Shown: positions 1 to 64,000, counted from the first letter of the stretch. The stretch: 64,000 nucleotides of DNA from Frischella japonica (GCF_014489845.1 NZ_JABURY010000010.1:124246-188245); one strand, 5' to 3'. The notes: generated by a model not told the origin, from the sequence alone. Numbers and translations are program-made.

Positions 1-1533
1 GGAACCGCGGAGCCGAATTCGGAGATCATCTTAACCAAACCAGATAATACAACGGTCTCCGTAAAAACAGATCAGAATGGTCATTGGAAGTTTGATCCCA
101 ACCCATTAGACCATAATACCCAAGGGATTGTGACGGCGACGGATGCGGCGGGTAATACCAGTAACAATGCTGGTACGGGGATTGCCGATAAGATACCACC
201 AACATTACCGACTATACATACGGCTAACATTGCTGGCGTAACAGGAATAGGAGAGCCTGGAACTACGGTCAAGTTAAAAGGGAGCAGCTCTAATATTGAA
301 CAAGAAGTTAGAGTTGATGATGATGGCAAGTGGGCACTTAGTTCAAATCCATTCGATGATGGTGAGTATATTTCTGCAAGTGCCGTTGATCAGGCAGGTA
401 ACGTAACAATTCCATCTCCAAATGATAGTAATGGAATATTTAATGATGTGACCGCTCCAAATGATCCAAGAATAGAGACTAATACTGACCAAACATTAAT
501 AATTGCTTCAACACCCGGTGCAACAATAGTATTAAAAGATTCGAATGGTAACATTATTGCGCAAGAGCAAACGGATAATCGTGGTAAGGCGACATTCGAG
601 CCTAATCCATTCAATCATTCGGGTTCATCGACTGGAACAATAGTTGCGGTAGATGCTGCAGGCAATGAATCCGAAACAATAAGCTATCCTACTAATAATA
701 GTAATCAACAATATTCATCGGCAATCTCTCAAACTATTGAAGGTGATACCGCTGATAATATAATCAATGAAAATGAACACATTAAGGATAAAAGTGATTC
801 AAATGCTGATATGCTTGAAGCAAATAATACCGCGTTAGCGAATCATCATGAGGTTAAAGGTCAAAGTATGTCGATTGATGATTCAAATCCTAAAACTGAA
901 GAATCTGTTGAAGATCCACAGCCCATCGATACGAACGCAAACAATATTGCTGTTGACAACGAACAAGCAATGGCTGACGTGGAAAATAATAAAATAACAA
1001 CGACAGAGCAAGCACTTGAACAAACTGATGCTGACATGATGACGAATAACACAACTGAACCAAGTGATAAACCCGCAACTAACGCCGTAGTGAATCAACC
1101 TGTTATTGACAATATTCATGAAGGCACCGCTGCTGATGATATCTTTAATTTAATCGATGGTACTCAACAAACATTAATTTATAAATTGTTAGATGCAGTA
1201 GATGCAACGGGAGGAAATGGTCATGATGTGGTTAATAACTTTACGATAGGTGATGCAACTATTAATAAAGATGCTGATATTATCAATTTAAAAGAATTAT
1301 TAAATTTCAAAGGTACGGTATCTTTTTATAATGATGATGGAGAACTAAAACTTGATGATAGTTCAAAAGAAATCTTGGACTATATTAGAGTTGATCATGA
1401 AGGTAATGATACGATTATTAGTATTGATCGTGATGGATTAGCTGATGGTTATGAATTTACCAAAATATTAACGTTGAAAGATACAGATACTGATTTGCTA
1501 ACATTGTTGTCGAATCATCAAATTATCTTTTAG
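1..1533 (+). CDS. Large Ig-repeat adhesin, C-terminal part (type I secreted)
   Basis: The frame is open from base 1, so the gene starts outside the window and only its last 510 residues or so are seen. One partial and two full bacterial Ig-like repeats of about 95 residues come first, each ending in a D-x-AGN type motif. An acidic Asn/Asp/Glu-rich linker of roughly 120 residues follows. The C-terminus, beginning near the GTAADDIFNL motif, looks like the VCA0849-type type I secretion target domain, with Asp/Gly-rich strands and a hydrophobic tail ending NHQIIF. The family comprises BapA/LapA/SiiE-like surface or biofilm adhesins exported from the cytoplasm in one step. The three genes directly downstream encode a matching exporter. 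The passenger function is inferred; the repeat-plus-secretion-signal architecture is seen. Confidence 0.88.
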   Translation, partial: GTAEPNSEIILTKPDNTTVSVKTDQNGHWKFDPNPLDHNTQGIVTATDAAGNTSNNAGTGIADKIPPTLPTIHTANIAGVTGIGEPGTTVKLKGSSSNIEQEVRVDDDGKWALSSNPFDDGEYISASAVDQAGNVTIPSPNDSNGIFNDVTAPNDPRIETNTDQTLIIASTPGATIVLKDSNGNIIAQEQTDNRGKATFEPNPFNHSGSSTGTIVAVDAAGNESETISYPTNNSNQQYSSAISQTIEGDTADNIINENEHIKDKSDSNADMLEANNTALANHHEVKGQSMSIDDSNPKTEESVEDPQPIDTNANNIAVDNEQAMADVENNKITTTEQALEQTDADMMTNNTTEPSDKPATNAVVNQPVIDNIHEGTAADDIFNLIDGTQQTLIYKLLDAVDATGGNGHDVVNNFTIGDATINKDADIINLKELLNFKGTVSFYNDDGELKLDDSSKEILDYIRVDHEGNDTIISIDRDGLADGYEFTKILTLKDTDTDLLTLLSNHQIIF

Positions 1534-1557
1534 TATACTTAACCTATTGTAGATAAA

Positions 1558-1592
1558 CCTTCTTGCCATTGTGAAAGCAAGAGGGTTTTTTT
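1558..1592 (+). terminator. Rho-independent terminator after the adhesin gene
   Basis: A 9-bp stem (1558-1566 with 1577-1585, one G-U pair) and a 10-nt loop are followed by seven T. It lies 24 bases after the adhesin stop and before the secretion genes, so the exporter operon is probably transcribed separately or by read-through. Confidence 0.75.
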
Positions 1593-1619
1593 CATTATAA
1601 TAATAAGAAGGATAAGATT

Positions 1620-3008
1620 TTGCTTTCTATAAAAAAAATAATGATATTGTTATCGATAGTATTGGTAACACCTTGTATAGCGCAAAAACCACAACTAATG
1701 AAAATATCTGGTGAAGAGCCATTTATTTTAGCTAATGAATGCCAAGCAGGTAAATCATCCACTTTAAAAGAACTCACTTTAGTTGATGTTGTTTGCATTG
1801 CCGTTCAGCGTTATCCAACAATTGCTTCTGCAATATCAGGTTATCAAGGGCAAATGGATATGATTGATGCTGCACAATCAGGTTATTATCCACAAATTAA
1901 TTTTGAGATACAGACCAGCAAGTCCAGTGGCATTCGCGATGGCTATGCTAATACACCAAAATTAACTGTGCGCCAAAAACTATATGATTTTGGCAAACAG
2001 CATAGTTTTGTTGAGCAATCTAAGGCTGAAGTCGAACGGCAAAGAGGTTATTTACAGCAAGAAATTGATAATGTCATAATTAATTCCAGTAGTATAGCTC
2101 TAGAAATACAACGTTTAGAATATATTGAAATAAAAAGTAAATATTTGATACAAGAGATTAAAAAAATATTAGAAATAGCTGCATCACGTGCCAATTCTGG
2201 GATCAGTACACATTCGGATTATATTCAGGCAAAATCTCGTTTAGAAGCAGCTGAAGCAAATTTATTTGATATACAAACACAATTGCAAACTGCAAGACGA
2301 AAATTGGTGACATATTTAGGTCATAATTATCAAAATAGCAAGATAGTGACAATTGGGGATAAATTTTTCAACCGTACTATTTTAAAATATAAAATTAATG
2401 AACAAGAGATCCCTAACTTAATCATAAACCAGGCTTCCTATGCTCTGGCGCAGGCTCAATTGGATGGCGCAAATGCGGGATTACTGCCAACTATTTCAAT
2501 GGTAGGGTCAATAGAAAAAACATTGCATGGCTATAATCCCAATAATGGTAAATATCACGGCAATTATAATTATGTCGGTTTATCGGTGGAACAAAGTATT
2601 TCAAGTGGCGGTGAAAATGTAGCCAAGATTAAATCAGCACAACGAATGCTAAATTCGGCTAGTTACAATATCAAAACTGCAAGATTAGAGTTAAATGATC
2701 AAATTGATTCATTGAAATTGAATATTTACGGTATCGAATCGCGTTTAAAAGTTTTAAACGATAGATTAAAAAGTATCAATGAAACACGGATTTTATATCG
2801 TGAACAGTATACCTTAGGAAGTCGGCCAATTTTAGATTTACTCAACTCAGAAGAAGAAACATTTCGGGCTGAAGAAAATTTAGTCAATGCTAATCATGAC
2901 AAATGGTTATACTATCTTCAATATCTTGTTTATACAGGAAATGCACGACAAGTTTTCAAATTAAATTCAATCATTGATAAGATATTAGGGCAGAAGAATG
3001 CAGAATAA
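1620..3008 (+). CDS. TolC-family outer membrane channel of the type I secretion system
   Basis: 462 aa with a TTG start supported by AGAAGG eight bases upstream. An N-terminal signal peptide (hydrophobic residues about 7-18, ending CIA) precedes two TolC-type repeats with the usual pattern: an early A.....YP motif, amphipathic alpha-helical stretches rich in Gln, Ala and Glu, and a second half carrying a SQSISSGG-like turn (here EQSISSGGE). Length matches TolC/LapE proteins. It should form the outer membrane exit duct for the adjacent ABC exporter and adaptor. Its last 11 bases overlap the next gene, which implies translational coupling in a three-gene operon. Confidence 0.9.
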   Translation: MLSIKKIMILLSIVLVTPCIAQKPQLMKISGEEPFILANECQAGKSSTLKELTLVDVVCIAVQRYPTIASAISGYQGQMDMIDAAQSGYYPQINFEIQTSKSSGIRDGYANTPKLTVRQKLYDFGKQHSFVEQSKAEVERQRGYLQQEIDNVIINSSSIALEIQRLEYIEIKSKYLIQEIKKILEIAASRANSGISTHSDYIQAKSRLEAAEANLFDIQTQLQTARRKLVTYLGHNYQNSKIVTIGDKFFNRTILKYKINEQEIPNLIINQASYALAQAQLDGANAGLLPTISMVGSIEKTLHGYNPNNGKYHGNYNYVGLSVEQSISSGGENVAKIKSAQRMLNSASYNIKTARLELNDQIDSLKLNIYGIESRLKVLNDRLKSINETRILYREQYTLGSRPILDLLNSEEETFRAEENLVNANHDKWLYYLQYLVYTGNARQVFKLNSIIDKILGQKNAE

Positions 3009-5142
3009 TCCTTATAAGCAATGGTTGGCATGTTTTTTGATTGTAGCCAATCATTATGGTTTAGATGTATCAAAAGAGAGTGCAAAGACATTTGTTGATT
3101 GGGGTAATACACTCAATAAAAAACAATTTTTAGTACAGTTAGCAAAACAGTTGGGACTTTCTATTCGATTTCAATCAGTGACCAAAGCCATATTTGATCC
3201 CTGGCGGTTACCGTTAGTGATTGACATGGGAAACGACAATATTGGCGTGATCATTAAATCAGATAGCAACAATAAAGTATCGTTGATGATGGCGAACGAT
3301 GATGGTTTATCGATAGATATCACTTTTAAAGAATTATTGGCTAAAGCCAAACAAGTCATCGTGTTGCGTCCAGAATCTTCAATTCCAGATGCCAGAGTTG
3401 ACGAATATATCAAACGCCCAGAAAGAAATTGGTTCTGGCAAATCGTTTTAAAAGATTGGAAAAGTTATTTCCATATTATAATCGCTTCCCTATTCGCAAA
3501 TTTATTAGCATTAGCATCCATTATTTTTTCAATGCAGGTTTATGATCGGGTGATTCCAGCCCAGTCACAATCGACATTATGGGTATTATTTAGTGGTGTG
3601 ATGATGGCAATTATTTTTGAGTTTTTACTGCGTTTTTCAAGAACGCATGTTTCGGATGCAATTGGAAAAAAAATTGATTTGCAAATTTCTGATAAAGTAT
3701 TTGGTCGAGCATTGCGGTTACGCAATGATCAGCGTTCTTCTTCGACAGGATCATTTGTTTCTCAATTACGCGAAATCGATCATCTTAGAGAAATAGTTAC
3801 CTCTACGACAATTAGTGCTATTGCCGATGTGCCGTTTGTCATCGTATTTTTGGTGATTTTGTTTTTTATTGGTGGGCCGCTAACAGTAATAGCTTTGTTC
3901 ATGATCCCTTTATTAATCTTACCGGGTCTTCTTGCTCAACGAACTTTGGGCAATTTAGCTAGAGAGGGAGTAAGGGAATCGGCTATTCGTAATGCAATCA
4001 TTATCGAATCGGTTGAGGCGATTGAAGACATTAAATTAATGCGGGCGGAATATCGTTATCAAAACCAATGGAACCATGTCAATACCGTAGCTGCTAGCGT
4101 GAGTTTAAAACAACGACGAATTATAAGTTTTCTGGTTTCATGGTCGCATGAACTACAATCTTTAACTTATGCCGCTGTGTTATTAATTGGTGCATATTTA
4201 GTCATTCAAGGAGATATTACTACTGGTACATTAGTTGGCAGTTCGATTTTATCATCGCGTTTAATAGGGCCGTTAGGACAATGGACAGGCGTGTTATCGC
4301 GATTACAACACGCTAAAGCAGCTTATCATAGTATCAACGAATTGATGTCAAAATCTGTGGATTATCCCGAAAACAGTAATATGTTACATAAACCGAGTAT
4401 AAAAGGTGATTACGAACTCAATTCGTTAGAGTTAACCTATAATATTAAAGATAAATCCCCTGCTTTAGATATAAAATCACTAAAGATTAATGCTGGTGAA
4501 CGGATCGCCATTTTAGGTCGTATGGGATCTGGCAAGTCAACACTATTAAATTTATTATGTGGTATGAGTATTGCCAGTAAGGGGGCAGTATATGTTGATC
4601 ATTCCAATATTCGTAATATTGATCCATCAGATGTGCGTCGTGATATCGCCTTACTGGGACAAAACTCAAGACTATTATTTGGTTCGATTCGCGATAATTT
4701 ATTAATGGGAAATCCGCAAGCGACGGATCAAGAAATGATAGACGCCATTATGATTTCTGGTGCCTTTCCGGTTATTCAAAAGCATGGAATTGATTATTTA
4801 ATTAAAGAAGGTGGTCATGGTTTATCCGGTGGACAAAAGCAAACATTATTGTTAGCCAGAATTCTATTAAAAAATCCTAACGTTTTGTTACTTGATGAAC
4901 CAACTGCGGCAGTAGATGAACTTACTGAAGCGCATATTATTAATTCGTTAGAACAATGGTTAGCAAATCGCACCTTGATTTTATCAACCCATAAACCTGC
5001 CTTATTAAAATTGGTTAATCGTATTATTGTATTGGAGCAAGGGAAGATAGTGATCGACGGTTCAAAGGAAGCGGTTTTATCGTATCTAACTAAACAAGGA
5101 CAAAAAAAGGCCGTAGATGCAGTTGAAGGAAATGAGTTATGA
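2998..5142 (+). CDS. Type I secretion ABC exporter (LapB-like permease/ATPase)
   Basis: 714 aa. Residues 1-130 resemble the peptidase-C39-like domain of LapB/HlyB transporters; the usual catalytic Cys-His pattern is not evident, which fits a binding rather than a cleaving role. A six-helix ABC membrane domain spans about 155-430. The ATPase has Walker A GRMGSGKST near 507, signature LSGGQ near 609, Walker B LLLDEP near 630 and a STHKP H-loop. It drives export of the adhesin through the TolC-like and HlyD-like partners on either side. It overlaps the upstream gene by 11 bp and the downstream gene by 4 bp (ATGA). Confidence 0.93.
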   Translation: MQNNPYKQWLACFLIVANHYGLDVSKESAKTFVDWGNTLNKKQFLVQLAKQLGLSIRFQSVTKAIFDPWRLPLVIDMGNDNIGVIIKSDSNNKVSLMMANDDGLSIDITFKELLAKAKQVIVLRPESSIPDARVDEYIKRPERNWFWQIVLKDWKSYFHIIIASLFANLLALASIIFSMQVYDRVIPAQSQSTLWVLFSGVMMAIIFEFLLRFSRTHVSDAIGKKIDLQISDKVFGRALRLRNDQRSSSTGSFVSQLREIDHLREIVTSTTISAIADVPFVIVFLVILFFIGGPLTVIALFMIPLLILPGLLAQRTLGNLAREGVRESAIRNAIIIESVEAIEDIKLMRAEYRYQNQWNHVNTVAASVSLKQRRIISFLVSWSHELQSLTYAAVLLIGAYLVIQGDITTGTLVGSSILSSRLIGPLGQWTGVLSRLQHAKAAYHSINELMSKSVDYPENSNMLHKPSIKGDYELNSLELTYNIKDKSPALDIKSLKINAGERIAILGRMGSGKSTLLNLLCGMSIASKGAVYVDHSNIRNIDPSDVRRDIALLGQNSRLLFGSIRDNLLMGNPQATDQEMIDAIMISGAFPVIQKHGIDYLIKEGGHGLSGGQKQTLLLARILLKNPNVLLLDEPTAAVDELTEAHIINSLEQWLANRTLILSTHKPALLKLVNRIIVLEQGKIVIDGSKEAVLSYLTKQGQKKAVDAVEGNEL

Positions 5143-6314
5143 GCAGGAAATCTTTAAATAGTTGGGATATTGTAGAGGGTGGTGCAACAAAAACTAAAGT
5201 AATCATCTGGCTTATAACGTTTTTTTTAGTCTGTTTTTTTATTTGGGCCTCAAGTTTTAAATTAGTGGAAGTATCTTCAGGAATCGGTAAAGTGATTGCA
5301 TCATCGAAAGAACAGGTAATTCAATCCTTAGAAGGGGGAGTTCTCAAACAATTAAACGTTAAAGAAGGGGATTTAGTCGAGCTTAATCAAGTTTTAGCTA
5401 TTATCGATCCGACCCGAATGGAATCGAGTGTGGGAGAATCACAAGCAAAATTGAAAGCAGCTAAAGCAACGGTTGCTCGATTGCAAGCTGAAGTTAACGA
5501 AATGCCATTAGTATTCCCCGAAGATGTTATTAATGATAGCAATTTAGTCAAATATGAAAGTGATCTGTATGACTCCAGACGTAAAGCATTAACTGAATCG
5601 ATCGAAGGATTACAACAATCACAACAATTAATCTTAGAAGAATTGGAATTAACTGAACCACTGGTGTTGAAAGGGGCGGCAAGCAATGTTGAGATTCTTA
5701 GATTGAAACGACAGTTAACTGAACTAAAATCCAAAGAAACTGATATTAAAGGTCAATATATAGTTAAAGCCCGTGAAGAATTAGCTAGAGCAACTGCTGA
5801 AGTTGAATCTCAAATGGAAATTTTACGCGGTCGCCAGGATGCTTTAATGAGAACTACAATAGAATCACCCGTTAGAGGTATTGTTAAAAATATCACTATA
5901 TCGACTTTAGGTGGAGTTATTCCACCTGGTGGACGTTTAATGGAGATAATTCCAGTTGATGAGCGTTTACAGATTGAAGCTCGTATTTCACCAAGAGATA
6001 TAGCTTATATCCGTGATGGTTTACCTGCTATTGTGCGTATAACTGCTTATGATTATTCAATTTATGGCGCCTTAAATGGCGTAGTTGAAACCATATCACC
6101 CGATACGATACAAGATGAGGTAAATCGGGATAATTACTATTATCGGGTTTACATTAAAACTGATAGCGACCAACTCGTCGACAAAAATGGTCGCAGTCAT
6201 ATTATTAAGCCTGGTATGATTGCAACCGTTGATATTCGTACGGGTGAAAAAACGGTTTTAGATTATTTAATCAAACCATTTAATAAAATGGGTGAGGCAC
6301 TTAGGGAACGTTAA
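5139..6314 (+). CDS. HlyD-family periplasmic adaptor (membrane fusion protein) of T1SS
   Basis: 391 aa. One N-terminal membrane helix (about 21-41) is followed by a lipoyl/barrel-sandwich half (SLEGGVLKQLNVKEGD), a long alpha-helical hairpin rich in Glu, Ala and Leu (about 95-235), a second half-lipoyl segment (IESPVRGIVKNI) and a beta-barrel domain near the end (IIKPGMIATVDI). This is the HlyD/LapC arrangement that bridges the inner membrane ABC exporter and the TolC channel. Its ATG overlaps the exporter stop as ATGA. No LapD or LapG type release genes are seen nearby. Confidence 0.92.
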   Translation: MSRKSLNSWDIVEGGATKTKVIIWLITFFLVCFFIWASSFKLVEVSSGIGKVIASSKEQVIQSLEGGVLKQLNVKEGDLVELNQVLAIIDPTRMESSVGESQAKLKAAKATVARLQAEVNEMPLVFPEDVINDSNLVKYESDLYDSRRKALTESIEGLQQSQQLILEELELTEPLVLKGAASNVEILRLKRQLTELKSKETDIKGQYIVKAREELARATAEVESQMEILRGRQDALMRTTIESPVRGIVKNITISTLGGVIPPGGRLMEIIPVDERLQIEARISPRDIAYIRDGLPAIVRITAYDYSIYGALNGVVETISPDTIQDEVNRDNYYYRVYIKTDSDQLVDKNGRSHIIKPGMIATVDIRTGEKTVLDYLIKPFNKMGEALRER

Positions 6315-6968
6315 TTTAAAATTAAAGGTATGTTAAATTTAGCACAATATTAGTCAAACCAGCCTAATACCCTCTTATATCATTCCTATATTACACAATT
6401 ATAAAAACGACAGATCATAATACAATATTTATACCTATAGATAATAAGGTATAAATATTGCATAAGTTAATGTAGTGTCGCTAAGGCGATAACTAATTTT
6501 TTATAATTTTTATAATTGGGAATTTAAGTTAGCTTATATTTTATCTCAATAAGCAATTTGATTTAATAGCTAGTAGGGATGAATTTATATCACTATTGAT
6601 GTCTATTTCTTGCTTAAAAGGAATAAATCACTAATAGGGTTATAATTTTTATTTAATAGAAATTCAATTCATCAACAATCACTTTAGTCAGTTATCAGTC
6701 TGATATACTGTAGATATTACCGATAACCATCAAGTAAATTAATCATCTAAATTGGAAACTTTATGATGATGAACAATAACGATCAGGGAAGATATAAAAT
6801 ATCTTTAGGTTTATAATGGCTTTTGTCGAAGTTATTACTTTAAGTTTTATGAGAGATTTAAGGGTAAATCTATAATAGGGTGTATTTAATTTTTGATAAA
6901 TCATAAATGTTTTTAGTGTGACCAGTTAATATGTCGCTATTTCACTGATCACAGTTCATCAATAACGT
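6315..6968. other. Gene-free stretch after the secretion operon
   Basis: Very AT-rich 654 bp. The only strong structure is the 14-bp inverted repeat listed separately. A weak TCGC/GCGA mini-hairpin near 6480 precedes a T-rich run and might terminate the secretion operon. No ORF with a convincing ribosome binding site was found. Confidence 0.6.
6423..6460. repeat. Inverted repeat, 14-bp arms
   Basis: Arms 6423-6436 and 6447-6460 are perfectly complementary (CAATATTTATACCT) around a 10-base loop. The arms are almost pure A/T and no T-run follows, so it is not a classical terminator. It may be an operator, a transcript-end hairpin for the secretion operon, or chance in AT-rich DNA. Confidence 0.55.
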
Positions 6969-7748
6969 TTATTTAAAGCTGACTGCATTAAGCAGTGAAT
7001 GCGGATCTTTTAATAGTTTACCAACAGGGACTGCAAAAGATTCTGCTCGACCAGGTGATGGCGACCATATAACCGCTGTGATAGCATAAGCAATGGCCAC
7101 GTCTTGCCAATTATCATAAGCATTTTGAACGGGCTCTTTTATTTGGCTAACATAATGCATAAATTCATCATGATTAATGTAGCCACAATTTAACGACCAT
7201 CGACAAAGATTGACCAAACGTACAGCATCCCATGCCCACAAATTAGTGACAGCCATATAATCAGCAATGTGTTCTTTATAAAGTTCTGGACAATATGAAA
7301 CGATATTAAGTAATTTTCCTAACATGGCCGGTTTTAGATCATTATCTTTCATAAACTGTTTCAAAATATTTTTATTTTTAAATTGGTAATAAACGATTCC
7401 AATATTAGGGATAGTTTCATAAATCGATTTAAAGAAATTATTGGCATGTTCAATTTCTAAATGGTAATGTTTAATTAAGTTTAGTCTTGGTAAATATTTT
7501 GTTCTATGACCTTCATTAATTAACCAATTTGCTGTGTCTTTAAAGGTTTCATTGTCGGTAACTCCCCACATGGTTTCAAGGCTTTGTTTTATCCAATCTA
7601 TGTGAAGATTATTTTTGATATCATTGACATAATCACCGTTATAAGCACTGAGAATCGATCCTAATGCAAGATACCATTGATATTCTTTAGGATAATGACA
7701 ATCTGTAGAAAAAAATAAATCTTCATTGTAAGGTTCAAAAATTGACAT
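6969..7748 (-). CDS. DUF1266-family protein (YbeR/YbeU-like)
   Basis: 259 aa with no signal peptide or membrane helix, so probably cytosolic. The family resemblance rests on a WGV...A..L...GHR block near residues 80-105 and a W-D..R......G.I....F block near 180-200, followed by a NWQD..IAYAI..VIW segment, as in E. coli YbeR and YbeU. The function of DUF1266 proteins is not established. Start supported by AAGGAATAGGC before the ATG. It stands alone between long gene-free stretches. Confidence 0.65.
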   Translation of the reverse strand: MSIFEPYNEDLFFSTDCHYPKEYQWYLALGSILSAYNGDYVNDIKNNLHIDWIKQSLETMWGVTDNETFKDTANWLINEGHRTKYLPRLNLIKHYHLEIEHANNFFKSIYETIPNIGIVYYQFKNKNILKQFMKDNDLKPAMLGKLLNIVSYCPELYKEHIADYMAVTNLWAWDAVRLVNLCRWSLNCGYINHDEFMHYVSQIKEPVQNAYDNWQDVAIAYAITAVIWSPSPGRAESFAVPVGKLLKDPHSLLNAVSFK

Positions 7749-8196
7749 GCCTATTCCTTATTATTTTTTATATAATTTTTTTGATTAAATAATTCGGCAA
7801 TTATAAAACATTAAATTTGTCGGCAATAGTGGAATTTTATAAAATTATTTTTATATACATTGAACTTATATTAAGTGATTTAATTGTATTAAATTATGCA
7901 ATTACAGTGATCTACCAAGATGGTTAAAGTTTTTATCAGAAATCGCCCATATTTCCAAGTGCAACAATCTTATAACGGATAATTAATGATGCTAGAAATT
8001 TTATTGTACTCATTGGTTAGCCGATATTAAAAGCTACATCAATCTAATGTTTGGCTAATAAATAATAGGTTATTTGTTAAAGCCTGATATCAAGAAGATA
8101 TAAAATACCGTTTGCCGCATGACGCTGTCTTAATCATCATTTGCCATTGATTAAAAAAAATCACACTATGATAGACAATAGACATTTTTCTTATGA
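7749..8196. other. Gene-free stretch
   Basis: AT-rich intergenic DNA upstream of the DUF1266 gene. I see no coding frame with a start signal and no strong hairpin before the one at 8197. Confidence 0.55.
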
Positions 8197-8212
8197 GGGC
8201 GATTTATCGCCC
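8197..8212 (-). terminator. Hairpin downstream of the aldo/keto reductase gene
   Basis: A perfect 6-bp GGGCGA/TCGCCC stem with a TTTA loop lies 35 bases past the reductase stop on the minus strand. There is no real T-run on that side, so termination is a moderate inference. Confidence 0.45.
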
Positions 8213-8246
8213 ATCTTTGTGTTTATTAACTTAAATTAAAATAACT

Positions 8247-9257
8247 TTATTTATATATCCCCTTCATACCTTCGGGTGTATAACGTTCACCTTTTATACA
8301 AATCTGATTTTTCAAATCATTCAGTATCATGACATCTTCTTTTGTTAGCTTAACCGAACAAGCATTGATATTTTCTAGCAAGAATTTTTCTTGTTTTGTT
8401 CCAGGAATGGGAACAATACAATCCCATTGCGCAAGTAACCATGCTAAAGCAATCTGACCACTAGTACATTGGTATTTTATGGTCATTGGTTTTATAGCGG
8501 TTAAAAGTTGTTTATTATGTTCGATATTGGTATCTAAAAACCTTGGATTAGATTTACGAAAATCACCATCGGCAAAGTCTTTAGCAGATTGATATTTACC
8601 GGTTAAAAAACCACGACCAAGCGGAGAATATGGTACTAAGCCAATATCTAACTCTTTTAATAATGGTAAAATATCATCCTCAATATCGCGTGTCCAAAGG
8701 GAATATTCGCTTTGGATTACATCGACAGGAAATGTCGAATGTGCACGAATTAATAAGTCGGCAGTTACTTCACAAAGTCCGATATGTTTAATTTTACCTT
8801 CTTGTACCAATTTAGCCAACGTTGCCATTGTTTCCTCAATTGGATTTTCAGTATTAATACGATGAATATAAAATAGATCAATTTGTTCAACCCCTAAGCG
8901 TTTTAGTGAGGCCTCGCAACAAGATTGTATATAATTAGGTGAATTATTGATGCTTCGTTCATACCCATTTGAATGACTTCTGTCTATACCACATTTTGTT
9001 GCGATAATTAATTGTTCTCGTTGGGATGGTGTTAATTGTTTAAGAAAGGAACCAATCAGTAATTCATTTTGACCACGACCATACATATCAGCCGTATCAA
9101 TCAAGGTTACACCATTATTTATAGCGGTATGCAATAATTTTATTGATTGTTGTTCGTTTGTCGGACCATAGAATTCACTTAATCCCATCGCGCCATATCC
9201 TAAAGCGCTAACTTTAAGATTTCTACCTAATGCTCTTTGTGGTATTTTTTTCATCAA
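8247..9257 (-). CDS. Aldo/keto reductase
   Basis: 336 aa NADPH-dependent reductase of the aldo/keto reductase superfamily. Visible catalytic tetrad: Asp and Tyr in DTADMYG (about 56-62), Lys in IATKCG, and His in FYIHRI. C-terminal cofactor-binding features GLVPYSPLGRGFLTGK and IPGT..Q...EN. The closest kind is the AKR13-like group of 'YPR1/tas-like' reductases of about 330 aa that reduce aldehydes or ketones; the substrate cannot be read from sequence. Start chosen at the first of two Met codons, 8 bases after GGAG. Monocistronic by context. Confidence 0.88.
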   Translation of the reverse strand: MMKKIPQRALGRNLKVSALGYGAMGLSEFYGPTNEQQSIKLLHTAINNGVTLIDTADMYGRGQNELLIGSFLKQLTPSQREQLIIATKCGIDRSHSNGYERSINNSPNYIQSCCEASLKRLGVEQIDLFYIHRINTENPIEETMATLAKLVQEGKIKHIGLCEVTADLLIRAHSTFPVDVIQSEYSLWTRDIEDDILPLLKELDIGLVPYSPLGRGFLTGKYQSAKDFADGDFRKSNPRFLDTNIEHNKQLLTAIKPMTIKYQCTSGQIALAWLLAQWDCIVPIPGTKQEKFLLENINACSVKLTKEDVMILNDLKNQICIKGERYTPEGMKGIYK

Positions 9258-9799
9258 TATTTCTCCATATTGTCGTTGTAAAAATTAATTTTAAGATTGT
9301 AAGTTAAACTTATTGCAACGCATTAATTGACAGGTGATTTGGGTAATATCAATATTTCGTGAATAAAGCCTTCATTATGGATGTAAAAAAAGAAACTAAG
9401 ATTAACAATCACAAAACATGTTTGTGTACATCCTAATTATTCTTTGTGTATTGCCATATTCATTTCCAACACAAGCAAATTAAACTTATGGTATAAAAGA
9501 TTATACAAAAAAGACTAAATCCCGAAATACTTATTTAGTGATAGGAAATTTATATCGAAGCATGTGGCAAAATATCATTTATGCCAAAATTAATTTATTA
9601 TAGTTATGCTGTTTTTTATTTGCTAAGTTGTTATAAAAAAGAGTCAAATCATTTTTAAGAACAAAATAATTGGGATACAAAGTTACTCTCATATGTTATA
9701 AAAAGCAGTATTTATTAAAGATAACCAATTGAAATATTTACATATATTTTATTTAACTTTTTGTTATGATAATTAAATCATTAAAGGCTAGATTTAATC
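9258..9799. other. Gene-free stretch
   Basis: More than 500 bp of AT-rich DNA upstream of the aldo/keto reductase. No ORF with a believable start and no tRNA-like fold was seen. It should hold the reductase promoter near 9260-9330. Confidence 0.5.
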
Positions 9800-9828
9800 A
9801 AATAACGCGGCGATTAGCCGCATTATTT
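9800..9828 (-). terminator. Terminator hairpin after the EamA transporter gene
   Basis: GCGGC/GCCGC stem with a GATTA loop, extended by AAATAA/TTATTT around one mismatch. On the minus strand it ends in a T-rich run (TTATTTGATT). It lies 28 bases past the transporter stop. Confidence 0.6.
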
Positions 9829-9855
9829 AAACAATAGCGAAATAATTATTTTTAA

Positions 9856-10761
9856 TTAATTATTCATTTTAAATATTTTGTAGCCCCCAGTGGCATAAAT
9901 CACACCACTTATCACCAAAATTGCTCCAATTAATTGTAATAAATCTGGAATTAAGCCAGTGATAAGAGTGAGTAACATAGTGAAAACGGGGACTAAATTA
10001 AAAAATATTGATGTATTAGCTGTACCAAGTTGTTTTACACCGACATTCCAAAATAAATATGCTAATACGGATCCGAAAATAGCCATATAAATAAGTATTA
10101 TGTGGTGATAGAGAGTAATATCGGCAATTTCCTTCACTAAGGTTCCTTGATAAATCGAAAATATGACAATCCCTAATGTGCCAAATAACATCGTAAAACT
10201 GGTGGTTTGTAATGGTGTCGAATGGGATATAAATTTTCGACATCCAATAGTATAAATTGCCCAGACTATATTTCCTGACAGAATGATTATATCACCATAA
10301 TTAAAACGTAATTTCATTATATTATTTATATCGCCATTACTAATCACAAATGCTACCCCGATTAAACTAATAAACATACCAACTCCTTGAGAGAATGAGA
10401 TATGGTGCTTATTCGCAATTAAGGCTATTAATGCAGTTGTCACTGGGGATGTCGCCATAATGAGCGCGCCATTGATTGGTGAAGTAGTCTGTAATCCTAT
10501 GAAAAAGGCTAAGTTGAATCCAGTGATGCCACATAAACCAAGTAAAATAAAGGGGAACCAATTCAGTTTAAATGTAATGATATTATCTTTATCCTTAATT
10601 ATCATAAAAATAAAGATTATTAAAGTAGCAATAATAAAACGTTCTGATGCTGCAGTAAGAGGGGATATTACTGTAACAGCTTGTGCACCAACATTAAAAT
10701 TAGATCCCCAAAAAAAGGCAGATAATGTCACAAGTAAAAGTGCTATTTTATTTTTTTTCAT
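9856..10761 (-). CDS. EamA/DMT-family transporter (drug/metabolite exporter type)
   Basis: 301 aa from the chosen start. About ten hydrophobic helices lie in two EamA halves: the first with FFWGSNF and an AA.ERF segment, the second with GNIVWAIY and a GSVLAYLFWN..... motif near the end. Such inner membrane proteins move amino acids, purines or other small metabolites; the substrate is not readable here. In-frame Met codons also lie 4 and 12 bases earlier in the frame (10773, 10767); 10761 is preferred because GGAG sits 7 bases before it. It diverges from a LysR regulator that may control it. Confidence 0.87.
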   Translation of the reverse strand: MKKNKIALLLVTLSAFFWGSNFNVGAQAVTVISPLTAASERFIIATLIIFIFMIIKDKDNIITFKLNWFPFILLGLCGITGFNLAFFIGLQTTSPINGALIMATSPVTTALIALIANKHHISFSQGVGMFISLIGVAFVISNGDINNIMKLRFNYGDIIILSGNIVWAIYTIGCRKFISHSTPLQTTSFTMLFGTLGIVIFSIYQGTLVKEIADITLYHHIILIYMAIFGSVLAYLFWNVGVKQLGTANTSIFFNLVPVFTMLLTLITGLIPDLLQLIGAILVISGVIYATGGYKIFKMNN

Positions 10762-10964
10762 TTTCATCTCCATTTTGTAACAAAAAGTACCTATAGTTAT
10801 CTAGGGAATCAATAATATTTTCTAGAGTTATTTTAACTACATAAATATGAATGTTTTTTCTTTTTAGATCAGATAATTAGTAATAAAACTAATTAACAGG
10901 CTATGATTTTATTTATATTTCATTTATAGTGCAATAAACAAAATTGTAATATCAAATTTCAAAA

Positions 10965-11855
10965 ATGAAATTATCTATTGATGACTTAGTAATTTTTGTA
11001 AAGGTAATTAAAGAAGGAAGTATTGTTAAAGCTTCAGAAAAGCTTTCAATACCCTCACCTACTATAAGTCGACGCTTAACTCAATTGGAAAAAGCGATCG
11101 GTGGTCTTTTAATGTATAGAAGTCATCGAAAAATTATGTTGACTGCGTTAGGGCAAATGTATATCACTAAATTTACTAATTTAGTTGAAGAATTTATTGA
11201 GACAGCTGAAAATTTAGAGGATTATTATAAAAAATTGTCGGGAACGATTAGAATAACTGCACCAATAAGTTTAACTCATCAATGGTTTGGTAAATGCATT
11301 TTTTCATTCATGAGGCAATACCCTGATATCAAAATAGATTTAATAGCAACTAATAAAATTATTGATTTAGCGGATATGAATATTGATATTGCTATCAGAG
11401 TTGGGGATCTGAAGGATAGTGATTGGATAGCAAAAAAAATATTATTATCTAAAAATATACTGTGTTCATCAAAAGATTATTTAAATCAAATTCATAACTG
11501 TGTTAATCCGGCTGATCTATTGGATAAAAATTTACTTAATATTACCCAGAATTTAAGTTGGTCATTAACCAATACCAATTTACATGAATATTATGAAGTG
11601 CGAGCAAACCCATATTTAATTATGGATGATACTGATCTTATTATTGATGCAGCAAAGGAAGGAATGGGGATCTGCTTTGTACCATCTGAGTTTGTAAAAG
11701 AAAGTATATCTAATGGTGAATTAGTGCAAATTTTACCTGACTGGGTGGGTAATCCTAGACCTATCTCCCTCATATTTAAAGATAGAACCTACCTGCCAAA
11801 TCGAGTTAGATTTTTTAAAGAATACATTGAAAATTATGTCAGTTTAAATAAATAG
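10965..11855 (+). CDS. LysR-family transcriptional regulator (CrgA/YafC-like group)
   Basis: 296 aa with an N-terminal winged helix-turn-helix (LVIFVKVIKEGSIVKASEKLSIPSPTISRRLTQLEKAIG) and an effector domain with ITAPISL, a D.AIRVG.L.DS motif and SLIFKDR near the C-terminus. Those motifs mark the LysR subgroup that includes CrgA and E. coli YafC. It is divergently placed 190 bp from the EamA transporter, the usual arrangement for a LysR regulator and its target. It is followed 13 bp later by a second LysR gene. Confidence 0.88.
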   Translation: MKLSIDDLVIFVKVIKEGSIVKASEKLSIPSPTISRRLTQLEKAIGGLLMYRSHRKIMLTALGQMYITKFTNLVEEFIETAENLEDYYKKLSGTIRITAPISLTHQWFGKCIFSFMRQYPDIKIDLIATNKIIDLADMNIDIAIRVGDLKDSDWIAKKILLSKNILCSSKDYLNQIHNCVNPADLLDKNLLNITQNLSWSLTNTNLHEYYEVRANPYLIMDDTDLIIDAAKEGMGICFVPSEFVKESISNGELVQILPDWVGNPRPISLIFKDRTYLPNRVRFFKEYIENYVSLNK

Positions 11856-11868
11856 GCTTTTAGACATC

Positions 11869-12786
11869 GTGGATATTTATAACAAAAAGTTACCTACAGT
11901 TAAGCAATTACAGTATTTTGTCGCTGTGTGTGAAGAACGTAGCTTTAGAGGTGCGGCTGAAAAGTTAGGTGTTAGTCAACCGCCACTTTCTGTACAAATT
12001 AAGGAGTTAGAAGAAAAGTTAGATGTGATGTTATTTTTAAGAAATTCACATAATGTAGTTTTAACCACAGAAGGAGAAGCGCTTAAGTTAAGAGTAACAC
12101 GGTTATTAAATGAACTTTGTACAATAACGCATGCGATTAAGACAAAAGATGTTGCAAAGCCCGTATTTGGCACAACTAAAACACTTAGTTTTGACTTTAT
12201 TCCTAGTATTAAATTATTTTTCTCTAATTTTGGTGAGCAAATCGAAATTTATAAACATAACTACACATCCAAGGAACTTTTACTGGAATTACAAAAAGAA
12301 AATATTGATTTCGCGTTAGTTTCCGATTACCCAATGCGGAATCAAAATGACAATTCACTTTTAATACATCGAGAACCATTGCTCTTAGTACTACCAGAAA
12401 GCCATCCTTGTAGTCAACAAGAAAAAGTTGATCTTAATGACGTAACCGATTTACCGCTTTTTTGGTTCAGATCCTATTTGAATCCTGTTTTTTATCAGCA
12501 GTGTGAACACGTATTTAAAACACTCAATTTTCCACTTATTCGTCGTGCAGAATTACCGGATAGTTTATCTATGTTACTTGAAGTGTCGTTAGGTAAAGGT
12601 ATGATGCTTTTACCACAGTCAATGGCACAAGCAAAAGTAACGGGTGTGGTATATAAGCAATTAATTAGAAATCAAGATAGAAAATTAAGCATTCCAGTAT
12701 ATCTTATGTGGCGCAAAAATTTGCCAAAAAATTCGCTAAATGATGTGATTATTACTTACTTTCAAGATAAATTATGTGATGTTTAA
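11869..12786 (+). CDS. LysR-family transcriptional regulator (BenM/CatM-like layout)
   Basis: 305 aa. N-terminal HTH begins KQLQYFVAVCEERSFRGAAEKLGVSQPPLSVQIKELEE, the pattern of aromatic-pathway regulators such as CatM/BenM, followed by a type 2 periplasmic-binding-like effector domain. The GTG start at 11869 lacks a strong ribosome binding site but matches the normal distance from start to HTH in this family. It lies 13 bp after another LysR gene of a different subgroup, so the two are probably co-transcribed. Target genes are unknown. Confidence 0.85.
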   Translation: MDIYNKKLPTVKQLQYFVAVCEERSFRGAAEKLGVSQPPLSVQIKELEEKLDVMLFLRNSHNVVLTTEGEALKLRVTRLLNELCTITHAIKTKDVAKPVFGTTKTLSFDFIPSIKLFFSNFGEQIEIYKHNYTSKELLLELQKENIDFALVSDYPMRNQNDNSLLIHREPLLLVLPESHPCSQQEKVDLNDVTDLPLFWFRSYLNPVFYQQCEHVFKTLNFPLIRRAELPDSLSMLLEVSLGKGMMLLPQSMAQAKVTGVVYKQLIRNQDRKLSIPVYLMWRKNLPKNSLNDVIITYFQDKLCDV

Positions 12787-12804
12787 TTTAAACATCGCCT
12801 TTTT
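12778..12804 (+). terminator. Terminator overlapping the stop of the second LysR gene
   Basis: GATGTTTAA and TTAAACATC form perfect 9-bp arms around one base, followed by GCC and five T. The last two codons and the stop of the LysR gene lie in the left arm. Confidence 0.65.
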
Positions 12805-13432
12805 CAAATGTTGCAAAAGAACAAGTTCAGGCGTCTATCAAATCGACATTAAATACGTGAGATATATAATCCGTATATAATAGTGTAAATTGTTTTTCAT
12901 TGTCGTAAAGAAACAGCACATCGCTGTTATAACGTCACTATGAGTAATTAGTTTTTTTCTTATTAATTAATATTTAAAGTGTCATGCATTAAATCAATAA
13001 AGAATATAAAATTAACATCTCATTTATCATTCGGTACGATTCTATTATTTGATGACTTAGATAATGTTTTTTTGGGTTGGAAAAGCGTTAGATATATTAA
13101 GTTACTTGGATAGTAAATGTAGATATATTTAATGACTAGCTCATACATTATGGTATCATTTTTGGAAATTTTTAAAATTTGCAGTAGTTTCGCTATATAG
13201 CAAGTTAAAAAAGATTTGCTCATAAATAAGAACTGTTTTAATCAAATTAAAACAACATTAATCGTAAATATTTGCAATTCAAGGTTATCATATTAAGAAC
13301 AATCATAACGGTAAAATAACATTAACTTAGCTGATGAAAATTATTTAATTTAGCTTTAAAATGATTCACGTTTGTTTAGTATAAAATTGTTCATCTTAAC
13401 AAGCTTCATCCTTAATAAAAAGGCGATAAAAA
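12805..13432. other. Gene-free stretch before the tannase-family gene
   Basis: About 630 bp of AT-rich DNA. A 6-bp AACAGC/GCTGTT hairpin at 12912-12928 is the only GC-bearing structure. A 67-codon frame on the minus strand (13020-13223) has no ribosome binding site and an untypical composition, so I do not call it. The promoter of the downstream esterase should lie in the last 100 bases. Confidence 0.5.
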
Positions 13433-14956
13433 ATGTTGAAATATAATCTATTGTTTTTATCTTTATTAAGTAGTCTAAGTGCATCCTTATTTGCAGCACA
13501 GCAAGATCCTCTGCTAGAACGTTGTCAATCGTTAACCTCTTTGAAGTTTGATGATGCAAAAGTCGTTAAGACAGAATTTATTACCGACCAGTTTATTCCA
13601 CCCACCGAGTTAGCAGATACTTTACGTGGTGCTAAATCCAATGTGATTGCAAATTTACCGCAAATTTGTCGAGTACAATTAACCATAGAACCGAAGAATA
13701 ATATTGAAGTATGGTTGCCAATGGCATGGAATCATCGGCTACAAGCAATTGGTGGCGGTGGATTTGCTGGATTTATTCCATTTGATAAACTAGCTGTAGC
13801 TGCTAGAGATGGTTATGTTGCTGTAACTACTGATACAGGTCATGCAGGCAGTCTGATGGCAGGTAATTTTGTGCTTAAAGATGCGCAATTACAGGCTGAG
13901 TTGATTACAGATTTCGCTTATCGCAGTGTTCATGAAATGACGGTTAAAGCTAAACAAGTCATAGAAGCTTTTTATGGGCAAGGGCCAAGTTATTCGTATT
14001 GGAATGGCTGTTCAACCGGTGGGCGTCAAGGCTTGATGGAAGCACAAAGATTTCCAAATGATTATGACGGTTTGTATATTGTGGCACCAGCTATTCAGTG
14101 GGATAAATTTGTACCATCAGAATTATGGCCACAAGTAGTGATGCTAGAAGAGTTAGGGCAGCCGATTGATCCTGTCAAGTTAACAAAAGTTCGAGAAGCT
14201 ATTATTGACTTAGTTGATGAACAGGACGGAATTAAAGATGGATTGGTCAATGATCCGTCAGCGGTAGTGATTAATGATGCTTTCTTACAACAGATAGGTC
14301 TTAATGATGCCGAAATTATAGCATTAAGAAAGATCTGGCAAGGTCCAACTAATCAAACCGGACAATCATTGTGGTTTGGACTTGAAACCACGGCGCCTCT
14401 TGATGCCTTGGCAGGTAAAGATCCTTTTCTCATAGCAGTTGATTATTTGAAATATTGGATAAAACAAGATATCAATTTCGATTGGAAGACATTGGGTTAC
14501 GAAGGATTTGAAAATTATTTTAATGAATCGGTTGAGGTATTTAGACCAATAATGGGCACAGATAACGCTGATTTAAGTCAATTTAAAAAATCTGGCGGAA
14601 AAATGATTATTTGGCATGGTTGGGATGATCGTCTAATCGCCCCAAAGGGAACTATTCATTACTATAATCATATCGTAAAACTTATGGGTGACCAAAGAAA
14701 TACTGATGAATTTGTTAGGCTTTATATGGCACCCGGTGTTGATCATTGTAATGGGGGGAGTGGGGCTGATACTATTAATGGATTTGAAGCGCTAGTTAAT
14801 TGGGTTGAAAAACATCAGGCTCCGACAACACTCATTGCACAGAAGATAGAAAAAGATCAAGTGGTTTTACAACGCCCTATATGCCAATATCCACAACAGA
14901 CTGTCTATAAAGGTGATGGCGATACCAATGTTCCGACTAACTTTGAATGTAAATAG
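13433..14956 (+). CDS. Tannase/feruloyl esterase family protein, secreted
   Basis: 507 aa alpha/beta hydrolase with a signal peptide (hydrophobic residues 4-20, cleavage after SLFA). The catalytic triad is visible: Ser in the elbow GCSTGGRQG near residue 194, Asp in GWDDRLIAP near 398 and His in GVDHCNGG near 438. The Cys before the Ser and the Cys after the His match the CS-D-HC signature of tannases and fungal feruloyl esterases, in which a disulfide joins the two motifs. Expected to cleave ester-linked phenolic acids such as gallate or ferulate in the periplasm or outside. Start 12 bases after AAGG. Single-gene unit; exact substrate uncertain. Confidence 0.87.
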   Translation: MLKYNLLFLSLLSSLSASLFAAQQDPLLERCQSLTSLKFDDAKVVKTEFITDQFIPPTELADTLRGAKSNVIANLPQICRVQLTIEPKNNIEVWLPMAWNHRLQAIGGGGFAGFIPFDKLAVAARDGYVAVTTDTGHAGSLMAGNFVLKDAQLQAELITDFAYRSVHEMTVKAKQVIEAFYGQGPSYSYWNGCSTGGRQGLMEAQRFPNDYDGLYIVAPAIQWDKFVPSELWPQVVMLEELGQPIDPVKLTKVREAIIDLVDEQDGIKDGLVNDPSAVVINDAFLQQIGLNDAEIIALRKIWQGPTNQTGQSLWFGLETTAPLDALAGKDPFLIAVDYLKYWIKQDINFDWKTLGYEGFENYFNESVEVFRPIMGTDNADLSQFKKSGGKMIIWHGWDDRLIAPKGTIHYYNHIVKLMGDQRNTDEFVRLYMAPGVDHCNGGSGADTINGFEALVNWVEKHQAPTTLIAQKIEKDQVVLQRPICQYPQQTVYKGDGDTNVPTNFECK

Positions 14957-14978
14957 TTAAAGTTTAAAAAGTTTACTT

Positions 14979-15007
14979 AGCCTAAATGGTTAGTATCAAT
15001 TTAGGTT
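14979..15007 (+). terminator. Hairpin after the esterase gene
   Basis: A 7-bp CCTAAAT/ATTTAGG stem, extended by two pairs, lies 23 bases past the stop. The following T-run is short, so it is a weak terminator candidate. Confidence 0.4.
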
Positions 15008-15142
15008 GTTTAATAGGGTGAGCTGTTAACTGTTTTCATGTTATGTTTGATTGACAGTGTGATATTTTTTCAAACCATCGCATTTGGGGATCTTTTCGGT
15101 GTTATAATGGTAGTATAAAGTTCATCAAATTAAAATGATAAT

Positions 15143-15592
15143 ATGAAAGAGATTAAACAATTACATCAACAAATCGGTTTATCGACGCTTAAGTTTGTTA
15201 TTTTTTATATCCTTACATTAGGATTTTACGATATGGTTTGGCTTTATTCAGCCAATAATGCATTTGAGAAATGTTTAAATACCAAAGTTAAAAGTGCAAC
15301 TTACCTAATCATGTATGTTATTGTTTGCGCATGGAGTAATTTTTTTCTGAGTTTTCCTGACGAAGAAAGTTATCAAATTTTTCTAGCTATCGGTGCTTGT
15401 TTAAATTTTGTTCAATTCGTTATGGGTTTTATATGGGCAAATTCGGCAAGGTATCAATTAACTTATCACTGTTTAGCAAAACATAATATCCAACTTAAAA
15501 CTCATACGATTTATGTTTTATTATTCAATTATTTTTATATTAATTATCTAATAAATCACTTAGCTAAACTTGAGTTAACCGAATCGGCATAA
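15143..15592 (+). CDS. Small multi-pass membrane protein, DUF4234-like
   Basis: 149 aa with about four hydrophobic segments. The first (FVIFYILTLGFYDMVWLY) resembles the opening of DUF4234 proteins, where a TLGxYxxxWxY motif begins the domain; the rest cannot be assigned with confidence. No catalytic residues or signal peptide are visible. It stands between the esterase and a convergent SDR gene. Function unknown. Confidence 0.6.
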   Translation: MKEIKQLHQQIGLSTLKFVIFYILTLGFYDMVWLYSANNAFEKCLNTKVKSATYLIMYVIVCAWSNFFLSFPDEESYQIFLAIGACLNFVQFVMGFIWANSARYQLTYHCLAKHNIQLKTHTIYVLLFNYFYINYLINHLAKLELTESA

Positions 15593-15634
15593 TATAAGTC
15601 AAAAATAACCTAATGACTCAGCATAACACTAAAA

Positions 15635-15662
15635 TAAGTAATCCATAGTAGTGGATTACTTA
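15635..15662. terminator. Bidirectional terminator hairpin
   Basis: Perfect 11-bp arms (TAAGTAATCCA with its complement) and a 6-base loop lie between the convergent membrane-protein and SDR genes. T-rich or A-rich flanks are short on both sides. Confidence 0.5.
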
Positions 15663-15716
15663 ATAAGGAAATTCCTGTTATAGTCAAATATTGACAAACA
15701 AGTATAAAATAAATTA

Positions 15717-16457
15717 TTACCATTTCCCTGTGGTTGATCCTCCGTCAACCACCATGATGGTACCGGTTACAAATTGAGAATCCGTAAGATATAATACGGC
15801 ATTCACAATATCATTAACATGACCAATCTGATAAGTGGGGGCTAAGGATTTTAATGCCGTTACGATTTCTTGTTCCTTAGAATGCATTGGTGTTTCAATG
15901 ATGCCAGGCGCAATGCCATTTACCATAATATTATCGGCAGCCAGTTCTAAGGCTAATCCTCTAATAGCACTATTAATACCGCCTTTAATCATAATAGGTA
16001 ACAAAGCCGGAATGGCAATATTAGGTTGCATTGCGAGTGCGGCTGTAATATTAATAATATGTCCTTGCCGATTTACCTTCATTTGCTTAGCTGCCATTTG
16101 AGCAGGATAAAAAAAGCCTTTTAAATTCGTATCGATAAGCCTATTAAGATCCTCAGTGGTATAATCCTGAATCGGTTTAGAAATAAATACTCCTGCATTG
16201 TTAACTAAAATATCAACTTTACCAAAATGCTCTTTAGCTTGAGCAAACAAATCACGTGCTGTTTCAGGTTTGGCAATATCTCCTGCAATTAATAGCAAAT
16301 TAGCTGGATGTTTTAACTGTTTAGCAGCATACTCTAAGCGTATTTTATCTCTTCCATTAGCGATAACATTATATCCACGGTTCAAATAGGCTTGAGTAAT
16401 TGCAAAACCGATGCCACTTGAGGCGCCAGTAACAATCACCGTTTTTTGGGTACCCAT
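15717..16457 (-). CDS. Short-chain dehydrogenase/reductase-like protein without catalytic Ser/Tyr
   Basis: 246 aa classical SDR fold: cofactor motif GASSGIG at 11-17, NNAG at 86-89, N-x-K context with Lys158, and the PG..(E/D)TPM motif near 184-191. The position four residues before Lys158, normally the catalytic Tyr, is Pro154, and no Ser occurs in 137-146 where the catalytic Ser belongs (sequence there NITAALAMQP). The usual hydride-transfer chemistry is therefore doubtful; a binding, regulatory or unusual catalytic role is possible. Start fixed by AAGGAG seven bases before the ATG. Divergent from a LysR gene 100 bp away that likely regulates it. Confidence 0.85.
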   Translation of the reverse strand: MGTQKTVIVTGASSGIGFAITQAYLNRGYNVIANGRDKIRLEYAAKQLKHPANLLLIAGDIAKPETARDLFAQAKEHFGKVDILVNNAGVFISKPIQDYTTEDLNRLIDTNLKGFFYPAQMAAKQMKVNRQGHIINITAALAMQPNIAIPALLPIMIKGGINSAIRGLALELAADNIMVNGIAPGIIETPMHSKEQEIVTALKSLAPTYQIGHVNDIVNAVLYLTDSQFVTGTIMVVDGGSTTGKW

Positions 16458-16474
16458 ATGATGACTCCTTAATT

Positions 16475-16538
16475 ATGAAGTGATAAATGAGTATAAATGA
16501 GATCTATTTTTTAAAAAATAGCGTATGATTTACTTCAT
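16475..16538. promoter_or_regulatory. Divergent SDR/LysR regulatory region with nested dyads
   Basis: ATGAAGT at 16475-16481 is repeated inverted at 16532-16538, flanking a perfect 18-bp palindrome at 16504-16521 (CTATTTTTT and its complement). Dyads like these between a LysR gene and a divergent target are the usual binding-site arrangement. The assignment to this LysR protein is inference. Confidence 0.45.
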
Positions 16539-16557
16539 TTGTAACACGCTGTAATAA

Positions 16558-17487
16558 ATGAGAAAGAATATGGTTAATTTATTGGATGATGTTCAATTAG
16601 GAAGTATTAAATTATTTTGTTTAGTGGCTAAACTTGGCAGCTTTACTGCAGCCGCTCATGAATTAGGTATTACGCCTGCTGCTGTCAGTTTAGCTGTTTC
16701 AAGAATTGAGCAACGATTAGGCGTACGTTTATTTATTCGGACTACGCGACAAATACGCTTAACAGATATCGGTCAACAATACTTTGAGCATTGTCAGCGA
16801 GCTATCATGTATATCACGGCAGCCGAACAATTAATTGTTAATGAACAAGTCATTCCTTCAGGAACTTTACGGCTAAGTGTTCCAACGGTTTATGCTCATT
16901 ATCGATTACTTGCTAAGTTACCACTATTTCAGCAAATTTATCCAGCGATTAAAGTCGAGCTTCATATTAGTGATCATAATATTGAATTTACCGATAGTCC
17001 ATTCGATTTGGCGATCCGCGGAAATAACTTGCCCGATTCAGGATTGATTGCTCACAAACTCGAAGATGCGCAGTTAATTATTGTTGCCACACCAGAGTAC
17101 CTTCATCGTTATGGTTGTCCGTCACATTATGATCAACTTATAAATCATAATTGTATTCAATATCAATTACCTAGTACTAACAAAAGAGTACCATGGCAAT
17201 TTTTAGATCAAAATCGATATATTGAATTAGAAACTAATGGCTGCTATTGTTGCCAGGCTGATTTTTCAGCTACACATACCTTAGTTAAATATGGTGGTGG
17301 CTTAATGCAAGTATATCGATTTTGTGTCGAAAAAGAATTACAGTCTGGTGAATTGGTAGAAGTGCTAGCTGAATTTGCTGGTGTTACTCGGCCTTTTATG
17401 TTGATTTATCCCCATGCGAAGTATATTCCCCTTCGCATGCAAGTATTCATAGATTTTTTACTATCACAGCGAATTACTTTTAAATAA
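16558..17487 (+). CDS. LysR-family transcriptional regulator
   Basis: 309 aa (or 305 aa if translation starts at the second Met codon, 16570). HTH: LGSIKLFCLVAKLGSFTAAAHELGITPAAVSLAVSRIEQRLG, followed by a LysR substrate-binding domain with LRLSVP, FDLAIRGNNLPDSGLIAHKL and RPFMLIYPH. That pattern belongs to the CrgA/YafC/DsdC-like branch. It is divergent from the SDR gene, its most likely target. Neither start has a clear ribosome binding site. Confidence 0.88.
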   Translation: MRKNMVNLLDDVQLGSIKLFCLVAKLGSFTAAAHELGITPAAVSLAVSRIEQRLGVRLFIRTTRQIRLTDIGQQYFEHCQRAIMYITAAEQLIVNEQVIPSGTLRLSVPTVYAHYRLLAKLPLFQQIYPAIKVELHISDHNIEFTDSPFDLAIRGNNLPDSGLIAHKLEDAQLIIVATPEYLHRYGCPSHYDQLINHNCIQYQLPSTNKRVPWQFLDQNRYIELETNGCYCCQADFSATHTLVKYGGGLMQVYRFCVEKELQSGELVEVLAEFAGVTRPFMLIYPHAKYIPLRMQVFIDFLLSQRITFK

Positions 17488-17543
17488 TAAGAACTACAAA
17501 ACTTTGATAAAAACTTATTTTACATTTCGCGATAAGTTGATAA

Positions 17544-17570
17544 AAACCACAAGTTAACCACTTGTGGTTT
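17544..17570. terminator. Bidirectional terminator between LysR and lipoprotein genes
   Basis: Perfect 10-bp stem AAACCACAAG/CTTGTGGTTT with a 7-base loop, lying between convergent genes with A-rich and T-rich sides. Confidence 0.65.
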
Positions 17571-17592
17571 AATAACTTAATCAAATTTTTGA

Positions 17593-18258
17593 CTATTTAT
17601 TTTTTTCAATAGGTTTTAAAGTGTCATAAGTTTGTTTCTTTTGTGCGGGCGTCAATTCATGCGCTTTTTGTTGCGCTGCATGATAAGCATCTTGGGATTT
17701 TTCTTTGATGGCATCATATTTTTCATGCGCTTGTTCTTTTACCGAATTATAAGTGTCATTTAATTTTTGCTTATAATCTTGGTTTGTTTTGTTGATTGCA
17801 TCATTGGTATTATTTGAATTGTTTTTATCACTAAGATTGGATTGTTCTTTTGTTACCGGCTGAACTTGTTGATTATTAGGCTGTTGATTAATAACTTTGT
17901 TTACCTCATTTTGTTGAGTAGCTGTATTATTAGAGGTTGGATTAATATTCGTGTTTGGTGTAATAGGCGGTTGTGAATTTGTATTAATACGGTTTGATGA
18001 ATTATTATCATTAGTTAATTTATCATTACTGGATTTAGTAGCGTCATTATTAGTCTTATCTTTGCTTGAATCAATCATTTGATTAATTTTCTCTTTAGAC
18101 GCATCATAGGCATCAGAACCAACTTGCTTAATATCTTCAAAGGCATGTTGAGTACTTTCCTTGGCTTTATCTAAAGATTGGTCTACTTTTGAATGATTAC
18201 TATTATCACAAGCTACAAGTGTAAAAGTAGTAATAGCTAAAATAACAAATTTTTTCAT
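17593..18258 (-). CDS. Asn/Gln-rich lipoprotein of unknown function
   Basis: 221 aa. Lipoprotein signal peptide with lipobox LVAC at residues 13-16, so the mature protein starts at Cys16. Asp17 directly after the Cys would favour inner membrane retention by the E. coli +2 rule. Helical, charged repeats (DAYDASKEKI, DTYNSVKEQAHEKYDAIKEKSQDAYHAAQQKAHE) at both ends flank a low-complexity Asn/Gln/Thr-rich centre of about 100 residues. The repeats recall coiled LEA-like or apolipoprotein-like helices. Start 10 bases after GGAG. No family assignment; the gene stands alone. Confidence 0.8.
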   Translation of the reverse strand: MKKFVILAITTFTLVACDNSNHSKVDQSLDKAKESTQHAFEDIKQVGSDAYDASKEKINQMIDSSKDKTNNDATKSSNDKLTNDNNSSNRINTNSQPPITPNTNINPTSNNTATQQNEVNKVINQQPNNQQVQPVTKEQSNLSDKNNSNNTNDAINKTNQDYKQKLNDTYNSVKEQAHEKYDAIKEKSQDAYHAAQQKAHELTPAQKKQTYDTLKPIEKNK

Positions 18259-18828
18259 GACGATATAACTCCAGTTTATTTCTTAAAACTTTGGATGAGT
18301 GTTTAAGTTCAATCCGCATAGCTTTACAGCTTTATTCATATTAACACTTTGTTTTTTTTAATAAAAGCTGAATAGCTTATCCAAAGTAATCAATTTCGCC
18401 TATCACTATAATTTGTTAAATATATGAAAAATATAAAGTTTTTTCTTTTTATGAAAGAAATTCAAGTAATAGCAATGAATTAAGATGGTTATAAAAATAA
18501 CTAACTATTATTAATTAGATGATTATGTAAGATTTGAATGTTTACTAGCCGTTCAATTTATTGCTCATGATCACAACATGTTGATGGGGAATAATTAATT
18601 TTCTTATTCTTAATTATTTGCAAATAACAAAGTGAAAATGATTATTTCATTAATTAAAAAATTTTTGTTATTATAAAAATGATTATTAATCAAATGGTTA
18701 ATTTAAAATAATAAAAATGATATATAAATCATGCGATCAAAGATTTGCCTCAATCATTTTCTAAAATTAACAATTAATTTAAAAAAAATGGTTAGAATTG
18801 CTGTAAAATTGCGTATTAGGAGAACGAC
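18259..18828. other. Gene-free stretch upstream of the SemiSWEET gene
   Basis: 570 bp, extremely AT-rich, with several runs of A/T around 18640-18720. No coding frame or strong hairpin was seen. The promoters of the lipoprotein gene (left end) and the SemiSWEET gene (right end) must lie here. Confidence 0.5.
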
Positions 18829-19092
18829 ATGAGTTTAGCAAATAAATATTTACAACCACTTGGTTGGGTAGCAACCATTACCGCTTTTTTCATGTATGTT
18901 TCATATATCCCTCAAATTATTGATAATCTTCATGGCATAAAAACTAATCCAACTCAGCCTTTAGCTGCAACGATAAACTGTTTGTTATGGGTCTGTTATG
19001 GTTTATTAAAAGAAAAAAAAGATTGGCCACTTTCGATCGCTAATGCACCAGGGGTTTTTTTTGGCTTATTAGCATTTATTACAGCTATATAG
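18829..19092 (+). CDS. SemiSWEET sugar transporter
   Basis: 87 aa with three hydrophobic helices. The PQ motif (YIPQI) sits in the first helix and a conserved Asn-Cys/Trp segment (INCLLWVCYG) in the second, as in bacterial SemiSWEETs, which dimerise to move mono- or disaccharides down their gradient across the inner membrane. The length is typical (85-95 aa). Start strongly supported by AGGAGA six bases upstream. It has its own downstream terminator, so it is a single-gene unit. Confidence 0.88.
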   Translation: MSLANKYLQPLGWVATITAFFMYVSYIPQIIDNLHGIKTNPTQPLAATINCLLWVCYGLLKEKKDWPLSIANAPGVFFGLLAFITAI

Positions 19093-19121
19093 CTGATAAT
19101 TCCGAGAATAGGGGGGTAAAA

Positions 19122-19155
19122 AAACTGAATTAATGCTTATAGATTAATTCAGTTT
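19122..19155. terminator. Terminator between SemiSWEET and ubiT genes
   Basis: Perfect 13-bp stem (AAACTGAATTAAT and its complement) with an 8-base loop, then GATTTTT on the plus side and seven A before the stem. It probably serves both convergent genes. Confidence 0.75.
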
Positions 19156-19177
19156 GATTTTTAGATATGTCAAATAA

Positions 19178-19669
19178 CTAACAGGTTTTATGTTCGCTGG
19201 ATTGAATAAAATTAGCCAAATTTTCTAAACCTATACGAACAAACTTTGGCATTGAATCTAAATCGATAGAGTCCATTAAATTCTTTACACAAAGTCCTAA
19301 CTCAGTATCTCCTTCAACAAGTAATTTACGTTGGAAAAACAATGTATCAGGATCTTGTCGTCGAGTGGCAATCAAAACGAGATCATTCATATTACCGCTG
19401 AAACTCACATCAGCAATTTCTGCTCGGCTTACAATTAGCTTATTATCAATGTTACTAATAAACCAGACTAATTGTAAATCTCTTACTTCGATTTTGAGCC
19501 AGCGATTTTCCAAAAAATCTAAATCGCCTTCTTCCAGTGATTGTTGAAATTGTGTTTGTAATAGTTGCTCGATAATTTTTCTTTTTAAAGAAAACGGCAC
19601 TAATTGTAACGGTTTACTCAATATAAACGGCGTATTTTCAACAACCATTGAATGTATTTTATTTAACAT
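19178..19669 (-). CDS. ubiT: Ubiquinone biosynthesis accessory factor UbiT (SCP2 domain)
   Basis: 163 aa, collinear with E. coli UbiT (YhbT). Shared blocks include PFSLKR, ENRWLKIEVRDL, DVSFSG, ATRRQDPDTLFFQR and a VEGDTELGLCVKNLMD segment. The SCP2-type lipid-binding fold is thought to present ubiquinone precursors; with UbiU and UbiV it supports O2-independent ubiquinone synthesis. The ubiU/ubiV genes that often neighbour it are not here. Start supported by AAAGGA eight bases upstream. It is convergent with the SemiSWEET gene. Confidence 0.92.
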   Translation of the reverse strand: MLNKIHSMVVENTPFILSKPLQLVPFSLKRKIIEQLLQTQFQQSLEEGDLDFLENRWLKIEVRDLQLVWFISNIDNKLIVSRAEIADVSFSGNMNDLVLIATRRQDPDTLFFQRKLLVEGDTELGLCVKNLMDSIDLDSMPKFVRIGLENLANFIQSSEHKTC

Positions 19670-19708
19670 ATCATTCCTTTAACAACAAACAATTAAACGC
19701 CTCAAACT

Positions 19709-21358
19709 TTAGTTGCTATCGGTTAGCATCGCTTCGTAGATATCTAAACCAGTACTTAATCGTTCAAATGTTTCTTCAGAAATTTCATTACGAATCTTCA
19801 GTTGATACAATGCTGCACGTTCGCTACCAATGGCAACTAGTCGCATACGTCTTTCAAGATTTTCCGCCTCTAAGGATTTTTGCTCAAGCTCTTTTAATCC
19901 TGTTCTGCGGCGCAACGATCCAATAACACGTGAACCAACTTCAATAACGATTTCACTATCGATTCCATCTGTATCTGCTAAGATGCTATTTTGCATTTTT
20001 TCTAGACTACCGATCGCTTCTTCAGCCATAAAACCTTTCGCATACATTGCTTCATTATCAACTTGGCTATTATTTAAAATCACCTTACCGTGTAGAAGTA
20101 TTGGTAATACAAATACCGCGACAATTAAAGATAATAAGATCACACCGGTCGCAATGAAAACTAATTCGTAACGACCAATAACCTGAGCTGGGATAGATAG
20201 TACCCCAGCTAAGGTGATCGCACCACGAACACCGGCAAAGGTTGAAACCCATAAATCGCGTATAGTATAGTTTTTAAACTCAAGTGGTTTTCTTAGGATA
20301 ATTGGTAAATTAGGTAATTTTTGCATTGCGAGCAACCATAGAAAACGGGTTGTCATTAAAACTAAATAAACAAAGATTACAATAAAACAGAGTTCCCAAA
20401 ATTCAATTGCCGAACCATCCACAGTAGTGGCGATAAATGTATCAGAAATAATTTTTGGTAACTGAATACCTAAAAGAATAAAGACAAATCCATTGAATAC
20501 GAAAGTTAACATTGACCATGTACTTTCAGATTGTAGGCGAATATTGAGTGGCGCATTACGCATAATGCCAGATTGTCTTACGGTCATACCAGCACTGACT
20601 GCCGCTAAAATGCCTGAAAAACCAATGTGCTCAGCTATTAAATAAACTGCAAATGGTAGTAAAAATAGTAATACAATCTGTATAGCAGGATCATTTTTAG
20701 TTAATAAATTAATTTTTCTTAATAATATTGTATAAATCCAAGTAACCAAAATCCCAGTGGCCAGTCCACCAATGGCAACGAATACAAAAGAAGCCGAAAT
20801 TTGGAATAAATTGAATTCCATTGTTGGATCGCTTAAAAAAAGTATTGCGAAATTCAAGCAGACTAGACCTGATGCGTCATTCATTAACGCTTCACCTTCA
20901 ATAATCTCCATTTTACTTTTTTCAATTCTTCCTTGTCCAACAATTCCACCTAAAGCCACAGCATCGGTCGGTGATAATACTGCTGCTAATGCTAATGCAG
21001 CGGCTAAAGCAAGATTTGGAACAGGTAAAATCCAATAAAGTATATAACCCAACGCGATTACCGTAATGACGACAAGAACCAACGCTAACCCAACGATTTC
21101 TCGTACATTGTGAATAAAGTCTTTTAATATGGTTTTACGACCATCAGCAAAAAGTAGTGGTGGTATGAATAGAACAAGAAAAAGTTCATGATCAAATTCA
21201 ACATAAAAATTGAATGCAGCCAGAATGCAACCCAGAGCAATTTGCATTAAAGGCAAAGGCACCTGAACTGGCAAAAGTTTAACGACAATTCCTGATAATG
21301 AAACTAACAGAATTAAAATAAGAATAGTAGAAAATAGCTCCATGATATCTTTATACAT
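19709..21358 (-). CDS. yjcE: CPA1-family Na+/H+ antiporter (YjcE-like)
   Basis: 549 aa, the same length as E. coli YjcE and aligned along the whole protein: IPLPLMQIA-like opening (here VPLPLMQIA), ELFLVLFIPPLLFADG, AAVLSPTDAVALGGIVG, and GEALMNDASGLV with the Asn-Asp pair of the ion site. About twelve membrane helices are followed by a C-terminal cytoplasmic domain of some 130 residues. It exchanges cytoplasmic Na+ or K+ for H+. The first Met (21358) and the one at 21343 (MELF) are both possible; neither has a strong ribosome binding site. It is 39 bp from ubiT on the same strand and may be co-transcribed with it. Confidence 0.9.
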   Translation of the reverse strand: MYKDIMELFSTILILILLVSLSGIVVKLLPVQVPLPLMQIALGCILAAFNFYVEFDHELFLVLFIPPLLFADGRKTILKDFIHNVREIVGLALVLVVITVIALGYILYWILPVPNLALAAALALAAVLSPTDAVALGGIVGQGRIEKSKMEIIEGEALMNDASGLVCLNFAILFLSDPTMEFNLFQISASFVFVAIGGLATGILVTWIYTILLRKINLLTKNDPAIQIVLLFLLPFAVYLIAEHIGFSGILAAVSAGMTVRQSGIMRNAPLNIRLQSESTWSMLTFVFNGFVFILLGIQLPKIISDTFIATTVDGSAIEFWELCFIVIFVYLVLMTTRFLWLLAMQKLPNLPIILRKPLEFKNYTIRDLWVSTFAGVRGAITLAGVLSIPAQVIGRYELVFIATGVILLSLIVAVFVLPILLHGKVILNNSQVDNEAMYAKGFMAEEAIGSLEKMQNSILADTDGIDSEIVIEVGSRVIGSLRRRTGLKELEQKSLEAENLERRMRLVAIGSERAALYQLKIRNEISEETFERLSTGLDIYEAMLTDSN

Positions 21359-21670
21359 TATTATTGAGGATAATTCATTATAACGTATATGTTAATAAAA
21401 TTCAGTGAATATCTGATAAAAATTTCATTTTTTAATAAATAATAATCATTATTTTGTAAATTTTTTAACATAATGCTATTGACATTTAAAATATATTATT
21501 ATGCAACATAAAAATGATGTATTTTCTAAGATTTAATCATAAAATACGTTATTGCAAAACGTCTTTTCATATATCGTAATGATTTCCGCTATTATCAAAC
21601 CAAAAAATATTGAGTTTGATAATTTTTCAATATCATATGGTTATTATTTTTTAGTAAAAATGTATTTAGC
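21359..21670. promoter_or_regulatory. Divergent promoter region of yjcE and recO
   Basis: 312 bp between divergent genes, AT-rich. An imperfect AAATAATAATCATTATTTT palindrome near 21438 resembles part of a Fur box but matches the consensus incompletely, so I do not call it as one. Confidence 0.4.
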
Positions 21671-22363
21671 ATGAAGGATTGGCATAAAGCTTTTATTTTA
21701 CATACACGACCTTATAGTGAAACTAGTTTATTAGTAGATTTGTTTGTAGAATCTATGGGGCGGGTAACGACGCTAGCAAAAGGAGCTAGACGTAAACGTT
21801 CTGTTCTTAAAGGGTTTTTACAACCATTTACGCCGTTAATTGTACAATTGTCAGGAACCGGTAATGTTAAAACACTTTTACATACCGAAGCCATTTCTTT
21901 ATCCTTACCTTTATCAGGTGCTGCATTATATAGTGGTTTTTATCTAAATGAATTAATTCATCGTGTCATTATTTCTCAATCAGATACCAGTGAAATTTTT
22001 CAAGCTTATTTAGTAAGTTTACAAGAACTTGCACGTAAAATACCGCCGGAACATGTATTAAGAAAATTTGAATTAAATTTATTGGAATTTCTGGGTTATG
22101 GAATCGATTTTGAAACATGTTATGCGACGGGAGATAAAATTGTCGAAACGATGACTTATCAATATGTTGCCGAGAGTGGCTTTATCAGTAGTTTAATGCA
22201 AAATAGTACTAGTTTTACTGGTAAACATTTGAGAGCATTCGCTAAAAGATCATTTACTGATGAAGATTGCTTAAAAGCGGCTAAAAGATTCACTCGACTC
22301 GCATTAAAACCTTATGTTGGCTCTAAGCCATTTAAAAGTCGAGAACTCTTTATGAAATTATAA
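21671..22363 (+). CDS. recO: DNA repair protein RecO
   Basis: 230 aa, close to E. coli RecO (242 aa), with N-terminal OB fold (W.KAFILHTRPYSETSLLVDLF), VTTLAKGARRKRS, LKGFLQPFTPL and C-terminal ALKPYVGSKPFKSRELF. RecO loads RecA onto SSB-coated DNA together with RecR in the RecF recombination pathway. In this family the C-terminus normally extends about 12 residues further; here it ends soon after RELF. The usual era or pdxJ neighbours are absent. The ribosome binding site is weak, but the start matches the family. Confidence 0.94.
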   Translation: MKDWHKAFILHTRPYSETSLLVDLFVESMGRVTTLAKGARRKRSVLKGFLQPFTPLIVQLSGTGNVKTLLHTEAISLSLPLSGAALYSGFYLNELIHRVIISQSDTSEIFQAYLVSLQELARKIPPEHVLRKFELNLLEFLGYGIDFETCYATGDKIVETMTYQYVAESGFISSLMQNSTSFTGKHLRAFAKRSFTDEDCLKAAKRFTRLALKPYVGSKPFKSRELFMKL

Positions 22364-22368
22364 ATTAA

Positions 22369-22399
22369 AAGCATACTCAAGATAAGTCAAAGTATGCTT
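22369..22399. terminator. Terminator between recO and mlaA
   Basis: Perfect 9-bp stem AAGCATACT/AGTATGCTT with a 13-base loop six bases past the recO stop, serving convergent genes. Confidence 0.55.
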
Positions 22400-22435
22400 A
22401 AATTAAATGTTAAAGATATTATTTAATTTCAAACG

Positions 22436-23197
22436 TTATTCACTATCAATGTCATCGAGTGAATCACCTAAAAGTTGTTCTCTTTGTTGTTGCCTTTTTT
22501 CATTAATTGTGCCGCCCGTTGCTAAAAAATCATTACGTTGAAAATAGGCGTTACGCATAAAATTATAGGGATCATTACTACTATTTAATAACTCTTCATA
22601 TTGAATTGCTTGTGCTCTTGCCTCAATACCATCCAGTAAATAACGTGCAATCGACATTTCCACAGTGAGAGAACTTAATGGTGGATAAAGATAATCAACA
22701 AAACTTCCACCATCTTGCCGCAATGTAGCTTGACCATAAAATGGCAGTACGACATAAGGTCCATATGGTACGTCATAATGACCAAGTACTGAACCAAATG
22801 TATGTCTATTTCCTTTACTTAATTGTGGGTCTGCCATACTAGCAACATCTAATAATCCGCCAAAACCAAAGACAGTATTTAGCATAAATCGAGCCATATG
22901 TGTTCCCGCTTGATGAACATTGCCCTCTAATAAACTATTGACCATGGAAGCGGGTTCCGTAAGATTGCTTGAAACACCACTTATCCCACTTCGGATAGGG
23001 GAAGGAATATAATCTTTCCATGCAACGGCAACAGGTCGTAATAAATAAGGATCAAGTATATAGTAATTAAAATCAAACATCTTACTATTAAAGCCTGATA
23101 GTGGATCTGAATAATCATTAGATTCAGCATTATAGGTTGCACAACCATTAAGTGTGACTATAACTAATAGTAAACTTAAAATCTTTATTTTCTTCAC
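22436..23197 (-). CDS. mlaA: MlaA (VacJ) phospholipid-removing lipoprotein
   Basis: 253 aa from the chosen GTG start. Lipoprotein signal with lipobox LNGC, then DPLSGFNSKMFDFNYYILD, RSGISGVSSNLTEPASMVNSLLEGN and TFGSVLGHYDVPYGPYVVLPFYG, all typical of MlaA. It sits in the outer membrane and passes mislocalised phospholipids to the MlaC/MlaFEDB machinery. The frame is open up to 23293, but the GTG at 23197 places the lipobox at the normal position and gives E. coli-like length (251 aa). The C-terminal tail is Gln/Arg/Asp-rich. Convergent with recO. Confidence 0.92.
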   Translation of the reverse strand: MKKIKILSLLLVIVTLNGCATYNAESNDYSDPLSGFNSKMFDFNYYILDPYLLRPVAVAWKDYIPSPIRSGISGVSSNLTEPASMVNSLLEGNVHQAGTHMARFMLNTVFGFGGLLDVASMADPQLSKGNRHTFGSVLGHYDVPYGPYVVLPFYGQATLRQDGGSFVDYLYPPLSSLTVEMSIARYLLDGIEARAQAIQYEELLNSSNDPYNFMRNAYFQRNDFLATGGTINEKRQQQREQLLGDSLDDIDSE

Positions 23198-23380
23198 GCT
23201 AACTATCTCATTGTTGCTTAGTTTATTTACATGTGATTTATATTGTAACATTGAGTATAAAATTAATCGAAAATTTTCTGCTATTTCCATCAAGAATAGG
23301 TGTTTCCTAACAAGAATAGTTAAATGATTTTTTAGTTAAAAAGTGTTATAGGTAGTCAATAATATAGAATCATTAAATAG

Positions 23381-23408
23381 ATGACAGTAATCGCTTAAGT
23401 GATATATT
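23381..23408 (+). promoter_or_regulatory. Possible sigma-70 promoter for an orphan transcript
   Basis: ATGACA at 23381-23386 and TATATT at 23403-23408 with a 16-base spacer. It lies about 115 bases before an orphan terminator. It is plausible but AT-rich DNA yields many such matches. Confidence 0.3.
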
Positions 23409-23414
23409 TATTAT

Positions 23415-23573
23415 TAACATCAATAAAAATGCAGTGTTTAAGCATTCAATACATTAAATTTGTTTCAAGTAAGGAAGTAATGATAATCAGCTAAAACTTA
23501 AATTTAGCTCGTTTATTTTAAGATGACCTGACGATACTAAACTGCTAAAAACGGGTATCGTTAGGTTATTTTT
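23415..23573 (+). ncRNA. Candidate small RNA ending at an orphan terminator
   Basis: Inferred transcript of about 160 nt from the promoter-like sequence at 23381-23408 to the terminator at 23524-23573. No gene on the plus strand lies upstream: mlaA is on the minus strand and starts at 23197. A 21-codon frame at 23429-23494 lacks a ribosome binding site. No known sRNA family was recognised. Confidence 0.33.
23524..23573 (+). terminator. Strong Rho-independent terminator with no upstream gene
   Basis: A 14-bp stem (23524-23537 with 23555-23568, two G-U pairs, GACGATAC/GTATCGTT core), a 17-base loop and five T. The T-run is on the plus-strand side only, so it ends plus-strand transcription. Confidence 0.72.
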
Positions 23574-23824
23574 AAATCGAATTGTGGAAAATGAGAAACG
23601 ATTTTTAAAATATATTTACTGATATTTTATTAATGAAATAGCTCTTCAACTATCAATAGTATGGTAGGAATAAATAACAAGTTGGGTTTCTACTTAGTTG
23701 ATGAGCTCCAAGATAACATGAGTATCAATTATTTTAGTTCATATTATAGAAATTAAGAAATTAATGAAAAACTATAAATTATAATTTTTAACATGATTAA
23801 TCGTAATAAATTGGCAGTGTGTTT

Positions 23825-23896
23825 TGACCCCAGCAGGAATCGAACCTGCAACTAGCCCTTAGGAGGGGCTCGTTATATCCATTTAACTATGAGGTC
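23825..23896 (-). tRNA. tRNA-Arg (CCT)
   Basis: A full cloverleaf on the minus strand: acceptor GACCTCA/TGGGGTC (one G-U pair), D arm AGTTAAATGGATATAAC, anticodon stem AGCCC/GGGCT with loop CTCCTAA (anticodon CCT), T arm GCAGGTTCGATTCCTGC. It is nearly identical to E. coli argW, which reads AGG. The 3' CCA is not encoded: after the discriminator A the sequence continues AAAC. A TACAAT -10 box with a GC-rich discriminator lies just upstream (23908-23913). Confidence 0.96.
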
Positions 23897-24136
23897 GTAG
23901 GCGCTCTATTGTAAAGGATTTTAAAAAAAATTCCATTATTTCTTTATCCAAATTAAAACCGATTTGATCTTTATAACGCATAACAAAAAGAGATCGTAAA
24001 GAACAATAATGTGTGAATTACCATTTTTCTTGATTTATCATAGGTTCTTTATTCTTCACAAATACTTCACAATATTTTCAATAGTCTTTCATACTTTTCT
24101 GATATTTTAGCTAAAAATAATGATGAAAAGGATGAA

Positions 24137-25552
24137 ATGATGAATTCACGTTATAGTTTATTAATTAAAATTGTTACGTTATTTGTTTTGGTAATAGTGA
24201 TGTTAATTCCGACCCGACTGATTATGGGAATTGTCGATGATCGATTCTATTATCAGAATGAGGTAATCGAATCGGTTAGCCGTAGTAGCAGTGGAGAACA
24301 AACTATTGTAGGACCAATTATCGCCATTCCCTATATTGAAACAAATATTTACTATGAAGATTCAAAACAAATAATAAAGCGCACCAGAAATATACACTAC
24401 ATCTTACCTAAGACATTAGATGTGAAAGCTAAAGTTGACGTCGCGCCACGTTATATAGGGATTTATCAAACCCAAAATTATCAATCAGATTTAGAATTTA
24501 AGGGAACGTTTGAAGCTACATCCTTTGTGCATGAAGAGAATATTGAACTGGATGAACCTTATGCAGTAGTGCTGATATCCGATACGCGTGGTATTATGCA
24601 GATTCCTGTCATGAACATCGATCAAAAAACAATTAACTTTGAGCCGGGAATTAAAGAAAATGGTTTTACGACCAGTTCCCAGCTAGGTGGTATTCATGTT
24701 CCAATAAGTTTTAAACAGTTAGAAAACAGCCTCAGTTATAATTTTTCCTTAAAATTACAAGGTATGAACCGATTAGCAATTGTACCGGTTGGACAATCAA
24801 CGCAATATCAATTAGATGCAAATTGGCCACATCCTAACTTTTTAGGTTTTAGTTTACCAACCAAGCGTCAGATTAATGAAAAAGGGTTTTCTGCTGAATG
24901 GCAAAGTACTTGGTACGCAAACAATATCAATAGTTTATTTGCTGAAGATTCGCAAATAAGTGAAGAAAGATATAAAAACAAAGTCTGTGGTTCTTACGTC
25001 GACAGTTGCATGCCAATGTTTAAAGCCAGTTTTATTGAACCCGTCGATCAATATCAACTGACAAAACGGGCAATTAAATATGATATATTATTTACTGTGC
25101 TAATTTTTGTTAGTTTCTTTATCTTTGAGATTTTAAAACAAATTAAAATTCATCCTGTGCAATATTTACTTGTAGGTATGGCTTTAGCGATTTTCTATCT
25201 ACTATTGTTAGCAGCTTCCGAGCATATAGGCTTTACGTTAGCTTATATAATAGGGGCATTGGCATGTAGTATATTAATAGGTTTTTATTTATCGGCAGTA
25301 TTGAAAAGCATCAAATGGAGTTGTGGGTTCACGGTATTTTTACTAACTTTATATGCATGTCTGTACATTGTGATGAATTCTGAAGGTAATTCACTATTAT
25401 TTGGTACTACTTTATTATTTTTGGTTTTAAGTGGCATCATGATCCTTACTCGCCATATTGATTGGTACTCTGTCGCTAAAATTGATTTAAATAATATTGA
25501 CAAAGTAACACCTATAAATGAGCAAAGTAATACTAGTCCTGAAAGTAATTAA
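24137..25552 (+). CDS. creD: CreD-family inner membrane protein
   Basis: 471 aa (E. coli CreD 450). One N-terminal membrane helix (about 9-30), a large periplasmic domain with the conserved RSSSGEQTIVGPIIAIPY segment, LGGIHVPISFKQ and GFSLPTKRQI near 235-260, and about six C-terminal helices beginning KRAIKYDILFTVLIFVSFFIFE. CreD is controlled by CreBC in E. coli and tied to envelope or beta-lactam/colicin stress; its biochemical role is unknown. No creABC genes are adjacent. Start after AAAGGATGAA. The final 4 bp overlap the convergent ilvY gene. Confidence 0.9.
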   Translation: MMNSRYSLLIKIVTLFVLVIVMLIPTRLIMGIVDDRFYYQNEVIESVSRSSSGEQTIVGPIIAIPYIETNIYYEDSKQIIKRTRNIHYILPKTLDVKAKVDVAPRYIGIYQTQNYQSDLEFKGTFEATSFVHEENIELDEPYAVVLISDTRGIMQIPVMNIDQKTINFEPGIKENGFTTSSQLGGIHVPISFKQLENSLSYNFSLKLQGMNRLAIVPVGQSTQYQLDANWPHPNFLGFSLPTKRQINEKGFSAEWQSTWYANNINSLFAEDSQISEERYKNKVCGSYVDSCMPMFKASFIEPVDQYQLTKRAIKYDILFTVLIFVSFFIFEILKQIKIHPVQYLLVGMALAIFYLLLLAASEHIGFTLAYIIGALACSILIGFYLSAVLKSIKWSCGFTVFLLTLYACLYIVMNSEGNSLLFGTTLLFLVLSGIMILTRHIDWYSVAKIDLNNIDKVTPINEQSNTSPESN

Positions 25553-26433
25553 GGCTGCAATGATTGCCAAAATGAAATAATGATCTTTTCTGATAGGCGT
25601 CGTTTTTGCACACAGACGCCTATATCAAATGGTTCAATTAGATTCGATGACCACTCAATGATTCTTTCTCGAATTCTTTCAGGGCTATTTTCCATCACCA
25701 CTTTTGGTAATAATGCTATCCCACAGCCAACAGCAACCATTGATACAATGGCTTCATGTCCAGCAACGGTAGCATAGATGTGTGGTGTGGTAATTTTGTT
25801 ATGTTTAAACCATTGATCGATACGATGACGACTCGGTCCATGTTCAGGTAAAATAAATGGAATGTTATGCCAGTCTGGTTGTTTTTGATGCAACATTTCG
25901 CTAAATGAACATTTCAATCGAGGAATCAATAACACCATTTCGATTTCACCTAACTTAAAAAATTCAATACTATTTGGAAGCTGCTTAGGTCGACCAGCAA
26001 TGGCTAAATCCGCATCATTCGATTGAATTTTATCAACCGCATCAGCGGCATCGCCAGTAATCAATTTAATTTCGACTAACGGGTAGAGAGCGCGAAATCT
26101 GTCCAAAATATCAGGTAGATGACTGTAAGCAGCCGTTACTGAACAAAATAAAGTTAATTCACCTGATAATTGTTGATTATTTTCTTCAAAGGTTTGCTGT
26201 AAATGTTGCAATTCAGTCAAAACATGCTTAGCGAAAATACGAAATTGTTGACCGGCAGGGGTGATTTCTACTGAACGATTATCGCGAATAAATAATTGTT
26301 GATTCAGCGATGATTCAATACGTTGAATTTGTCTAGATAAGGTCGAAGGTGTTATATGCATAGCTTTGGCTGCTAAGCCAAAATGCTTTGTGTCACATAA
26401 GGTTAGAAACGTTTTTAAATCATGAATATTCAT
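25549..26433 (-). CDS. ilvY: IlvY, LysR-type activator of ilvC
   Basis: 294 aa, collinear with E. coli IlvY: DLKTFLTLCDTKHFGLAAKAMHITPSTLSRQIQR HTH, LFIRDNRSVEITPAG, and a C-terminal effector domain with HEAIVSMVAVGCGIALLPK. It activates ilvC when the inducers acetolactate or acetohydroxybutyrate bind. The gene is divergent from ilvC across 176 bp that carries an IlvY-like dyad, the same arrangement as in E. coli. It overlaps creD by 4 bp at its 3' end. Confidence 0.93.
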   Translation of the reverse strand: MNIHDLKTFLTLCDTKHFGLAAKAMHITPSTLSRQIQRIESSLNQQLFIRDNRSVEITPAGQQFRIFAKHVLTELQHLQQTFEENNQQLSGELTLFCSVTAAYSHLPDILDRFRALYPLVEIKLITGDAADAVDKIQSNDADLAIAGRPKQLPNSIEFFKLGEIEMVLLIPRLKCSFSEMLHQKQPDWHNIPFILPEHGPSRHRIDQWFKHNKITTPHIYATVAGHEAIVSMVAVGCGIALLPKVVMENSPERIRERIIEWSSNLIEPFDIGVCVQKRRLSEKIIISFWQSLQP

Positions 26434-26451
26434 AATCGACTTATTTTAATG

Positions 26452-26466
26452 TTGCGATAATTGCAA
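26452..26466. promoter_or_regulatory. ilvC: Candidate IlvY operator
   Basis: TTGC-N7-GCAA, a perfect 15-bp dyad of the T-N11-A LysR type, lies between ilvY and ilvC. A second ATTGC...GCAAT arrangement spans roughly 26461-26501. Tandem operators are known in the E. coli ilvY-ilvC region; assignment here is by position and shape. Confidence 0.5.
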
Positions 26467-26609
26467 TATATTATTCAAAATATATCAATTTTAGCAATAA
26501 AAAAATTTCGGTATAGTATGTTAAATTTTTACAACACAGTTAACCTATCTCTTAAATTAAATCATCGATAAGGTTAATGCAAAACAAACATATTGATAAA
26601 GGATATAAC

Positions 26610-28088
26610 ATGTCAAACTACTTTAACACCTTAAACTGGCGAGAAAAATTAGCGCAATTAGGCAAATGCCGATTTATGGGACGTGATGAATTTGCTTCTG
26701 AAGCTGATTTTCTAAAAGGTAAAAAAATTGTCATTGTTGGTTGTGGCGCACAAGGTTTAAACCAAGGTTTAAATATGCGTGATTCAGGTTTAGATATTGC
26801 TTATGCGTTACGTAAAGAAGCTATTGCCGAAAAACGAGCATCTTGGAAAAAAGCAACTGAAAATGGTTTTAAAGTAGGTAGTTATGAAGAGCTTATACCA
26901 ACAGCAGATTTAGTTATTAACTTAACTCCAGATAAACAACATACTGCTGTTGTGCAAGCAGTGCAACCATTAATGAAACAAGGCGCGGCATTAGGTTATT
27001 CACATGGATTTAATATCGTTGAAGTTGGTGAAAAAATTCGTTCTGATATCACTGTCGTTATGGTTGCACCAAAATGCCCAGGTACAGAAGTTCGCGAAGA
27101 ATATAAACGTGGATTTGGTGTTCCAACATTAATAGCTGTACATCCTGCTAATGATCCAAAAGGTGAAGGCTTGGCGATTGCTAAAGCATGGGCAGCAGCT
27201 ACTGGTGGACATCGTGCAGGTGTATTAGAGTCGTCATTCGTTGCTGAAGTCAAATCGGATTTGATGGGCGAACAAACCATTCTATGTGGTATGTTACAAA
27301 CTGGCTCATTATTATGTTTTGATAAATTAGTTTCGGAAGGTGTTGATCCTGCTTATGCCTGTAAGTTATTGCAATTTGGTTGGGAAACCATTACTGAAGC
27401 TTTAAAACAAGGTGGTATTACATTAATGATGGATCGCCTGTCTAATCCTGCTAAATTACGTGCGAATGCCTTGGCACAAGAGTTAAAAGTGATTATGACA
27501 GATCTTTATCGTAAACATATGGATGATATCATTTCTGGTGAATTCTCTCGAACTATGATGGAAGATTGGCATAATAATGATAAAAATTTACTTACCTGGC
27601 GTCAGCAAACTGGTGAAACAGGATTTGAAAAAGCGCCTGAATATCAAGGCAAAATTGAAGAACAAACTTATTTTGACCAAGGTGTTGTTCTGATTGCAAT
27701 GGTAAAAGCAGGTGTTGAATTGGCATTTGAAACTATGACAGAAGCTGGCATTTTAGAAGAATCAGCTTATTATGAATCTTTACATGAATTACCATTAATT
27801 GCTAACACTATAGCACGTAAACGTCTTTATGAAATGAATGTGGTTATCTCAGACACTGCTGAATATGGCAACTATTTATTTTCTCATGCTGCTGTTCCAT
27901 TATTAAAAGAGAAATTTATGCCATTATTACAACCCGGTGATCTAGGTAAAGCGATACCAGAAGGCAGTGTTGATAATGCGCAATTACGGGATGTTAATGA
28001 AGCTATCCGTAATCATCCGATTGAGAAAATTGGTCATACTTTACGAAGCTATATGAAAGATATGAAAAAAATTAATGTAGCAGGTTAA
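26610..28088 (+). CDS. ilvC: Ketol-acid reductoisomerase (class II)
   Basis: 492 aa. It catalyses the Mg2+ and NADPH-dependent isomeroreduction of acetolactate and acetohydroxybutyrate in valine, leucine and isoleucine synthesis. It matches E. coli IlvC (491 aa) almost throughout: N-terminal [13 protein letters not shown], cofactor motif [27 protein letters not shown], and two knotted domains with [22 protein letters not shown]. Start at ATG 26610, after AAAGGA with 7-base spacing and matching E. coli; the frame is open 33 bases further up, but that start is not supported. Likely regulated by divergent IlvY. Confidence 0.97.
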
Positions 28089-28103
28089 TTTGATCTAAAA
28101 AAT

Positions 28104-28129
28104 AAAAAGGCGTATTAAACGCCTTTTTT
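28104..28129. terminator. Terminator of ilvC, shared with nifJ
   Basis: AAAAAGGCGT and ACGCCTTTTT form a 10-bp stem with a 5-base loop, followed by T on the plus side; the A-run before the stem gives a T-run on the minus strand too. Confidence 0.85.
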
Positions 28130-28151
28130 ATTGCTAGTGATGCTCAATCAA

Positions 28152-31100
28152 CTAAACGTCTGGTGGGGTTTCTACTTCGCTAAAAGTTGATAAAAGTTGT
28201 AACAAACGATATTTTGCTTGGACGGCTTTCCCTGATTGTAAATGTAAGCGATCTGCTGTCAGTGGCTCTAATGCTTCCAGACGTTTGAAACGTTGTTCTT
28301 TCAGTAAAGTTTCTGAAAGAATTTCGCTGTTCGGAGCTCTCGAATCCAAAGTTAATGCCGATTTACCAGCCAATGCTTTTTGGGGATCATAGCGATATAA
28401 TGGCCAGAATCCTGATTTGACCAAATCTTTCATCTGTTCGTGTGATTTAGCAAGATCGTAACCATGCTCTTCACATGGACTATAAGCAATAACAAGTGAC
28501 GGACCATTGTAAGCTTCAGCTTCCTGTAATGCTTTTATCGTTTGATTAAGTTGAGCACCGATAGCAATTTGTGCCACATAAACGTGCCCATACATCATTA
28601 TACTCACCCCTAAATCTTTACGTGCTTTTTGTTTACCTAAATCAGCAAATTTAGATACTGCCCCCATCGGGGTCGATTTAGACTGTTGACCGCCAGTATT
28701 GGAGTAACATTGAGTATCTAATACTAAAATATTAACATTCTCAGTCAAACTCATTACATGATCTAGTCCACCAAAACCAATATCATACGCCCAGCCATCA
28801 CCACCAATTGCCCAGACAGATTTATCAATCAAATAATCAGCGTGAACTAGTAATTCTCTTGCTTCAGGTGATGCTAATACTGACAATTGACGGCGTAACT
28901 GTTCAACTAATTGACGTTTCTCATTTAATGATGTTTCGTTAGATTTTAAGCCAACCACTAAATCAGGTGGAATTTCAGCTGCAACTTGATCTAATAAGCG
29001 TAGTACTCGTCGTTTATGTTGATTGTAGGTTAAGCGATAGCCCAAAGCAAATTCAGCATTATCTTCAAACAAGGAGTTTGCCCATGCAGGACCTCGTCCA
29101 TTACTATCGGTAGTATAAGGGGTAGATGGCATATTCCCACCATAAATCGATGAGCAGCCAGTAGCATTAGCAATCGCCAAGTGATCGCCATATAATTGTG
29201 TTAATAATTTAATATAAGGGGTTTCGCCACAACCTGCACATGCACCGGAGTATTCAAATAATGGGGTTAATAATTGTGATGTACGGATATCAATGCGTTC
29301 CATGCTATTAGGATCGCGATCGGGAAGCGTAATAAAAAATTCATAATTCTTTTTCTGAGTGACTAAATTATCGATACGAGGAGCCATATTAATGGCTTTA
29401 ATATCAAAATTATTACGATCACGAGAAGGGCAGACTTCAACACATAGATTACAGCCAGTACAATCTTCTGGGGCGACTTGTAATACATAACGTTGACCTT
29501 TCATATCACGCGCTTTCACTTCCAGTGAAGATAAAGTATCGGGTGCTTGTGTTAGTGCTTCCGGGGCTACAACTTTAGCGCGTATGGCGGCATGTGGGCA
29601 TGCAACTACACAATGATTACATTGGGTACATAATTCTGGCTGCCAAAGTGGAATTGTTTCAGCAATGTTGCGTTTTTCCCATTTAGTTGTGCCGGTTGGC
29701 CATGTACCATCCGGCGGGAAGGCCGAAACGGGTAAACTATCGCCAACCCCAGCTAACATTGCCGCAGTCACTGTTTTAACAAAATCTGGAGCATGATCAG
29801 GAACAATAGGCGGACGTAATGGACTAGTATGATCTAAACAAGTTAGCGGAATTTGTTCTAACGAATCGACAGCCATATCAATCGCTTGCCAGTTGCGTTC
29901 AACTAAGTCCTGTCCCTTACTGCTATATGCTTTAGCTACAACATCTTTCAGTTTTTCAGCAGTAAAATCCTGTTTAAAAATTTCTGCTAAATAGAAGAAT
30001 GTTGCTTGCATGACAGTATTGATCCGCGCTCCAAGCCCACATTCGCGAGCAATTTTTGCTGCATTTATAATGTAGAATTGGGCATTTTTCTTAATCAGTT
30101 CAGCTTGTACTTCTTTTGGCAATCGGTGCCAAACTTCATCTTTATTATAAGGGGTATTCAATAAGAAAATACCACCTTCCTTCAAATGCTCGACAATCTG
30201 ATATTTATCGATAAATTGATCTTGATGGCAACCAATAAAGTGTGCGCTATCAATCAAGTAAGAAGATTCTATCGGATTTAAACTAACGCGCAAGTGAGAA
30301 ACCGTTAAGCCACCTGCTTTTTTCGAATCATAAACAAAGTAACCTTGCACATTAAATGGAGTGCTATCACCAATAATTTTAATATTATTTTTAGTCGCAG
30401 AAACAGTACCATCACTACCCAATCCATAAAAAAGCGCTTCCAATGCAGATTTTTGGGGAATAGACTGTTTGGGTAACGGTAATGATAATCCTGTAATATC
30501 ATCATAAATACCAACTGTAAAACGCGGTCGAGGAGAGGCTAATTTTAATTCATCATAAATAGCTAATACACAACGTGGATCAAATTCTTTACTTGATAAT
30601 CCATATCGGCCACCAATAATTAACGGGAAACATTGCCGTTCATGACGCGAAATAGCTTCAGCAAACGCCGTCATAACATCCAAATATAATGGCTCAGCCA
30701 ATGCCCCAGGTTCTTTTGTTCGATCCAACACCGCTACTTTTTTAACAGTCTGTGGTATCACGGCCAATAGATGGTGGGCTGAAAAAGGACGATAGAGTCT
30801 AACAACCACTACACCAACTTTTTCCTTTTGTGCCAATAAATGATCGACCACTTCATGACACGTACCGATTGCTGAACCCATTAATATAATAATTTGTTCC
30901 GCATCCGCCGCTCCATAATATTCAAATGGTTGATAGTTGCGACCGGTTTCTTTAGCAAAAGCTATCATAGCATTGACGACATGCATATAAGTCTGGTCAT
31001 AATACCGATTCACCGCCTCGCGACATTGGAAAAAAGTATCTGGATTAGCTGATGTTCCTCGAATAAAAGGTTGATCAGGTGTCAAGGCTCTGGCTCGATG

Positions 31101-31694
31101 CGCGGCAATAGCATCATCAGGTAATAGATTTTTAATCGAATCATCACTTATTGGGGTAATTTTATTAATTTCATGTGAGGTTCGAAAACCATCGAAAAAA
31201 TGGACAAAAGGGATACGGCTATTTAATGATGCTATTTGTGCAATTAATGCAAAATCTTGAGCTTCTTGTACCGAACTTGAACAAAGCATTGCACAACCTG
31301 TTTGACGCACAGCCATTACATCGGAATGATCACCAAAGATAGATAAAGCATGCGTCGCCACAGAACGAGCAGCCACGTGCAAAACAAATGGCGTGAGTTC
31401 CCCCGCAATTTTGTATAATGACGGAATCATCAACAATAAACCTTGCGAGGAAGTGAAGGATGTGGCTAGTGCCCCAGTCATCAGAGCGCCATGTACAGTT
31501 GAAATGGCACCGGCTTCTGATTGCATTTCGATAACTTTAGGTATATCTCCAAAGATATTTTTCTTGCTAAACTCTGACCATGTATTGGCTTGCTCCGCCA
31601 TTGAAGAACTCGGGGTAATAGGATATATTGCAATTACTTCGTTAGCGCGATACGCAACCGAAGAAACTGCGCTATTGGCATCAGTTGTAATCAT
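28152..31694 (-). CDS. nifJ: Pyruvate:ferredoxin (flavodoxin) oxidoreductase
   Basis: 1180 aa single-chain enzyme (E. coli YdbK 1174 aa). It converts pyruvate and CoA to acetyl-CoA and CO2 and passes electrons to ferredoxin or flavodoxin in the cytosol. Domains in order: pyrimidine-binding domain starting with VIAIYPITPSS, domain II/III with the GCHQDQF segment, a 2[4Fe-4S] ferredoxin insert (CTQCNHCVVACP and CTGCNLCVEVCP, about 690-760), and a TPP domain with GGDGWAYDIGFGG and the GQQSKSTPMGA loop. The O2-sensitive chemistry suits a low-oxygen gut niche. The start follows AAGG by 7 bases. Confidence 0.95.
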   Translation of the reverse strand: MITTDANSAVSSVAYRANEVIAIYPITPSSSMAEQANTWSEFSKKNIFGDIPKVIEMQSEAGAISTVHGALMTGALATSFTSSQGLLLMIPSLYKIAGELTPFVLHVAARSVATHALSIFGDHSDVMAVRQTGCAMLCSSSVQEAQDFALIAQIASLNSRIPFVHFFDGFRTSHEINKITPISDDSIKNLLPDDAIAAHRARALTPDQPFIRGTSANPDTFFQCREAVNRYYDQTYMHVVNAMIAFAKETGRNYQPFEYYGAADAEQIIILMGSAIGTCHEVVDHLLAQKEKVGVVVVRLYRPFSAHHLLAVIPQTVKKVAVLDRTKEPGALAEPLYLDVMTAFAEAISRHERQCFPLIIGGRYGLSSKEFDPRCVLAIYDELKLASPRPRFTVGIYDDITGLSLPLPKQSIPQKSALEALFYGLGSDGTVSATKNNIKIIGDSTPFNVQGYFVYDSKKAGGLTVSHLRVSLNPIESSYLIDSAHFIGCHQDQFIDKYQIVEHLKEGGIFLLNTPYNKDEVWHRLPKEVQAELIKKNAQFYIINAAKIARECGLGARINTVMQATFFYLAEIFKQDFTAEKLKDVVAKAYSSKGQDLVERNWQAIDMAVDSLEQIPLTCLDHTSPLRPPIVPDHAPDFVKTVTAAMLAGVGDSLPVSAFPPDGTWPTGTTKWEKRNIAETIPLWQPELCTQCNHCVVACPHAAIRAKVVAPEALTQAPDTLSSLEVKARDMKGQRYVLQVAPEDCTGCNLCVEVCPSRDRNNFDIKAINMAPRIDNLVTQKKNYEFFITLPDRDPNSMERIDIRTSQLLTPLFEYSGACAGCGETPYIKLLTQLYGDHLAIANATGCSSIYGGNMPSTPYTTDSNGRGPAWANSLFEDNAEFALGYRLTYNQHKRRVLRLLDQVAAEIPPDLVVGLKSNETSLNEKRQLVEQLRRQLSVLASPEARELLVHADYLIDKSVWAIGGDGWAYDIGFGGLDHVMSLTENVNILVLDTQCYSNTGGQQSKSTPMGAVSKFADLGKQKARKDLGVSIMMYGHVYVAQIAIGAQLNQTIKALQEAEAYNGPSLVIAYSPCEEHGYDLAKSHEQMKDLVKSGFWPLYRYDPQKALAGKSALTLDSRAPNSEILSETLLKEQRFKRLEALEPLTADRLHLQSGKAVQAKYRLLQLLSTFSEVETPPDV

Positions 31695-32051
31695 TAAAAA
31701 ACCTTATATCTACTACTTTGACATTACTCTATAATTTTATCATCAAACATTGTAACAGAAACTCAAAAAACTTTATCTATTTTATCAATTAAAAGATGAA
31801 TTAATTTTAATTAATCGAGTAGAATTCTAAAGATGTATGTTGAATTAATATTCTTAATAATTGTTAACAATGTCATAAACCCTGTTAATTTTTCGAAAAT
31901 TAACAAAACTAATCAAGTTTCAAATGATTGTGACTTGATTATTAATTTATTTTATGGCAAAACGTCAATTGCTACTGGATAAATGGTGAGACATAAGTTA
32001 GCATTACACCAAAAATTTTTACTTAAAATGACATAATATATTGGGGTTGAT
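31695..32051. promoter_or_regulatory. Divergent upstream region of nifJ and the amino-acid ABC operon
   Basis: 357 bp without a gene. It contains two palindromes: ATTGTTAACAAT at 31860-31871 and TGTTAATTTT-TCG-AAAATTAACA at 31883-31905 (perfect 10-bp arms). Both are candidate operators in AT-rich promoter DNA; the binding protein is not identifiable. Confidence 0.45.
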
Positions 32052-32849
32052 ATGCGTAGACAATCTTATTTATGGATAATGGCTTTTGCAGCCCTGTTTT
32101 TGCTTAATGCGTGTGATGACCAAACGAAGCAGAATCAGGTAAGTCAAAATGTCGAAGTTAAAAAACAAACTATTGTCATTGGATTAGATGATGATTTTCC
32201 ACCTATGGGGTTTCGTGATCAGAACAATGAATTAGTTGGTTTTGATATTGATTTAGCTCGTGAAGCGGCAAAAAGAGCAGATTTAAATGTAGAATTTAAA
32301 CCGATTGACTGGTCAGCAAAAGAAGCTGAGCTTAATAGTAAGCGTGTTGATGCATTATGGAATGGTTTAACAATAACTGATTATCGTAAAGAAAATATTC
32401 TATTTTCAAAACCTTACATGATTAATCATCAAATTATCGTAGTTAGAGCTGATAGTGATATTCAAACTAAAGCAGATTTAGTAGGAAAAGTAATTGGTTT
32501 ACAAGATGGTAGCAGTGCATTAGATGCGGTAAATGCGGATCCTATTCATACTAATTTTGCCGAATTAAATCAATATGCCGACAATGTAACGGCATTGTTA
32601 GATTTGGCAAATCAACGTCTTGATGCTGTCGTCGTTGATGGAGTCGTTGGACATTATTACGTTGCTAAAAAACCCGATGAATATAGAGTATTAGAAGATA
32701 ATTTTGGTGAAGAACAATATGGTGTAGGATTTGAGAAGGGTAATGTCGAACTACATCAGAAGATCCAACAAGCATTAACCAGCATGATTAATGACGGAAC
32801 GGCGGCCCAAATTTCACAAAAATGGTTTGGTACCGACGTCACAAAATAA
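32052..32849 (+). CDS. Polar amino-acid ABC transporter substrate-binding lipoprotein
   Basis: 265 aa. Lipoprotein signal with lipobox LNAC (mature Cys near residue 21), so it is membrane-tethered in the periplasm rather than soluble. Then family 3 solute-binding features: DDDFPPMGFRDQNNELVGFDIDLAREA, WNGLTITDYRKENILFSKPYM, and GLQDGSSALDAV. The binding pocket resembles proteins for glutamine, cystine or arginine; the ligand cannot be fixed. It is the first gene of a three-gene operon, separated from the permease by a terminator-like hairpin that may favour higher expression of the binding protein. Confidence 0.9.
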   Translation: MRRQSYLWIMAFAALFLLNACDDQTKQNQVSQNVEVKKQTIVIGLDDDFPPMGFRDQNNELVGFDIDLAREAAKRADLNVEFKPIDWSAKEAELNSKRVDALWNGLTITDYRKENILFSKPYMINHQIIVVRADSDIQTKADLVGKVIGLQDGSSALDAVNADPIHTNFAELNQYADNVTALLDLANQRLDAVVVDGVVGHYYVAKKPDEYRVLEDNFGEEQYGVGFEKGNVELHQKIQQALTSMINDGTAAQISQKWFGTDVTK

Positions 32850-32870
32850 ACCGAAAGTATGGTTTGTTTA

Positions 32871-32900
32871 AGCGCAGCCCTTATTGGACTGCGTTGTTTT
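32871..32900 (+). terminator. Intra-operon attenuating hairpin
   Basis: GCGCAG...CTGCG(T) stem (32871-32880 with 32886-32895, one mismatch and one G-U) followed by five T, between the binding-protein and permease genes. Confidence 0.55.
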
Positions 32901-32913
32901 TATAGGACTTTAG

Positions 32914-33612
32914 ATGGATTACTTAGTAAATTTTATAGAACAATTTTGGATAACCCTTAAAGTTAGCACTTTTTATTGTATCGATATATCTCCGCAATTA
33001 TGGGAAGGAACTAAACTTACCCTAGGGCTATTTATTGTGACTTTATTGTTATCTATTCCTTGTGGTTTAATATTAGCATTATTAAGACTATCGCGGTTAA
33101 AATTCATTAGCTTTTTGGTTAATGCTTATATCTGGTTGATGCGTGGCACTCCCTTAATGCTACAAATCTTTTTTATCTATTTTGCCTTGCCGATGTTAGG
33201 TATCCGTTTCCAAAGTTTTTCAACCGCTGTAATTGCCTTTACGCTAAATTATGCTGCTTATTTTGCTGAAATTTTCCGTGCTGGAATACAAGGTGTTAAT
33301 AAAGGTCAGTACGAAGCGGCGAAAACGCTAGGTATGAGCTATGGTCAAACAATGTGGCGGATAGTTTTACCCCAAATGATCAAAAAGATTCTGCCACCCC
33401 TGTGTAATGAAACTATTACATTAATCAAAGATACCTCTTTAGTTTATGTTTTGGCTCTACAAGATCTGATGCGTATTGCTTATCAACTCGTGAAACGTGA
33501 TTTTGATTTATCACCGTTTTTTATTGCCGCAGTATTTTATTTGGCAATGACTTTAATTTTAACGATGCTTTATCAAAGATTGGAGAAATATTATGCCCGT
33601 TATGACGACTGA
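32914..33612 (+). CDS. Polar amino-acid ABC transporter permease
   Basis: 232 aa with about five membrane helices. The HisM/GlnP-type TIGR01726 opening ([23 protein letters not shown]) leads to the [12 protein letters not shown] motif and an EAA loop ([22 protein letters not shown]) that contacts the ATPase. It forms the inner membrane channel, probably as a homodimer because no second permease gene is present. Start after AGGA with 7-base spacing; the last 20 bp overlap the ATPase gene. Confidence 0.93.
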
Positions 33613-34372
33613 TATTATGATTAATGCACAGCAGATTTATAAGTCATTTGGAAATCTTTCAGTATTAAAAGGTGTTAATTTAACCGTAGAAAAATCAGAA
33701 GTCGTCGTAATAATCGGATCTTCTGGCTCGGGTAAATCTACTTTACTTCGTTGTATAAATCATTTGGAAAAAATTGATTCAGGATCTATTGCCATAGAGA
33801 ATGAGCTTATGGTTAAAAATAACGAAGCTAATCAAGCTATTTATCAACCAGAGCAGGAAATTAAACGCATTTGTTCAAAAATGGGCATGGTGTTTCAGCA
33901 TTTTAATCTTTTCCCGCATATGACTGTTTTGCAGAATATTATTGAAGCTCCGATGACAGTAAAAAAAATGAAGCGTGAAGAGATATTACCTTTAGCGCGT
34001 GAATTATTGCAAAAAGTTGGTCTGTCTAATAAAGAAGATAGTTATCCATCCCAACTGTCGGGTGGGCAAAAGCAACGTGTTGCTATTGCCCGAGCACTTG
34101 CAATGCAACCCGATATTATGTTATTTGATGAACCTACTTCGGCGCTTGATCCGGAATTAACCGGTGAGGTTTTAAAAACGATGCAAAACCTTGCTGAAGA
34201 TAAAATCACTATGGTGGTAGTCACTCATGAAATGGGCTTTGCCAGAGCTGTGGCCGATAAAGTCGTGTTTATGGATGGTGGCGTAGTGATAGAGCAGGGC
34301 AAACCAGAAGAAGTTCTCGTTAATCCAAAACATCCAAGAACATGTGCATTTTTATCCCGATTTATTGATTAA
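33593..34372 (+). CDS. Polar amino-acid ABC transporter ATPase (GlnQ/HisP type)
   Basis: 259 aa. Walker [11 protein letters not shown]-loop [13 protein letters not shown], signature LSGGQKQR, Walker [15 protein letters not shown] and H-loop VTHE are all present. It powers the upstream permease from the cytoplasmic side. Start at 33593 after GGAG with a 7-base spacer; two later Met codons (33602, 33617) are less well placed. Its start lies inside the permease gene, so translation is likely coupled. Confidence 0.95.
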
Positions 34373-35210
34373 ATCCATCGATATTAAGCAAAATAAACGG
34401 AATTGTCTGCAAAAAATGATATTTATTTGCATTATTAAATTTTTATAAATGTTCAAAAAATTTAACAGTTCCTGTTTATTATGTAGACTGAGCTTGAAAT
34501 AAATAGGCTGTCAGGATATTAATTTTTGAATTGTTTAACTCGCATCTATTTTAATTATTTTTTTTAATGAATCATTTTGCGCTTCTGATTTTATTTTATA
34601 TTCATAAGTTGATGTAGCGGTTCAATGGGCTCTCAACACTAAAGATATTTAATGCTAAATACAGAACAATATTTGAAGCGAGTTATATCAATATTGTTCG
34701 CTATTTGGTTAATATCGTATAATTGAATGTAACTTAATCAGAAATTTTATCCCATCAGATAGATTGAAATAGAGAATAAATCTAGGGAGAATTTAAAATC
34801 ACCAAAATAATCAAATTTACATCTTAACAATCACCATAATAGCAAAAACAATTATCTAAAAGACAACAATAGGTTTGCACATCAAACCTCTCTTTAGCTA
34901 ACTATTCATGCCAAAATTTTATTAATTCAGCAAATAAAAAATAGGTTGTATGCTTAAGCGATCAAGGTTGTATTAATGCGAGGAGAATTTTTTATTTATG
35001 TAATAAGCAATAATTATTTGACTTAGATGGTGTGTTTAAAAATACACTGTCTTATGCAAGGAAAAAGTTAATTATTATGTATTGCTATGGCAATAAAGCT
35101 AATGGTTCATCGATTGTGTTGGTAAGTCATACGTTATCACTGAATATAATGAGGCTAATTATTGAATCAAACCGATTGAGATATTTATAATGCAGTATTT
35201 GGTTTGGTGA
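34373..35210. other. Long gene-free stretch
   Basis: 838 bp of AT-rich DNA without a supportable gene. It contains an inverted repeat (GAACAATATT at 34664-34673 with its complement at 34690-34699) and a 7-bp AGGTTTG/CAAACCT hairpin at 34871-34889 followed by TCTCTTT, which looks like a weak orphan terminator. The sequence may be decayed former coding DNA, but I recognise no remnant. Confidence 0.45.
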
Positions 35211-35591
35211 TTAATCAAATAAGAAAGATAAAATACCTAAAGGTCCAAGGAAAAAAAAGATTAAAACAATTAAATTATATATAGCAAAAATGCGAATAAA
35301 ATATGCCATGGGTGGTGATAGAATTGCTATAAATGAAATAATAAAGCCATATATTACCGAATTTAACAGAAAAGGCGTTCCATAAGATTTATCACGAAAT
35401 AGCATAAACTCAACATTTGTTGCTATAAATGTCAGAATGAAACAAATTATAATAACCGAAATATGCTCTAATAAATCCCAAAAGGACCAATTTTTGGCTG
35501 AAAAATCAATCAAACCTGCCACTAAAAAACTAGGAATAATAATTAAAATCAATAGGATTATTTTTAAACTGACAAGTGACCATTGTTTCAT
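35211..35591 (-). CDS. Small membrane protein of unknown family
   Basis: 126 aa with four predicted membrane helices (about 8-27, 44-64, 76-93 and 100-122) and few charged residues. No motif ties it to a known family. The ribosome binding site is poor, so it may be a weakly expressed or lineage-specific gene. It lies isolated between two long gene-free stretches. Confidence 0.5.
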   Translation of the reverse strand: MKQWSLVSLKIILLILIIIPSFLVAGLIDFSAKNWSFWDLLEHISVIIICFILTFIATNVEFMLFRDKSYGTPFLLNSVIYGFIISFIAILSPPMAYFIRIFAIYNLIVLIFFFLGPLGILSFLFD

Positions 35592-36120
35592 AGGTAATTG
35601 AGTGTTTTTTATTTTAAGTTATCTAACAATCGTAATTATTGTACTATATGATACATTTTAAATAAATGTTAGTTGCATTTTTCAATTTATCTGATTAATA
35701 ACATTAACCTGATTATTTTAAATAATATTAAAATAGTCAAAGTAAATAAACTGAGAAGAGCAGTTCAATGATAAAATTACCAACAGTTTGTATTAGGAGC
35801 ATTTTAATAAATGCAATTAACAATGGTCGCAAATAAGTTATATACAGTTAGTTGCAAATAATAAACCTATAGCATCGATTATTAAACAGACACTTGTCAT
35901 ATCGATTTAAACTGAATTTAACAAAAATGTGTTTTAATCTTTTTATCAATATTACAAAATAATTCAATTTTTTTTAAATAAAAAAGTTTACACCTTGTTG
36001 TTATCATTTTGAGATTTATGATTAACCTATTAAATATAATTAAAAGTAAATAGCTTGATATTATAGCCATTTGAGGTTACAAGTCAGTGACTTTAGCAAT
36101 ACAATAAAAGGAATAAATAA
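35592..36120. other. Gene-free stretch before the TerD-VWA gene
   Basis: 529 bp, AT-rich. It ends with the AAAGGAA ribosome binding site of the next gene. No other supported feature was seen. Confidence 0.5.
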
Positions 36121-37431
36121 ATGCAACAACTTATCTCAGGTCAAAATACTTTATTGCAGAGCCAGCAATTTACGCTTACCGTCGATTATAAAACGAGTAA
36201 TCAATGGCAACAAAGTAGTATCGATGCAGCAGTTTTTTTGCTTGATCAAAATGATAAAGTCCGTAATGATGAAGATTTTATCTTTTATAATCAACTTGAT
36301 TCCAAAAATGGTAGTATTCGTTTAAAGAATCAAATGAATGGAGCCTCGATTGAGGTTAATTTAAATCTACTTGATAATACAACTAAAAAGGTTGCTTTTA
36401 CTCTCGTTATTGATGGTAAAGATACATTAGCCAATCTGCAACAACTCACGCTGACTATCGCAAATCAGTACATTTTTGAGGTATTATTAGATAATCGAAC
36501 AGAGAAAGCACTTATTCTTGGTCAATGCTATATGCATAATGGGGCATGGAAGTTTCGCGCCTTAGGGCAAGGTTTTAATGGTGGTTTGCGTCCATTAGCG
36601 GAGCAATATGGTGTAGAGATCATAGATGAACCGTCTGATGTTAATAGCCAAAGTAAGGCAAATCAAACTACTCCAATACCAAAATTAGAACAAACGTCAC
36701 CTGTTGATCTCGCTAAAAAACTAGAGAAAAAAGCGCCACATTTGGTTTCATTAATCAAACCAATCACCATCAGCCTCGAAAAACATCAATTAACTCATGT
36801 GAAAGCAAGAGTTGCTTTTGTATTAGATGCATCAGGATCTATGCATAGTGAATTTAAAAAAGGTAATGTTCAACAAGTTCTCAATCGTATTGCAGTGCTG
36901 GCTGCTCAATTTGATGATGATGGCGCAATGGATTTATGGGGATTTGCCGAAAGACATAAAAAATATCATGATGTGACACTCGACAATGTTGATGGTTATA
37001 TTGAACGAATTCAAACTGAAGATAGAAAAAAAGGTTTGAGGGGTTCTTTCACCGGAATATTACCTGGATTAGGTGGGGTTAATAACGAACCGCCTGTAAT
37101 GGATGAGGTTCTTGATACTTTCAAATCGAGTAAAGAGCCAGCATTTATTGTATTTATTACTGATGGTGGTATTTCTAAAAATAGGCAAATAAAACAAATC
37201 CTTCAAAAATCCGCTCATTATCCTATTTTCTGGAAGTTTGTTGGTTTAGGTGGGCGGAGTTATGGTATTCTTGAAGATTTTGATGATTTTACCGATCGTA
37301 TCGTGGATAATACTGATTTCTTTCCAATCGATAATTTCCGCGCTCTATCAGACGAAGAGCTATATGATAAATTGCTGGTCGAATTTAATGACTGGCTAAA
37401 TAAAGCTAAACAGCTTGGTATACTTAAATAG
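36121..37431 (+). CDS. TerD-VWA fusion protein (TerF-like)
   Basis: 436 aa, cytosolic. Residues 1-180 resemble a TerD domain ([34 protein letters not shown], and the Ca2+-site-like acidic region). A Gln/Thr/Lys-rich linker follows, then a von Willebrand A domain from about 235 with MIDAS start [13 protein letters not shown] and FITDGG. This is the TerF arrangement seen in tellurite-resistance/stress clusters, where TerD proteins and VWA proteins form metal-dependent membrane-associated complexes. No terABCZ genes are adjacent, so it is an orphan. Start after AAAGGAA with 7-base spacing. Confidence 0.83.
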
Positions 37432-37648
37432 AGTAACATTGATGTTTTTGTAAGTAGATATTATTTATTATTTAATGGGATAAATGATATCTAGTTTATT
37501 TTTAACATACTTGGCTGTCTAAGCTTTACTCGTTCAAAATGTCTATCCATCATAATAAATTGTGTCCGAAAAATATTATGAAATAGTTGCCTATTATTAA
37601 AAAATAAATATGCTATGTTAACTATTTTCATTCCGGCAAATTCAAAAT

Positions 37649-38815
37649 ATGATAATGAGTCCTTATAGTCTTACTCCTAAGATTGCACAGCAAATTGTAA
37701 AAAGAACCATGAAAATTATTGATTGTAATATCAATGTGATGGATGCGCATGGTTGTATTATCGGCAGTGGTGATTTAGAGCGTATTGGAGAATTACATGA
37801 AGGAGCGATGTTAGCCATATCTCAAAAACGCATTGTTTCTATTGATACTGCCATGGCAAAACGTTTACAAGGGGTTAAACCGGGGATTAACTTACCTCTA
37901 AAACTTAACGATCAAATTGTTGGCGTGATTGGATTAACGGGCGAACCATCTGATATTAGACAATTTGGTGAATTAGTTTGTATGTCAGCTGAAATGATGA
38001 TGGAGCAAACGCAATTACTTCAAGAACTATCCTATGATAATCGCCTAAAAGAAGAATTAATTATCACGTTGATTGAAAAAGAGGTTTTGCCTGATAGTAT
38101 GGTTCAGTGGGTAAAACGGTTAGATATTGATCTTGAATTACCTCGCGTTGTTGTAATTATTGAAGTCGATAGTGGACAGCTTGGGATTGGCACAGCAATG
38201 AGCGAATTACAGAATTTACAAACGCAAGTGCAGTTAACTAACAAACATTATTTAGTTGCAATAAAATCGATTACAGAATTGGTCATTTTAATTCCGGCAC
38301 TTAACCGTTATGGTAGATGGGAATTAGAAGAACATAAGAAAAAGCTAGCTAATTTAATCACTATTATAAAAAATAGAACCCAATTAGACATCCGCATTTC
38401 TTTAGGCAATTATTTTGATCAACATCCCTATCCACTTGTAAAATCTTACCAAACAGCCAAAACGACCATGCTTATTGGTAAACAGCGTATGCCGGATATC
38501 CGTAATTATCATTATCAAGAGTTAATATTACCGGTTTTGTTACATGGTTTAAGTTATGACTGGCAAGCTGAAGAGTTATTATTACCACTTAAAAAATTAA
38601 AGATGGGTGATAATAATGGTGTCTTGCAACATACCTTACAGATTTGGTTTAACAATAATGTGCAAAGTGGTGAGACGGCTAATGAGCTGTTTATTCATCG
38701 AAATACTTTAGAGTATCGACTAAATAAAATTGCTAAATTGACAGGGTTAAATTTGGCCAAATTTGACGACAGATTGCTGTTATATATTGGCTTACAATTG
38801 GATCGAAATGCCTAA
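37649..38815 (+). CDS. cdaR: CdaR, sugar-diacid regulator
   Basis: 388 aa, collinear with E. coli CdaR (385 aa): N-terminal sugar-diacid recognition domain (KIAQQIVKRTMKIIDCNINVMDAHGCIIGSGD, RIGELHEGA, INLPLKLNDQIVGVIGLTGEP) and a C-terminal PucR-type HTH (ANELFIHRNTLEYRLNKIAKLTGLNL). It activates the galactarate, glucarate and glycerate genes when it senses these acids. Here it sits beside its expected targets. Met codons at 37649 and 37655 are both possible starts. Confidence 0.95.
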   Translation: MIMSPYSLTPKIAQQIVKRTMKIIDCNINVMDAHGCIIGSGDLERIGELHEGAMLAISQKRIVSIDTAMAKRLQGVKPGINLPLKLNDQIVGVIGLTGEPSDIRQFGELVCMSAEMMMEQTQLLQELSYDNRLKEELIITLIEKEVLPDSMVQWVKRLDIDLELPRVVVIIEVDSGQLGIGTAMSELQNLQTQVQLTNKHYLVAIKSITELVILIPALNRYGRWELEEHKKKLANLITIIKNRTQLDIRISLGNYFDQHPYPLVKSYQTAKTTMLIGKQRMPDIRNYHYQELILPVLLHGLSYDWQAEELLLPLKKLKMGDNNGVLQHTLQIWFNNNVQSGETANELFIHRNTLEYRLNKIAKLTGLNLAKFDDRLLLYIGLQLDRNA

Positions 38816-38821
38816 TAGTTA

Positions 38822-38861
38822 ATAACATTGTCCTTATACATCCCAATAAGAACAATGTTAT
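38822..38861. terminator. Terminator between convergent cdaR and garD
   Basis: A 16-bp stem with one mismatch (arms 38822-38837 and 38846-38861, ATAACATTGT core) and an 8-base loop, then a T-rich run on the plus side. Confidence 0.65.
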
Positions 38862-38904
38862 GATAGAGTTTTATTGCCTACTTATTATAAAAATATTATT
38901 GATA

Positions 38905-40455
38905 TTAGGTGATTGGTGCTGGATTGAAAATAGCTAATGGATTATATAATCTCCAATGATCCGACCATGGTTTTTTGCGTCCACTTGCTACGTCTAGAAT
39001 TAAATGAAATAGTCGCCATCCAATATCTTCAATCGTTGCTTTACCTAAAGCAATATCACCGGCACTAATGTCAATTAAATCAAACCATTGTTCAGCAACA
39101 ATATTACGACTAGACATTTTAATGACAGGGACCATTGCTAGACCATATGGTGTTCCGCGTCCAGTGGTAAAAACTTGTAGGGTTATTCCTGAGGCCACTT
39201 GCTGAGCGCCACAAACAAAATCGCTGGCTGGCGTTGCAGCAAAAATTAACCCTTTTTTAGTTGGACGTTGTCCAGGCGATAATACTTCAACGATAGAACT
39301 CGTACCTGATTTGGCAATTGAACCCATTGCTTTTTCGACGATGTTATTTAGACCACCTTTTTTATTTCCTGGCGTCGTGTTCGCACTACGATCAACTTTA
39401 CCCGCAGCGAGGTAATCGTCATACCATTGCATCTCACGAATAAGTGCCTTACCTACTTCTTCATTAGCTGCTCTTGGCGTGAGTAAATGAATACCATCAC
39501 GAACTTCAGTTACTTCGGAAAACATCACTGTCGCACCACATCTAACTAATAAATCAGATGCAAATCCAACTGAAGGATTAGATGTTACTCCGGAAAAGGC
39601 ATCACTACCACCACATTGCATGCCGATGACCAATTCCGAAGCTGGTACTGTTTCTCTTTTACGTTGATTAAGACGTTGTAGATGTTTTTCTGCAACATTT
39701 AAGATATGATCAACCATTGCTTTAAAGCCGTGTTCATCTTGTAATGTGACTAAATCATCCTCCAATAATTTAATCGGAATTGTATCTTGAGTACCTTTCA
39801 GTAATCTCTCTGGTTGGAGTTTTTCACAACCTAAACTCACCACCATAATTTCTCCACCAAAATTAGGGTTTTTGGCTAGATTGTGAATCGACCGTATTGG
39901 TACTATCGCCGCTGGAGCATCAATTGCTACACCACAGCCATAAAGATGGGTTAAAGCTACAACTCCATCAACATTTGGATATTTAGGAAGTAAATCCTGT
40001 TCGATAATTTTTGCCACATATTCAACAACACCAGAAACACAGTTAACGCTCATTGTGATGCCCAATATATTACGCGTACCTACTGAACCGTCTGCATTGC
40101 GATAGCCTTCGAATGTATAACCATCTAATGGCGGAAGTTCTTGAACTTTCTTGGTTGCGATTGGTAATTCGTTTAACTCTGGAGCATTTGGCATTTCTGT
40201 CACGCTTTCATTAATCCAACTGCCTTTTTTAATATTTACTTTAGCATAACCAATGATTTCACCATATCGAATAATGGCATTACCTTGATCAATATTATTT
40301 AACGCAACTTTATGACCTTGAGGTATGTGTTCTATTAACTTCAATCCATCAGAAAAAACAGTACCTTTCGGTAATCCGTTGTCATTGACAACAATCGCCA
40401 CGTTATCAATATCTTTTATTTTTATGTATAGCGGCTTACTGGTATGGCTTTCCAT
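38905..40455 (-). CDS. garD: Galactarate dehydratase
   Basis: 516 aa (E. coli GarD 523). N-terminal SAF/UxaA-like domain with [22 protein letters not shown], then the large UxaA domain with [18 protein letters not shown] and [20 protein letters not shown], the metal site region. It is an Fe2+-dependent lyase turning galactarate into 5-keto-4-deoxy-D-glucarate (some members make the 2-keto isomer), which enters GarL. Start after GGGAG with 7-base spacing. It diverges from the gud/gar operon across a 431-bp shared regulatory region. Confidence 0.95.
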
Positions 40456-40637
40456 TGTATAACTCCCATTACATACTATAGCTTTTAATTAATTTTTGAT
40501 CAGTTTCATTATGATAAGTATTACTGATAGATTAGCTATATATTAAATGTGAATAAAATAAATAGCATTGTGAAAAGTTCCAATTTTAATTTTAAAATAG
40601 GCTATAAATTTATGAAGTTGAACATAAAATGGTGGAT

Positions 40638-40657
40638 TGCATCACAAAATTGATGCA
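40638..40657. promoter_or_regulatory. Dyad, candidate CdaR operator
   Basis: TGCATCA-N6-TGATGCA, perfect 7-bp arms, sits in the middle of the garD/gudP divergent region. Position suggests a CdaR binding site; no verified CdaR consensus was available to compare. Confidence 0.4.
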
Positions 40658-40671
40658 GTTATCTAAATTTT

Positions 40672-40687
40672 TGTGAAGAACATAACA
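40672..40687. promoter_or_regulatory. CRP-like site
   Basis: TGTGA-N6-TAACA differs from the CRP consensus TGTGA-N6-TCACA at one position. It is upstream of both divergent operons, which would fit catabolite control. Confidence 0.35.
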
Positions 40688-40886
40688 TTTAATTGTGCAT
40701 TTGCATATAAATAACTGCTATTTTATCGTTTGTTTTGGTTTTTTACCGATGAAATTTTTAGCATAACTCTCCATACTTATTCCCCATTAGTGGATTACAT
40801 AGACATATTTGATATCTCTTTATTTTCTACCCAGCCATCTATAAAAAATCAAGATCAACTGTTTATAATCAGTTTAGGAGCTAAAA

Positions 40887-42218
40887 ATGGAAATAAAAAA
40901 TACAACTCATAGCCCAAAGAAGACCAATGCCAGATGGTTAACGGTCGTTTTTCTCTTTATTGTTACGGCCATTAACTATGGTGATAGAGCGACCTTAGGG
41001 ATTGCTGGAAAAGCAATGTCAGGTGAACTAGGGTTCGATGCTGCCGCCATGGGATGGGTCATGTCATCATTTGGCATTGCTTATGTAATTGGGCAATTAC
41101 CTGGTGGTTGGTTATTAGATCGATTCGGTTCGAAACGTGTCTATTTTTGTAGCATTTTATTTTGGTCTATATTTACTCTATTACAAGGAACAGTACATTT
41201 TTTTATTGGTGCATGGGCGCTAATTATGCTCTTTACATTCCGTTTTTTAATGGGGTTAGCCGAAGCGCCTTCTTTTCCTGGTAATAGTCGAATTACTGCT
41301 GCTTGGTTTCCGTCAAAAGAACGGGCAACAGCGGTAGCAATTTTCAACTCCGCTCAATATTTTGCAACGGTAATCTTTGCGCCAATAATGGGATGGTTAA
41401 CACACGAATATGGTTGGCAATCTGTGTTCTTCTTTATGGGTGGATTAGGTATATTTATTAGTCTTGTTACGATAATTGCAATTCGTAACCCTAAAGATCA
41501 TCCTTTAGCTAATCAAGCTGAAGTTGATTACATTGTAGAAGGCGGTGCACTGGTTGATATGGATCAAAAAAAATCTGATGGTAAACAAAGTGGACCAAAA
41601 TTAACTTACCTAATGCAACTTCTAACTAACCGAATGTTACTTGGAGTCTATTTAGGACAATATTGCATTAACTGTTTAACATTTTTCTTTATCACATGGT
41701 TCCCTATTTATCTTAACACCGAACGAGGTATGAATATTAAAGAAGTTGGTTTTGCCGCAGCTATTCCAGCAATTTGTGGATTTGTTGGTGGAATCAGTGG
41801 TGGGATTTTTTCCGATTTTCTAATGCGAAAAACGGGTTCTCTCTCTATTGCCCGTAAAACACCGATTATTCTGGGTATGTTATTTTCGATGACTATGATT
41901 CTATGTAATTATGTTGATTCAATTGCATTGGTCATTTTATTTATGTCTATGGCTTTCTTCGGTAAGGGCGTGGGGGCATTAGGCTGGGCTGTAATGGCAG
42001 ACACAGCACCAAAAGAGATGAGCGGTCTAGCCGGTGGATTATTCAACATGTTTGGTAATGCCTCAAGTATCATTTCTCCTATTATTATTGGTTATATCGT
42101 AGCTTGGACTGAGCGTTTTGAATGGGCATTAGTTTTTGTTGCCGGTCATGCTTTGGTGGCAGCATTTAGTTACCTTATTATTGTTGGTCCAATTAAACGT
42201 ATGGAATTAAAGAAATAA
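40887..42218 (+). CDS. gudP: Glucarate/galactarate MFS transporter GudP
   Basis: 443 aa, twelve helices, major facilitator superfamily anion:cation symporter group. It is closest to E. coli GudP rather than GarP: NYGDRATLGIAGKAMSGELG, QLPGGWLLDRFGSKRVYF, GLAEAPSFPGNSRI, NSAQYFATVIFAPIMGWLTHEYGW and GLAGGLFNMFGN. It imports D-glucarate and galactarate with protons. Start after AGGAG with 7-base spacing; first gene of a six-gene operon. Confidence 0.94.
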   Translation: MEIKNTTHSPKKTNARWLTVVFLFIVTAINYGDRATLGIAGKAMSGELGFDAAAMGWVMSSFGIAYVIGQLPGGWLLDRFGSKRVYFCSILFWSIFTLLQGTVHFFIGAWALIMLFTFRFLMGLAEAPSFPGNSRITAAWFPSKERATAVAIFNSAQYFATVIFAPIMGWLTHEYGWQSVFFFMGGLGIFISLVTIIAIRNPKDHPLANQAEVDYIVEGGALVDMDQKKSDGKQSGPKLTYLMQLLTNRMLLGVYLGQYCINCLTFFFITWFPIYLNTERGMNIKEVGFAAAIPAICGFVGGISGGIFSDFLMRKTGSLSIARKTPIILGMLFSMTMILCNYVDSIALVILFMSMAFFGKGVGALGWAVMADTAPKEMSGLAGGLFNMFGNASSIISPIIIGYIVAWTERFEWALVFVAGHALVAAFSYLIIVGPIKRMELKK

Positions 42219-42259
42219 TAAAAAATTAATCTTTATTTAATATATAGGAGTACCGTCTT

Positions 42260-43597
42260 ATGAATACACAGTCAGTTCCGATAATTAAGTCGATGCAAGT
42301 AATTCCGGTTGCTGGTCATGACAGTATGCTAATGAATATTGGCGGTGCCCATGGTCCTTACTTTACACGAAATATTGTTATTTTAACCGATAATGCGGGT
42401 CATATTGGTGTTGGGGAAGCGCCTGGCGGGGCAACCATTGAAAATGCGTTAAAAGAAGCGATACCACATGTTGAAGGTAGACCTATTTCAATACTTAACC
42501 GTATTGTTAATGATATGCATCAAGGTTACCTAGATGCAGATTATGACACCTTCGGTAAAGGTGCATGGACTTTTGAATTACGCGTCAATGCGGTTGCGGC
42601 CTTGGAATCTGCATTATTAGATTTGATGGGACAATTTTTAAATGTTCCAGTCGCCGAATTGCTTGGAGCGGGTAAACAACGTGATGAAGTGACTGTATTA
42701 GGCTATCTTTTTTATATCGGCGATGATAAAAAAACCGATCTTAATTATGATCAACCGCAACAACAAGGACATGAATGGTATAACATTCGACGCCGTCAAG
42801 CCATGACAGTGGAATCAGTAGTAGAGTTAGCTGAAGTAGCCAAAGATCGTTATGGATTTAAAGATTTCAAAATGAAAGGGGGCGTATTAGCAGGGGAGCA
42901 GGAAATTAAAACGGTTATTGAGCTTAAAAAACGTTTCCCTGATGCCAGAATTACGTTAGATCCAAATGGTGGTTGGTTACTAGATGATGCCATTAAATTA
43001 TGTAAGGGACTCAATCACGTATTAACGTATGCAGAAGATCCCTGTGGGGCTGAACAAGGCTATTCAGGACGTGAAGTTATGGCTGAATTTCGTAGAGCTA
43101 CAGGATTACCAACGGCAACCAATATGGTCGCCACTAATTGGCGCGAAATGTGTCATTCAATTATGTTACAAGCAGTTGATATCCCACTAGCAGATCCTCA
43201 TTTTTGGACATTAACTGGCGCTAGTCGTGTTGCTCAACTTTGTGATGAATGGGGATTAACCTGGGGCTGCCATTCAAACAATCATTTTGATATTTCGTTA
43301 GCTATGTTTAGCCATGTTGGCGCATCAGCACCAGGTAATCCAACCGCATTAGATACACACTGGATTTGGCAAGAAGGCAAGGAACGTTTAACTAAAGAAC
43401 CATTAAAAATCGTTAATGGCAAAATCAAATTACCTGATAAACCAGGTTTGGGAATTGAATTAGATATACAACAAGTAAAAAAAGCACACGAACTCTATAA
43501 AAAATTACCTAATAGTGCGCGAAATGATGGTATAGCAATGCAATATTTGATTCCCGGTTGGCAGTTTGATCGTAAACGACCTTGTATGATTCGTTAA
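42260..43597 (+). CDS. gudX: Glucarate dehydratase-related protein GudX
   Basis: 445 aa enolase-superfamily protein, closest to E. coli GudX (VTDM-like opening, [47 protein letters not shown]). Active-site elements are kept: KMKGG (KxK), DPNGGWLL and EDPCGAEQG metal ligands, and HSNNHFD. GudX in E. coli is thought to be a weak or accessory dehydratase partnering with GudD. Start after AGGAG with a 10-base spacer. The paralogue GudD follows 36 bp later, and the two share long identical blocks. Confidence 0.92.
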
Positions 43598-43633
43598 CAC
43601 AGATTAAAAAAATAAAATTAAGAGGGAAGTATT

Positions 43634-44968
43634 ATGAGTTCTACAACACCTATTGTCACAGAAATGCATGTCTATCCTGTTGCTGGTTATGATAGCATGC
43701 TATTAAATTTAAGTGGTGCCCATGCCCCTTACTTTACACGTAATATCGTTATTCTTAAAGATAATTCAGGAAATACCGGCGTAGGTGAAGTACCTTGTGT
43801 AGGTTCTGTCACGCAAACACTGCAAGATGCAAAACCATTAGTTATTGGTCAATCCATTGCACAATACAAAAAGGTTATGAATCAAGTCCGTAACCAATTT
43901 GCTGATCGAGATGTGGGGGGACGCGGTAATCAAACATTTGACCAACGATCCACTATTCATGTAGTGACAGCTATTGAAGCGGCAATGCTGGATTTATTAG
44001 GTAAACATCTTGGTGTTACTGTTGCATCATTATTGGGTGATGGTCAACAGCGTGATGAGGTAGAAATGCTTGGTTATCTATTTTATGTAGGGGACCGCAA
44101 TAAAACCGATTTACCTTATCAAAGTCAACCTAATGAACAATGTGATTGGTATCGATTACGTCACGAAGAAGCACTAACACCGGAAAAAATCGCTCGATTA
44201 GCTGAAGCAACCTATGAAAAATATGGATTTAGAGATTTTAAATTAAAAGGTGGTGTTTTAACTGCTGAACAAGAAGCTGAAGCGGTGATTGCTATAAAGA
44301 AAAAATTCCCTGATGCGCGTGTGACCCTTGATCCAAATGGCGGTTGGTTATTAGATGAAGCTATTCGTATAGGTAAATACTTAAAACACACTTTGACTTA
44401 TGCGGAAGATCCGTGTGGTGCAGAACAAGGCTATTCTGGCCGAGAAATTATGGCTGAATTCCGGAGAGCCACCGGCTTACCTACCGCAACCAATATGATC
44501 GCGACAGATTGGCGTCAAATGGCACATACTTTATCATTGCAATCCGTTGATATCCCATTAGCAGATCCTCATTTCTGGACGATGAATGGTTCTGTAAGAG
44601 TTGCGCAGTTGTGTCATGAATTTGGATTAACTTGGGGCTCACATTCCAATAATCATTTTGATATCTCTTTAGCCATGTTTACCCAAGTTGGTGCTGCTGC
44701 GCCGGGTAACCCAACTGCTCTTGATACCCATTGGATTTGGCAAGAAGGTAATCAAAGATTAACCAAAGAACCATTACAAATTGTTAATGGCAAAATTAAA
44801 GTACCTGAAAAACCAGGTTTAGGTATTGAAATTGATATGGAGCAAGTTATGAAAGCTCATGAACTTTTTAAAAGTATGGGACTGGGTAATCGTAATGATG
44901 CCATGGCTATGCAATACTTAATTCCTAACTGGAAATTTGACAACAAGAAACCGTGTTTAGTGAGATAG
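43634..44968 (+). CDS. gudD: Glucarate dehydratase
   Basis: 444 aa (E. coli GudD 446), enolase superfamily, Mg2+-dependent. It dehydrates D-glucarate, and L-idarate, to 5-keto-4-deoxy-D-glucarate. The family-specific blocks are [35 protein letters not shown] and [21 protein letters not shown]. Catalytic and metal residues lie in [31 protein letters not shown] and GSHSNNHFD. Start after GAGGGAAG. In the operon it hands its product to GarL. Confidence 0.96.
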
Positions 44969-45017
44969 TCTAAAATGAAGTTCGAAACTGTATGAATACA
45001 CATTATAAAGGTAAATT

Positions 45018-45788
45018 ATGAAGAAAGTAACATGTCATAATCAATTTAAGCAAGATATGTTGGCACGAAAAACACTTATCGGTTGTTGGGCGGCATTAGG
45101 TAATCCAATCTCAACGGAAATACTTGGTTTAGCCGGTTTCGATTGGTTATTACTCGACGGTGAACATGCAATTAATGATGTAATGTCATTTGTGCCGCAA
45201 TTGATGGCATTAAAAGACAGTGTCAGTGCGCCAGTCGTCCGTCCATCATGGAATGATCAAGTACAAATCAAACGATTATTAGATATAGGTTTTTATAACT
45301 TTTTGATCCCTTATGTTGAAACTGTTGAACAAGCAAAGCAGGCAGTATCTTTCACTCGATATCCACCAATGGGTGTTAGAGGTGTTTCGGTTGCACATCG
45401 TAGTAATGCATTTGGTGCAATCAGCGATTACTTTGAAAATATTAATCATAATATCTGTGTCATGGTACAAATTGAAACACAGCAAGCGGTAGATAATGTT
45501 GAAGCAATCACTGCTGTTGACGGTGTCGATGGTATTTTTGTTGGTCCAAGTGATCTATCGGCATCATTAGGTCATTTTGGCAATCCAAAACATCCTGATG
45601 TTCAAGCCGCCATAAGACATATTTTTGCTGTTGCTAACCAGCAGGGCAAAGCGTGCGGTATTTTGGCTCCGGTTGAAGCTGATGCGCGTCAATATATGGC
45701 AATGGGAGCAACATTTGTTGCAGTTGGTAATGATTTGGGCTTGTTAAGATATGCAACTCAAGCATTAGCAGATAAATATTTAAAATAA
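45018..45788 (+). CDS. garL: 5-keto-4-deoxy-D-glucarate aldolase
   Basis: 256 aa (E. coli GarL 256), HpcH/HpaI class II aldolase. It splits 5-keto-4-deoxy-D-glucarate into pyruvate and tartronate semialdehyde. Seen: [30 protein letters not shown] (catalytic base His), [48 protein letters not shown] with the metal Glu, and [16 protein letters not shown] with the metal Asp. Start after AAAGG. Confidence 0.96.
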
Positions 45789-45823
45789 CTAAGAGTATTT
45801 TAATCATAAAAAAGGAGAGTAAA

Positions 45824-46705
45824 ATGAAAATTGGTTTTATTGGTTTAGGTATTATGGGTAAACCGATGAGCAAAAACCTGCTAAAATCTGGCTACTCACT
45901 AGTCGTTTGTGATAAAAACCAAATGGCAGTGGATGAAGTTGTCGCAGCAGGTGCACAAAGTGCAGCTAATGCAAAAGAAGTTGCTAAACTTTGTGATGTG
46001 ATTATAACAATGCTACCAAATTCTCCGCATGTAAAAGAAGTGGTGTTGGGTGAAAATGGTGTCGTTGAAGGCGCAAAATTGGGCACAACCATTATTGATA
46101 TGAGCTCTATCGCCCCGTTAGCTAGTCGTGAAATTCATGATGAAGTGGTTAAAAAAGGGCTATATATGTTAGATGCACCGGTTAGCGGTGGTGAGCCAAA
46201 AGCAATTGATGGCACCTTATCTGTAATGGTAGGTGGTGACAAAGCCATATTTGATAAACATTACGATTTAATGAAAGCTATGGCTGGTTCTGTTGTCTAT
46301 ACCGGTGATATTGGGGCGGGTAATGTCACAAAATTGGCGAATCAAGTGATTGTAGCTCTTAACATAGCAGCAATGTCTGAAGCGCTTGTTCTGGCAACCA
46401 AAGCTGGGGTCAATCCAGAATTAGTTTATCAGGCAATCCGCGGTGGACTTGCAGGTAGTACTGTTTTAGATGCTAAAGCTCCAATGGTATTGAATCGCAA
46501 TTTTAAACCAGGCTTCAAAATCGATTTACATATTAAAGATTTACAAAATGCCTTAGATACATCCCACGGTGTTGGAACCTCATTACCATTGACGGCAATA
46601 GTAATGGAAATGATGCAGGCACTAAAAACAGATGGTATGGGTGGTTGTGATCATAGTGCCTTAGCTCGCTACTATGAAACATTAGCAAAAATAGAAATAA
46701 AATAA
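45824..46705 (+). CDS. garR: Tartronate semialdehyde reductase
   Basis: 293 aa beta-hydroxyacid dehydrogenase. It reduces tartronate semialdehyde to D-glycerate with NAD(P)H. Rossmann motif GFIGLGIMGKPMSKNL at residues 3-18, substrate loop DAPVSGGEPKAIDGTLSVMVGG, and catalytic Lys in GNVTKLANQ (near 171). Close to E. coli GarR/GlxR; the neighbours favour GarR. Start after AAGGAG. Confidence 0.94.
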   Translation: MKIGFIGLGIMGKPMSKNLLKSGYSLVVCDKNQMAVDEVVAAGAQSAANAKEVAKLCDVIITMLPNSPHVKEVVLGENGVVEGAKLGTTIIDMSSIAPLASREIHDEVVKKGLYMLDAPVSGGEPKAIDGTLSVMVGGDKAIFDKHYDLMKAMAGSVVYTGDIGAGNVTKLANQVIVALNIAAMSEALVLATKAGVNPELVYQAIRGGLAGSTVLDAKAPMVLNRNFKPGFKIDLHIKDLQNALDTSHGVGTSLPLTAIVMEMMQALKTDGMGGCDHSALARYYETLAKIEIK

Positions 46706-46767
46706 TTAATATGCATATTGAGTATGGCAACATACTCAATAATTTAATTCGTTCTGTAAGGATATGT

Positions 46768-47919
46768 ATGAAAATTGTCATTGCTCCTGATTCTTTTAAA
46801 GAAAGTCTAAGTGCTATTGAAGTTGCTGAAATGATAAAAGCAGGATTTTCACAAGTTTACCCTGATTCAGAATATGCTTTGTTACCGGTAGCCGATGGTG
46901 GGGAAGGTACTGTTAATGCGATGGTCGATGCATTAAATGGGCATAAAGTTACAGTTTCTATTACTGATCCATTAGGGGAGAGAGGACAGGCTTTCTATGG
47001 TATATCTGGGGATGGTCAAACAGCTGTAATCGAAATGGCAGCCGCCAGTGGGCTGGAACGTGTTCCCTTAGATAAAAGAGATGCCAAAATTACCACCTCA
47101 TACGGTACCGGCGAATTAATCAAAGATGCGCTTGATCGAGGTTGTAAAAAATTTATTATTGGCATTGGTGGCAGTGCTACCAATGATGGTGGTGCTGGAA
47201 TGTTACAGGCGCTGGGTGTGAAACTATTAGACAAAGCTGGCAACCAGATTGGTTATGGTGGGCGTTCTCTAGGTGAATTGGCTAAAATTGATATTAGCCA
47301 AATGGATTCTCGAATTCAGCAATGTGAATTTGAAGTAGCTTGTGACGTAACAAACCCACTTACAGGCACGAATGGTGCATCAGCCATTTTTGGACCACAA
47401 AAAGGTGCAACACCAGACGATGTAAAATTATTAGATGCTAATCTAAAACATTTTGCTAACCTTATCAAACAGTATTTTAATATGGACATTGAATATACGC
47501 CTGGAACCGGTGCAGCAGGAGGGATGGGCGCTGCATTATTAGCATTTATGAATGCTAAATTAAGACCAGGTATAAAAATTATAACCGAATTACTTAATTT
47601 AGATACTTTAGTGCGTGAGGCTGATATTGTTATCACTGGTGAGGGACGATTGGATTATCAAAGTGTTAATGGTAAAGTGCCCGTCGGAGTGGCACATATT
47701 GCAAAACAATATCAAAAACCAGTCATTGCGATTGTAGGAAGTTTAGGTGATAAAGCTGAAGCGGTTTATCCGTATGGTGTAACAGCTATGTTTAGTATTC
47801 TAACTAATATTTCTTCTTTATCTGAAGCATTAGATCCTCAAACGGCCCGTGCTAACTTATATAGTACAGCGATGAACATTGCTTATACTCTTAAAATTGG
47901 CAATACCCTTCAGCAATAA
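46768..47919 (+). CDS. garK: Glycerate 2-kinase
   Basis: 383 aa (E. coli GarK 381), glycerate kinase type 1 family. It phosphorylates D-glycerate to 2-phosphoglycerate, which enters lower glycolysis. Opening KIVIAPDSFKESLSAIEVAEMI, ADGGEGT, GIGGSATNDGGAGMLQALG, ACDVTNPLTG..GAS..FGPQKGA and TGEGRLDYQS. Start at ATG 46768, after AAGGA; the frame is open 57 bases upstream without support. It is the last gene of the gud/gar operon. Confidence 0.95.
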   Translation: MKIVIAPDSFKESLSAIEVAEMIKAGFSQVYPDSEYALLPVADGGEGTVNAMVDALNGHKVTVSITDPLGERGQAFYGISGDGQTAVIEMAAASGLERVPLDKRDAKITTSYGTGELIKDALDRGCKKFIIGIGGSATNDGGAGMLQALGVKLLDKAGNQIGYGGRSLGELAKIDISQMDSRIQQCEFEVACDVTNPLTGTNGASAIFGPQKGATPDDVKLLDANLKHFANLIKQYFNMDIEYTPGTGAAGGMGAALLAFMNAKLRPGIKIITELLNLDTLVREADIVITGEGRLDYQSVNGKVPVGVAHIAKQYQKPVIAIVGSLGDKAEAVYPYGVTAMFSILTNISSLSEALDPQTARANLYSTAMNIAYTLKIGNTLQQ

Positions 47920-47926
47920 ATCGATT

Positions 47927-47954
47927 AACCCTTTACCAGATAGGTATAAGGGTT
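47927..47954 (+). terminator. Terminator-like hairpin after garK
   Basis: AACCCTT/AAGGGTT stem with an inner TACC/GGTA helix and a small bulge, eight bases past the stop. The T-run after it is short. Confidence 0.5.
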
Positions 47955-48573
47955 TCATATGTTATTTAATCTAAATGTTATTGTATAACTTATCGTTGAA
48001 TCTAAAATTATCTATACTAAAAAACATCGATTAGAAAGAATAACTTAATAACTCATACTTATTCAGCTCTGTCTGCTTTAATAAATAATCAAAGATTAAA
48101 TGAGCATAATTAATGTATTGCAATTTTATTCAAATAATTGATATTGAACATAAGCAAGTTAACGATAAAGTAGTAATGATGGTTTCTTAAAAATATAGAG
48201 TTTTCATTATCGCTAATAATATAATATAGCTATTTTTTCTTTGTTTATCATACATAATATAGTTTTAGTAGTTGTATTTATATTATCTTTATCGTCTGAT
48301 ATTGTCTGGCAAATTTTTTATTTATCTTCATATTTTTTGTTGTTAGCGGTAATGACTGTGCTGAATTTGGTTTTGGATTATCTGTTAAGTTAAGCAATGT
48401 TGTTCATGATAATAAAGTGTTTTTTATAAAAAGTTAGGTAGTGTTATTCTGTTAACAGTTTTACTATGGATAGCATTAGTATATTTTACAATAAACAAAA
48501 TTAAATCTTAATATTGTCATAGATAAACATTATTAATGTAGAAAAACGTATAACAATAAAAAGGATAATTGTA
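47955..48573. other. Gene-free stretch, possibly a decayed membrane-protein gene
   Basis: AT-rich. From about 48225 to 48393 one plus-strand frame is open and reads as a very hydrophobic peptide with two helix-like segments but no good start; another hydrophobic open stretch lies near 48420-48510 in a different frame. It may be a degraded membrane gene. No other feature seen. Confidence 0.35.
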
Positions 48574-48945
48574 ATGCGGAAATTAACTAGAAAAGACGGG
48601 CTATTATTGCTGATATCGCAATTACCAAGTATAACTTTTTCATTGATGCCGTTAATAAATTATTATGATAGTAATATTTTTTCAGGGTTATGTATCATTG
48701 CTAATATCATCTCCATAGTTTTTCTTTTCATCAGTTTATGTTGGTACGATAATTTTTTATTTTTATTTTTCATTTTAGTATTAATTACTTCGTCAGTGCT
48801 CGTTTATTGTATTAATTATTGGATAACGGTGCCGATAATACATGAAATACTACTCAATTTTTGCTTTTCAAATGTTGGTTTTTTACTTTTCTTTATAGTG
48901 ATTGTGATTATAATTAAAACAGGTATATATCAATTCTTTGAATGA
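48574..48945 (+). CDS. Small hydrophobic membrane protein, unknown
   Basis: 123 aa with four hydrophobic helices (about 10-28, 34-55, 62-80 and 95-117) and a charged N-terminus MRKLTRKDG. No known family was recognised. Start supported by AAAAAGGA nine bases upstream. The stop codon touches the left end of a perfect 44-bp palindrome. Its AT content and lack of neighbours on the same strand suggest a lineage-specific gene. Confidence 0.55.
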   Translation: MRKLTRKDGLLLLISQLPSITFSLMPLINYYDSNIFSGLCIIANIISIVFLFISLCWYDNFLFLFFILVLITSSVLVYCINYWITVPIIHEILLNFCFSNVGFLLFFIVIVIIIKTGIYQFFE

Positions 48946-48988
48946 ATATTAAATTGCCGAATCGCTAGCGATTCGGCAATTTAATATT
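48945..48988. terminator. Perfect 44-bp palindrome, bidirectional terminator candidate
   Basis: Bases 48945-48966 are the exact reverse complement of 48967-48988 (GC core TTGCCGAATCGC), with CTAG at the centre and AT-rich outer arms. It lies between the small membrane protein and the convergent adenine deaminase. As RNA it forms a very stable hairpin in either direction. Confidence 0.65.
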
Positions 48989-49106
48989 AGATAAAATAAT
49001 AACAATTATGAGATTAAGTGATTAATAGGCAGTTTATTATTCTTAATTTACATTAATCAATAACCTTGCTTTAGTATTATTTATCATACTTAATCATGGT
49101 GATTGA

Positions 49107-50843
49107 TTATATGCATAAATCAATCGGTTGATAAGTTTTAACATCAAATAGTCCATTTGAGGTGAGCTTTAATTCTGGTATGACGGGTAACGTCATAAAC
49201 ACCAATGTCATTAATGGATGGGCTTTAGGATTGATACCAAAGGAATGTTTAGCAACCTCAATCATATGATGCAGTTGATCAGCAACCTGTTGCGCCGGCT
49301 GATCAGACATCAGACCAGCAATAGGTAACGGTAAATGCGCCAGAATTTTACCGTCTTGGCATAATGAGAAACCGCCCCCCATCGCTTCAACATCTTTTAC
49401 GGCAACAAGCATATCAGCATCATTATCTCCCACTACGACTAGATTATGTGAATCATGGGCAACTGTGACAGCAATAGCACCATTTTTTAATCCGTAATTT
49501 GCTAAAATTCCTAGTCCCATATTACCCGTAGCATGATGTCGTTCAATCACTGCTAACTTATTCAATCCCGGATTGAGCTTACAATCAAAATGGTCATGAG
49601 CGTCTTTTTTGACATCAAGTTGTAAATGTGATGTTAGTACGCTACCTGGTTGAACACCAATCGCATTGACTTTTTCACTCGTCAAAGTCAATGTAAAATT
49701 TTGTTCGGTTAAAGTGGGCAAACGAACCGTATTGAGTACATTATCCGCTACATAATCATCCCATTGAACCAACAATTTACCGTCACGAGCAATCTCTTGG
49801 CCAGCAACAAAAACATGTTTCGGTTCAAAGGATTGCAAATCTTTTACAATCAGAAGATCGGCATCATAGTTTGGCGCAATAGCACCTTTACCTTTTAGCC
49901 GGTAACATTCAGCTGCATTTAAGGTGGCAAGTGTTATGGCTAATACTGGATCAAGTCCATGTTTCACCGCTAAGCGTAAACTTTTATTGATGTGTCCTGT
50001 AGTAAGGATATCGGCAGGTTCACGATCATCGGTACATAGTACACAACGACGAGCATTTGCTGGTGTAATTGCTGGAATAAGGTTAAGTAAATCTTTACAA
50101 GTTGATCCTTCACGTAATAATACATATTGACCCAACCGAATTCGTTCTAACATCTCTTTCTGGGTGCTGCATTCATGATCGGTCATAATGCCTGCCATAA
50201 CATAAGCAGTAAGTGCTTTACCGGTTACCCCAGGACTATGGCCATCAATGATGCGATCATGATCTTTAGCCATCCAAAGTTTATTCATCATTTTTGCTTC
50301 ATGATCAATTACACTGGGATAATCCATCACTTCCCCTAAACCTTTGACGCCTGGTTCATTGATTAACTGCACTAAATCTTCGGCTTCAAGCACACATCCC
50401 GCCTGTTCAAAAGGAGTAGCTGGCACGCAAGACGGTAACATAATTTGTACATTAAGCGGTGTTTTACGTGAAGCGTCAAGCATATAGCGTATACCATCTA
50501 ATCCAGAAACATTTGCTATTTCATGGGGATCGGCAATTATCGTAGTGGTGCCAAAAGGTAAAATACAACGGGCAAATTGTGTGGGGATTAATGATGATGA
50601 TTCGATATGGACATGACCATCAATTAAACCCGGCATCACATAACCCCCTTGGGCATCTATTGTTTGCTTGGCTTGATAGTCACACCCATAACCAACAATT
50701 TTACCATGACCAATAGCAAGTGGCCCGTCTACAATTAATTGATTAAAAACATCAATCACTTTACAGTTAGTAATCAATAGATCAACGACTTGACGGTTAG
50801 CCGCCATGTCAATTAAATCATTTAGTTGTTGTTTATCTGTCAT
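49107..50843 (-). CDS. ade: Adenine deaminase
   Basis: 578 aa (E. coli Ade/YicP 588), amidohydrolase superfamily with a C-terminal adenine-deaminase domain. It turns adenine into hypoxanthine and ammonia with a Fe/Mn metal centre. Family motifs are intact: DGHVHIESS (77-79 HxH), DPHEI (105-109), GEVMDYP (Glu171), DGHSPG (His202), DHE (222-224), CTDDR and HDSHN in the C-terminal part. Start at ATG 50843 after GAGG; a GTG 6 bases earlier is less likely. It is the last gene of a purine-salvage operon. Confidence 0.95.
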   Translation of the reverse strand: MTDKQQLNDLIDMAANRQVVDLLITNCKVIDVFNQLIVDGPLAIGHGKIVGYGCDYQAKQTIDAQGGYVMPGLIDGHVHIESSSLIPTQFARCILPFGTTTIIADPHEIANVSGLDGIRYMLDASRKTPLNVQIMLPSCVPATPFEQAGCVLEAEDLVQLINEPGVKGLGEVMDYPSVIDHEAKMMNKLWMAKDHDRIIDGHSPGVTGKALTAYVMAGIMTDHECSTQKEMLERIRLGQYVLLREGSTCKDLLNLIPAITPANARRCVLCTDDREPADILTTGHINKSLRLAVKHGLDPVLAITLATLNAAECYRLKGKGAIAPNYDADLLIVKDLQSFEPKHVFVAGQEIARDGKLLVQWDDYVADNVLNTVRLPTLTEQNFTLTLTSEKVNAIGVQPGSVLTSHLQLDVKKDAHDHFDCKLNPGLNKLAVIERHHATGNMGLGILANYGLKNGAIAVTVAHDSHNLVVVGDNDADMLVAVKDVEAMGGGFSLCQDGKILAHLPLPIAGLMSDQPAQQVADQLHHMIEVAKHSFGINPKAHPLMTLVFMTLPVIPELKLTSNGLFDVKTYQPIDLCI

Positions 50844-50931
50844 AAACACCTCATTTATTAGTCATCTGTAGCTTGCGATAATCATTATTCATTTAATTGA
50901 ACGATTTGCCTACTTTTAATCATATACTCGA

Positions 50932-52755
50932 TCAGTCGTGGCATTTCGTTTGTAATTTACCGTGGCTACAGCCACACTTAAATACCGGATCCATAACCGC
51001 TTGTTTATGAAAATCAATGACACCTAAATCTGTAATGGCATAGTCAGGAATTGCTGTGATTTGTAAACAACACATATAAAATAATGGATCAGGTAAGTCA
51101 CAACCTAACTCACGAGCAAGTAATAACAGTTTTTCCTCTTCTTGTGCCATTGTATGTGGATCGAGATCAGATACAATGCCACAAATTGGTAATGGTAAGA
51201 AACCAATAACTTTCCCTTGATTTACAATCACTTGGCCGCCACCGTGTTCAGCTAAATGGTTGATCGCTAATGCCATATCTTCAGAGTTAGTACCAATACA
51301 GACAACATTATTATCATCGGGGGCACAAGAACTTGCCATTGCACCAGATTTTAGTTTCCAGCCAGAGCAAAAACCAACTTTTGCAGTACCATCGGTTTTA
51401 CCAAAGCGTTCAACAACGGTGACATAGAGTACATCATTTTGTATATCAGGTAACACCACGCCATCTTGCACATTTAATTCCACCTGACGCGCACGACGAA
51501 CAAACGGAATGTTAAAATCAACATCTAACGATAAGGCCTTGACCTTGGTTTGTTTAATATTAGTAGTTACTTTAAGTGCTGAGGCCGTTACAGGTTTTAA
51601 TTTCATACTTTGTAATAACACCGCACTGCGTTTTGGTGGGACAAAGTTGAATACTGTTGCTTGATTTTCAACAACTAACTGACCTTTGGCAATAACGGTA
51701 TCAATATCAAATTTAACTAAATCAGAAACTAAAAGAATATCAGCAAAACGACCAGGAGAAACTGAACCAACTAAGTGATCAATACGATAAGCTTCAGCTG
51801 AATTGATGGATCCCATTTGTATAGCAGTTAAAGGATCGACACCTTTAGCAATTGCCATGCGAATTAATTTATCCATATGACCATTGGTCACAATATCGGA
51901 AGCAATAACATCATCGGTACAGAAACTGACGCGACGTGCTAATCTAGGGTTGAGATGCGTAATCACCTTAATGTTTTCAGCTAAAAAGTGGGAAATTGAT
52001 GATTCGCGAATTAACACATTCATTCCTTTACGGATTTTTTCCATCATTTCGGTATGATCATAACTTTCGTGATCTAATCGAACACCGGCACAAAGAATAG
52101 CATTAAGTTTATTTCCGCGGGTCATTGGCGCACAACCGTAAATAGGGAGACGATGTAACCGAGCATATTCAATTGCTTTCATCACATCGCTGTGTTGATT
52201 TTCAATAAATTCACTGACTGTTTCCCAAATCCCGAATACTTCCGGCCATTTTTGTACTTCGGCATGGGTTTTGGCTGTAACATTAAAACCGACATGACTT
52301 TGTGGTAATGTGTATGGCGTTAAGAATGGTAGACCCCAGAATACCTTTAATGGCGTACCGTCAATCTCGTGTAAAATTTCTCTAATGCCATCTAAGCCAG
52401 CAGTGACAATATATTGATCTAAACCAGAAATAATGCTGGTAGTGCCGTGTGGTAATACTGCTTTAGCAAAGCTAGTCATCGATAATTTACTGCATTCAAT
52501 ATGTAAATGACCATCAATTAGTCCTGGAACAATATATTTACCTTTAGCGTCAATTGTTTTGGTGTTTTCACCGATATAACTTGCTACATCTCCGGTTGCG
52601 ACAATACGTGATTTATAAATTGCTACATCAGCGGGGTAAATCTCACTAGAGTTTACATTGACTAATAGACCATTAGTAATAATTAAATCAGCAGGCAGCT
52701 TGGCTAATCCTGCATCAATCATTTCACAAATTGCTTCTTTATACATTGAAGTCAT
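50932..52755 (-). CDS. Adenine-deaminase-like amidohydrolase, altered active site
   Basis: 607 aa, paralogous to the next gene over its whole length, with HLHIE (83-87), CTDD and the C-terminal adenine-deaminase domain. Several key positions differ: DPHEI becomes GLDQY (111-115) and the His of DGHSPG becomes Cys208 (GCAP), while Glu178 and DHE (228-230) remain. A Cys-rich tail near the end (CGCSHG...KCHD) is absent from the canonical paralogue. The substrate or metal centre is probably different; it could be another purine or related amide. Start after AAGGA with an 8-base spacer. It lies in the same operon between the canonical deaminase and the purine permease. Confidence 0.85.
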   Translation of the reverse strand: MTSMYKEAICEMIDAGLAKLPADLIITNGLLVNVNSSEIYPADVAIYKSRIVATGDVASYIGENTKTIDAKGKYIVPGLIDGHLHIECSKLSMTSFAKAVLPHGTTSIISGLDQYIVTAGLDGIREILHEIDGTPLKVFWGLPFLTPYTLPQSHVGFNVTAKTHAEVQKWPEVFGIWETVSEFIENQHSDVMKAIEYARLHRLPIYGCAPMTRGNKLNAILCAGVRLDHESYDHTEMMEKIRKGMNVLIRESSISHFLAENIKVITHLNPRLARRVSFCTDDVIASDIVTNGHMDKLIRMAIAKGVDPLTAIQMGSINSAEAYRIDHLVGSVSPGRFADILLVSDLVKFDIDTVIAKGQLVVENQATVFNFVPPKRSAVLLQSMKLKPVTASALKVTTNIKQTKVKALSLDVDFNIPFVRRARQVELNVQDGVVLPDIQNDVLYVTVVERFGKTDGTAKVGFCSGWKLKSGAMASSCAPDDNNVVCIGTNSEDMALAINHLAEHGGGQVIVNQGKVIGFLPLPICGIVSDLDPHTMAQEEEKLLLLARELGCDLPDPLFYMCCLQITAIPDYAITDLGVIDFHKQAVMDPVFKCGCSHGKLQTKCHD

Positions 52756-52832
52756 AATTATATTCCTTGTTTATCTTGTATGCGTTATTCTTTTTAATTA
52801 ACTTGATTATGTTATTGATAAATAAGCAGGCT

Positions 52833-54158
52833 TTAAATAAATATGTAACGAGCTAAAAATAGTATAGCCATGATTACTGAACATACGGTTAAGTCTTTAA
52901 ATTTGCCGCAACAAACTTTCATAATCACAAAAGTAATAAATCCCGTAGCAATACCTTCGGTAATGGTAAAGCTAAATGGCATCATTATCATAGCAACGAA
53001 TGCAGGTACAGCTTCAGTCAAATCATTCCATTTCACTCGGGCTAAATCAGATGCCATTAAAACGCCTATATAAATTAGTGCTCCGGTAGTTGCATAAAGA
53101 GGGACCATTTTTTCCAGTGGAGATAAGAAAACTGAACATAAAAACAAAATACCAACGCCCAAAGCCATCATACCCGTACGTCCACCGACAGCGACGCCGG
53201 AAGCACTTTCGACATAAGCTGTAACAGCTGATGTTCCCATTGCTGAACCTAAAGCAGAGCTTGCACTATCGATATAAAGTGAAAGTTGTTGATTAGGGTA
53301 TCGGCCATTTTCGTCAGCAAGTCCTGCTTTATCTGTTACAGCTATAAATGTACCTGAAGATTCAAACAAGTTAATCAACATTACGGATAATATGATACCG
53401 ACTAATGAAATTTCAAAAATATGATTAAAATCTAGTTGACCAACAACCCCGGAAATATCGGGTGGTAGGCTAATTATGCCATGATAAACCACTTCAGGAT
53501 CAATTACCCAACCAACTAACGTTACCAGTACAAATGAAATTAAGATTGAAGAGTTCCAACCACGTTGGGCCAAAATAGCCACAATAAGGAAGCTTAAACA
53601 ACCTAACATAAATGGAACAGAGGTTGGATCACCTAACCGCACCATTGTATCAGGATCGGCAATAATAATATGGGCATTATGTAAACCAATTAATGTAATT
53701 AATAATCCACAGCCACTGCTCACACCTATACGAATTGAAAAAGGAATATTGGCGATCATCCAATAACGTAGACGAAATATCGAGAGTAAAAATAATCCTG
53801 TAGCACCCATGAAGATCAGCGTCATGGCAGTTTGCCAAGTTAGTCCCATAGAACCAACCAGCACATAAGCAAAATAGGCATTAATCCCCATGCCTGGTGC
53901 TAGCGCGATAGGTAATCTGGCGATAATCCCCATTGCCATACAAGCGATGCCGGTGATTAGAGCTGTTGTTACAAAAACCGCTTGCGAATCCATTGCTGCA
54001 TCACCAAGTATTTTAGGATTCACAAAAATAATGTAAACCATGGTAATAAAAGTGGTAAAACTGGCAATAAGTTCGGTTTTCAATGAAGTTTTATTTTCCT
54101 GAAAATGAAAATAGCGATCTAATAACGATCGTTTTGTCGTTGAAGGATATGTAGTCAC
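52833..54158 (-). CDS. NCS2-family purine permease (AzgA/AdeQ type)
   Basis: 441 aa, twelve to fourteen helices. The family motifs are an N-terminal ASFTTFITMVYIIFVNP segment, GMGINAYFAYVLVG, the NLFESSGTFIAVTDKAGL block, SALGSAMGTSAVTAYVESASGVAVGGRTG and the C-terminal TEGIATGFITF. Relatives import adenine, guanine or hypoxanthine with protons. It heads the operon with two deaminase genes, so adenine uptake is the likeliest role. The GTG start follows GGAG by 10 bases. Confidence 0.92.
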   Translation of the reverse strand: MTTYPSTTKRSLLDRYFHFQENKTSLKTELIASFTTFITMVYIIFVNPKILGDAAMDSQAVFVTTALITGIACMAMGIIARLPIALAPGMGINAYFAYVLVGSMGLTWQTAMTLIFMGATGLFLLSIFRLRYWMIANIPFSIRIGVSSGCGLLITLIGLHNAHIIIADPDTMVRLGDPTSVPFMLGCLSFLIVAILAQRGWNSSILISFVLVTLVGWVIDPEVVYHGIISLPPDISGVVGQLDFNHIFEISLVGIILSVMLINLFESSGTFIAVTDKAGLADENGRYPNQQLSLYIDSASSALGSAMGTSAVTAYVESASGVAVGGRTGMMALGVGILFLCSVFLSPLEKMVPLYATTGALIYIGVLMASDLARVKWNDLTEAVPAFVAMIMMPFSFTITEGIATGFITFVIMKVCCGKFKDLTVCSVIMAILFLARYIFI

Positions 54159-54735
54159 GAGAGAACTCCAAAGAATGGAAAAAAAGAAATGTTTATTGAA
54201 TTATTATTATAAGAGTGATTAATCATGCGAAAAATCTCAATACACATCAGTCACTTTGGCGCGGAGTGCGCTAATAATAGTTACTGATGCTTTGGCGTCA
54301 TATTATATCCATAACGATTAAAATCAGGCAATTAAAAAAATGTATTAATGTTAATTAATAGCAATATTATTTTTCTGTTAAATAAAAATCAATATGTTAT
54401 GGTTTCTAACTAGGAATTAATCCTAAATTTATATTCATTAAGCTTGTGGTGACGGAATAAAATTTATGAATTTTGTCATCAATATACTCTGCATAACAAA
54501 TTGAAATTTAGATTATCTGGTTGTTGATTATTAGTATTGTAGTATGACAATATTTACTGATCCAAACCCTTTAAATGAGGATCAATTAAGCGACATAATC
54601 AATGCATAAAAATCGATCTAACTCGTTATAAAATTGAAATAAATCAACATTATTTTACTTAGTGATTAAGTAAATCTGGTAACAAATTTGATTATCTATT
54701 AAAATTAATTCATTACAACTGATGAGGTAGTCGAT
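54159..54735. promoter_or_regulatory. Upstream region of the purine operon and of ypfJ
   Basis: 577 bp between divergent genes. It contains the leader hairpin of the permease (listed separately) and, nearer ypfJ, a perfect TTTACTTA-N5-TAAGTAAA dyad at 54654-54674. No match to the adenine riboswitch core or to a full PurR operator was seen. Confidence 0.45.
54245..54289 (-). promoter_or_regulatory. Potential structured leader of the purine permease operon
   Basis: Outer stem CATCAGT/ACTGATG (54245-54251 with 54283-54289) encloses a GC-rich inner stem TTGGCGC/GCGCTAA (54256-54262 with 54268-54274, one G-U) with a 5-base loop. It lies 87-131 bases upstream of the permease start. A second CTTTGGCG motif lies just outside at 54290-54297. 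It could be a riboswitch, an attenuator or a protein-binding site; I recognise no known class. Confidence 0.4.
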
Positions 54736-55590
54736 ATGCGATGGCGTGACCAGAGAGAGAGCGACAATATTGAAGATCGTCGTTCACAATCAGGGAGTAG
54801 TACAGGAATAAACATTCCAATGGGTGGTAAAGGTAGATTGATATTATTTATCATTGTGCTGGTCGCCGGTTATTATGGTGTCGATTTAACCGGCTTGCTG
54901 AATTCCGATCTCATTGAGCAAAATAATTCGCAACAAACCGCCACGCCATATTATGATGAAGATCCTGATGCGGCAAAATTCACCTCGGTTATTTTGGCCA
55001 GTACCGAAGATTATTGGCGTCAAGCATTTCAACGTTTAGGGAAAACCTATATTCCGCCTAAATTAGTACTCTATACTGGTTCTACGCGCACTTCTTGCGG
55101 TACTGGTCAAACCTATATGGGGCCCTTTTATTGCAGTGTAGACAAAACGGTTTATCTTGATATCTCATTTTATCAAGAGATGAAACGGAGGTTGGGTGGT
55201 GGTGGTGATTTTGCTCAAGGCTATGTCATCGCACATGAAATTGGTCATCATGTACAAAATTTATTAGGTACATTTAACCAAATTCAACATCAACAACAAA
55301 ATTCTAGATTTAGCAAAAATCAATTATCAGTTAAATTAGAATTGCAGGCGGATTGTTATGCGGGTTTGTGGGGAAATGCCATGCAGAAAAAAAATATTTT
55401 AGAAGTTGGTGATATCGAACAGGCGTTAAAAACGGCCGAAGCCATTGGTGATGATCGTTTACAACGTCAAAGTAATGGCTATATAGTGCCAGATAGTTTT
55501 ACCCATGGATCATCCCAGCAACGTTATACGTGGTTTAAACGAGGATTTGATAGTGGTATTATTGAACAATGTAATACATTTATCGAATGA
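54736..55590 (+). CDS. ypfJ: YpfJ-family neutral zinc metallopeptidase
   Basis: 284 aa (E. coli YpfJ 287). The N-terminus [16 protein letters not shown] is followed by one membrane helix (about 33-50) and an exported domain with the zinc motif HEIGHH near 171 and DCYAGLWG as the downstream Glu/Asp region. Other shared segments are [27 protein letters not shown] and [21 protein letters not shown]. The physiological substrate is unknown. Start after GAGG with a 9-base spacer. A single gene, divergent from the purine operon. Confidence 0.93.
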
Positions 55591-55931
55591 AAAAACAATT
55601 AAAAGCCCAATCTTATATAAAGCCTAGTTGAATAAAACAGATATCGCGTATTTGTTAGTGCAATTTTATATAGTGAAAATGAATGGGAAACACAATTTCC
55701 TATGGTTAATAAGTAACTAAAAAAGAGGATTGACTAATGATATCAATCCTGTAGGGTGAATTAAATTATCGAATTAATTTTAGGTTAGAATCCAAAACAT
55801 GTAGCGCTGACAAGGTGAGCGACTTCAGCTAATGAAATAGCGATAATGTTCAATTATTTTAAATATGATAATTTGATTGCTAATATCACTATAAACAGAC
55901 ATTGTAATAATGTTGTAAAAAGGGAAATAGT
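55591..55931. other. Gap between ypfJ and the DUF4132 module
   Basis: 341 bp, AT-rich. The only structure is an AGGATTGA/TCAATCCT hairpin at 55726-55750 that may end ypfJ transcription. Confidence 0.45.
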
Positions 55932-58472
55932 TTGAATAATCAAAAAGAACAATTATGTAATATTATTCTGCCAAAAAATCAACCCATCTTAGATCGTTGT
56001 TTACCACTAAGTTTTCGGCAGTGTTTGCAACAAAACTTGGATAAACAATTAGCGATTTTAGAACAAAAAGTTGCAGACGAAATTGCCCTTAATAGCACGT
56101 ATCACTGTCAATATACCCATCAACAGCAGCGTTATCAAAAATTAAAAGCGATTAAACCCGGTGATCTTGATCAAGTATTTGCTTATCTAAACGGTCAGGC
56201 AATAATTCCGAAAATCGATTTAGGGAAAAACCAAAGCATTTTCGTTGATCATAATGATTTACTCTTACTTGCCTTGTATCAAGAATCATTGCAAAACTTA
56301 CCAGAATGCAATTTATGGCACTTATTGCGGGCATATTATCTTGAAAGATCTGAGCTAATTACCCAACACCTCGCTACTCTCTTTGAAAATGAGTTACTTA
56401 TTTGTCAAGCTGATTTAAGACAAGTTGCAACCATACTTAGTCAAATTACGGGTGATCATCAAGTAGTGTCATGGATAGCGAATGCCTTTTTGAGTTATTT
56501 TACTTTGCCGATGCTTCAACGTTATATTGTAGGTAGAGAAAATAAGGTTTGGCCTTTTTTTGCCGAAAATTTGCAATTTATTGATCAAGCATTGGGTTTG
56601 ACCAATGATACTAAAGGCTTCAAAGTCGCCAATGCACTCGCTATAGTTTCCCTGTTTCCTGAAGTTCCAGCTAAATATATTTCTCACCTTTTGGCGCTAG
56701 CATTAGGCACAAATCAAAATTTACGTGTGCAGGCTCAACTAATTCTGAATAAAATTGAAAATATCCATCTTGAGGTTGAAAAAGCCTTAATTGCTAGCAA
56801 ACAAGAAATACGGATTATTGCTATCAATTGGTTGGCATTGTTAGGAGCAACATCATCTGTTGAACGATTATATCAGGTGTTAGCGGTTGAAAAAAAAGCC
56901 TTAGTACAGGCAACAATTCTCAGTGCTTTGAATCAGCTTGGTCAAGATATTTCTTATTATCTATCACACGAATATTTATTGCAGGATGCACAAAAAGGTT
57001 TATTGGCCAAAAAACCGATTAGTATTGAGTGGTTAGATCCTAACATTTTACCTAATTTATTTTGGCAAAATGGTGACAGCGTAGCAGTAGAGATTCTTTA
57101 CTGGTGGATCGTTTCAGCGGTTAAATTAAAGCAACCAATGGGCAATGCATTAATTGATCTCTATTTAGGTTTATTGGATGCTAAAAGTCAAAAAAATATT
57201 GGTCAATTTATTTTGCAAATGTTTATACAGCAAGATATTAAAACAATTTCAGATTTGACTGATGAATATCAAAGTACAGTGATAGAAGCAAAAGGAGTTT
57301 TAGCACTTATTAAATATATAGATGCCTATCAAGCGGTGCAAATTGTACGCCCTTATCTTAAACAGTACACTAGCAGAAGGTCAGAGATATGTGCTATTTT
57401 GGAAGCTTTAGCTACCATTTATCATCCTGAAATTATTCAACTATTATTGTCGATTTCAGCCGGATATAGTTCAAATATTGTCCGTAAAAAAGCGGCAAAT
57501 TTGTTGGGGCAAATTGCAGATAATCGGGCTTGTTCAGTTCAAGAACTATCAGAACGAATGGTGCCAACGGCTAATTTGAATAGCAATGGGGAGATAATAC
57601 TTAATTATGGAGATCGTATTTTCAAAGCATTACTAGATGAAACGTTACAATTAATTGTCAAAAATGTTGATGGTAAAACTATAAAATCTTTACCAGCGGC
57701 AAACAAAAATGATAATGAGGAATACGTTAAAGCGTGTAAAAAATTGCTGACTAATAGTAAGAAGGCTTTAAAGTTAGTAATTGACAATCAAACACAACGT
57801 CTATATTCAATGATGTGCATAACAGAACAGTGGTCGTATACAGATTGGCATCATTATTTATATCAACATCCGATAATGAATCGATTAATACAACGTTTGG
57901 TCTGGCTGGAAATGGATCAAAATGGGCAACTTATTCATGCTTTTCGACCAACGGAAGAGGGTGCGTTCATCAATATTGATGATCAAGAAATTACGCTAAA
58001 CACCAATCATCAATTGCAGTTAGCCCATGGCATCCATTTGCCAGAACATGCGATATCAAGCTGGTTGATCCACTTTGAAGATTACAAAATCAAACCTTTA
58101 TTCAACCAGTTCGCACATCCAAAACCGAATATTAGCCATCAGGTTGAGAATAAAATCGCTGATTATTTTGGACAGAATATCGCTGTGATGACATTAAAAA
58201 ATCGGCTGCATAGCCGTGGATATCAGCCGATTACTGATTGGGATCGAATTGAAGGTTATAGTAAAAGTTTTCCAAAACTAGCGATACAAGCATGTATTAC
58301 AATAAGTAATTATTATCGTCAGATGAGCACAGCCAACGAAACCGTAAAGCTTTACCATTTGTACTTTAAACAACGTATTGGACTTATTGATAAAATTATG
58401 CATATTGAAAATGTGCCACCTATTATTTTAGCGGAATGTTATGGCGATTATCAATCATTGATAACTGTGTAA
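55932..58472 (+). CDS. DUF4132 protein, short paralogue (YehI/MolR-like)
   Basis: 846 aa, no signal peptide. The first 400 residues are helical HEAT-like repeats (VEKALIASKQEIRIIAINWLALLG). The DUF4132 core is roughly 545-770 ([73 protein letters not shown]). It corresponds to residues from about 355 onward of the larger DUF4132 gene downstream, but lacks its N-terminal third and about 45 residues of a charged insert. DUF4132 proteins accompany MoxR ATPases and act in proposed conflict or stress systems; the molecular role is unknown. A TTG start follows AAGGGA. Confidence 0.85.
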   Translation: MNNQKEQLCNIILPKNQPILDRCLPLSFRQCLQQNLDKQLAILEQKVADEIALNSTYHCQYTHQQQRYQKLKAIKPGDLDQVFAYLNGQAIIPKIDLGKNQSIFVDHNDLLLLALYQESLQNLPECNLWHLLRAYYLERSELITQHLATLFENELLICQADLRQVATILSQITGDHQVVSWIANAFLSYFTLPMLQRYIVGRENKVWPFFAENLQFIDQALGLTNDTKGFKVANALAIVSLFPEVPAKYISHLLALALGTNQNLRVQAQLILNKIENIHLEVEKALIASKQEIRIIAINWLALLGATSSVERLYQVLAVEKKALVQATILSALNQLGQDISYYLSHEYLLQDAQKGLLAKKPISIEWLDPNILPNLFWQNGDSVAVEILYWWIVSAVKLKQPMGNALIDLYLGLLDAKSQKNIGQFILQMFIQQDIKTISDLTDEYQSTVIEAKGVLALIKYIDAYQAVQIVRPYLKQYTSRRSEICAILEALATIYHPEIIQLLLSISAGYSSNIVRKKAANLLGQIADNRACSVQELSERMVPTANLNSNGEIILNYGDRIFKALLDETLQLIVKNVDGKTIKSLPAANKNDNEEYVKACKKLLTNSKKALKLVIDNQTQRLYSMMCITEQWSYTDWHHYLYQHPIMNRLIQRLVWLEMDQNGQLIHAFRPTEEGAFINIDDQEITLNTNHQLQLAHGIHLPEHAISSWLIHFEDYKIKPLFNQFAHPKPNISHQVENKIADYFGQNIAVMTLKNRLHSRGYQPITDWDRIEGYSKSFPKLAIQACITISNYYRQMSTANETVKLYHLYFKQRIGLIDKIMHIENVPPIILAECYGDYQSLITV

Positions 58473-58577
58473 TTATTTCAAAATTATCACTGACATTGTT
58501 AAGGCAGCAAAATAGCTGAGCTGCTAAATGTTATCGCTAAATAAATGAAACCAGCGTAGGAATAAATAGGCGTAAAA

Positions 58578-59597
58578 ATGAATAACTACATCCGAAATAT
58601 TTTGTGTTTTTTTATCTATTTGATGATTTCTTTTAATAGTTATGTAACAGGGATTGAAAAAACAACCTATTCAATAAGACGTGATATGCAACTTTTTTCA
58701 GTGGCTAAGATTGATTATCTTGCTCAAACTGATCCTTTTCTCTTTGTTTCTTTGTCGGATGTCATTCCTTATGGCGGTAATAATGAAAATATTCAATACA
58801 TACCAGAAAAAAATTTAGCCGACTCGCATCAATATCAATATAGTAAAAGGCAATATCTTATCACCAAACCATATCGCGCTAATCTTATGAAGGATCTTGG
58901 CTTATCAGAAAATGATCAGGTTTTTATCTACGATTATGCGCTGAATCGGTTAATTATGTTTAAAATAAGCGAACTTAAAGCATTAGCGGTGATTGATTTA
59001 CTTAGTTATCAGCAAAATGGTCCTTTTTATGGTTACCAATATATGCTTGGATTTGCCATTACACCACCAAAAGCCTTTGATCCTGCTACCACATTAGTCT
59101 ATTTCGGTAAACAAAATCCATTTGCGCAACAAAAATTGACACTGTTGAAATGGGAAAAAATTGATAATCAGCGATTTCCTAAAACGAATGACTTTGAAGT
59201 TGACTACTCCAAACCTATCAAATACTTATTAGATCGAATTACATTTTTAGCTAATGCAAATGGTTTACGTTATTTAGTACAATACTATCAAAATAGCCAG
59301 CGATTAATTATAGAAGATTCTAAGGCTAATATTATTGCTGATTTTATTCATGTTGTAGACGAAAATAATGATTTATGGTTTTTAAATGGTAACTACAATG
59401 GTATTTATTATACCAAACAATGGTCCGGTTATTTATTTGAAAATCAGTCGCTAGTCGTTTTTGGATTTGAGCGACCTTTATCGGGTTGTCCAACCATTAA
59501 TTTTATTAATCCATCTTATGATAGATTAGTAATAAATTGTGATTATCGCCACTTGCAACCTATGAAGGATCTGAAATTTAAAAAAACAGATCAATAA
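58578..59597 (+). CDS. Exported protein of unknown family inside the DUF4132 module
   Basis: 339 aa. An N-terminal hydrophobic stretch (about 7-24) looks like a signal peptide or anchor, so the rest should be periplasmic. The body is rich in Tyr, Asn and Gln with beta-strand-like spacing (VFIYDYALNRLIMF, GYQYMLGFAITPP, RYLVQYYQNSQRLIIED). Two Cys near the C-terminus (SGCPTINF and VINCDY, about 33 residues before the end and 10 after) could form a disulfide. No known family. It lies 105 bp after the short DUF4132 gene on the same strand. Confidence 0.75.
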   Translation: MNNYIRNILCFFIYLMISFNSYVTGIEKTTYSIRRDMQLFSVAKIDYLAQTDPFLFVSLSDVIPYGGNNENIQYIPEKNLADSHQYQYSKRQYLITKPYRANLMKDLGLSENDQVFIYDYALNRLIMFKISELKALAVIDLLSYQQNGPFYGYQYMLGFAITPPKAFDPATTLVYFGKQNPFAQQKLTLLKWEKIDNQRFPKTNDFEVDYSKPIKYLLDRITFLANANGLRYLVQYYQNSQRLIIEDSKANIIADFIHVVDENNDLWFLNGNYNGIYYTKQWSGYLFENQSLVVFGFERPLSGCPTINFINPSYDRLVINCDYRHLQPMKDLKFKKTDQ

Positions 59598-59688
59598 AAA
59601 GGATTTCAAAATCATAAAATTTCAGTTCATCGAGTAAACAATATATATTTCTAAAAAATATAATTTTTAGTAAATTTATTTTTAATAA

Positions 59689-59754
59689 GGACAAACAATA
59701 CCCACAGAACCGTGAGCAGAAGGTTATGCTGAATATATGGCAATGTTAGTGTAA
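59689..59754 (+). pseudogene. Remnant of a DUF4132 C-terminus
   Basis: One frame reads GQTIPTEP, a stop, then AEGYAEYMAMLV, stop. It aligns with the C-terminal [18 protein letters not shown] of the large DUF4132 protein (IP....AEGYA.Y.A shared; about 26 of 33 bases match over the AEGYA segment, at 63528-63560). It is too short to be a gene. It is either a decayed third copy or a trace of a recombination event. Confidence 0.5.
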
Positions 59755-59883
59755 TGAGTTGCAATGATTCAGAATGGTAATAAAAACGATTTAGATGAAA
59801 TAGTGCAAGTTTAAATTATTGCCATCAAAGATAAAATTACAATCATCAATACTTGAAATATTAAAATAAGATTGGAGAAAGGG

Positions 59884-62800
59884 ATGTTTAAAACGTTAAA
59901 AAGTAAAATTTTGAATAATAATTCTAAAGAAGGGCAATTATTATTAGACATATTTGAACCATTGGATTCATTAGAAAAAAATATATCAAAGCAAATTACA
60001 AATTTTATTTTAAAAGGGGATGATATCGAGGTACTAAACCGTGTATATCAATTAGCAAGTAATCAACCCTTACATCAATTATTGGCCTATCCATGTAGCT
60101 CTGATAGGTATTATCTTGATAGAGATCTAAAGAAAAATGTTAAAGCCAGAATAAGATTCTATAAGGACTGGACCAATGTTTATTCATTGCAGCAAATTAC
60201 GCGTTTTGGTAAAGTTTTAGCCGCTACCGATAGACCTGATAATCATATTAATGTTATCACACCAAAGCTACCATTATGGTTTCTATATTTGTTATTAGAT
60301 GGATTGGTTACCACCCTCCCTAGGGGGGATATGGTGACAATTTTAGCTACTGAACGTAAAGCTTGGTCAATTAGTCAATTACATGATCTGCTTGAATTAG
60401 AAGAAGCGGGTTTGGGGCAAAAATTGCTATTTGCGATTTTTGATCGTCAAAACATCAAAGAATATTACCTCAGTGATTTTAAACATTTTTATCATTTTCA
60501 AGATTTATTACCTTATATAAACAAACATCTGGATATATTTAAATCTTTACCGGAGCAAGGTCTTTCGCTGTCAGGGGAAATAGAACAATTAAACTATATC
60601 GCCTGTCATCCAGAGCTATCTGTATTGACAATCGATTTGCTAGCTGAGCAATCAGTCAGCGAATTAAAGCGAATTAATGAAGTAGCAGCGACAATTTTAG
60701 TTAGTTCTCCGCAAGAAAGAGTACTAACCGAATTACAAACCATCTTAACCCAAGGGACTGCTAAGCAGCGTAGTAGGGCAGTAACCATACTGGCCAGATT
60801 ATCTGCTGATCGAGAAATTTTTGACAATGCTCTACAGAAAGAAACCAATAAAACGGTAATTAAAGCACTGGAAAAGGCACTGTCGGCGCTAGAAAGTACT
60901 CAACAAGCTAAATTGCATGAGCTGGAATTAATTATTCCGCCTTACCAAACTATTACTGAAGTTGCATTGCCAGCTAGTGCACGAGAAATCATAAAGCAGA
61001 ATTTTGTTGAACAGTTGGCAAAATGTGAGCAAAACGTGCTATATGAAATCGAAATGAATAAAAAAAATAACAGTAATTATCGCTATCAGCAATCTCATTT
61101 TGCCGAACTAAAAAAAGTCACTGAAACTAATCTCGATTCAATTTTTGATTATATCAATGGTAAGACAGAATTGTCGCAAAGTTTACTAAAAAAGAAAATC
61201 GATGAGAATTTCGACTTTATTTTAATAAAAGGTCGCTTACAAGCATTACCTGAATTTAACCTGTTTCACTTACTACGGATTCATAAACTTTATTCTTCTG
61301 GAACATCACTTTATTCTTTATTTACACTATTTGAAGAAAATACATTATTGTTACAGAGTGATTTACGACAAATTGTCGATGTGTTAAATAAAATAGGTTA
61401 TTGTTCTGATGCAAGTCGCTCTGTAGCGTACCTTTTTTTGGCTAATTCTTATTTTAATCTTACTTGGCACGTTGATTCGCATTATATTTGGCCATTTTTC
61501 GCAGAAAATTTAGTGTATATAGATGAGAGCTTGGGATTATTACCCCCACACGTTGATCAAGACTATGATAGTATTTGTTTAGATAAAGCTAATGCAATTG
61601 AAATTTTAAGTTTTTTCCCTAATATTCCAGCAAAATATGTTAGTTATTTACTCGAAATTGCTTTTGGCGATAATAAATCATTGCGAGTTTTAGCGCAAAA
61701 GGCTTTGGGTTCTTTACCAGACATTCATTATCGAGCAGAAGAAGCACTTTTATCCGCTAAACAGGATGTGCGAATTAATGCTGCACAATGGCTTGCCAAG
61801 CTCGGTCAAACTTCCTCGATTAAACCCCTTAAAGAGGCATTAAAAAAAGAAAAACGTGAAACCGTTCAAGCGGTCTTTCTAGTTGTGCTTGAAGATTTAG
61901 GAGAAGACATTAGCCAACATTTAACGAGTAAAAAATTATTAGATGATGCTCGTAAAGGATTAAAAGGTAAAAAACCTGCCGACTTAGAGTGGTTCGATGA
62001 AACACAATTACCGCCATTAACTTGGAAAACGGGGGAGACGGTAGAACCAGAAATTATTAAATGGTGGATATGGTTAGCTGTGAAATTAAAAGAGCCAGCT
62101 AACCCCTTATTATTCATATACACTCGCCTTTTGAGTCCACAAAGCCAACATCACCTGGGACTATTTGTGTTACAGTCTTTTATCCATAAAGATACCCTAG
62201 CACCGACCATACAAGAGGCAGAAAGAGAAGCCAAACGAGGTGCGTTACGGCGTCAACAAGATTATTTAAACTACGCTAAACGTTATCCCGAATACTATGG
62301 ACAATATGCAAATATGACACTGGAAGATGCTTTCGAGATGATCAAGAAGGAAGAGCTTGCACGATTAATTGGGTCAGCTATTAAATTTAAAGGTTTACTC
62401 GCTTTAACCAGTGGCATTGAAGGTTCTTCCGTCGTGCCGATTTTGTATAACTACATGAAAGTGTTTTATAAACGACGTGCGCAAATTGAGGCAATGTTGG
62501 AATCGATAGCGAACAGCGATGACCCTCTCATCATACAGTTATTATTGTCAATTGCGCGTCGTTATCGAACCTCTTCTATACAAGAAAAAGCGAAATTATT
62601 GGTTAATAATATTGCTGAACGCAATCACTGGACACCTGATGAGCTGGCTGATCGAACGATTTCGACGGCTGGTTTAGATGAATCAGGCATACTTCATTTA
62701 GATTACGGTGAACGTGAATTCACGGCTATTTTAGATCACAATTTTAAATGGATCTTAAAAAATCCCGAAGGTAAAGTGATTAAAGCCTTACCAGAAGGAC

Positions 62801-63612
62801 GTAAAACTGAAGATGAAGAATTAGTGAAAGAAGCGAAAAAACAGTTTAGTAATAGCAAAAAAGAAGTTAAACAAATTCTTGATTTACAGATATCACGCCT
62901 ATATGAAGCTATGTGTATCCAGCGCTATTGGACAATAGCGGATTGGCAAAAATATTTACAAGGTCATCCGATCATGAACCGCTTAATTCAGCGTCTTGTT
63001 TGGTTAGTGATTGATCAGCAAGGTAATATTTGTCAAAGTTTCCGACCAACCGAAGATGGCAGCTTGATTGATTTCGAAGATGATGAGTTAACGCTGAACG
63101 AAGACTGTAAAATCATACTGGCTCATGGCGCACTATTGACTCAAGAAATGGTTGAAAAATGGCAAACCCACTTCAAAGATTACAAAATTAAATCACTGTT
63201 TACTCAATTTGATCATCCTTTACCTGATCTCTCAGCGGTGAAAGATGGGATCATTAATGACTATAAAGGCTGGGTAACCGATACCTTTACCTTACGCGGT
63301 ATTTTAACTAAATTAGGGTATAAACGTGATGATATCGGAGATGCTGGAAGTTTTGATGGTTATTATAAATATTTTAGTGGTAGTGAATTATATATTAATA
63401 TTCAATTTAGTGGTAGTTATGTTCCTGAAGATAATATTCCTGCCGTGCTATATAGTCTGTACTTTAGTAAACAACATGGTTGGAATGATAAAGCAATTGA
63501 TATCAATGAAATACCGCCGGTGCTATTAGCTGAAGGTTATGCGGATTATACGGCAGTAGCCAATGCATCAAGTGGCTATGATCCTGAGTGGGAGAAGAAA
63601 GCATTATGGTAA
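59884..63612 (+). CDS. DUF4132 protein, large paralogue (YehI/MolR-like)
   Basis: 1242 aa from the chosen ATG. An N-terminal region of about 350 residues, absent from the short paralogue, is helical with a HEAT-like block ([26 protein letters not shown]). A second half collinear with the 846-aa protein follows: HEAT repeats ([24 protein letters not shown]), a charged insert rich in Arg/Glu/Tyr (about 780-845), and DUF4132 ([75 protein letters not shown]). E. coli YehI is a similar-sized relative, but I see no WGR domain. Start at 59884 because GGAGAAAGGG precedes it; a TTG 12 bases earlier also reads through. It overlaps the AAA+ gene by 7 bp. Confidence 0.88.
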
Positions 63613-64000
63613 AAGTAACACAAGCAATTCGGTTAAGTGCTGAAGAACGTTATCGTGAAGAATTAAATCGATTAACCCAAATTGATAGCCAAAATAATAA
63701 GCCAGAAGGCTGGTTATTATCGCCGAAATCGGTACGGCAGTTTATATTAGGTGATGAAAATTTAGCTGTAAGCCGTAAATTTTTTGGTGATGATCCGTTG
63801 GTTGATAGGGCGATAGTTTCTCTACTTGGTAAGCAAGGCTTAATGCTCGTTGGGCAACCCGGCACAGCTAAATCGATGTTATCAGAATTGTTAGCGGCGG
63901 CGATAAGTGGTGACTCAAATCTAACTATTCAAGGTACGGCTGGTACAAGCGAAGATCATATTCGTTATTCATGGAATTATGCATTATTACTGGCTGAAGG
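63606..64000 (+). CDS. MoxR-type AAA+ ATPase (YehL-like), N-terminal part
   Basis: The frame stays open to the window end, giving 131 residues. Opening [20 protein letters not shown], then [12 protein letters not shown], the segment [19 protein letters not shown], Walker [11 protein letters not shown] (near 93-102) and [17 protein letters not shown], as in E. coli YehL and other MoxR-family ATPases that act with VWA and DUF4132 partners. It starts within the last codons of the DUF4132 gene (7 bp overlap), so translation is coupled. Walker B and the sensor motifs fall outside the window. Confidence 0.88.

Follow-up and report, generated by a model that had tools for sequence, protein, structure and literature searches.

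What kind of machine is encoded where two large paralogous DUF4132 proteins, an exported protein and a MoxR-type AAA+ ATPase lie together on one strand, and does it serve conflict and defense or ordinary physiology? The question is raised by the 3′ end of the window, the 64,000-nucleotide stretch of DNA analyzed here (C2:124246-188245, from a genome of 2.66 Mb). The contig was extended past position 64000 to read the rest of the cluster, and its features are collected in Table 1.

Table 1. Features of the DUF4132/MoxR cluster, numbered from the first letter of the window and continued on the contig extension.
Feature	Position	Strand	Product
DUF4132-short	55932..58472	+	846 aa; HEAT-type solenoid and DUF4132
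EXP	58578..59597	+	339 aa; exported protein, no family matched
Third DUF4132 copy, decayed C-terminal end	59640..59745	+	in-frame stops
DUF4132-long	59872..63612	+	1246 aa as called; start probably at ATG 59884
MoxR AAA+ ATPase, YehL subfamily	63588..64000, complete to window-equivalent 64703	+	371 aa
DUF5682	64710-67256 (beyond window)	same strand	848 aa; PF18934, 315 bits
VWA, CoxE-type	67266-68435 (beyond window)	same strand	389 aa; PF05762, 166 bits
SWIM N-terminal copy	68411-68821 (beyond window)	same strand	136 aa
SWIM	68806-70932 (beyond window)	same strand	708 aa; CxCx(n)CxH motif

The gene content read in an earlier note (four plus-strand ORFs, two DUF4132 paralogues with HEAT repeats and a 3′ overlap) is borne out by profile searches of the kind it had proposed. 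PF13569 (DUF4132) is matched by both large proteins (116 bits in the short copy and 123 bits in the long one, cut-off 27), with weaker HEAT-repeat matches in each, and the MoxR protein matches AAA_5 in Pfam (115 bits); the bpMoxR model scores 25.3 against it, below the cut-off of 27. As called, the MoxR ORF overlaps DUF4132-long by 25 bp, or by 7 bp if its start is the ATG 18 bases downstream. The start of DUF4132-long itself is likelier to be ATG 59884 than TTG 59872 because GGAGAAAGGG directly precedes the former. The VWA and SWIM genes that had been expected beyond 64000 are present on the extension, so that what lies downstream is MoxR, DUF5682, VWA and SWIM and not a set of housekeeping genes. 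From MoxR to SWIM the genes run on one strand, spaced by no more than 10 bp or overlapping. The VWA protein gives VWA-type matches only, its family being CoxE. The SWIM protein has a weak Pfam match (13.1, cut-off 19.6), but it preserves an unbroken CxCx(n)CxH motif and aligns with YehQ (8e-8). The 136-aa protein before it duplicates the N-terminus of SWIM, sharing 47% identity with the N-terminus encoded by the next gene. The locus is flanked by ypfJ on one side and cspE on the other, CspE and unrelated genes following SWIM. No tRNA lies beside the module of the window, no known defense gene was recognized adjoining the cluster in its own genome, and PADLOC holds no models for the core genes, yielding only a weak HEAT-ARM match. 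Composition was considered as a mark of foreign origin and gave no clear sign (GC of 31-39% in the module vs 34.5% in the rest of the window).

By family content and gene order, the cluster is a YehL-subfamily MoxR operon of the yehI-Q type, in agreement with the earlier comparison to the E. coli yehI/yehL region. YehL is one of seven recognized MoxR subfamilies (PMC3893208). Here, two DUF4132 genes and one remnant stand directly upstream of a YehL-type MoxR gene, and DUF5682, VWA_CoxE and SWIM follow it in order on the same strand. E. coli K-12 has yehF-yehH (a frameshifted DUF4132), yehI (DUF4132), yehK, yehL (MoxR), yehM (DUF5682), yehP (VWA) and yehQ (SWIM), and the families and order of yehI-yehL-yehM-yehP-yehQ are those of the window. 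Protein identity is 49% over 346 aa for MoxR/YehL, 39% for VWA and 26% for DUF5682; at the DNA level the search returned no matches to E. coli. Two tandem DUF4132 genes occur in both organisms, the first being an intact WGR-DUF4132 fusion in another E. coli strain. Of the two clusters, only that of E. coli has WGR fused to its leading DUF4132 gene, carries yehK between yehI and yehL and is free of EXP, and only that of the window includes a second, truncated SWIM gene. The duplication is thus ordinary for this type of cluster and not, as had been supposed, unusual: none of the E. coli strains examined exceeds two DUF4132 genes, another species sampled in the order also carries two, and the Orbaceae, the family of the window, have one to eight full-length copies.

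Over 894 aligned columns the two DUF4132 proteins share 40% identity, which marks them as old paralogues. The alignment starts at residue 353 of the long copy, DUF4132-short having no counterpart to the ~350 N-terminal residues before it. DUF4132-long consists of a HEAT-type solenoid (about residues 1-930) followed by the DUF4132 domain (967-1150); its structural model is a helical solenoid that matched only general HEAT solenoids, with low TM-scores, the DUF4132 model is of poor confidence beyond residue 1015, and the DUF4132 profile matches alphaRep HEAT repeats. In a tree, the short copy of the window and those of two Gilliamella genomes form one clade (support 1.0), which makes the short form an old paralogue. 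The genus of the window is a sister genus of Gilliamella within the Orbaceae. Translation of the gap at 59598-59871 (...AEGYAEYMAM) falls in register with DUF4132 residues ~1188-1221, with stops inside (E = 0.055), and on this alignment the gap holds the decayed C-terminal end of a third copy.

EXP carries, as read from its sequence, a hydrophobic, signal-peptide-like N-terminal segment, has no family match in Pfam, NCBIfam or PADLOC, and is 19-38% identical to exported proteins in Gilliamella and Bacteroidota. The earlier note had counted it as part of the module, and a true periplasmic component, such as a sensor for the MoxR/DUF4132 machine or its effector, would suit its position: in the window it separates the two DUF4132 genes, and in other genomes it immediately precedes DUF4132 genes or their remnants (G002, G004, G006, G015 and G034). 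Its distribution argues otherwise: among 33 sampled family genomes EXP occurs in 15, nine of which are without the module, while four of the ten module genomes are without EXP, and the association is not significant (P = 0.23, Fisher 0.45). EXP alone also forms arrays of up to five copies at the nfo-yccS hotspot described below, and the gaps around it in the window (105 and 274 bp) are wider than those in the coupled core. Adjacency to the module in Bacteroidota was considered and rejected, the relatives there being stand-alone exported proteins with unrelated genes beside them. Membership in the machine is on these grounds very improbable, and EXP is probably a separate passenger. Its AlphaFold model (pLDDT 83) offers a lead only. 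Sequence search against the PDB gave no match, and Foldseek returned nothing significant (best E 0.046); a second structure aligner ranks three chains of Tsi1, a T6SS immunity protein, first, at a Z of 7.2 and 3.1 Å over 94 residues, which is within the chance range. Best Z values of 7-8 are common without kinship. The EXP arrays would fit orphan periplasmic immunity genes.

The core, in contrast to EXP, shows the conserved co-occurrence across relatives on which the earlier reading depended. Among 44 Orbaceae genomes, mostly Gilliamella, DUF4132 occurs in 16 and DUF5682 in 13, all 13 DUF4132-positive; in the sampled order outside the family DUF4132 is present in 15/362 genomes. The two families co-occur far more often than by chance, both inside the family (P about 1e-8) and outside it (P = 2e-8). 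All seven loci sampled outside the family combine DUF4132, MoxR, DUF5682 and SWIM, with a recognizable VWA gene in 6/7. The sole relative compared within the genus of the window (G001) is without the module, and since its ypfJ neighborhood is not syntenic, no insertion boundary can be defined for this genus. When a plasmid collection was searched for phage or plasmid carriage, the matches were confined to Proteus records the size of a chromosome and a single short one in Iodobacter. Control by LexA/SOS was rejected, a LexA-like box being absent upstream of the genes of the window and of most Gilliamella modules; the only candidates are sites with one mismatch in E. coli, Proteus and a third species, and weak sites at two Gilliamella loci.

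Genomic neighborhoods in Gilliamella place the module at a site marked by nfo and a yccS-like gene; either it sits between the two or it follows nfo, with the yccS-like gene farther on. The two flanking genes are directly adjacent, leaving an empty site, in seven genomes; SWIM fragments are left in one genome and an orphan DUF4132 gene in another, and other genomes have EXP genes only. Judged from these arrangements, the module is gained and lost at one chromosomal site in Gilliamella; the copy of the window lies at the different ypfJ-cspE locus. Defense-type genes adjoin the module at the nfo-yccS site: in G006, type I-F cas1-cas3; in G002, G015 and G036, a 1550-aa protein that weakly resembles nSTAND proteins and matches a candidate defense family; and in G008, G018 and G025, a PLD/NgoFVII-like nuclease. 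These identities were established on members of each genome group tested as representatives, and as related species share neighbors they amount to only about three independent cases. E. coli presents a different picture, with yehL found in 5171/5426 complete genomes (~95%). The cluster is there far less patchy than a typical defense island, which speaks against a purely patchy defense role; nothing weighs more heavily against a purely defensive function than this near-universal presence.

In Gilliamella, a bee-gut relative, DUF4132 is multiplied into arrays. Each module has one MoxR, one DUF5682, one VWA and one SWIM gene beside one to eight full-length DUF4132 copies (eight in tandem in one genome), together with fragments and frameshifted or truncated copies. 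DUF4132 proteins vary least in their C-terminal half and most at residues 51-100 and 401-500. Two genomes document an exchange: at the protein level G015 and G036 share 99.5% identity in MoxR and VWA and 98% in DUF5682, whereas the DNA identity of their MoxR-adjacent DUF4132 genes rises from 67% upstream of residue ~314 to 99% downstream (maximum chi-square 868, against a maximum of 17 over 500 permutations). The N-terminal part in G015 has a donor-like counterpart, a copy in G002 with 94% DNA identity. From these DNA comparisons, DUF4132 arrays recombine, the N-terminal third being swapped between copies at residue ~310-330, and the swapped part corresponds approximately to the region missing from the short paralogue. 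Positive selection was sought and left no clear sign, close orthologues being under purifying selection (dN/dS 0.15-0.53).

Such arrays could also arise as neutral tandem amplification with gene conversion in a general proteostasis or stress AAA+ module, free of functional diversification. Any tandem array would be expected to undergo gene conversion, its copies recombining readily by default, and both the purifying selection seen throughout and the many fragments and frameshifted or truncated copies agree with this account. It fits less well with copies that stay full-length while only 45-84% identical within one genome, with variation confined to defined patches, or with a short paralogue kept in two genera, and we regard it as distinctly unlikely. 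Up to eight recombining copies beside a single core point to DUF4132 as the specificity subunit. Together with a site common to phage-defense genes, the arrays suggest a threat-sensing machine with interchangeable sensors.

Comparison with described conflict systems gives this reading a partial precedent. The VMAP and MoxR-vWA ternary systems (Kaur et al. 2020, PMC7159879) likewise join a MoxR-type ATPase and a VWA protein to variable partners, and HEAT and similar superstructure-forming repeats are common among them (PMC7159879). No VMAP family was found among the Pfam matches of the module proteins, though a diverged VMAP could escape such matching, and no effector or superstructure domain is fused to the 389-aa VWA protein of the cluster. 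The text of that survey does not mention DUF4132, DUF5682, YehL or SWIM (PMC7159879), which makes a conflict role an extrapolation here; the link drawn in the earlier note was overstated in this respect, while the hotspot data raise its plausibility. The antigen-sensor ternary systems diversified by DGRs (PMC10907252) also feature a large MoxR-linked protein as proposed diversified sensor. Diversity in the present case comes instead from tandem copies and recombination, and neither a reverse transcriptase nor a C-type lectin domain was recognized in the module proteins.

A candidate effector is provided by DUF5682. Ten diverse members share invariant H36/H37, E60, R233-E234 and G258-G-x-H261, a pattern that resembles the TraB/TIKI-type putative metallopeptidases (H..., E..., R(E/N)xxM, GxxH). 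Aligned by hhalign against the TraB profile, the DUF5682 N-terminus scores 48 (probability 77%) from a profile in which at least one row is a mis-picked ORF, against a maximum of 19 over 40 column-shuffled controls. A smaller profile test gave 30 (maximum 19 over 60 shuffles, reversed control 15). Comparison with a single YbaP protein was negative, and the search against PDB sequences yielded nothing meaningful. This profile similarity is moderate evidence that the DUF5682 N-terminus may be a hydrolase-type effector.

The main rival to a defense role is a chaperone for cofactor insertion or enzyme maturation, comparable to CoxD/CoxE, NorQ/NorD or RavA-ViaA, in which DUF4132 (MolR/YehI) would be a client adaptor, for example in molybdate metabolism, and extra copies would serve extra client enzymes. 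RavA-ViaA and CoxD-CoxE share a MoxR protein and a CoxE-type VWA protein with the cluster and belong to other MoxR subfamilies; neither pair is known to have DUF4132, DUF5682 or SWIM partners. The CoxE family membership of the VWA protein (166 bits) is in keeping with maturation, as is the near-universal presence in E. coli, which suits a physiological role; characterized MoxR proteins mature protein complexes, including CoxD for the Mo-Cu centre (PMC3893208), and MolR/DUF4132 has been linked to molybdate metabolism (PMC8533742). Against it, no molybdo-enzyme or other metallo-enzyme gene adjoins the module in the window, and none was recognized in the Gilliamella loci examined. In Gilliamella the module is patchy and sits at an island site with defense genes, and in Deinococcus a DUF4132 gene responds to DdrO depletion while the molybdate genes moeA and moeB do not (PMC8533742). 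A maturation chaperone is accordingly rather unlikely as the main role.

The reading that we favor, at a little short of an even chance, is a MoxR-VWA machine with interchangeable HEAT-type DUF4132 recognition subunits and a putative role in conflict or defense. The sequence shows gene content and order, the expansion in copy number, the N-terminal swap, gain and loss at a single site, and a TraB-like similarity that exceeds controls; complex formation, sensing, effector activity and defense are inferred. The constant core would consist of a MoxR ATPase, a VWA protein of the CoxE type, a DUF5682 protein and a SWIM zinc-finger protein, one of each, served by the large HEAT-solenoid DUF4132 proteins as interchangeable recognition or adaptor subunits. 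Each of these may bind a client or an invader-derived ligand, mainly through the variable N-terminal third and the 400-500 patch, while the conserved C-terminal half would dock on the core. The MoxR-VWA pair could then remodel the complex in an ATP-dependent manner and so release or activate an effector, for which the TraB/TIKI-like hydrolase domain of DUF5682 is the likeliest candidate. Binding of nucleic acid may fall to the SWIM protein, and tandem DUF4132 copies would widen the range of ligands. A more specific form of this proposal is possible, if on the unlikely side: a constant catalytic core equipped with a private library of HEAT-solenoid sensors, whose N-terminal modules, recombined between tandem copies and across species, would change specificity in a cassette-like manner and act through a TraB/TIKI-like hydrolase effector.

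The cluster itself is known. The open-access PMC literature searched yielded no functional study of yehI-yehQ and no published source placing the cluster in defense, nor any account of the extreme, recombining arrays of DUF4132, of the common island site or of the resemblance to TraB. Should the favored reading be true, a near-core gene cluster of E. coli would belong to bacterial immunity, and bee-gut symbionts would offer a new route of diversification that can be tested in them, the natural DUF4132 arrays providing a direct swap experiment.

In the window's cluster the SWIM zinc-finger gene at the end of the module, too, is duplicated and truncated, since the full-length gene is immediately preceded by a shorter copy that corresponds to its N-terminal zinc-finger part (47% identical).

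Features in and around the YehL-type MoxR/DUF4132 module (window-equivalent positions lie on the contig extension)
Feature	Coordinates	Description
Two overlapping SWIM genes	window-equivalent 68411-70932 (L003:14657-17178)	136-aa copy, then 708-aa gene
1550-aa protein adjoining the module	L046:2303-6952, with relatives (G002, G015, G036)	weak nSTAND NTPase similarity
Pair of neighbouring adenine-deaminase-like genes (580 and 607 aa), plus a permease-like gene	window 49107-52755	transcribed away from the module

The nSTAND-like neighbour of the three Gilliamella genomes also weakly matches the candidate defence family PDC-M54A; by eye, its N-terminus appears nuclease-like. At the nfo-yccS site, proteins resembling the exported protein EXP form arrays of up to five (L188 and L189, G016; L192, G015), interspersed with an A2M-like gene 2000 aa long and a further gene of 785 aa. 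These arrayed genes are possibly orphan immunity genes.

Elsewhere in Enterobacterales, G069 carries four full and one sub-threshold DUF4132 matches, dispersed over contigs C22, C42, C43, C53 and C59 rather than in tandem. Four genomes of the order sample (G304, G339, G355, G363) contain DUF5682 genes and no DUF4132; some lie in long frames of 1000-1300 aa, which suggests fused forms. In E. coli ST131 sublineage L1a, the metG/DUF4132 region carries an insertion of a resistance transposon, TnMB1860 (PMC9334617), a naturally occurring disruption of the E. coli DUF4132 cluster.
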